The translations under genes and the position numbers were made by a program. From positions 1 to 24,201 of the IMG/VR virus record IMGVR_UViG_3300009159_000311: DNA of 24,201 nucleotides; one strand, 5' to 3'. Numbering within the stretch: the stretch's first letter is position 1; every line of letters starts with the position of its first letter. Of the stretch, positions 1-24,201 are shown one piece after another. Source of the stretch: a virus. A model generated the notes under the pieces. That model was not told where the DNA came from. It searched no databases and was given only the letters and a program-made list of their open reading frames with translations.

Positions 1-1
1 C

Positions 2-1105
2 ACCGACATCTCGCCTGCTGGTACTGATGCTGTTCTGGTGCGCTCGCTTGAGGTGACCCCGATCGAGGCAGACACGGTCAGCCGTGAGTTGATCACGCCA
101 TACCTCGGCAATAGCCAACAACTGCTGGCCAATGCCCACGTCAGCGTCACGTTCGCGGTTGAGCTGGTGGGTTCCGGCACAGCAGCAACCGCACCGCGCT
201 TCAGCAGCCTGCTCAAGGCGTGCGGCATGGCCGAGACCATCACCTCATCAGCCGTCACCGGCACTGCTCAAGCAGGCTCAGCAGGAAGCATCACGCTGGC
301 ATCTGGCGCAAGCGCAACCGATGGCTTCTATGTCGGGATGATCGTTTCAATCACTAGCGGCACGGGCTCCGGCAGCAGTGGAGTGATCAGCGCTTACAAC
401 GGCACCACCAAAGTGGCCACGGTCAAAGCAATCACGGCAGCATTTACGCCGGGTGTGTCAAGTGCCTACAGCATTGCAGCAAATGTAGGCTATCGGCCAG
501 TCAGCTCCAGCTTCAGCAGCGCAACGATTTACTACAACAACGACGGCATACTGCACAAGATCACAGGCGCTCGCGGTACTTTCACCATCACCGGGACGGT
601 TGGTGAGATCCCGGTGATTGAGTTCACAATGGTCGGCATTTACAACGCACCAACCGACACTGCTGCACCAACCGCCACCTACACCAACCAAGCATCACCC
701 TTGATCTTCAAGGCTGACAATACCTCCGCTTTCGCTGTCTACGGATATTCGGGCTGCCTGATGGAGTTCAGCTTTGACATTGCCAACGAGACTCTTTACC
801 GGGAGTTGGTTGGCTGCACCAAAGAAGTGATCATCACCACTCGCGCCGCTGAAGGTGAACTGAAGATCGAGGCGCCGACGATCGCGCAGTATGACTTCTT
901 CTCCGCAGCGTTGGCGTCTACAACTGGATCCGTTACCCTGATGCACGGCACGACCGCTGGCAACCGGGTTACAGTCGTGCTGCCTACTATCTCCCTGGCA
1001 AATCCTGCCTATGAAGATCAGGATGGCATTCAAATGCTAGGCTTGCCTTACGTTGCTGTTCCTACCACGATCGGCAATGATGAAATCTCCCTCACCTTTG
1101 CCTGA
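2..1105 (+). CDS. Phage tail tube protein (5' end outside the window)
   Basis: The reading frame is open back to base 2, so the start codon lies upstream; the GTG at 38 is only an internal codon. The visible part (about 368 aa) reads like the major tail tube protein of siphoviruses: an N-terminal stretch with ISPAGTDAVLV and LEVTPIEADTVSR, then a beta-rich core (FAVELVGSG, LLKACG). A glycine/serine-rich beta domain (GSITLASGASATDGFYVGM, about residues 92-160 counted from base 2) looks like an insertion. This type of protein polymerises into the tube around the tape measure. The tail assembly chaperone frame follows 5 nt after its stop, which is the standard tail gene order. The family call comes from recognised sequence character and order; the exact subfamily is uncertain. 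Confidence 0.85.
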   Translation, partial: TDISPAGTDAVLVRSLEVTPIEADTVSRELITPYLGNSQQLLANAHVSVTFAVELVGSGTAATAPRFSSLLKACGMAETITSSAVTGTAQAGSAGSITLASGASATDGFYVGMIVSITSGTGSGSSGVISAYNGTTKVATVKAITAAFTPGVSSAYSIAANVGYRPVSSSFSSATIYYNNDGILHKITGARGTFTITGTVGEIPVIEFTMVGIYNAPTDTAAPTATYTNQASPLIFKADNTSAFAVYGYSGCLMEFSFDIANETLYRELVGCTKEVIITTRAAEGELKIEAPTIAQYDFFSAALASTTGSVTLMHGTTAGNRVTVVLPTISLANPAYEDQDGIQMLGLPYVAVPTTIGNDEISLTFA

Positions 1106-1110
1106 TTATC

Positions 1111-1494
1111 GTGGCTTTTGTACTTAAGCAATCCAGCAGTTACGTCTGGCCTGTTACCGTCAAACTGCCAATTAGTGGCGGTAAGTTCGAGAAGCAGACA
1201 TTTGATGCTGAGTTCAAGCGGCTGCCGCAAGCAAGGATCAATAAGATCCAGATTGAAGTGCAGGCCCGCATAAAATCATCCGAACGCAATGAAGCATCAG
1301 ACGATAGCATCAGCGATCAAAGCATTGCCGACGAGCTTTTGATTGGCTGGTCTGGTGTGCTTGATGAAGATGGCGACGAGGTGCCATTTAGTGAGGCAAT
1401 GAAGCAGCAACTGCTTGACATCCCCACCTTGGCGTCGGCAATCATTGTTGCCTACTTCGACAGCTTGACTGGGGTGAAAACAAAAAACTTCTAG
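1111..1494 (+). CDS. Tail assembly chaperone, short (unshifted) product
   Basis: This 127-aa protein starts at GTG 1111, 5 nt after the tail tube stop, with no clear Shine-Dalgarno, so coupled translation is likely. Its position between tail tube and tape measure is that of lambda gpG-type tail assembly chaperones, which coat the tape measure during tail assembly and are absent from the virion. The N-terminus (VLKQSSSYVWPVTVKLPISGGKF) followed by a charged helical region fits phage tail assembly chaperones. Just before its TAG stop (1492-1494) lies the slippery heptamer A AAA AAC in the correct phase (1482-1488), so a fraction of ribosomes should shift to the -1 frame and make a longer 233-aa product ending at 1811. 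Confidence 0.85.
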   Translation: MAFVLKQSSSYVWPVTVKLPISGGKFEKQTFDAEFKRLPQARINKIQIEVQARIKSSERNEASDDSISDQSIADELLIGWSGVLDEDGDEVPFSEAMKQQLLDIPTLASAIIVAYFDSLTGVKTKNF

Positions 1495-1526
1495 ACGCCG
1501 CACGATACTGGATGCGTGGCGGCGTC
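1482..1526 (+). promoter_or_regulatory. Programmed -1 ribosomal frameshift signal
   Basis: The heptamer A AAA AAC occupies 1482-1488 in the phase needed for tandem slippage (codons aca-aaa-aac of the upstream frame). After a 5-nt spacer (ttcta) comes GACGCCGC at 1494-1501, perfectly complementary to GCGGCGTC at 1519-1526. The stem can be extended by three pairs (1502-1504 with 1515-1517) if G1518 bulges out. This is the classic slippery site, spacer and stem arrangement, at the place where most siphoviruses frameshift. The efficiency cannot be read from sequence. Confidence 0.9.
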
Positions 1527-1811
1527 ATTGATAACACAGCCAAGGATGCTGCGGTGTTTGGCCTTGAGATCCCCGAGCCATCAGAGCCCGATCGCTTTGA
1601 GGTTGAACCTGAGGCATGGCCAGCGGTGGTGGCGTTCCTGCGCTGCCAGACCCAATGGCGCAGCGGCAGCAATGGCTTGATCGGGTTGGATTACGCCGCG
1701 CTTGACTGGACCTTTAGACTGCACGCAGTTGCAGATCCAGCAGCCATGCTGGCCGACATCCAAATCATCGAAGCCGAGATCCTATCGGCTGTTCACGAAA
1801 AGGGAGGCTAA
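1512..1811 (+). CDS. Tail assembly chaperone C-terminal half (DUF1799-like), reached by -1 frameshift
   Basis: The open frame that includes this 99-aa segment runs unbroken from the slippery site at 1482-1488 to 1811, so the natural product is the fusion 1111-1811 (about 233 aa), the equivalent of lambda gpGT. The junction reads KTKKLLDAARYWMRGG, and the LLDAARYW stretch coded upstream of ATG 1512 looks like part of the domain. ATG 1512 has no Shine-Dalgarno and sits in the loop of a hairpin, so independent initiation is unlikely. The segment (FGLEIPEP...WPAVVAFLRCQTQWRSG...GLIGLDYAAL) matches my recollection of the DUF1799 tail family, which lies immediately before the tape measure gene in many siphoviruses. 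Confidence 0.85.
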   Translation: MRGGVIDNTAKDAAVFGLEIPEPSEPDRFEVEPEAWPAVVAFLRCQTQWRSGSNGLIGLDYAALDWTFRLHAVADPAAMLADIQIIEAEILSAVHEKGG

Positions 1812-1814
1812 CCG

Positions 1815-3485
1815 ATGGCGCTGGACATCAAGGCAGCAGTCAAGATCCAGGCCAGCGTTGACGGCACGGCCTCAATCAATGGCCTTGAGAAAAGCCTGAC
1901 CAGCCTTGACAGGAAGGCCGATGGCTTGAATGGCACCTTCGGCAAGATGAAGGGAGCGGCAGCCGGCATGAGCGGCGCGCTGGGCGCCCTTGTGCCTGCT
2001 GTTGCGATCGGCGGCCTGGCGACACTGGCAAAGGGATCCATTGACGCAGCGGACAACCTCAATGATTTGAGCCAGCGGACCGGCGTTGCAGTTGAAAGCC
2101 TGAGCAGATTTGGCGCCGCAGCAGATGATTCTGGCAGCAGCGTTGATGAAGTTGCCAAGGCAATGGGCAAGCTATCAAAAGGGATTGTTGATCCTGCATC
2201 AAAAGCAAATGAAGCATTAAAATCCATTGGCATCAGCGCGACTGATGCAAGTGGCAAGATCCGCCCGATGGATGATGTCATGCTTGATATTGCAGACAGG
2301 TTTGCGAATATGTCAGATGGCGCGCAAAAAACTGCGCTAGCGCAGGAACTATTCGGCAAGTCAGGCATGAACCTGATTCCAATGCTGAATCAAGGGCGCG
2401 ATGCACTAAGCCAATATAACGCAACAATCACAACTGAAGGCGCACAAGCAGCTGATAAGTTCAACGATTCACTAAATGAGATTGCCCGAGTTGTTGCGGG
2501 TCCATTCAATCAAGCGATTACGGCATTGCTGCCGTTGATTACTCAAATCGCGCAGGGGATAGCAGGAGCGATCACTGCATTCACACAGCTGCCTCAACCC
2601 GTGCAGGATGCCGTCCTGGTGGTCGGTGGGCTAGCTGCTGCCTTTATCGCATTGGCGCCAGCCATTGCAGCAATCATCACGATCTTCACAGGCCCCGTGG
2701 GCATCGCTGCTTTGGTCATCGCCGCCGGTGTTGCCATCTATGCCTTCCGCGATCAGATCGGCGCTGCCTTTGGCGCCATTGGCGAATACTTCAAGCAACT
2801 GCCTGCGGGCTTCAAGTCATTCTTTATTGATCCGCTGGTTGAAGGTTTTAAGTTGTTGATTGGATTGATCAACTCGACTTTCATTCAACCCGTGCAGAAA
2901 GCATTTACTACATTGATTAATTCAATTAAAACCATCTTCAGCAGTGTGGTCAACATTATCACCAGCCCATTCAAAGCAGCATTTGAAACGGTGCGCGGTA
3001 TCGTCAATCAGATCCTAAACAGTATTGGCAGCGCAATTGGTAGCGTAGTCAATGCAATCAATGGCGTTATCCGTGGTGCTAATGGCGCCCTAGTGAGGCT
3101 AAAATTACCTGGAATCCCGCTACTGCCCCAGCCCAACATCCCGCAATTCGCCGAGGGTGGCGTGGTGTCAGGCCCTACCCTTGCGATGGTAGGCGAAGGT
3201 GGTGAGCCTGAGTACATCGTGCCTCAGTCAAAGGCGACCAAGTTTGCCAATAACTGGCTGTCTGGTGTGCGCGGTGCAGCCGCTATCCCGAAGTTCGCTG
3301 AGGGCGGCATGGTAGTGCCGGGCAACGCTCAGGTAAGCATCCAGACCGGGCCTGTAACGCAGATGGATGGGACCAACTTTGTGACGACCCAGGACCTAAG
3401 TCGCGCTGTTGCAGCTGGAGTCAATCAGACCCTTAGCCTATTGCGCAATGACATGAACACAAGGCGCACGGTGGGGTTAGCATGA
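1815..3485 (+). CDS. Tail tape measure protein
   Basis: This 556-aa protein is preceded by a good Shine-Dalgarno (GGGAGG, 8 nt before ATG). Tape measure proteins set tail length and are ejected ahead of the DNA. Visible features: an N-terminal helical, Ala/Gly-rich region (LEKSLTSLDRKADGL); DDVMLDIADRFANM-type segments; a long hydrophobic stretch around residues 240-310 (ITQIAQGIAGAITAF through GPVGIAALVIAAGVAIYAF); and a C-terminus with two FAEGG(V/M)V motifs and GEGGEPEYIVP, common at tape measure ends. I see no lysozyme or peptidase domain. At about 0.15 nm per residue the length would correspond to a tail of roughly 80 nm (inference). Its stop overlaps the next start (ATGA). Confidence 0.92.
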   Translation: MALDIKAAVKIQASVDGTASINGLEKSLTSLDRKADGLNGTFGKMKGAAAGMSGALGALVPAVAIGGLATLAKGSIDAADNLNDLSQRTGVAVESLSRFGAAADDSGSSVDEVAKAMGKLSKGIVDPASKANEALKSIGISATDASGKIRPMDDVMLDIADRFANMSDGAQKTALAQELFGKSGMNLIPMLNQGRDALSQYNATITTEGAQAADKFNDSLNEIARVVAGPFNQAITALLPLITQIAQGIAGAITAFTQLPQPVQDAVLVVGGLAAAFIALAPAIAAIITIFTGPVGIAALVIAAGVAIYAFRDQIGAAFGAIGEYFKQLPAGFKSFFIDPLVEGFKLLIGLINSTFIQPVQKAFTTLINSIKTIFSSVVNIITSPFKAAFETVRGIVNQILNSIGSAIGSVVNAINGVIRGANGALVRLKLPGIPLLPQPNIPQFAEGGVVSGPTLAMVGEGGEPEYIVPQSKATKFANNWLSGVRGAAAIPKFAEGGMVVPGNAQVSIQTGPVTQMDGTNFVTTQDLSRAVAAGVNQTLSLLRNDMNTRRTVGLA

Positions 3486-3988
3486 ACAACTACGACATCA
3501 TGTGCTTTTTAGAATACTATGCAGACCGGACCAGCGTACGCGATCCGATAACAGGCAAGCGATCACCTACAGCAAGGTGGCAGAACTTTTACCAAAACCC
3601 TCAGGCGTTAAGTATTGACACCGACATCACCGGCACCTACCCATATCTAGCATTTAATGCAAGCGGATTTGGATCATCAACTGCCGCATCAATCAACAAC
3701 TTTCAAGTCAATGCCGCCGCTATCGCCTACATGGTTGATATTACAGAGCAAGCAGTTGGCGGCACGTCATTGATTATTGCGTCGCTTGTCATCCAAGACG
3801 TAGGGCAAGATGCAATTGATCCGGCCAGCGCAGAAGTCATCAGCCGATACATTGGCAGCGTTGAATCCGCATCTATCAATGACACAGCTGTAGACTGGAC
3901 GGTCAACCCAGCGATTGATAAGCAGAAGGGACAAGTACCCAGCCGGAAGATTTCATCCAATCTTATTGGGAGGTTCATAGGGCAATGA
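3482..3988 (+). CDS. Distal tail-type protein (DUF1833/minor tail-like, tentative)
   Basis: A 168-aa protein coupled to the tape measure gene by ATGA and to the next gene by a second ATGA. Its position between tape measure and tail hub is that of distal tail or minor tail proteins such as lambda gpM/gpL or DUF1833 proteins, which form the baseplate ring. The sequence is beta-rich, with IDTDITGTYPYLAF near residue 41, VDITEQAVGGTSLIIASLVIQ in the middle, and a short basic end (SRKISSNLIGRFIGQ). I see no Fe-S cysteine cluster of the gpL type; the single cysteine is near the N-terminus. The family assignment rests mostly on gene order and length. Confidence 0.6.
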   Translation: MNNYDIMCFLEYYADRTSVRDPITGKRSPTARWQNFYQNPQALSIDTDITGTYPYLAFNASGFGSSTAASINNFQVNAAAIAYMVDITEQAVGGTSLIIASLVIQDVGQDAIDPASAEVISRYIGSVESASINDTAVDWTVNPAIDKQKGQVPSRKISSNLIGRFIGQ

Positions 3989-6261
3989 CGATTAACATTT
4001 TTGAAGGGCTTCAAACCACTGGGACCATTGCAGGCGATCGCGCGCAGCAAGCTGCTTTCATAAATGAACAGCGATCTCGCTATGGTTTAACCATGGCCGG
4101 TACCTTGAGATACGCAAATGATTTCATAAAATACCAATCACAAAAAAACGCATTTAATGCGCAAGCGCAAGTCAAAAGCGCACCAGCCCGCACAGCAAAA
4201 AAACTCGATGATTCATTGCTGACTGGCAAAAAACCATCATCAGACATTGATAAGAGGCAACAACTCGCAACACCAGGTGAAACAATCCCGATCGTATTTG
4301 GCAAGCGTGTTGACGACATCGGTGGCGTTTGGGTGCAGCCGTCACTGGTAAAAGCTGGCACCAAGCTCTATGTGGGAAGTTTTCTGTATGCGATCAGCCA
4401 AGGCGAAATTGTCAGCTCACCGGTAAAGTATCGCACTTGGATTGGCCCGCAGTCACTGGCATTCATTGCCGATCAATCAATTACGCTTGAGCACGATTAC
4501 GCAACCGCTGCGGATCTTGCGGCCGCGCCAGACACCTGTCCGATCGGTGGTGGAACATTGTTCTGTGGTGTTGAGACATACTCCTATCTGTCGCAGCTTG
4601 CCAAGGCAAGCCCTGGGGCCGTCTATACATACTCCTATGATCCTTACAGCTACTACACCACTCGGCTTATTACCAGAGGGTTAGGTGATACCAGCAACAC
4701 TGTTCTTGTTACATCGGCTTTTTATGTCCATGCTTATGATTCAAATGACGGCACTGATATTACAGCAGCATATTGGGCATATCGCGGTTGGATCGCTTCA
4801 ACACCGCTAGTGCTTAATTTTAATTCAGCAACTGGCGGGGGGAATACGGTTGGAACAATCCAAGAGTTTGGCACTCTTACACCAGAAAGCCCAGGATTCC
4901 TAGGCATACCATCCGGCGCACGACTGGTCATACAATTCACAATCGTGGTAGTAAATACACAATACAATCCATCATTGCCCGCCAGCACGGGCACATTGTA
5001 CGGTGTGCAACAAGAAAACATTGAAAGCCCCTATGAGTTCTTAACAGGCACCTATTCACAGTCTGGAACGACCGTAACAGTTACAGCAACAGCGCACGGT
5101 CTTGCGATTGGCAATACTGTCTACGTTGAGATCACAAGCGGCAATGGCGTTGAAGGCACCTACATTGTTGCGACCGTACCCAATGCAAATAGTTTCACCT
5201 ACACGGCTGGCACATCACTTACCACCAGCGGCAATCTTTACCTGCCAGTGACACCAGGCGCCGATAACTCAGCCTATGCAGACATCACATTTTTGCGGAT
5301 TGAAGGCGACATTTATGACCCACCGTCCGAGGGATCGTACCCTACAACAACCAAGCAACTGTTTATCTTCTATGACGAAGGAGTTGAGGTTGATCTTTAC
5401 AGCGGCGGCTTGGTTGCTGGTGTTTACCCACGCGGCGCCAGTAATCAATTCGTTGATCTGGCGATGTACCTGTTCACAATATACAAGCGGGCTGATGGCG
5501 CCGATACGTCAGACATTGCCTCACCAATCTACACTGACAACTTGACAAGCATCGCGGCATTTGCCGATTTATATGGGTTCTTTTACAACGGTGTGCTTGA
5601 AAACGCCGTAAACATTATTGAGCTTTTATCTAGCCTTGCGCCATATTTCTTCCTTTCGTTTTTGTCAGTTGGTGGGCAGTATCGCTTCGAGCCAGTGCTG
5701 CCACTGGATGGCAGCCAATTAGATGAAGGCGTAATAACGCCAGCGGCAATCTTTACTGAAAATGAAATACTACCAGGCAGCTTTAGCAAATCATTTTATC
5801 CTATTTCAGATCGCCAAGATTTTATTGCGGTCATGCTTTACCGCGAAGCCAATCCCAGCAGTATCAGCATCCAGCGCACTCTGCAGGTATCTTATGCAAC
5901 CACTGCATTGGATGCACCGGTTGAGCAATTTGATATGACTGATTTTTGCACATACGATAACCACGCTATTTCTTATGCACTTTATGAGTTAGCAAAGCGC
6001 AGGTTATCGACGCATTCGATCAGCCTTCAGACTTCATTAATTGTCACTGGCCTCAAGCCAACGGACATCATTAAGATTGACCGCCAACGCATCACATCAA
6101 CTGGTGACAACCGCGCCGAGGTTGAATGGTATCAAATCACTAGCATCAGCTACGATCCTGAAGGACGCAGTACAATAGAGGCTGAGCACTTCCCGGTTAC
6201 CACTGGGGATGTTTCTGCCATCATTGATTCAATGATCAACGATTCTTTCCGCATAGTCTGA
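3985..6261 (+). CDS. Tail hub/tip protein (gpJ-like phage tail protein)
   Basis: This 758-aa protein is the largest tail gene here and sits where the central tail hub/tip attachment protein is coded. The N-terminal third has GETIPIVFGKRVDDIGGVWV (residues 98-117) followed by LVKAGTKLYVGSFLYAISQGEI, a pattern I recognise from tail proteins of phages with gpJ-like hubs. An Ig-like or beta-sandwich insert (about 355-421: TVTVTATAHGLAIGNTVYV...GTYIVATV...FTYTAG) interrupts the hub fold. The C-terminal part (TGLKPTDIIKIDRQRI...VEWYQITSISYDPEGRSTIEAEHF) looks like the OB-like end of hub proteins. The start overlaps the previous stop (ATGA), and the end overlaps the next start by one base. It probably closes the tube and carries the fibre, directly or through the following small proteins. 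Confidence 0.75.
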   Translation: MTINIFEGLQTTGTIAGDRAQQAAFINEQRSRYGLTMAGTLRYANDFIKYQSQKNAFNAQAQVKSAPARTAKKLDDSLLTGKKPSSDIDKRQQLATPGETIPIVFGKRVDDIGGVWVQPSLVKAGTKLYVGSFLYAISQGEIVSSPVKYRTWIGPQSLAFIADQSITLEHDYATAADLAAAPDTCPIGGGTLFCGVETYSYLSQLAKASPGAVYTYSYDPYSYYTTRLITRGLGDTSNTVLVTSAFYVHAYDSNDGTDITAAYWAYRGWIASTPLVLNFNSATGGGNTVGTIQEFGTLTPESPGFLGIPSGARLVIQFTIVVVNTQYNPSLPASTGTLYGVQQENIESPYEFLTGTYSQSGTTVTVTATAHGLAIGNTVYVEITSGNGVEGTYIVATVPNANSFTYTAGTSLTTSGNLYLPVTPGADNSAYADITFLRIEGDIYDPPSEGSYPTTTKQLFIFYDEGVEVDLYSGGLVAGVYPRGASNQFVDLAMYLFTIYKRADGADTSDIASPIYTDNLTSIAAFADLYGFFYNGVLENAVNIIELLSSLAPYFFLSFLSVGGQYRFEPVLPLDGSQLDEGVITPAAIFTENEILPGSFSKSFYPISDRQDFIAVMLYREANPSSISIQRTLQVSYATTALDAPVEQFDMTDFCTYDNHAISYALYELAKRRLSTHSISLQTSLIVTGLKPTDIIKIDRQRITSTGDNRAEVEWYQITSISYDPEGRSTIEAEHFPVTTGDVSAIIDSMINDSFRIV

Positions 6262-6635
6262 TGGCCAACTTTCCCTCTATTGAGCCAGCATCCAGGGCGC
6301 TGACTTTTGGCGATTATCCGCAGTTGACCTATGCAAGCATCAGCGGCGGTGACGTTAGATTTCTGCAAGGCACGAAGCGCATTGCCCAGGTGTTATCGCT
6401 TGGCTATCAATACCTGAGCGAAGCGAATGCACAGCTGATCCTGGATCATTATGCAGGGCAGGAGGGTACATTGATTGGATTTGATCTGCCCGCTATCATA
6501 TGGCTGGGTTACAGCACCCCACCTGTGAGCGCAGTTGATTATCAATGGCGATATGCTGGCCCGTTCGATGTTGCAATCGCAGCGCCGATACAATACAGCA
6601 TGACGATTGAACTTATAGCAACACCAATCCCATGA
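6261..6635 (+). CDS. Tail-associated protein, paralogue 1
   Basis: A 124-aa protein whose ATG shares a base with the hub stop (TGATG). It is a paralogue of the next gene: both carry a (G)xxRIAQxL core, then HY...G, then (Y/G)Y(S/T)TPPVS and WRY, and end in a beta strand with EL..IP. Here these are TKRIAQVLSLGYQYL, LDHYAGQEGTLIGF, LGYSTPPVSAVDYQWRY and MTIELIATPIP. I do not know the family name. Position between hub and fibre suggests a baseplate component or an adaptor linking the fibre to the hub, by inference. It lacks the C-terminal extension of its partner. Confidence 0.7.
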   Translation: MANFPSIEPASRALTFGDYPQLTYASISGGDVRFLQGTKRIAQVLSLGYQYLSEANAQLILDHYAGQEGTLIGFDLPAIIWLGYSTPPVSAVDYQWRYAGPFDVAIAAPIQYSMTIELIATPIP

Positions 6636-7132
6636 CCTTTCCCGCCCTGGTCCCATCAGTCAGAACATACATCCCTGGCAACGTGCCAAGCACGTCTCAG
6701 GTTTCATTGTCCGGCATGACAACAGGGTTCAGGCGCGGCAATCGACGCATCGCGCAAAGCCTTGGCTTATCTTTCCAGCGGTTAATTGAAGCAGAGATAG
6801 GATTGATCACAACCCATTACATCGACCGCCAAGGCAGCTTTGACATTTTCTTTTTGTCGCCTGAGGTTTGGACTGGCTACACCACACCACCGGTTTCATT
6901 GCTCAGCGATATTGCATGGCGCTACGTCAGCCCGCCTGCGATCACTGACAGCTCCTGCGGCAGGTGGAATGTTGAGCTCGAGCTGCAATCAATCCCGATC
7001 AATACCGGCGATTTGGTATTTAACGCTGGTGCAGCAGCGGCATCACCATCTAGGATGTACCTATTAGATGCAGGCGCAGCAGCGGCAACGCCTGCGCGTG
7101 ATTACACCATCAGCCCCTCAGGAGCATCATGA
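6632..7132 (+). CDS. Tail-associated protein, paralogue 2 with repeat extension
   Basis: A 166-aa protein overlapping its paralogue by ATGA. The core repeats the same motifs (NRRIAQSLGLSFQRL, THYIDRQGSFDIFF, GYTTPPVSLLSDIAWRY, NVELELQSIPI). After residue 128 it carries a tail absent from the first copy, with two consecutive AGAAAAxPxRxY units (NAGAAAASPSRMYLL and DAGAAAATPARDYTI). The Ala/Gly-rich tail next to the fibre gene could be a fibre-docking segment (inference). The 3' end overlaps the fibre start by ATGA, and the fibre start has AGGAG just upstream inside this gene. Confidence 0.7.
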   Translation: MTFPALVPSVRTYIPGNVPSTSQVSLSGMTTGFRRGNRRIAQSLGLSFQRLIEAEIGLITTHYIDRQGSFDIFFLSPEVWTGYTTPPVSLLSDIAWRYVSPPAITDSSCGRWNVELELQSIPINTGDLVFNAGAAAASPSRMYLLDAGAAAATPARDYTISPSGAS

Positions 7133-8787
7133 GCATCAACCTATCGGCACTGATGAAGCAGCGGTACGACACCGCTGCAAACTGGACAGCTCAGAACCCA
7201 ACGCTACTGTCGGGCGAGATCGGCATTGAGTCGGACACTAAGAAGTGGAAGGTCGGCACCGGGTCCACCGCCTGGACCAGCCTGACGTACGCGATCGGCG
7301 GCACCTACCCGATCGTCAATGCAGACATTGCAGCGGGTGCTGCGATCGCCTACAGCAAGCTGGCCACGCTTAGCAGCGGGAACATCGTCCTTGGCAGCGC
7401 CGCTAACGTAGCGACCAGCACGGCAGTTACAGGTGATGTAACCATCAGTAGCACGGGTGTAACTGCGATTGCATCTGGTGTGATCGTCAATGCAGACATC
7501 AACGCATCTGCTGCTATCGTTGACACCAAACTAGCCACTATTGCCACGGCAGGTAAGGTCAGCAATAGTGCAACTACTGCAACCAATGCTAACACTGCGT
7601 CGGCAATAGTTGCCAGGGATGCAAGTGGTAACTTCAGTGCTGGAACGATTACGGCAGCACTAACAGGCACAGCATCCGGCAACCTAGTGAGCGGTGGAGC
7701 ACTCGGCACACCATCTAGTGGCACGCTAACTAACTGTACATTCCCAACACTTAACCAAAACACTACTGGCAACGCAGCCACCGTTACCACCAACGCCAAC
7801 CTAACCGGTGATGTTACCAGCGTTGGCAATGCTACCGCTATTGCTGCTGGGGTAATTGTTGATGCAGACGTGAATGCAAGTGCGGCAATTGTTGACACCA
7901 AGCTGGCCACCATCGCAACAGCAGGTAAGGTCAGCAACTCAGCCACCACAGCCGCCAGCGCCAACACGGCAAGCGCGATCGTAGCGCGTGATGCGTCTGG
8001 TAACTTCACCGCAGGCACCATCACCGCAGCACTGACTGGAGCGGCATCTGCTAACGTGCTGAAGGCTGGCGACACCATGACCGGCGTCCTAGCCGTCACA
8101 GCAGGCACCGCAGCACTGCCGGGCATTGCCGTATCAGGTGACCTCAACACCGGCATCTACAGCCCTGGCGCTGACCAGATTGGGATTAGCACTGGCGGCA
8201 CCTCACGCATCGTCGTTGATGCAAGCGGTAATGTCAACATCGACAGTGGCACGTTCTACGTTGATGGCGCAATTATTTTCACTGCTTCAAGTGGGTCCGT
8301 AACGCTAAGCAATACCGATACAGCCTTGCTTCCCGATGGCGGTTTTGGTCAATATCTTCGGATGGGCAATACTTATGGAAGCGGCAAAACTTATATTACA
8401 TTCACATACAACGGAACCCAAATTGGACTTATTAGCGCAAACTCAACTTCATCAGTCTCTTACTCGACATCTTCCGACTACCGACTCAAGGAGAATGTAA
8501 GGCCAATCACCGGAGCCGCTGCTCGGATCCTGCAACTAAAGCCCAGCCGCTTCAACTTTATTCCCGATCCTGACCAGACAGTTGACGGCTTCCTCGCCCA
8601 CGAAGTTCAAGCCGTTGTCCCCGAGGCTATCCACGGCGAAAAGGATGCCGTTGATGCTGACGGGAATCCCGTCATGCAAGGCATCGACCAATCCAAGCTG
8701 GTGCCACTGCTGACGGCTGCGTTGCAGGAAGCCATCGCCAAGATCGAAGCCTTGGAGACTCGGCTATCCGCCCTGGAAGCAGCGTAG
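7129..8787 (+). CDS. Tail fibre with C-terminal S74 self-cleaving chaperone domain
   Basis: This 552-aa fibre has three visible parts. Residues about 1-55 hold the phage N-terminal module LLSGEIGIESDTKKWKVGTGSTAW, typical of fibre attachment ends. Residues 56-330 are low-complexity Ala/Thr/Val beta-repeat shaft including two 66-aa copies (118-183 and 242-307). The C-terminus carries the peptidase S74 intramolecular chaperone: SDYRLKENVRPI at 449-460, FNFIPD, and VDGFLAHEVQAVVPEAIHG. By family knowledge the Ser/Lys pair five residues apart (S449 and K454 here) cuts before the serine after trimerisation, releasing a chaperone of about 104 aa that ends in a coiled coil (IAKIEALETRLSALEA). It is the likely host-range determinant. 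The start has AGGAG and overlaps the previous stop by ATGA. Confidence 0.92.
   Translation: MSINLSALMKQRYDTAANWTAQNPTLLSGEIGIESDTKKWKVGTGSTAWTSLTYAIGGTYPIVNADIAAGAAIAYSKLATLSSGNIVLGSAANVATSTAVTGDVTISSTGVTAIASGVIVNADINASAAIVDTKLATIATAGKVSNSATTATNANTASAIVARDASGNFSAGTITAALTGTASGNLVSGGALGTPSSGTLTNCTFPTLNQNTTGNAATVTTNANLTGDVTSVGNATAIAAGVIVDADVNASAAIVDTKLATIATAGKVSNSATTAASANTASAIVARDASGNFTAGTITAALTGAASANVLKAGDTMTGVLAVTAGTAALPGIAVSGDLNTGIYSPGADQIGISTGGTSRIVVDASGNVNIDSGTFYVDGAIIFTASSGSVTLSNTDTALLPDGGFGQYLRMGNTYGSGKTYITFTYNGTQIGLISANSTSSVSYSTSSDYRLKENVRPITGAAARILQLKPSRFNFIPDPDQTVDGFLAHEVQAVVPEAIHGEKDAVDADGNPVMQGIDQSKLVPLLTAALQEAIAKIEALETRLSALEAA
7480..7677 (+). repeat. Fibre shaft repeat, copy 1
   Basis: Codes for 66 aa beginning VIVNADINASAAIVDTKLAT and ending TAALTGTAS. 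By my codon-by-codon reading it matches copy 2 (7852-8049) at 60 of 66 residues, while 46 of 66 codons differ. Confidence 0.9.
7852..8049 (+). repeat. Fibre shaft repeat, copy 2
   Basis: Codes for 66 aa beginning VIVDADVNASAAIVDTKLAT and ending TAALTGAAS, 372 nt downstream of copy 1 and in the same frame. The protein is nearly identical to copy 1, but the codons are mostly different. Confidence 0.9.
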
Positions 8788-8819
8788 TCAACGCCACTAC
8801 TGTTTTTGTGCAATACAGG

Positions 8820-8860
8820 TTTGGCAGACATATTTTTTGTCAGTCAAACTTGTTTTTGAG
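8820..8860 (+). terminator. Probable intrinsic terminator after the tail operon
   Basis: TTTGGCAGACA at 8820-8830 pairs with TGTCAGTCAAA at 8838-8848 (nine Watson-Crick pairs, one G-U, one mismatch) around a 7-nt loop, followed by CTTGTTTTTG. It lies 33 nt after the fibre stop, where the tail operon should end. The whole gap 8788-8894 is AT-rich compared with its neighbours and may also hold a promoter for the next gene. Confidence 0.55.
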
Positions 8861-8894
8861 CAGTTAGAATTGCCAATATTACTACCACACCACC

Positions 8895-9191
8895 ATGACC
8901 ACCTACACCTGGGCTATCGCCAACCTCGAACGCCACACGGCTGACGGCATCGTCTACACCGTTCACTGGACCCTTGCCGCCGAAGATGGCACCTATGCCA
9001 GTTCTGCCTATGGCTCCATCGGCCTAGAGCAGCCTGAGGGCGACGTGATCCCATACGCTGACCTGACACCAGAGATCGTCATTGGCTGGGTGCAGGACAG
9101 GCTAGACGTGCTTGCGATTGAAACTGCACTACAAGCGCAACTGGATGAACAGGCGGCTCCTACTAAGGCGGCTGGTGTGCCGTGGGCGTAG
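8895..9191 (+). CDS. Small conserved phage protein (DUF7936-like)
   Basis: A 98-aa protein starting at ATG in the context CACCACCATGACC, with no Shine-Dalgarno. The sequence (TYTWAIANLERHTADGIVYTVHWTL..DGTYASSAYGSIGLE, then PYADLTPEIVIGWVQ and QLDEQAAPTKAAGVPWA) matches my memory of a small protein coded beside tail fibre genes in many phages. Its function is not known to me. Expression after the terminator-like hairpin and before the lysis genes suggests a virion-associated or late accessory role. No cysteine, signal peptide or membrane segment is visible. Confidence 0.75.
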   Translation: MTTYTWAIANLERHTADGIVYTVHWTLAAEDGTYASSAYGSIGLEQPEGDVIPYADLTPEIVIGWVQDRLDVLAIETALQAQLDEQAAPTKAAGVPWA

Positions 9192-9224
9192 AGCAGCTAA
9201 ACTGAGCTGACGCCACTGCGGACC

Positions 9225-9473
9225 ATGATCGAAGTCATTGCCGCACTGGTCGGCTCAGCGTTCACCGCCTTAGTCATGGCCACGGGTGGCGCCATCCGTG
9301 GCAATACCACCAACCGGGAGGTTGTCACCCGGCTCACGGTTGCCGTCGAAAACGTGGCCAGCAGGCTCGAGGAGCTTCACGTTGACATCCGCGCCGATCG
9401 CAAGGAGACCTTTGGCCGCCTCAACTCAGTCGAGCAGCGGGTGTCCAAGGTTGAAGCAAAGATGGCAGACTGA
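9225..9473 (+). CDS. Small membrane protein with coiled coil (holin/spanin-region candidate)
   Basis: An 82-aa protein with one N-terminal hydrophobic segment (VIAALVGSAFTALVMATGGA, about residues 3-22) and a long charged helical remainder (VVTRLTVAVENVASRLEELHVDIRADRKETFGRLNSVEQRVSKVEAKMAD) with heptad character. It would be anchored in the inner membrane with a coiled-coil tail; orientation cannot be read. Position next to another small membrane protein and opposite the lysin suggests a lysis accessory role, but the topology also fits any small membrane-bound scaffold. Start context GCGGACCATGATC, without a Shine-Dalgarno. Confidence 0.65.
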   Translation: MIEVIAALVGSAFTALVMATGGAIRGNTTNREVVTRLTVAVENVASRLEELHVDIRADRKETFGRLNSVEQRVSKVEAKMAD

Positions 9474-9493
9474 AGCGCAGCCATTGCAACGCC

Positions 9494-9682
9494 ATGACCG
9501 ATCGGATCGCTGAGTACGTCGCCGTTGTCATCGCCGTTCATGGCGCCGCGGTGGCGATCGTCAACCTCACCCCCACTCCCAAGGACGACGAAGCCCTGGG
9601 CCGTTACAGCCGGATGGCTGTCAAGCTCTACCGGGCCGTCGAGATCCTGGCTGGTGTCATCACCCCGCTGGTGAAACGCTGA
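9494..9682 (+). CDS. Holin-like small membrane protein (candidate)
   Basis: A 62-aa protein with a hydrophobic N-terminal half (IAEYVAVVIAVHGAAVAIVNL, residues 5-25), the linker TPTPKDDEALG, and a second moderately hydrophobic helix (YRAVEILAGVITPLV) ending in KR. Length, one or two membrane segments, the basic end and the location beside a lysin fit a holin. The NLTPTPKDDE segment recurs, as I recall, in small phage membrane proteins of this location. The last 23 nt overlap, tail to tail, the 3' end of the cysteine peptidase gene on the other strand. Confidence 0.6.
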   Translation: MTDRIAEYVAVVIAVHGAAVAIVNLTPTPKDDEALGRYSRMAVKLYRAVEILAGVITPLVKR

Positions 9683-10343
9683 GATACCAGCCGCCGGTTC
9701 CACCGGGCATCCACCTGGGGTTCCAGTTCTTGCGGCTGTAGATCACCCCAGCCCCTTTCGTGTTGGCCGTGTAGCCACCACCGGTCAGGTTGGCCTCCCC
9801 GTTGGGGTCGTTCTGGATCCAGGCCGCGGCCGTGTAGCCGATCACAACGGACCAGTGGCCACCGCCCGATGGGCCAGACACGGGTCCGTGATGCAGCCAG
9901 CCCACAGCCACAGGCCGGCCAGCATTGATCTCGGCCTCTAGCTTGGCAGGGCTGCCATCGGTGTGGAAGTTGGCCTTGAGGCCCAAGCTGCGCAGCGCCA
10001 GCAGCTGCGCCTGCGCGTCGGTGCTGTCGCCGTACTGATTGCGGATCGCGTTGTAGGCGTCATCATTCGCAACCTTGTTCCAGTGCATCGCGAGCATGGC
10101 GCAGCTCGAGCTGAAGCACTCCCGGTAGCCGGTGCCGGATTTGTTGTCGAGCTGGCTCTGCCACCGCACCGAGAGCGGGTTGCTGGTGGGTGATGGCTTG
10201 ACCGTAGGGGCCGCGCGATACAGCGCCGCGAAGTCTTCCATCTCCTTGGTGGTCAGTACCTGCTGCAGCGCGTTCCAAGCCGCCAGCTGATGCGGTTGCT
10301 CTTTGTAGTGCTTGGCGGCATCAGCCAGGCGAATGGTGGCCAT
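9660..10343 (-). CDS. C39-like papain-fold cysteine peptidase, probable endolysin
   Basis: This 227-aa protein has the papain-fold signature in order: GYRECFSSSCAMLAM (C76 as likely nucleophile), GGHWSVVIGYT (H163) and IQNDPNGE (N178/D179). The N-terminal 45 residues (IRLADAAKHYKEQPHQLAAWNALQ) form a helical module I associate with phage lysins of this type, joined by a Pro/Ser/Thr-rich linker. It probably cuts peptidoglycan peptides at the end of infection. No signal peptide is seen, so release would depend on a holin. It is coded against the tail/lysis direction and overlaps the end of the holin candidate by 23 nt. A Shine-Dalgarno-like AGGACC precedes the ATG. Confidence 0.75.
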   Translation of the reverse strand: MATIRLADAAKHYKEQPHQLAAWNALQQVLTTKEMEDFAALYRAAPTVKPSPTSNPLSVRWQSQLDNKSGTGYRECFSSSCAMLAMHWNKVANDDAYNAIRNQYGDSTDAQAQLLALRSLGLKANFHTDGSPAKLEAEINAGRPVAVGWLHHGPVSGPSGGGHWSVVIGYTAAAWIQNDPNGEANLTGGGYTANTKGAGVIYSRKNWNPRWMPGGTGGWYLSVSPAG

Positions 10344-10366
10344 CAGAGGGTCCTGTGATCTGAGCG

Positions 10367-10388
10367 ACCACCTAACTTTATCGGTGGT
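10367..10388. promoter_or_regulatory. Inverted repeat between divergent lysin and dCTP deaminase genes
   Basis: ACCACC (10367-10372) and GGTGGT (10383-10388) form a 6-bp inverted repeat around the 10-nt AT-rich centre TAACTTTATC. The whole divergent gap is only 59 bp (10344-10402), so a protein bound here could control both genes. The minus strand reads GATAAAG across the centre, a possible -10 for the lysin. Assignment as operator is inference. Confidence 0.35.
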
Positions 10389-10402
10389 TCACTGATCAGC
10401 TT

Positions 10403-10918
10403 GTGCCGCTTCCCGACTACGAGATCCATCACCTGTGCAGCAAGCACGCGATGGTGGTGCCATTTGATCCTGATCTGGTCAACCCGGCCAGCATCGACGT
10501 GCTGCTTGGTGATCGGCTGATGGTCGAGGTGGAGTACCGCCACGAGCTGGAGATCCTCGGTATCGCCCACTACACCCAGGCCGATCCCTACTGGCTGGCG
10601 CCGGGTGAGTTCTGCCTGGCGGAAACCCGCGAGATCTTCAACCTGCCGGATTTTCTGGTGGGGGTGTTTTTCCTGAAGAGCAGCAGAGCTAGGGAAGGGC
10701 TCGAGCACAGCCACGCAGGCCTGGCTGATCCAGGGTGGTATGGCAGTCGGTTGACCATGGAGCTCACCAACGCTCGGCGCTATCACTCGATCGCGATGTG
10801 GCCTGGCATGAAGATCGGCCAGATGGTCTTCCAGAAGATGGATGGCATCCCGGCCCGCACCTATGCGGTAACAGGTCGCTACAACATGGATGAGGCCGTC
10901 ACGGCAAGCAAGGGCTAA
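10403..10918 (+). CDS. dcd: dCTP deaminase
   Basis: A 171-aa protein of the dCTP deaminase/dUTPase superfamily. It deaminates dCTP to dUTP, feeding dTMP synthesis during phage DNA replication. Conserved blocks are visible in order: PASIDVLLGD (28-37), LAPGEFCLAET (65-75), FFLKSSRAREGL (89-100), AGLADPGWYGSRLTMELTN (105-123, with E120 at the catalytic glutamate position), GMKIGQMVF (135-143) and YAVTGRYNMDEAVTASKG at the end. The start is GTG 10403; the frame is closed by TAA at 10373 and no better start exists. It is the only + gene between the lysin and the accessory region, and its last 20 nt overlap a - strand gene tail to tail. Confidence 0.92.
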   Translation: MPLPDYEIHHLCSKHAMVVPFDPDLVNPASIDVLLGDRLMVEVEYRHELEILGIAHYTQADPYWLAPGEFCLAETREIFNLPDFLVGVFFLKSSRAREGLEHSHAGLADPGWYGSRLTMELTNARRYHSIAMWPGMKIGQMVFQKMDGIPARTYAVTGRYNMDEAVTASKG

Positions 10919-11087
10919 CCAGTCCGGTTTGGCGGTAGCGAATGACCTTGGCAGGCGCTTCGGCTGGATCATCCAACGGGATCATCCGGTAATTCTCAAC
11001 GCCGTGGCTTTCAGCCCAATGCTGCGCGGCGATGTGGGTCGGGAACGGGCCGACGTGCCATAGGCCAAGGTCAAGAATGTAGGTCAT
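10899..11087 (-). CDS. Hypothetical 62-aa protein
   Basis: Small protein (YILDLGLWHVGPFPTHIAAQHWAESHGVENYRMIPLDDPAEA) ending in a basic stretch. GPFPTHIAAQHWAESHG looks like a small alpha/beta fold seen in short phage proteins of unknown function. Its ATG overlaps the stop of the upstream acidic gene by ATGA, so the two are translated together. The 3' end overlaps dcd by 20 nt. It is the last gene of the 11423-to-10899 unit. Confidence 0.65.
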   Translation of the reverse strand: MTYILDLGLWHVGPFPTHIAAQHWAESHGVENYRMIPLDDPAEAPAKVIRYRQTGLVSPCLP

Positions 11088-11215
11088 TTCATGGATGGGT
11101 TGCGTTCGGCAGCCGTCATGCTCGGGTGGTCGCGGTCGTCGTCGTCTTCATCATCCTCGTCCTCGGGGATGTGGTCGTATTCGGGATTGACGGTGCCAGA
11201 ATTAAAATCAAACAT
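11084..11215 (-). CDS. Highly acidic 43-aa protein
   Basis: A 43-aa gene embedded by overlaps on both sides: its ATG lies in the end of the upstream gene (8-nt overlap ATGTTTGA) and its TGA overlaps the downstream ATG (ATGA). The protein begins MFDFNSGTVNPEYDHI and has the run PEDEDDEDDDD (residues 17-27); 15 of 43 residues are Asp or Glu. The run is coded by near-trinucleotide repeats. I know of no family. The strong acidity would fit a DNA mimic or a partner of a basic protein (speculation). Translational coupling on both sides supports a real gene. Confidence 0.65.
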   Translation of the reverse strand: MFDFNSGTVNPEYDHIPEDEDDEDDDDRDHPSMTAAERNPSMK

Positions 11216-11423
11216 GGTGCGATTCAAAGTCCAAAATGAACGATTCAACGCGCTCGTTCATGGCCTCAAAGTCGGAGGGTAGTTGGTTGCCATTGTGATC
11301 GTATTCACTCCAGCTCAAATGGAGCATTGCTTTGAGTTCTCCCTTGGCTCTTTCCCATGCCATGAGCTGCATGGATTTTGCCAAGTCTCGATTTCGGATG
11401 TCTGCCATGTCAATCAAAGGCAT
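11208..11423 (-). CDS. Hypothetical 71-aa protein
   Basis: Helical, charged protein (DMADIRNRDLAKSMQLMAWERAKGELKAMLHLSWSEYDHNGNQLPSDFEAMNERVESFILDFE). A second in-frame ATG at 11408 (MADIRNRD) is an equally possible start, and neither has a good Shine-Dalgarno. It is the first gene of a three-gene coupled unit (71, 43 and 62 aa). The unit begins just after a terminator-like hairpin, so it may be expressed by read-through or by its own weak promoter. No known domain is recognised. Confidence 0.65.
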   Translation of the reverse strand: MPLIDMADIRNRDLAKSMQLMAWERAKGELKAMLHLSWSEYDHNGNQLPSDFEAMNERVESFILDFESHHV

Positions 11424-11439
11424 TGGGGCGATGAGATAA

Positions 11440-11468
11440 ATGAAATAAAGCCCCGCCGAAACGGGGCT
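11440..11468 (-). terminator. Intrinsic terminator (- strand)
   Basis: On the minus strand AGCCCCG-TTTCGG-CGGGGCT makes a 7-bp GC-rich hairpin (plus positions 11468 down to 11449) followed by TTATTTCATTT. It lies 7 nt after the stop of the 55-aa gene at 11476. Confidence 0.75.
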
Positions 11469-11475
11469 GGCGCAA

Positions 11476-11643
11476 TCAGCGGATGTGGTAGTTGCCGTTG
11501 GCCCAGCTGATCAGCTCCTGCTCGGTCATGGCCCGCTGAGGAGCGCCGGTTCCAAAAGCAAAAAACTGGCGGCCTTGAGCGTCGGCGGGAACGGTGGCGA
11601 CGTTCTTGCGGAGCTGGACTTGAGCGAGGGTGGTGAAGGTCAT
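11476..11643 (-). CDS. Hypothetical 55-aa protein
   Basis: The frame is open further upstream, but ATG 11643 is chosen because it lies about 40 nt after a promoter element (-10 at 11684-11689) and has the CACACC...CATGACC context shared with two other starts. The product is MTFTTLAQVQLRKNV...FFAFGTGAPQRAMTEQELISWANGNYHIR, without a recognised domain; the TEQELISWANGN end looks helical. It is a single-gene unit bounded by promoter element A upstream and a hairpin terminator downstream. Confidence 0.65.
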   Translation of the reverse strand: MTFTTLAQVQLRKNVATVPADAQGRQFFAFGTGAPQRAMTEQELISWANGNYHIR

Positions 11644-11683
11644 GTTTTGGTGTGAGTGGTGAGCCTCTCGGCCCGATGAAAGA

Positions 11684-11743
11684 ACTATACACCACCGGCA
11701 GCGCATGATTGGGCACCGGGTCGGCCAGTTAACGGTCTGTAAC
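11684..11743 (-). promoter_or_regulatory. Promoter/operator element, copy A
   Basis: Minus strand: -10 TATAGT (plus 11684-11689) directly after the 18-nt block TGCGCTGCCGGTGGTGTA (11688-11705), with the dyad GTTACAGACCGTTAAC (11728-11743) further upstream. The 18-nt block is identical in copy B (12092-12109), with the -10 in the same place. No canonical -35 is seen, which suggests an activated promoter. Confidence 0.65.
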
Positions 11744-11759
11744 AATCGGCGGGTTGCAA

Positions 11760-11777
11760 GGGCCGCCGAAGCGGCCC
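11760..11777 (-). terminator. UUCG tetraloop hairpin after the 64-aa gene
   Basis: Minus strand GGGCCGC-TTCG-GCGGCCC, a perfect 7-bp stem with the very stable C(UUCG)G loop, 8 nt after the stop at 11786. The following bases (TTGCAACCC) are not T-rich, so it may be a transcript-end stabiliser or a weak terminator. Confidence 0.6.
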
Positions 11778-11785
11778 GGTGAGGG

Positions 11786-11980
11786 TCAGGCGGCGACCCA
11801 GCCCTGCTTTAGCAGTTTGCGGTAGTTGAAGTAACGTGCTTCATGTGGCGGAGGATCAGACGGCAGCCAGTTAGCTTGCGTGTCGGACCACTCGCGCCAG
11901 CAACCGGCGGCCCATGCCCAGCAACGGAAGTCGAGTTCAGCGTAATCAAGATGTGGACGTGTCACGGATGCGCTGGTCAT
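11786..11980 (-). CDS. Hypothetical 64-aa Trp-rich protein
   Basis: Small protein with many aromatics (FRCWAWAAGCWREWSDTQANWLPSDPPPHEARYFNYRKLLKQGWVAA) and no recognised domain. The start ATG 11980 has the context CACACCGAGAGCCATGACC and overlaps the stop of a 28-aa reading frame (ATGA). It lies in the unit driven by promoter element B and is followed by a UUCG hairpin. The tryptophan-rich centre and two cysteines could form a small binding module, but no function can be assigned. Confidence 0.6.
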   Translation of the reverse strand: MTSASVTRPHLDYAELDFRCWAWAAGCWREWSDTQANWLPSDPPPHEARYFNYRKLLKQGWVAA

Positions 11981-12063
11981 GGCTCTCGGTGTGGGGTGGA
12001 TTGCCAGATTGGGTGCGGCTCTGGCGGCCCGGTGATTTGCTTGGTGAGGGTGAAGGTAATCAT
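11977..12063 (-). CDS. Possible 28-aa leader peptide
   Basis: ATG 12063 opens MITFTLTKQITGPPEPHPIW..., ending at TGA 11977-11979, which overlaps the next ATG by ATGA. It begins about 25 nt after the -10 of promoter element B and fills the otherwise long leader. It could be a coupled small protein or a leader peptide that admits ribosomes to the 64-aa gene. Evidence is limited to position and coupling. Confidence 0.4.
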   Translation of the reverse strand: MITFTLTKQITGPPEPHPIWQSTPHREP

Positions 12064-12087
12064 CGGTCGGTGGCGGTTGATGTGTAA

Positions 12088-12138
12088 ATCCTACACCACC
12101 GGCAGCGCACCCCCCCTTCCCCGTTCACAATCCGTAAC
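12088..12138 (-). promoter_or_regulatory. Promoter/operator element, copy B
   Basis: Minus strand -10 TAGGAT (plus 12088-12093) adjoining the 18-nt block identical to copy A (12092-12109), with the upstream dyad GTTACGGATTGTGAAC (12123-12138). The block-to-dyad distance is 9 nt shorter than in copy A, close to one helical turn. A C7 run (12110-12116) lies between the two parts. Confidence 0.65.
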
Positions 12139-12191
12139 ACTCCAGCCGATCAGGTCGCGTCCGTTACCCTTGGCCTAGCGGCGGTCATCCC

Positions 12192-12377
12192 ATGCAGGCT
12201 TTCCTGATCGAGATCACCGCAAAAGTGATCTACCGCTCCGATACCGAACCAGACGAGCTGCCGGCTGATCTTTACAGCCGCATCACAGAGCACATCGGCA
12301 ACGACGACGACATCCTCGAGCTTTCAGTCGAGGCCTTGCCCCTGCCGCTCGATCTCGGTGGAAAAAGCACACATTGA
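12192..12377 (+). CDS. Hypothetical 61-aa acidic protein
   Basis: A short + strand gene upstream of the HNH nuclease and overlapping it by 20 nt. The protein (QAFLIEITAKVIYRSDTEPDELPADLYSRITEHIGNDDDILELSVEALPL) alternates strands and helices and is acidic. Upstream lies GTTACCCTTGGC, a sequence partly shared with the region before the gene at 23445, and the divergent promoter element B is within 60 bp. No family recognised. Confidence 0.6.
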   Translation: MQAFLIEITAKVIYRSDTEPDELPADLYSRITEHIGNDDDILELSVEALPLPLDLGGKSTH

Positions 12378-12663
12378 CGGCACCCGCCTGGTCACCCGGC
12401 GATCAGCCCGTGATCAGATCCACCTCGCCTGGAACTACGAGTGTGCCTACTGCGGCGATCCGCTCGGTCGCAGCCCCACCCTCGATCACGTCGTGCCCAA
12501 GGTGTTCGGCGGCCTCACCGTCCGCGAAAACCTAGTCAGTTGCTGCCTCATGTGCAACAGCCAGAAAGGTCACAAGCCATGGGTTGACTGGTATCGCGCG
12601 CAGCCGTTCTGGTCATCCCTTGGCGAGTGGGCAATCGTGCGCTGGATGGCAGGTGAGTCCTAG
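12358..12663 (+). CDS. HNH endonuclease
   Basis: A 101-aa HNH protein from GTG 12358. The motif is complete: a zinc pair C29-x2-C32 (CAYCGD), the core DH at 43-44 (TLDHVVPKVFGG), N58 (RENLVSCC) and the second zinc pair C63-x2-C66 followed by N67 (LMCNSQKGHK). Such proteins nick or cut DNA and serve as packaging-linked nucleases or free-standing homing endonucleases. This one is small, far from any terminase gene, and sits with one small gene as a + strand insertion inside a - strand block, which suits a mobile or homing element (inference). Its stop codon shares the tetramer CTAG with the stop of the opposite gene. Confidence 0.88.
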   Translation: MEKAHIDGTRLVTRRSARDQIHLAWNYECAYCGDPLGRSPTLDHVVPKVFGGLTVRENLVSCCLMCNSQKGHKPWVDWYRAQPFWSSLGEWAIVRWMAGES

Positions 12664-12986
12664 CGGTCGGCCACGAACAGCTCACAGCGTGCCGCAAACC
12701 GGCCGCCGCTTTGCCGCGCTTCGGGGAAATCAAAACCGCATCCCTTGCGCGTTGCCTCCCATTGAATGCAGTCCCAGCACATGCGCGGCGCATCGTCAGG
12801 CCGGATCTTGGCACGTGCCATCTGGTAGATCGACTGCGCGCGCAGCATCGCATCCTGCAGCCGGATGGCGCCTGTGTCGGCCTCGACCTGGTGCTCAGGC
12901 TTCGGGCCAAGTACCACCCGGGCGCGCCAGGTACGGTCGGCCCGATCGCAGAAGAGAAGCAACCGGCCGCCGTACAGGCTGATCAT
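12660..12986 (-). CDS. Hypothetical 108-aa protein with four-cysteine zinc-like motif
   Basis: The C-terminal half carries C70-x2-C73-x9-C83-x17-C101 (RMCWDCIQWEATRKGCGFDFPEA...GRFAARCELF), a probable structural zinc site. The N-terminal half (ISLYGGRLLLFCDRADRTWRARVVL) is a beta hairpin-like region. I recall similar small proteins with this Cys pattern in phages but no function. Its ATG overlaps the upstream stop by ATGA, making it the last gene of the long - strand small-gene operon. Confidence 0.75.
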   Translation of the reverse strand: MISLYGGRLLLFCDRADRTWRARVVLGPKPEHQVEADTGAIRLQDAMLRAQSIYQMARAKIRPDDAPRMCWDCIQWEATRKGCGFDFPEARQSGGRFAARCELFVADR

Positions 12987-13225
12987 TCCGCCTCACCGAA
13001 ACTTGGCGCGTGATAGATCCGCTCCAGGACCATGCAAGCCGGATCGGGGTTCTGAAGACCCGAGACGACATAGCTCGCCACTGGGTCCGTTCTATCGGCT
13101 GAAACGAACACGATCGAGGTGTCACGTTCCTTCACCACCAGCAGGCTGGTCCGCGGGCTGCGCACCAGCAGCGCAACCGTCAGCCGTTCCCAGAAGGTCA
13201 AGGTGGCCAGATGCGAGGCTTTCAT
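12983..13225 (-). CDS. Hypothetical 80-aa protein
   Basis: Start ATG 13225 is chosen over an earlier in-frame start because it overlaps the DUF3310 gene stop by ATGA. The product (KASHLATLTFWERLTVALLVRSPRTSLLVVKERDTSIVFVSADRTDP...VVSGLQNP) has a mildly hydrophobic N-terminal third, too polar for a clear membrane span, and a beta-rich middle. No family recognised; it is coupled on both sides by ATGA overlaps. Confidence 0.65.
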   Translation of the reverse strand: MKASHLATLTFWERLTVALLVRSPRTSLLVVKERDTSIVFVSADRTDPVASYVVSGLQNPDPACMVLERIYHAPSFGEAE

Positions 13226-13431
13226 GGCTCCAGTTTGCCGAGCAACCGGGCGAGATACCACTGCCCCTTAGCCAGTGAGTCCTCGCCCTTGTGCCGCTCG
13301 CGCCAGATGTACTTGATCGCGTTCCCCTTGCAGTAGCCGCGGAACTCCTCTGGCGTCAGTGCGGCCTCGATCGCGTCGATGCACTCGATCTCGCCTTGGC
13401 GGTAGTGCGGCGGCTGGTTGACCAAATCCAT
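13222..13431 (-). CDS. DUF3310 family small protein
   Basis: A 69-aa protein with the DUF3310 pattern: NQPPHYRQGEIECIDAIEAAL, TPEEFRGYCKGNAIKYIWRERHKG, then LAKGQWYLARLL. DUF3310 proteins are common in phages and of unknown biochemical role, sometimes described as nucleotide-kinase-like. ATG 13431 is chosen because it begins exactly where the conserved region starts and lies 1 nt after the upstream stop. The 3' end overlaps the next ATG by ATGA. Confidence 0.85.
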   Translation of the reverse strand: MDLVNQPPHYRQGEIECIDAIEAALTPEEFRGYCKGNAIKYIWRERHKGEDSLAKGQWYLARLLGKLEP

Positions 13432-13432
13432 G

Positions 13433-13735
13433 TCAGATAACAGTGCGGGTCTGGTAGTTGGGATCCTCAGGATCAGGGCCGAAGCCGCTGGCATCAGTTG
13501 CAGGCGCTGCTGGCACCGGCTCGGCAGGTTTGACCTCCAGCCAGGCGCGCAAGGCGTCTCCGGTTGGGGTCTTCTTGGGCCAAGCAATGAAGCGCAGCAG
13601 CTCCTTGGTGTCGGTGAACAGCATGGAGACATGGGGGCGCCAGGCCATGTAGCTGACGCCGTTCCAGCGATCGTGGCGGCGTTCAATGCGCAGGCCGCTG
13701 GCGGTAAACGTGTCAGCGATGGCCCCACCTCTCAA
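13433..13735 (-). CDS. Hypothetical ~100-aa protein, uncertain start
   Basis: The frame continues upstream into the neighbouring gene, so only part of it is likely used. Candidate starts are TTG 13735 (RGGAIADTF...) or GTG 13756; no ATG is suitably placed, and the next internal one would give a truncated product. The body (ASGLRIERRHDRWNGVSYMAWRPHVSMLFTDTKELLRFIAWPKKTPTGDALRAWLE) is followed by a Pro/Ala-rich disordered tail. It overlaps the end of the upstream gene, like others in this operon. No family recognised. Confidence 0.55.
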   Translation of the reverse strand: MRGGAIADTFTASGLRIERRHDRWNGVSYMAWRPHVSMLFTDTKELLRFIAWPKKTPTGDALRAWLEVKPAEPVPAAPATDASGFGPDPEDPNYQTRTVI

Positions 13736-14045
13736 GGGCGGCGCGGATAGAAGCACAGAACTCTTCTTTTGTGAAGCAGCGCTGCCAGCCATGAATATCA
13801 GGGTCCATTGCCTCCAATGGCACTTCCGTGGCAGCCTCCGCCCATTCTTCAATCTCCTCATCCGTCGGCGGCTCCGGCGGTGGGGTGGCTAGGGCGGCAG
13901 CAGTTGCAGCCATAGCGTCCATGAGTTTTCCCGTTATCTCAACGGATGACATCTTGCTAGCGGCTGGGTGCCTCAGCCCTGTGTAAAGCTGAATTGCCAC
14001 CAGCAGCTCCCTGCACAAAGCGCGAAAGTCCGGGGTGGTGATCAT
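13713..14045 (-). CDS. Hypothetical 110-aa protein with PPP-EE-W motif
   Basis: ATG 14045 overlaps the upstream stop by ATGA. Residues near the N-terminus (PDFRALCRELLVAIQLYTGL) are helical. The middle has TPPPEPPTDEEIEEWAEAATEVP, sharing a proline run, acidic pair and Trp with two other proteins of this operon (coded at 14256 and 14812). The C-terminus (WQRCFTKEEFCASIRAALERWG) has two cysteines. I recall this composition from small hypothetical proteins of cyanobacterial phages. Confidence 0.7.
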   Translation of the reverse strand: MITTPDFRALCRELLVAIQLYTGLRHPAASKMSSVEITGKLMDAMAATAAALATPPPEPPTDEEIEEWAEAATEVPLEAMDPDIHGWQRCFTKEEFCASIRAALERWGHR

Positions 14046-14263
14046 GGTTGGTTCTCCAGTTCGGTGGCGATGGCATAAATCTCTTGGTGAAGCTCCCACA
14101 TTTCAACGCTCCACTGAACGTTAATCGTTTGATCGGCAATAGCGTAAAGGGCGGCGGCTAGTGCTTCACGTTCCGGGTCGTGGGTCAGGCACGTCACCAT
14201 TGGATCTAGCTTGGCGTCCCAAGCATCTAACACCGCCTGAGCAGCGGGTGATAGTTCAGTCAT
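14042..14263 (-). CDS. Hypothetical 73-aa protein
   Basis: ATG 14263 is chosen because it sits 8 nt inside the end of the upstream gene (ATGACTGA overlap). The sequence (LSPAAQAVLDAWDAKLDP...REALAAALYAIADQTI) contains the LSPAAQAV and REALAAAL-AIADQ pieces that I recognise from small phage proteins of unknown function; the rest is helical. Its stop is coupled to the next start by ATGA. Confidence 0.7.
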   Translation of the reverse strand: MTELSPAAQAVLDAWDAKLDPMVTCLTHDPEREALAAALYAIADQTINVQWSVEMWELHQEIYAIATELENQP

Positions 14264-14612
14264 TGGGCAAAGCCTCCAGGGCGAGGCGGATAGTGTCGTC
14301 AGAGCTGTGTCCACATGCTTCAGCTAGCTTCTCCAACGCCTTGAGTCGCTTTAGCGCCTCCTCCTTCAAGCTCGGCAGCTTGGGGCGGCGAGAGTATTGA
14401 AGATCTTTTGCCAATGAAGGCATGTCAGCAGCGCAAGGATCTTTCAACCACTCACAACACGCCTCCAGCTCCTGGTCGGCACCCCATTGGGCGGCGCGAT
14501 CAATCATCCAATCCTCTCGTTGAACGCTAATAACAAAAAAGGGACATTCTGATTGCCACTGGCGCCTTAACTCTTCAGGCGGTGGTGTGATCGGGAAAGA
14601 TTGGTCAGTCAT
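14256..14612 (-). CDS. Hypothetical 118-aa protein, TPPPEEL family
   Basis: Begins TDQSFPITPPPEELRRQW, an N-terminal signature I associate with a widespread family of small cyanobacterial and phage proteins. The centre has DRAAQWGADQELEACCEWL, also characteristic, and the rest is charged helix (LKEEALKRLKALEKLAEAC). Function unknown; the modular look suggests a protein-interaction role (inference). The start shares one base with the upstream stop (TAATG), and its own stop overlaps the next gene by 8 nt. Confidence 0.75.
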   Translation of the reverse strand: MTDQSFPITPPPEELRRQWQSECPFFVISVQREDWMIDRAAQWGADQELEACCEWLKDPCAADMPSLAKDLQYSRRPKLPSLKEEALKRLKALEKLAEACGHSSDDTIRLALEALPND

Positions 14613-14815
14613 TAAGTCTCCATGTTGTGTTTTTTAGCGTGTTGCTTGCAGTACATCCCATCAGGGCCGTGGCCGCGCTTGCGGCTGCATTGATGTGGAA
14701 TCCGACCGTCAGATGGCCAAACTTCTTCAATACAGCGGGTCGGATCTTCAGCCTGGCCCATATAGCAACCGCTCCAAACGCCATAACGACGCTCGCCGTT
14801 GATAATGCGTGTCAT
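14612..14815 (-). CDS. Small putative zinc-binding protein (67 aa)
   Basis: The C-terminal half reads HQCSRKRGHGPDGMYCKQHAKKH, whose Cys and His residues (C43, H49, C56, H59) can form a zinc knuckle, a pattern recurring in short phage proteins. Two further cysteines (C17, C28) lie upstream. No function is known to me; a nucleic-acid or protein-binding finger is plausible. Start overlaps the upstream stop by ATGA. Confidence 0.7.
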   Translation of the reverse strand: MTRIINGERRYGVWSGCYMGQAEDPTRCIEEVWPSDGRIPHQCSRKRGHGPDGMYCKQHAKKHNMET

Positions 14816-15189
14816 CGCCCTGCCTCCTGCTCAAGTATGTCGGGGGCGTCAACCCAGTGCCGTTCACGCAGCCACCTCGCCACCTCCCGGCTGCCGGCCT
14901 GGCCGTGTGCTACGCCGAGGTCGTAGATGGCGCGGCGGGAAACCCACGGCCTGCAGCCCTTCTCAGAGTTCCAAATCTCACGCAGCTCCTCATCCGTCGC
15001 CACCGGGGGCGGGAGCATTTTCGTGGCGCCAGGAGAATGGTCGGCCTGGGCCTCCAGTGCCTCAACGCGGGCGCGGAGTTCAAGGATGCAGCGAAATGCG
15101 GAATCCCCGGTCATTGCCTCGCTGCTAGCCTTGCTCCAGTCGTACCTGTCAGCAGACCACTGCTCAGGTGTTGCCTCGTACTTGTTCAT
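14812..15189 (-). CDS. Hypothetical 125-aa protein with PPP-DEEL-W motif
   Basis: N-terminal part: EATPEQWSADRYDWSKASSEAMTGDSAFRCILELRARVEALEA, helical with a short coiled coil. Middle: LPPPVATDEELREIWNSEKG, the motif shared with the proteins at 13713 and 14256. The C-terminus (AIYDLGVAHGQAGSREVARWLRER) is a helix-rich segment I recognise from small cyanobacterial phage proteins. Start ATG 15189 is 8 nt after the RlpA-like stop, in the context AAAAACCATGAAC, without a Shine-Dalgarno. Confidence 0.75.
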   Translation of the reverse strand: MNKYEATPEQWSADRYDWSKASSEAMTGDSAFRCILELRARVEALEAQADHSPGATKMLPPPVATDEELREIWNSEKGCRPWVSRRAIYDLGVAHGQAGSREVARWLRERHWVDAPDILEQEAGR

Positions 15190-15197
15190 GGTTTTTG

Positions 15198-15515
15198 TTA
15201 GTGGTTAATTTGAACTTGTGCGGTGCCATCAAGCGGCACACCAAGGCGATAGGCGGCACCGGCTGATAGGTCGATGCTGTTGCAGTCGCACCGGTCACGG
15301 ATCGGCACCACCAGCGATCGGCTGCCGTGGGTGACGCGGACCCTGGCGCCACAGGGCAGCCATGGATGCGCGGCGCTGATGCCCCAGTGCTGATAGGGAC
15401 GGCCAGTGCAATAGTCAGGGCGGCCTGCATACCACGGGTCATAGACCGTGGCAGTCACGGTGCGTGCCTGGGCTGGCGCGGCGAGCATGGCAAGCAGCAA
15501 TAGAAGCATCCTCAT
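15198..15515 (-). CDS. Secreted RlpA-like double-psi beta-barrel protein
   Basis: The 105-aa product has an N-terminal signal peptide (MRMLLLLLAMLAAPAQA, cleavage likely after residue 17) followed by a small DPBB-like domain: VTATVYDPWYAGR, LPCGARVRVTHGSRSLVVPIRDRCDCNSIDLSAGAAYRLG. The VPIRDR...IDLSAGAAYRLG block corresponds to the conserved RlpA/expansin strand and helix. Family members act on or bind peptidoglycan; several cysteines suggest disulfides in the periplasm. ATG 15515 is chosen because AGGGAAG lies about 6 nt upstream and it overlaps the previous stop by ATGA. A lysis aid, or a change to the envelope during infection, are both possible. Confidence 0.8.
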   Translation of the reverse strand: MRMLLLLLAMLAAPAQARTVTATVYDPWYAGRPDYCTGRPYQHWGISAAHPWLPCGARVRVTHGSRSLVVPIRDRCDCNSIDLSAGAAYRLGVPLDGTAQVQINH

Positions 15516-15799
15516 GCCCACTTCCCTAGCAGGTGGCGGCGGCAGGTGGCGATCGCCTGATGCGCTTGCTTAGGCGTCATCACTGAACCGGTGTCATCCA
15601 TCGCCTGGCACACGTCAGCGTGCAACTGCTGGTAGTCGGCATCCCTGAAGTTCGGGCCGATGTCAGAGCAGAACTCCTGCCACAACCCCGTGTAGGTCGA
15701 GCGCAGCGGGTGCCCCTGTGACAGGGCAGCGCGGCCGCTGCGGGCATAAAGCGCGTCCATCATCGTGGCGCGTTGAAGGTCAAGTTGATGGGGTTTCAT
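15512..15799 (-). CDS. Hypothetical 95-aa helical protein
   Basis: Helical protein (KPHQLDLQRATMMDALYARSGRAAL...TYTGLWQEFCSDIGPNFRDADYQQLHADVCQAMDDTG...MTPKQAHQAIATCRRHLLGK) with three cysteines and no known domain. Coupled by ATGA to genes on both sides. The following gene's Shine-Dalgarno is inside its 3' end. Confidence 0.65.
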   Translation of the reverse strand: MKPHQLDLQRATMMDALYARSGRAALSQGHPLRSTYTGLWQEFCSDIGPNFRDADYQQLHADVCQAMDDTGSVMTPKQAHQAIATCRRHLLGKWA

Positions 15800-16002
15800 G
15801 AGTGATCTTGTAGTGCTTGGCGAATGTGGAGCAGTTCTTCACGGCGGGCTGCGACGTGCGCATTGCCAGGCAGCTGGCGCAGGTCTTCCAGTCGGATGTC
15901 GATCAGCCGGCAAAGCCGCAACCGCTCGTCCTGCTGTCCAGCATGGAACATGCCGGAATCGCTGATCAGCGCCTCCAGCTTGGCGCGGATGTCGTCAGCC
16001 AT
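15796..16002 (-). CDS. Hypothetical 68-aa charged helical protein
   Basis: ATG 16002 shares one base with the upstream stop (TGATG) and has GAAGG about 8 nt upstream; a GTG one codon earlier is possible. The protein (ADDIRAKLEALISDSGMFHAGQQDERLRLCRLIDIRLEDLRQLP...AARREELLHIRQALQDHS) looks like two amphipathic helices forming a hairpin. No family recognised. Confidence 0.65.
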   Translation of the reverse strand: MADDIRAKLEALISDSGMFHAGQQDERLRLCRLIDIRLEDLRQLPGNAHVAARREELLHIRQALQDHS

Positions 16003-16238
16003 CACACCACCTTCACTTCAGCGCCGGGCCAGCGGGCTTGCGCATAGCCGATCGCGTGCCGCTTTGATTCCGCCCGGGTGATCCAGGTCATTGGCTGGGC
16101 GCCGGGCTTGAAGACCAGCAAGCGAAACTCCCGGGTTTGATTGCCGGATCGTGGTCGGCTCACACCTTCACCGTGCTGGCTGGTGGGCAGTTCTTCGCTC
16201 CACTGCCAAGGCAGCATTGCTCCTGTCGTCTTAGTCAT
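16002..16238 (-). CDS. Hypothetical 78-aa protein
   Basis: Small basic protein (TKTTGAMLPWQWSEELPTSQH..., then REFRLLVFKPGAQPMTWITRAESKRHAIGYAQARWPGAEVKVV). The C-terminal half looks like a beta-hairpin plus helix fold (RESKRHAIGYAQARWPGAEV-like), similar in style to the next upstream protein (AEAKLIAEQ). Start overlaps the upstream stop by 8 nt (ATGACTAA). Confidence 0.65.
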   Translation of the reverse strand: MTKTTGAMLPWQWSEELPTSQHGEGVSRPRSGNQTREFRLLVFKPGAQPMTWITRAESKRHAIGYAQARWPGAEVKVV

Positions 16239-16410
16239 GGATTGCTGGATCGGTAACGGTTTCAGGGTTGAGCCATTCCATCTCGGAGAACCACGGCAAC
16301 CAGCCAGACTGCTCGGCGATCAGCTTGGCCTCAGCCAGCGTGTGAGCCATGATGTACTCAATCACGCTGGCCGAACGGATCTGGAAGAAGAATTGGCGGG
16401 GGGTGGTCAT
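16231..16410 (-). CDS. Hypothetical 59-aa protein
   Basis: ATG 16410 is chosen because CAGGAG lies 9 nt upstream and it overlaps the stop of the small membrane protein gene by ATGA. The sequence (TTPRQFFFQIRSASVIEYIMAHTLAEAKLIAEQSGWLPWFSEMEWLNPE) suggests a strand, a helix with AEAKLIAEQSGW, and a second strand. This resembles small phage proteins with a 'residues accumulate in helix then W' layout but no named family. Confidence 0.65.
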   Translation of the reverse strand: MTTPRQFFFQIRSASVIEYIMAHTLAEAKLIAEQSGWLPWFSEMEWLNPETVTDPAIHD

Positions 16411-16550
16411 GGCTTCAACTCCTGATGAGCAGCCGGGTGATTGTGATGTGCTTGTGCAGCTTGCTGGTTGGCGTTGTCGTAGGCGAGGGCATAGACGGCA
16501 ACCAGCAAAAACAAGGCGGCGGCGCGGTTCATCCAGATGTTGGTGATCAT
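16407..16550 (-). CDS. Small membrane protein with His-rich tail (47 aa)
   Basis: A 47-aa gene fitting exactly between two neighbours with ATGA overlaps at both ends. The protein starts MITNIWMNR and has a hydrophobic segment (AAALFLLVAVYALAY, residues 10-24), either a membrane anchor or an uncleaved signal. It ends with a polar tail containing QAHHNHPAAHQ. The downstream gene's Shine-Dalgarno (CAGGAG) is inside it. Coupling, hydrophobic layout and a Shine-Dalgarno in the right place support it; no family is known to me. Confidence 0.65.
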   Translation of the reverse strand: MITNIWMNRAAALFLLVAVYALAYDNANQQAAQAHHNHPAAHQELKP

Positions 16551-16741
16551 GATGCGAGCGCCTTGCAGACGCGGTAACGGGTGAGGTTGAGGCGAGCAGC
16601 AATCTGACGCTGGCTGAGGCCGGTGCGGCGCAGGATGCGGACGCGGCGATCGTCGGAAGCGGTAAGCCAGTCGATCACGGCGATCATGACCAGCAGAGGC
16701 AGGAACAGCTTCCAGACCAGCAGGGCGGTAAAGGTGAGCAT
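16547..16741 (-). CDS. Membrane-anchored helix-turn-helix protein (64 aa)
   Basis: ATG 16741 gives MLTFTALLVWKLFLPLLVMIAVIDWL, a clear transmembrane segment (about residues 4-26). It is followed by DDRRVRILRRTGLSQRQIAARLNLTRYRVCKAL, a compact helix-turn-helix of the resolvase/LuxR type (residues 31-62). The protein would hold a DNA-binding head at the inner face of the membrane. The frame is open upstream but only this start yields the anchor at the N-terminus. Its stop overlaps the next ATG by ATGA. A role in tethering or sensing is inference. Confidence 0.75.
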   Translation of the reverse strand: MLTFTALLVWKLFLPLLVMIAVIDWLTASDDRRVRILRRTGLSQRQIAARLNLTRYRVCKALAS

Positions 16742-16751
16742 GGGGGGAGTG

Positions 16752-16776
16752 GGTAAGGGAAAAGCCCCGAAGGGCT
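16752..16776 (-). terminator. Intrinsic terminator with UUCG loop
   Basis: Minus strand AGCCC-TTCG-GGGCT (plus 16776 to 16763) then TTTCCCTTA. The stem begins at the stop codon of the 85-aa gene, so it ends that transcript, with probable read-through to the membrane HTH gene 11 nt further on. Confidence 0.65.
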
Positions 16777-17033
16777 CAGGCGATTTGCATGTCCCAGCCG
16801 TTGTCCTTGACTGAATCTGAAGAGATGTACCAGCGGTGGAAGTTGGCGGATTCGGAGCCATCGTGCCAAGCCTTGGCCTTAGCGCGCTTGGTCGGGTAGT
16901 GCTCGGGCCTTGTGGCGTGCTCGAACCAGACAGACTTCTCGGTGCGCTTGATGCAAGTGACGGGGAAAGATGAGTGAGCGCAGCTGAGGGAGCCGTAATA
17001 GGTCTGTCCGACTTGGAAAGGAGCGCGGGTCAT
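16776..17033 (-). CDS. Hypothetical 85-aa protein
   Basis: Small basic protein (TRAPFQVGQTYYGSLSCAHSSFPVTCIKRTEKSVWFEHATRPEHYPTKRAKAKAWHDGSESANFHRWYISSDS) with two cysteines and a Tyr/Trp/His-rich middle; the beginning resembles a small SH3-like or beta-barrel fold. Start context CACACCGCCAACCATGACC, about 40 nt after the -10 of promoter element C. It is a single gene between a promoter element and a terminator, as is the 55-aa gene at 11476. Confidence 0.65.
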   Translation of the reverse strand: MTRAPFQVGQTYYGSLSCAHSSFPVTCIKRTEKSVWFEHATRPEHYPTKRAKAKAWHDGSESANFHRWYISSDSVKDNGWDMQIA

Positions 17034-17074
17034 GGTTGGCGGTGTGGGTGGGAGGCCTCGTCGGCCGTCCCCTA

Positions 17075-17126
17075 ATTATCCCCCACCACCTGTGGCGCAT
17101 CAATCAGGCTGTTACAGATCGTAATG
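17075..17126 (-). promoter_or_regulatory. Promoter/operator element, copy C (variant)
   Basis: Minus strand TTGATG, 17 nt, GATAAT (plus 17075-17080) is a good sigma-70 promoter. The spacer contains GCGCCACAGGTGGTG, matching the 18-nt block of copies A and B at 13 of 18 positions (17082-17099). Upstream lies GTTACAGATCGTAAT (17111-17125), related to the A/B dyads. The upstream dyad overlaps the stop codon of the zinc ribbon gene. Confidence 0.65.
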
Positions 17127-17375
17127 TGGCAGCGGTGGCCGGCCCTGCGGGAGCTGTGGCACAAAGTCAAGCTCCAGCGTCACCGGCACACGCAGCACCG
17201 GCTTGTTCTGGTGTTCCGAGGACCACCCGATCGAGTACCGGCTCACCTCCGCCTCCACCGTGAACCACATGTGCCCGCACGCTTCACAGACCCGCTTCCG
17301 CACCACCTGATCTGGGACCCGGTTGTTGACGATCACCACTCGATGGCGGCTGTGGCTGCACTTCGGGCACTGCAT
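17112..17375 (-). CDS. NrdR-type zinc ribbon protein
   Basis: The 87-aa product opens MQCPKCSHSRHRVVIVNNR and continues VVRKRVCEACGHMWFTVEAEV: C3-x2-C6 and C30-x2-C33 form a zinc ribbon closely resembling the N-terminus of NrdR (RRRxCxxCxxRFTTxE). The ATP-cone domain of NrdR is missing; instead a beta-rich tail follows. It may bind DNA as a local regulator. Being the last gene of the recombination operon, with promoter element C over its stop, it is a reasonable candidate regulator of that element (inference). Start shares a base with the upstream stop (TGATG). Confidence 0.75.
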   Translation of the reverse strand: MQCPKCSHSRHRVVIVNNRVPDQVVRKRVCEACGHMWFTVEAEVSRYSIGWSSEHQNKPVLRVPVTLELDFVPQLPQGRPPLPHYDL

Positions 17376-17740
17376 CAGAACAGATCGTCATAAGACACGT
17401 CAACCACCTGCACCGGAGCAGCAGCAGGTGGCACCGCCGCCAGCAGGGCCTCCTCAATCGCCTTCAGCGTCTTGAAGTCCGCCTCGATCGAAAGCCCCAG
17501 ATATTTCACCCCACCCTGGCTGGTGTTGTTGTATCCGTTCACCCGCAGCGGCACCTCGCCATTGTCGTTTGGCGCTGCGTTCATGATGTAGCTGGCAAAC
17601 GCCATCCGGTCCTCCTCCTTGATTCCGAACACCCCGTCAACATCGGGATACTTCTTGCTGGCGTCGTACCGGTCACCCAGCCGCTGCTGCAGCTTCTCAG
17701 GGGTGTTCTTGAAGATGGCGCCTTTTATTTTGAAAGTCAT
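17375..17740 (-). CDS. Putative ssDNA-binding protein in the recombination operon
   Basis: A 121-aa protein (TFKIKGAIFKNTPEKLQQRLGDRYDASKKYPDVDGVFGIKEEDRMAFASYIMNAAPND..VPLRVNGYNNTSQGGVKYLGLSIEADFKTLKAIEEALLAAV) with beta-rich body, then an Ala/Pro linker and an acidic tip ending VVDVSYDDLF. The layout of a compact body, flexible linker and acidic tip with final Phe is that of SSB proteins, and the location next to RecT supports a ssDNA-related role. I cannot confirm an OB fold by eye, so this is inference. Start overlaps the HTH gene stop by ATGA. Confidence 0.5.
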   Translation of the reverse strand: MTFKIKGAIFKNTPEKLQQRLGDRYDASKKYPDVDGVFGIKEEDRMAFASYIMNAAPNDNGEVPLRVNGYNNTSQGGVKYLGLSIEADFKTLKAIEEALLAAVPPAAAPVQVVDVSYDDLF

Positions 17741-17931
17741 GGTTGGTCGTGGGTGATGGTGTTGGCCTTTTCGTATTGCCCCACCTCGGCCAGGGGATAG
17801 AGCACGCGCCCTTCAATGCGCACATAAGCTGGCCCGGTTGATTGCCGTCGCCAGCGAATCAAGGTCTGGCGATGAACCTGCCAACGCGCTGCCAGTTGCG
17901 CGTCGGTCAGAAACTCAGAAGATGTCGTCAT
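17737..17931 (-). CDS. Small helix-turn-helix (excisionase/MerR-like) protein
   Basis: A 64-aa protein: EFLTDAQLAARWQVHRQTLIRWRRQSTGPAYVRIEGRVLYPLAEVGQYEKAN. The order of helix, turn, recognition helix (QTLIRWRR), then YVRIEGRVLYPLAEV wing is the HTH_17/excisionase fold, which binds DNA to bend it or regulate. It may regulate the operon or, if an integrase exists outside the window, act in excision. Its first 17 nt overlap the end of recT in another frame, so its initial codons also code the RecT acidic tail. Confidence 0.8.
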   Translation of the reverse strand: MTTSSEFLTDAQLAARWQVHRQTLIRWRRQSTGPAYVRIEGRVLYPLAEVGQYEKANTITHDQP

Positions 17932-18571
17932 CAGGTTCAGCAGTCACCACTGGTTGGGTGATCTTGGCATTCAGATCATCCAGGCTGGGCACCTCAGTCT
18001 TGACGGTCACCGGTTGGATGTCGATCACCTCCTCTTGGGTCTGGAGGCCCAGCAGCAGATCACTGGCATAGAGCCGACCCCAGAAAGCAGCAGCCCGATA
18101 GCGGATCATCAGCTCGGGCATCGTCTGCCACTTGCTGCCAGGTTTGGTGGACCACCCTTCCTTCTTGGCCATCGCCATCGTGATCGTCGGTCCCTTCAGC
18201 TCCTGCTCACTGGCAAGGTCAGTCGCCCGGGCATAGCAAGCCAGGCTGTCGCCTTCGCCGGTGATCTCAAATCGCAGCGGGCTGAACCGGCCGCAGCCAT
18301 TCACCATCGCGATGATGAAGCTACTGCTCCAGCTCGGGCGGCCATGGATCACATGCAGATGCTGCATCGCAAGGAACGGGCTGATGCGCATCCGGTTAGC
18401 GATCTCCAAGGCAACTAGGCAGTTGGCAAAGCCCTGCTGCCCCTGGAACGCCGGCGGGATGAGCGTGCTGCTGGCCAGGGCCTTGGCGATCCGTTGCGCC
18501 TCCTCGAACGCCTGGATGCCGCTGAACACCGAGCCGCTGGACTGGGTGGTGATGGCAGTGGATTGGGTCAT
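17915..18571 (-). CDS. recT: RecT-family ssDNA annealing protein
   Basis: The 218-aa product shows the RecT pattern: AKALASSTLIPPAFQGQQGFANCLVALEIANRM, SPFLAMQHLHVIHGRPSWSSSFIIAMVNGCGRF, the tgeGdsLaCyAraTD strand, KEGWSTKPGSKWQTMPELMIRYRAAAFWGRLYASDLLLGLQTQEEV. RecT anneals complementary single strands after resection by its partner exonuclease. The C-terminus is TAEPDDDIF, like the acidic tip of SSB. ATG 18571 shares one base with the exonuclease stop (TAATG), coupling synthesis of the pair. An earlier in-frame start would overlap the exonuclease gene and is not needed. Confidence 0.88.
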   Translation of the reverse strand: MTQSTAITTQSSGSVFSGIQAFEEAQRIAKALASSTLIPPAFQGQQGFANCLVALEIANRMRISPFLAMQHLHVIHGRPSWSSSFIIAMVNGCGRFSPLRFEITGEGDSLACYARATDLASEQELKGPTITMAMAKKEGWSTKPGSKWQTMPELMIRYRAAAFWGRLYASDLLLGLQTQEEVIDIQPVTVKTEVPSLDDLNAKITQPVVTAEPDDDIF

Positions 18572-19410
18572 TAGTAGAGCTCGATCTCGGTGGGTGGTTG
18601 TTGCTGGGTGCTGCCGGGCGTCATCCAAGCCGGCAGGCTGATCGGTTCGATCTGATCGCTGTAGCCGGGCCATGCGTCAGCCGCCTTGCAAGTGGCAAGC
18701 ACCTCGAGGTCACGCGCTGCGGCCTTGACACCGGCGGCGATCATCTCGGCATCGGCGGCATAGACGGCGCACGCGAACGGCGCCTTTTTTTCCACGCAGA
18801 TAAAGATGAACTGCTCAGGCCGGGTGCCGGTGGCCTGCTCGATGCCGTCGAGATACCACGCTGCTTGGACGTGGTAGCGCCATTGCGCGATCGAGCGGGC
18901 AAATCCCCGCGGGCTGGCATCCTCGGTGGTTTTGACGTCAACCATCAGCAGGCCGTCATCGGTCAGCCAATCAGGTCGGCACTTGCACTGGAGGCCCGTA
19001 GCAGCATCGGTCCACATGTGCGTGGTTTCAGCCTTCCCGGGCAAGCCAAGCAGCATCGCAGCTGCAGGATGGCCGAAGACCGAGCGGCCCATGCGCATCA
19101 CCAGATCGGCATCAGCCTTGGTGAGCACCGTGCGGCCCGTGGAGGCGGTGGTAAACACCTCCCATTCGGCCTTCCCGATCTTGGTGCGGCGGTCAATGCC
19201 CTCGGGTGCCGTGACATAGCGAGCATCCCATTGGTCAAGCTCCAGCACATGAGTGTGCAAGGCGGTGCCGATCGCCATGGCCGGCGTGACCTCCCGGGGC
19301 AGCCGGGCCGGGTCGAGGTAGGCGGCCCAGTAGTGCAGCGGGCTGCGGGCCACCTGGTCAAGGTGGCTCTTGCTGATCGCTGGGTGGGCGTGATAGGCGG
19401 TGTTTTCCAT
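18571..19410 (-). CDS. RecE-like PD-(D/E)XK exonuclease
   Basis: This 279-aa protein matches the exonuclease VIII/DUF3799 type: the N-terminus AISKSHLDQVARSPLHYWAAYL, MAIGTALHTHVLEL (H52), CKCRPDWL (D147), LMVDVKTTEDASP (D158-x-K160) and WRYHVQAAWYLDGI (Y179, Q182). These are the metal-binding and catalytic residues of PD-(D/E)XK exonucleases, which resect dsDNA 5' ends to give 3' tails for RecT. It is the first gene of the recombination operon. The gap to the divergent helicase is only 43 bp; ATG 19410 has no Shine-Dalgarno. Confidence 0.88.
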   Translation of the reverse strand: MENTAYHAHPAISKSHLDQVARSPLHYWAAYLDPARLPREVTPAMAIGTALHTHVLELDQWDARYVTAPEGIDRRTKIGKAEWEVFTTASTGRTVLTKADADLVMRMGRSVFGHPAAAMLLGLPGKAETTHMWTDAATGLQCKCRPDWLTDDGLLMVDVKTTEDASPRGFARSIAQWRYHVQAAWYLDGIEQATGTRPEQFIFICVEKKAPFACAVYAADAEMIAAGVKAAARDLEVLATCKAADAWPGYSDQIEPISLPAWMTPGSTQQQPPTEIELY

Positions 19411-19423
19411 GGCGGGTGGTAGC

Positions 19424-19459
19424 AGCTAGCATCGTACCGCATCGGCGCCCATCATGCAA
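19424..19459 (-). promoter_or_regulatory. Candidate divergent promoter for the recombination operon
   Basis: Minus strand TTGCAT (plus 19454-19459), 17 nt, TACGAT (plus 19431-19436) would start the recombination operon about 14 nt before its ATG. The -35 lies on the first codons of the divergent helicase. On the plus strand TAGCAT at 19427-19432 is a possible -10 for the helicase, so the two promoters would overlap and may exclude each other. Confidence 0.4.
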
Positions 19460-20833
19460 CTACGCCCCTACCAGCAGCAGGCCATCGCCGATCTGCGGCA
19501 AGCCTTTCGATCCGGCGTCCGGGCGCCCCTGCTCGTTGCCCCAACCGGCATGGGCAAGACCGTCATCTTCAGCGCCATCACTCAGGCCGCAGCCGCCCGC
19601 GGCCGGCGCGTGCTGATCCTCGTCCATCGCCGTGAGCTGATCCGTCAAGCCAGCGCCAAGCTCAGCCAGGCCGGCGTTACCCACGGCATCATCGCCGCCG
19701 GTTTCGAGTCATCGGATCACCCCGTCCAAGTGGCCTCAGTCCAGAGCCTCGCCCGGCGCCTCGAGCGGCAAAACTGGCAGCCTGATCTGATCGTCATTGA
19801 CGAGGCCCATCACGCCATCGCCGGCACCTGGGCCAAGGTGATCAGCCACTGGCCGGACAGCTTCATCCTCGGCGTTACCGCCACTCCGATCAGGCAAGAC
19901 GGCCGCGGCCTCGGTGCCATGTTCACCAAGCTGGTGCTCGGGCCATCCACGGCTGATCTAATGGCCGCCGGCTACCTGACCCCGGTCAAGATCTACGCAC
20001 CTCCCCAGGTAGCAGACCTGACCGGCATCCGCACCCGGGCTGGCGACTACGCCAACGACCAGGCCGCGGCCGCCATGATCAGGCCAACCGTCACCGGTGA
20101 CGCGATCACCCACTACCAACGCATCGGAGCAGGCCAGCCCGCGATCGCCTTCTGCTGCAACGTCAACCACGCCACCACCGTCTGCGATGCCTTCAACGAA
20201 GCAGGTATCAGCGCAGCCACCCTCCTTGGCAATACCAACGACCGCGATGCCCTAGTCGCACGCTTCGCTGCAGGTGCGCTCCAGGTGCTCGTCACCGTTG
20301 ACGTAGTGTCCGAGGGCTTCGACTGCCCGGGTGCTGCCGTTGCCATCCTCCTGCGCCCTACCCAGTCCGAAAGCCTCTACCTCCAGCAGGTTGGCCGTGT
20401 CCTCAGGCCAGCCCCGGGCAAAGCCGCGGCCATCGTGCTGGATCACGTCGGCAACGTTCACCGACATGGCTTCCCGGACGATGTACGGCCATGGACCCTT
20501 GACGACGCCAGGCAACGCACCGGCAAGGGCGGCCCGCCAGCGCCGTGCGTTCGCACCTGCGAGGCCTGCTTTGCAGCGTTCAAGCCGGCGCCACAGTGCC
20601 CCGTCTGCGGCACACCAAGCAAGCTCAGCACCCGTGAGCTCAAGCAGCAGGCAGGCGAGCTCCAAGAATTGGCCCGCGATGCCGTTGCCCGTGCGCGTGC
20701 CCGCGATCGGCGTCAGCAGGCCCAGGCTCGTACCCTGCAGGAGCTCATCCACATCGGTCAAGCGCGAGGCTTGAAGAACCCCGTCGCATGGGCCAAGCAT
20801 GTTCACTTCGCCCGCCAAGGCAAGCATGGCTAA
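19454..20833 (+). CDS. SF2 DEAD/DEAH-box helicase with C-terminal zinc cluster
   Basis: The 459-aa protein has all main SF2 motifs: the Q-like start LRPYQQQAIADLR, Walker A APTGMGKT (29-36), Ia LVHRRELIRQ, DEAH (116-119), VTATP (141-145), VDVVSEGFD (282-290) and QQVGRVLRP (311-319). A zinc-type cluster C365..C369-x2-C372..C382-x2-C385 follows, then a basic helical end (VARARARDRRQQAQA). This is the RecQ/UvrB-related phage helicase type that unwinds DNA during replication or recombination. It opens the + replication operon and overlaps the nuclease gene by 8 nt. Confidence 0.92.
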   Translation: MQLRPYQQQAIADLRQAFRSGVRAPLLVAPTGMGKTVIFSAITQAAAARGRRVLILVHRRELIRQASAKLSQAGVTHGIIAAGFESSDHPVQVASVQSLARRLERQNWQPDLIVIDEAHHAIAGTWAKVISHWPDSFILGVTATPIRQDGRGLGAMFTKLVLGPSTADLMAAGYLTPVKIYAPPQVADLTGIRTRAGDYANDQAAAAMIRPTVTGDAITHYQRIGAGQPAIAFCCNVNHATTVCDAFNEAGISAATLLGNTNDRDALVARFAAGALQVLVTVDVVSEGFDCPGAAVAILLRPTQSESLYLQQVGRVLRPAPGKAAAIVLDHVGNVHRHGFPDDVRPWTLDDARQRTGKGGPPAPCVRTCEACFAAFKPAPQCPVCGTPSKLSTRELKQQAGELQELARDAVARARARDRRQQAQARTLQELIHIGQARGLKNPVAWAKHVHFARQGKHG

Positions 20834-21197
20834 CGCCGAGACCATCCTCCAGCAGCAGATCCGCCTGGCGGTCGGCACCAACCCCGATGTGCGGGCGTTC
20901 AGGAACCAGGTCGGCAGCTTGCCCGATCCACGCACCGGTCGGCTCGTCACCTTTGGCCTCGCCCGTGGGTCCGCTGACCTGATCGGCTGGCGCACCGTCA
21001 CCATTACCCAGGCCATGGTCGGCACCAGGTTGGCCGTCTTTACCAGCATCGAGGTCAAGACCCCCACAGGCCGGGTCAGGCCCGAGCAGCAGGCATGGCT
21101 CCAAGCCGTCCAGCAGGCCGGCGGCATCGCCATCATCGCCCGCTCTGTGCCAGATGCGGAACTGGCACTTTCTCCAACCTGCCGACCTAACCGGTAA
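20826..21197 (+). CDS. VRR-NUC domain nuclease
   Basis: ATG 20826 overlaps the helicase stop by 8 nt (ATGGCTAA). The 123-aa protein is a single VRR-NUC module: helix ETILQQQIRLAVG, LVTFGLARGSADLIGW (D51), VFTSIEVKTPTGRVRPEQQAWL (E76-x-K78, Q88) and QAGGIAIIARS. These are the PD-(D/E)XK residues of this family, known for structure-specific or Holliday-junction-like cutting in phages. The tight pairing with an SF2 helicase is common in phages and suggests joint work on branched replication intermediates. Confidence 0.9.
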   Translation: MANAETILQQQIRLAVGTNPDVRAFRNQVGSLPDPRTGRLVTFGLARGSADLIGWRTVTITQAMVGTRLAVFTSIEVKTPTGRVRPEQQAWLQAVQQAGGIAIIARSVPDAELALSPTCRPNR

Positions 21198-21224
21198 GAT
21201 CCCGAGGCCCACAAGGCCCCACCC

Positions 21225-23264
21225 ATGACCACCCACCCGCTCATCACCGAGCTGGACAGACTTCCTGCTGCCTGGGCGCTAGTCGCCGTTGGCAATGACA
21301 AGCGCCCATACCAGCCCGAATGGCAGAAGAACCCACTCACCCGGGACCAGCTCAAGACCGAGATCCTCGCCGGCCGTGCCGTAGCCATCGGCGTCATCGC
21401 AGGCCCGCAGTCCGGCGGCCTCCTATTCGTTGATCACGATGGTCTCGGCGCCTCCGAAGTCCTCGAGCAGATCGGCGCACCACTTCGCGAGCTCCCAAAG
21501 TCCTGGGCTGTCACATCAGGTCGTGATGGTCGCCTCCAGATCATCTACCAAGTCCCTGAGCCGTTCTGGCCCACCATCAAGACCACTAAGCTCAGGAGCT
21601 CAATCAAAGGCGAGCAGCTCGAACTTCGATGGGCTGGTTGCCAATCCGTTGTCGCAGGCGCTCACCCCATCACCGGCGCCTATCGCTGGATGAAAGGCCG
21701 ATCACCAGCCGACCTGCCCGCAGCGATCGCACCATCCCCCCTGCTGCAGCAGATGCAGCGCAAGCAACCAGATCCAGCTCCCCTACTCCGCATCCCCGAA
21801 ACCGACAGCACCCGCGCGCGCGACTTCCTTGATCGCATCCCCGCAGCAGATGCTGACGACTACGACACCTGGGTCAAGGTCGGCATGGCCCTTCACAGCG
21901 CCGGCGATGACTCCCTCCTCCAAGACTGGATCCGCTGGTCCGCCACCTCAGGCAAGTTCGAGCCCGGCATCTGCCAAGCCAAGTGGAAGTCCTTCAACAG
22001 CACAGCAGGCGGCGTCAGCGTCGGCACCCTCGCGCACCTAGCCGGCCATGAAAAAAGCCGCCCGGTCATCACCTCCGAGCGGCCTTCAAAAGCTTCCCAC
22101 CCACGGGAGCAAGAGCAGCTTACACCACGATCAGACAAGCTCCTCAAGCTTGAATCCAATGAGCTCCTTTCCCTCCTCCGCCAGCAACTAGCAGATCAAC
22201 TTCGCTGGAACATCTTTACCCAGACCATTGAGCTCGATCAGAAGCCCATCAAGCACATTGAGCACTTCTATCTGCAGCTGGCACAACAAGGCGTCAAGGT
22301 CACCAAGGAGCTGGCCGCTGATGCCGTCCACGTCGTCGCACTAGAAAACCCCCACGATCCCGTCCGCGAATACCTCGAGCACGTCGCCGACAACGTACCA
22401 CCCGTACCCATCGACACCCTCGCAACCGCCTACCTCCGCCCAACCGATCAGCCCGGCAGCCTCTATGACGCGATGCTCAAGGCGACCCTGATCGCAGCAG
22501 TGCGCCGCATCTTTGAACCCGGCTGCAAGCACGACTCAGCCTGTGTCCTCATGGGACCACAGGGCTGCGGCAAGTCCACCTTCTGGCGAAACCTCGGCGG
22601 CCTTTGGTTCAGCGATGCACTCCGCGACATCGGCAGCAAAGACGATCTCATGGTGCTCCACCGCTCATGGCTCATGGAGTGGGCCGAGCTCGATCACATC
22701 ACCGGCCGCAAGCACGCGGGACAGGTCAAGGCCTTCCTCACCCAGCAGACCGACCTCTTCCGTGCGCCTTACCAGCGCACCACCGAGTCCTATCCCAGGC
22801 GATCCATCATCGTCGGCAGCACCAACCGCGACACCGGCTTTCTGGTAGACGACACCGGCAACCGCCGCTTCTGGGTCATCCCCGTCACCGCAGCGCCGCA
22901 CATCCCTGTCGATGGCCTCCTCCTCGAGCGTGATGCCATCTGGTCCGCAGCCGTCGCTGCCTACCGCGCCGGCGAACCAAACCACCTCACCCGCGACCAT
23001 GCCGAGCTGGTCGATCGCGAGAACGAAACCTACCTAGTGGACAGCCCATGGAAGTCCGCCATCCAGGAATGGATCACCCGCAACCTCGGCCGACCCATCA
23101 CCAGTGAGCTGATCTTGACCGAGGCGATCGGCAAACCCGTAGAGCGTCAAGGTAGGTCGGACCAGATGCAGGTCGCCTCGATCCTCAGGGACCTGGGCTA
23201 CCAAAAGAAGCGCGCATGGTTGGAAGGTAGGAATAAATGGGTGTTTGTCCTACCTCTGACATGA
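21225..23264 (+). CDS. Primase-polymerase with VapE-type helicase (replication initiator)
   Basis: A 679-aa multidomain protein. Residues about 10-165 form an AEP/Prim-Pol domain: GVIAGPQSGGLLFVDHDG (D70-x-D72 metal site), SGRDGRLQIIYQVPEP and LELRWAGCQSVVAGAHP. Residues about 205-275 resemble the PriCT helical domain (DYDTWVKVGMALHSAG..WIRWSATSGKF..CQAKWKSF). Residues about 370-590 are the virulence-associated E ATPase: Walker A GPQGCGKST (444-452), WLMEWAELD (482-490), GSTN (531-534) and NRRFWVIPV (546-554). By family, it primes and unwinds phage DNA. The last 80 residues resemble a winged-helix tail. Start context CCCCACCCATGACC lacks a Shine-Dalgarno. Confidence 0.92.
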   Translation: MTTHPLITELDRLPAAWALVAVGNDKRPYQPEWQKNPLTRDQLKTEILAGRAVAIGVIAGPQSGGLLFVDHDGLGASEVLEQIGAPLRELPKSWAVTSGRDGRLQIIYQVPEPFWPTIKTTKLRSSIKGEQLELRWAGCQSVVAGAHPITGAYRWMKGRSPADLPAAIAPSPLLQQMQRKQPDPAPLLRIPETDSTRARDFLDRIPAADADDYDTWVKVGMALHSAGDDSLLQDWIRWSATSGKFEPGICQAKWKSFNSTAGGVSVGTLAHLAGHEKSRPVITSERPSKASHPREQEQLTPRSDKLLKLESNELLSLLRQQLADQLRWNIFTQTIELDQKPIKHIEHFYLQLAQQGVKVTKELAADAVHVVALENPHDPVREYLEHVADNVPPVPIDTLATAYLRPTDQPGSLYDAMLKATLIAAVRRIFEPGCKHDSACVLMGPQGCGKSTFWRNLGGLWFSDALRDIGSKDDLMVLHRSWLMEWAELDHITGRKHAGQVKAFLTQQTDLFRAPYQRTTESYPRRSIIVGSTNRDTGFLVDDTGNRRFWVIPVTAAPHIPVDGLLLERDAIWSAAVAAYRAGEPNHLTRDHAELVDRENETYLVDSPWKSAIQEWITRNLGRPITSELILTEAIGKPVERQGRSDQMQVASILRDLGYQKKRAWLEGRNKWVFVLPLT

Positions 23265-23272
23265 GGTTGGCA

Positions 23273-23301
23273 GGGGCAGATCCCTTGCCCCGCAGTCCTT
23301 T
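23273..23301 (+). terminator. Probable intrinsic terminator after the replication operon
   Basis: GGGGCA (23273-23278) and TGCCCC (23286-23291) form a 6-bp stem with a 7-nt loop, followed by GCAGTCCTTTTA. It starts 9 nt after the primase stop. Confidence 0.6.
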
Positions 23302-23326
23302 TACTATCCTTACTAACCTACTAACC
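23301..23326 (+). repeat. Three tandem short repeats (iteron-like)
   Basis: TTACTATCC (23301-23309), TTACTAACC (23310-23318) and TACTAACC (23319-23326) follow each other without gaps, then TTTTTAATAGAGTATAAGAGGAGG. They lie in a 180-bp non-coding stretch (23265-23444) next to the replication gene. The stretch also holds a purine-rich segment (23341-23400) and TTGACA at 23404-23409, followed by a GGGC/GCCC hairpin before the next gene. Confidence 0.6.
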
Positions 23327-23403
23327 TTTTTAATAGAGTATAAGAGGAGGAGAGGGTACAGGGGAAATACCGTCTATGTCCTGCCATGGGGGAGGTAGGG
23401 AGG

Positions 23404-23444
23404 TTGACAGGTGACGGCCCGGGCGTGCGCCCTACCCTTGGCAC
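23404..23444 (+). promoter_or_regulatory. Candidate promoter region for the 229-aa gene
   Basis: A perfect -35 hexamer TTGACA lies 35 nt before the ATG, but no convincing -10 follows at normal spacing. A hairpin GGGC-GTGC-GCCC covers that place, and TACCCTTGGC sits just before the start (23434-23443). The same 10-mer occurs before the + gene at 12192. Regulated or late promoter is inference. Confidence 0.3.
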
Positions 23445-24134
23445 ATGGCCTTCCTCAACCTCGGCGTCAAATCAGACCTGGCCGCCGCCACCCGGTGGAC
23501 TGAAACCATGGCCAAGCAGCTGGCCTTCGCCACCTCGCAGGCGCTGAACTCTGTCGCCTTCGATGCCCGCTCATCCATCAACAGCAGCACCAGGCAATAC
23601 TTCCAGAACCCGACCAACTTCACCCAGAAGGCTTTCTTCGTTGAGCGATCAACCAAGCGCACCCTTGAGGCGATCGTCTTCGCTGAAGCTGGCGCCGGCC
23701 GTGATCGTGCCCGTTACCTGCGCTATGGCATCCAAGGCGGCACACGACCACAGAAAGGATTCGAGGCTAAGTTCCTAGCCGAGGTGGTCGGCACCCGCTC
23801 GATCCCCTCTGGCGCGCAGCTGGTGTCCACTTCACTGGTCAAGCTCAACGCATCAGGCAACGTCGCATTGGCCACGATCAAGCGGATACAGAAGGGCCTC
23901 AGCACCAAGGGCAACGGCACCTTCTTCGTTGGCACCCCGAAGGGTGGTGACCGCCCGCCTGGCATCTATCGCAGGAGCAAGGGCCAGCTGTTCCCCTACT
24001 TCATCGCAACGGATCGTCAAGCCAAGTACCGCGAGCGCTTCCCCATCGGTGACATCGCTGGTAAGGTCGTTGATCGACGCTTCAGTGGGTATCTGACATC
24101 AAGCCTGGAGAAGGCGCTGGCATCGGCTCGTTAG
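23445..24134 (+). CDS. Unrecognised 229-aa phage protein, possibly virion-related
   Basis: A basic alpha/beta protein: LATRWTETMAKQLAFATSQALNSVAFDARSSINSSTRQYF-like helical N-terminus, then RYLRYGIQGGTRPQKGFEAKFL in the middle. A region with VGTPKGGDRPPGIYRRSKGQLFPYFIATDRQAKYRERFPIGD follows, and the end is a helix (SGYLTSSLEKALASAR). The N-terminal helix followed by a GGTRP-type turn reminds me of neck/tail-completion or virion morphogenesis proteins, but I cannot name a family. It is separated from the primase by a terminator, a repeat tract and a candidate promoter, so it opens a new unit that continues beyond the window or stands alone. Confidence 0.7.
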   Translation: MAFLNLGVKSDLAAATRWTETMAKQLAFATSQALNSVAFDARSSINSSTRQYFQNPTNFTQKAFFVERSTKRTLEAIVFAEAGAGRDRARYLRYGIQGGTRPQKGFEAKFLAEVVGTRSIPSGAQLVSTSLVKLNASGNVALATIKRIQKGLSTKGNGTFFVGTPKGGDRPPGIYRRSKGQLFPYFIATDRQAKYRERFPIGDIAGKVVDRRFSGYLTSSLEKALASAR

Positions 24135-24201
24135 GCACTGCCTGCCCCCCCCCCGGGCTTTTGGGTCCTTCCTGCGCCCCCCAACAAGGGTAATTCACAC
24201 G
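24135..24201. other. C-rich non-coding end of the window
   Basis: The last 67 bases hold a run of ten C (24145-24154), then GGGCTTTTGGG. GCCC and GGGC can form a short 4-bp stem before TTTT, a weak terminator at best. No gene start is visible. Confidence 0.4.

Follow-up and report, generated by a model that had tools for sequence, protein, structure and literature searches.

A conserved two-part promoter-like element preceding exchangeable small genes in an uncultured phage lineage, with a phage zinc-ribbon protein as candidate regulator

Background

Moron or accessory hotspots of phages combine a promoter of their own, a foreign gene and a terminator-like hairpin, and show high turnover at fixed places. 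In phage P2, four late promoters are activated by Ogr, and the cysteines of Ogr and P4 Delta follow the pattern CX2CX22CX4C (PMC3931495). NrdR is a repressor acting at paired, helically phased boxes whose centres are separated by approximately 3 or 4 turns (PMC12051234), and acr promoters, whose core encloses an inverted repeat, contain consensus -35 and -10 hexamers (PMC9410906). The SAS/ESAS sequences of Cluster K mycobacteriophages occur in 11-19 copies at translation starts (PMC3203893). Cyanobacterial promoters show a -10 and +1 A signature, generally without a -35 consensus (PMC3219970), and HLR1 consists of two (G/T)TTACA(T/A)(T/A) repeats with 2 nt between them, which one promoter carries at about -45 to -60 (PMC9241938).

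In the present study, we analysed a repeated element in a viral DNA stretch of 24,201 nucleotides (the window). As in the moron hotspots, promoter, foreign gene and terminator-like hairpin occur together at fixed places with high turnover, but here one promoter architecture is shared over two places and a whole lineage. In acr-aca systems, too, a small phage gene that varies follows a conserved promoter with an inverted repeat in the core (PMC9410906); however, the candidate regulator here is a zinc ribbon encoded upstream rather than a helix-turn-helix (HTH) protein encoded downstream, B-type promoters lack a -35, and no first gene matched a known anti-CRISPR in a Pfam search of 54 representatives. 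Like SAS/ESAS, the element is a conserved repeat before small non-structural genes of differing families, with a half-site consensus varying by subgroup (PMC3203893), but there are only two or three copies in relatives of approximately 36-44 kb, and these are of promoter class, with a -10 and an initiator.

Results and Discussion

Three elements in the window

The three elements (A, B and C; Table 1) are real and far exceed chance occurrence; with up to 3 mismatches, 0.04 matches to the 18-nt block are expected by chance. As the preliminary description had reported, this block is identical in A and B and shared at 13 of 18 positions by C, which carries TTGATG-17-GATAAT. The gap between block and distal site is 19 nt in A and 10 nt in B, which gives the reported difference of 9. 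Relative to A and B, the palindrome of the C element in the window is displaced by 3 nt away from the -10. The distal part, initially described as a GTTAC/GTAAC dyad, is better represented across the family by two TGTNAC half-sites 10 bp apart, although C types can also be read as an inverted repeat; dyad and direct repeat are not separable because TGTNACA is itself nearly symmetric. The proposed unit start CACACC...CATGACC is present, but in the B unit it stands before the second open reading frame (ORF), after the 28-aa ORF. In relatives, B-unit leaders are commonly CATCaaccgcaccggaccgATG or similar.

Table 1. Positions of elements, genes and hairpins in the window
Feature	Position	Strand	Remark
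A distal site TGTTACAGACCGTTAACTGG	11725..11744	-	
A proximal palindromic block TGCGCTGCCGGTGGTGTA	11688..11705	-	
A -10 TATAGT	11684..11689	-	predicted +1 A at 11677, from family consensus
A unit gene, 55 aa from ATG	11476..11643	-	relative directly behind B in L038
Terminator-like hairpin AGCCCCGTTTCGGCGGGGCT, then TTATTTC	11449..11468	-	behind A unit
B distal site TGTTACGGATTGTGAACGGG	12120..12139	-	
B proximal palindromic block TGCGCTGCCGGTGGTGTA	12092..12109	-	
B -10 TAGGAT	12088..12093	-	predicted +1 A at 12081, from family consensus
B unit 28-aa first ORF, MITFTLTKQITGPPEPHPIWQSTPHREP	11977..12063	-	
B unit second ORF, 64 aa	11786..11980	-	start overlaps 28-aa ORF stop
GGGCCGC-TTCG-GCGGCCC hairpin	11760..11777	-	behind B unit
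Divergent 61-aa ORF and HNH endonuclease	12192..12663	+	mark B place in relatives
C distal site CATTACGATCTGTAACAGCC, two half-sites 10 bp apart	17107..17126	-	recurs in ~170 zinc-ribbon loci; overlaps zinc-ribbon gene stop codon
C proximal palindromic block TGCGCCACAGGTGGTGGG	17082..17099	-	13/18 identical to A/B
C -10 GATAAT	17075..17080	-	TTGATG at 17098-17103; predicted +1 A at 17068
C unit 5'-proximal leader hairpin GGCC-GACGA-GGCC	17054..17066	-	
C unit first gene, 85 aa, variable cassette	16776..17033	-	relative only in L010
GAGCCC-TTCG-GGGCTT hairpin	16762..16777	-	starts inside stop codon of C first gene
Zinc-ribbon protein, 87 aa, NrdR-type, C3-C6-C30-C33, no ATP-cone	17112..17375	-	favoured regulator
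Small HTH	17737-17931		
Membrane HTH protein	16547-16861		

The element family in related phages

The motif search in relatives, set beforehand as the refuting test, found copies preceding genes in related phages, and the element family was recovered in more than 150 IMG/VR loci of one phage lineage. In each member, two TGTNAC half-sites (B, TGTGACRGATTGTGAAC; C, TGTGAAGAACTGTCACA) are joined to the core by a spacer containing an 18-bp palindrome; the core has a -10, in which an A and a T never vary, and a CA initiator. With a two-part model, real elements scored 18-59 in approximately 700 kb of relatives, and no score exceeded 16.8 in 815 kb of dinucleotide-shuffled sequence. The C type lies directly behind the zinc-ribbon gene and the B type is divergent from the HNH gene. 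Of 175 zinc-ribbon genes, 166 were followed by an automatically detected C element, and B was detected in this way at 149 of 173 places; the C misses were loci with an inserted gene or a diverged element, plus L142, an unrelated NrdR-like protein returned by the zinc-ribbon search and left out. Among the 86 HNH loci followed by 8 kb or more of sequence, 84 possess the zinc-ribbon gene, and the two without it are S-CBS1 and S-CBS3, in which the element is missing too; nor was it found in the named phage S-LBS1, and no named phage carries the zinc-ribbon protein. Sequence comparison thus supports promoter/operator elements that precede small accessory genes and are conserved in related phages. 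The element-bearing lineage probably consists of uncultured, probably virulent cyanosiphophages, whose hosts are probably tiny photosynthetic bacteria. A scan of genome contigs with the HNH protein revealed distant HNH genes only and no prophage of the lineage, and Rfam gave no match in the window region or in four relatives.

Core promoter and spacing

In the family alignment, which chose the -10 partly by these positions, A at -11 and T at -7 occur in 100% of elements. The +1 played no part in this choice, and A is found there in 96% of B and 85% of C elements, preceded by C at -1 in 88% and 64%, respectively. An A in the second and a T in the sixth place of the -10, together with a purine +1 about 7 nt downstream, are of sigma70 type, and this core corresponds to the -10/+1 A signature of cyanobacterial promoters (PMC3219970). 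No phage sigma factor was detected in 30 records, 8 of these larger than 40 kb. B promoters have no -35, while C types keep a weak one (3.7 of 6 matches versus 2.65 in shuffled sequences). The earlier suggestion that a missing -35 indicates activator dependence is not supported, because cyanobacterial promoters are generally without a -35 consensus (PMC3219970), so that its absence is no proof of activation.

The distance from the distal site to the -10 is 36-38 nt in 76 of 77 distinct C elements, and either 45 nt (72 elements) or 33-37 nt (15 elements) in the B type, with almost nothing between, consistent with the proposed phasing of the distal part by about one helical turn. Symmetry is also maintained in the palindrome, where positions -25 and -14 are complementary in 23 of 47 (13.9 expected) and 35 of 58 (22.4 expected) cases. 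Most elements have 27.5-32.5 or 39.5 bp between the centres of distal site and palindrome. In C types, however, the distal-to--10 distance is fixed (sd 0.77), whereas the palindrome slides by 0, 3 or 5 nt (sd 1.68), with its centre 25.5-32.5 bp from that of the distal site. The idea that one protein contacts both dyad and block is thereby weakened, and an upstream activator together with a spacer operator is favoured. As a separate observation, a palindrome that overlaps the -10 would be in keeping with repression, which speaks against the activator reading.

Candidate regulators and alternative explanations

Three regulators had been suggested, and only the zinc ribbon stays favoured. Its cysteines C3, C6, C30 and C33 are invariant (CX2CX23CX2C), PF22811 matched 35 of 35 members (best E 7.5e-9), and NrdR ribbons were the top hits of a PDB fold search (probability 1.00, E 0.004-0.15), superposing at approximately 1.1 Å over 43-47 residues. 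The family, most members of which comprise 75-106 aa, gave no ATP-cone match, and the Ogr/Delta profile PF04606 was not significant (3 of 35 members, best E 0.017). In partial Mantel tests, which ran on related mosaic genomes and do not constitute proof, the B element correlated with the zinc ribbon (r=0.40 for the distal site, 0.44 for the block, p=0.002), compared with 0.17 and 0.06 for the small HTH and values between -0.19 and 0.16 for the adjacent HNH and p61. Although located 4 kb from the zinc-ribbon gene, the B element thus follows the zinc ribbon more closely than it follows the adjacent genes or the small HTH. Moreover, L033 and L137/L016 share an identical HTH but have zinc ribbons approximately 40% identical and differing distal sites, and in L137 the B and C elements changed together. 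A counterexample is the pair L091 and L143, with different zinc ribbons and the same B element. These comparisons suggest that the zinc ribbon is probably the controller of the element. Regulation by the small HTH or the membrane HTH protein is improbable: the former is present in 120 of 120 loci and correlates weakly with the B distal site, yet identical proteins accompany different distal sites; the latter correlates with the B block (r=0.44) across the 31 genomes having it, but is missing in 58 of 112 complete intervals. Both were set aside as disfavoured.

Herein, we propose a model of host-polymerase promoters for accessory operons, to which we give slightly less than an even chance. Phage-specific promoters would be used by the host sigma70-type RNA polymerase to start operons of small accessory genes, each promoter comprising a core (-10 and CA initiator) and two control inputs. 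The TGTNAC half-site pair, in fixed phase to the core, would most likely be bound by the phage NrdR-type zinc ribbon, which would activate transcription much as P2 Ogr/P4 Delta do. The 18-bp palindrome just upstream of the -10 may be a dimer operator for the zinc ribbon or a second protein, and would probably set timing or shut-off. By analogy, the zinc ribbon would work like Ogr/Delta without being a member of that group. Both are small phage C4-zinc proteins, the one here as candidate regulator, with few promoters per genome, and the site TGT-N12-ACA may have counterparts in TGT-N12-AC(G/A/T) of B and TGT-N11-ACA of C, centred at about -50 or -59; on the other hand, the cysteine spacing differs, late operons are controlled there and accessory operons would be controlled here, and the spacer palindrome is additional.

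The NrdR likeness also admits the opposite sign of regulation, in which the zinc ribbon would bind both parts as phased boxes, and accessory genes would be transcribed immediately on entry and silenced afterwards, as acr-aca loci are. This repression is rather unlikely in our view. The ribbon has the fold and family of NrdR, both boxes track it, the proximal box overlaps the core promoter, and the centre-to-centre distances in most elements could fit the 3 or nearly 4 turns of NrdR box pairs (PMC12051234). However, the distal site keeps its phase with the -10 and not with the sliding palindrome, and the L137 lineage altered its distal site but retained the palindrome type, which makes it possible that the two are not bound by a single protein. 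In addition, the phage ribbon has a short phage-specific tail, GW...KPVLRVPV, and no ATP-cone, there are no ribonucleotide reductase genes as known targets, and B promoters lack the -35 that accompanies the -10 in acr promoters (PMC9410906). Host hijacking, with the 10-bp direct repeat as an HLR1-like site for the OmpR-type RpaB (or RpaA) and a link to light or redox state, would fit the period and place of HLR1 (PMC9241938), and A of the window matches 12 of 16 positions. It has little probability, as agreement of family elements with HLR1 is limited to 6-12 of 16 positions (in most cases 8-11), a conserved G stands in place of the HLR1 T, and B and C of the L137 lineage changed together along with the zinc ribbon. 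Recent cassette exchange by recombination could also conserve unregulated promoters with no operator function, and cassettes are indeed exchanged at both places; the symmetric co-variation of the palindrome, the fixed phasing and the parallel changes that B and C show within individual genomes make this highly improbable. For the proposed activator circuit, these parallel changes would offer a natural system of regulator-site co-evolution, and the circuit would be a specific one for an uncultured lineage, giving a testable role to the small NrdR-type zinc ribbons carried by many phages.

Exchangeable small genes behind the element

One exchangeable small gene, from at least 50 families, follows each promoter, and a UUCG/UCCG hairpin is often located behind it, suggesting that promoter and hairpin form a slot for swapping by homologous recombination. 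Between L007 and L010, identity is 94-100% in the promoter, 32-66% in the gene and again 94-100% thereafter. The 54 first-gene representatives gave weak Pfam matches only. In the model, the two fixed places (C behind the zinc-ribbon gene, B opposite the HNH gene) would each hold one such gene. It is possible, though doubtful, that they are permanent plug-in slots, the swappable gene often closed by the hairpin, controlled by a phage transcription factor of a new class (an NrdR-type ribbon without ATP-cone). If true, the slots would be a store of proteins for host takeover or counter-defence, recognisable simply from their position behind the element; such places often hold counter-defence genes, and the element would provide a sequence handle on swappable phage proteins. 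The A element of the window is an extra copy, and an A-type distal site occupies the B place in L024 and L058.

Results

The 24.2-kb fragment comes from an uncultured virus whose closest named relatives are the cyanosiphophages S-CBS3 (HNH gene, 70% DNA identity), S-LBS1 and S-CBS1. The lineage is abundant in IMG/VR, with at least 581 HNH relatives; a scan of 84,980 prokaryote species genomes revealed no prophage belonging to it, and 30 records contained no sigma factor. The 18-nt block of elements A and B proved identical, as described (0.04 chance matches expected), and C shares 13 of its 18 positions and carries TTGATG-17-GATAAT. A position model in two parts was trained on the relatives; it gave real elements scores of 18-59, against a maximum of 16.8 in 815 kb of shuffled sequence; since the training set partly consisted of the elements scored, this gap speaks for non-chance elements and not for model sensitivity. 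In the related phages, copies before genes were indeed observed by automatic search, with C at 166 of 175 places and B at 149 of 173. Relatives with genomes of approximately 36-44 kb carry one to three elements, mostly two. The B type is divergent to the HNH gene and p61 (a 61-aa ORF), and the C type starts within the final codons of the zinc-ribbon gene, except in a few genomes, where it follows an inserted gene. S-CBS1 and S-CBS3, both with HNH relatives, have neither this gene nor an element. In L047 and L064, an extra HTH-like ORF (MTxTASELLxLRHRVPDSVLLDWLDLAQ...) lies between the zinc-ribbon gene and C.

Features of the window
Feature	Position	Strand	Remark
Element A	11684-11744	-	Two-part element
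Element B	12088-12139	-	Two-part element
Element C	17075-17126	-	Two-part element
Zinc-ribbon protein	17112-17375	-	87 aa
Small HTH	17737-17931		Candidate regulator
Membrane HTH	16547-16861	-	Small, one apparent membrane helix; HTH weakly related to sigma region 4
28-aa ORF	11977-12063	-	At the usual B start site; overlaps the next gene's start (ATGA)
Stem-loops	17054-17066; 11661-11674		Right after +1
Signal-peptide-like protein	15198-15521	-	RlpA-type cell-wall protein resemblance by eye; within the accessory operon
dCTP deaminase-like ORF	10403-10918	+	By eye; convergent to the accessory genes
236-nt repeat	7462-8069	+	Copies 70% identical; within a tail-fibre-like gene (552 aa)

The distal part of each element is a pair of TGTNAC half-sites 10 bp apart, and the proximal part is an 18-bp palindrome (TGCNCYG-N4-YGGNGYA), as a rule at -28 to -11, with co-variation at the symmetric positions -25/-14. 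The core promoter has A-11 and T-7 in the -10, then C at -1 and A at +1, and this -10/+1 A signature is known for cyanobacterial promoters (PMC3219970). The -35 is weak in C types and not above chance in B types, but cyanobacteria lack a -35 consensus (PMC3219970), and its absence from A and B, previously read as activator dependence, therefore carries little weight.

Of 77 distinct C elements, 76 have the second half-site 36, 37 or 38 nt upstream of the -10; in B elements this distance is 45 nt (72 cases) or 33-37 nt (15 cases). The 9-nt difference noted between A and B thus belongs to a jump of about one helical turn seen family-wide. In C types this distance has a standard deviation of 0.77, although the palindrome shifts by 0, 3 or 5 nt, suggesting that the distal site is held to the polymerase. 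The distal site would thus be positioned as an activator site, and the palindrome resembles an operator of looser placement.

A short stem-loop near +3 was present in 57 of 73 distinct C leaders, versus 26% of shuffles. The stems of the 5'-proximal stem-loops, in the window and in relatives' C leaders, vary yet stay complementary (GGCC/GGCC, GCCC/GGGC, GGAGG/CCTCC), with loops often of GNRA type, and possibly protect the mRNA 5' end. At the C place of L014, L025, L029, L043 and L021, a conserved, G+C-rich, structured leader of ~150 nt replaces the short hairpin leader; an Rfam search of four loci gave no match. In many C leaders, before unrelated cassettes, the conserved hairpin CCACTCGGCAGCCCAGAGGCTGCGCTGA (GCAGCC-CAGA-GGCTGC) lies directly 5' of the first gene (e.g. 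L068 near 11440, L040 near 4060).

The first ORFs behind the promoters formed 55 clusters (~31 for B, ~26 for C, two common to both); as a few of the singletons could be ORF-calling errors, the safe figure is at least 50. Pfam searches with 54 representatives yielded weak matches only. Pairwise identity between L007 and L010 is 94-100% in the promoter, 32-66% in one gene and 94-100% again beyond it, and L172/L173 have a similar profile. Many units end in a conserved hairpin, GGGCCGC-(TTCG/TCCG)-GCGGCCC for B and GAGCCC-(TTCG/TCCG)-GGGCTC for C, and because the following T-run is short in most, read-through into the remaining operon is likely. The B place of the window holds two tandem units, B then A; a relative of the A-unit gene stands immediately behind B in L038, and the distal type of A occupies the B place in L024 and L058. 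The 28-aa ORF of the B unit has the appearance of a remnant or of a leader with coupled translation.

Discussion

A, B and C are very probably regulated promoters. Among the three regulators initially proposed, the zinc-ribbon protein, encoded 4 kb from B, tracks the B elements best when pairwise distances are correlated across related, mosaic genomes (partial r 0.40 and 0.44); the small HTH gave 0.17 and 0.06, and HNH and p61, which lie next to B, gave -0.19 to 0.16. The small HTH fares poorly, as this protein is identical between L033 and L137/L016, and their exonucleases are 95% identical, whereas their zinc ribbons are ~40% identical and their distal sites differ. In L137, B and C are altered together, and the otherwise conserved zinc-ribbon tail (GW...KPVLRVPV) is altered in its lineage. 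The membrane HTH gene opens the C unit in many relatives, and its absence from 58 of 112 complete intervals counts against this candidate. Thus, the zinc-ribbon protein is, on sequence grounds, probably a regulator of these promoters.

The direction of this regulation is less certain. Given the fixed distal site, activation through that site is a reasonable but tentative reading, and the nearest system in function would be P2 Ogr/P4 Delta, a zinc activator with the site TGT-N12-ACA (PMC3931495), although the phage protein fails the Ogr/Delta profile and cysteine spacing. Repression is somewhat unlikely; by domain the nearest system is NrdR, a repressor that binds paired boxes integer helical turns apart (PMC12051234). 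All 35 zinc-ribbon proteins tested have an NrdR-type ribbon, and NrdR ribbons come first in a PDB search with the confident structure model (mean pLDDT 85.8), but unlike NrdR the protein lacks an ATP-cone. The two readings overlap, as one protein could act both ways. The zinc-ribbon protein of the window matched no isolate phage of the collection searched.

HLR1/RpaB (PMC9241938) agrees with the distal site in period and place but not in sequence. The elements and acr-aca loci (PMC9410906) have a common logic, in which an inverted repeat lies inside the core promoter driving a unit of small genes, and the SAS/ESAS of cluster K mycobacteriophages (PMC3203893) are likewise repeated before small genes.
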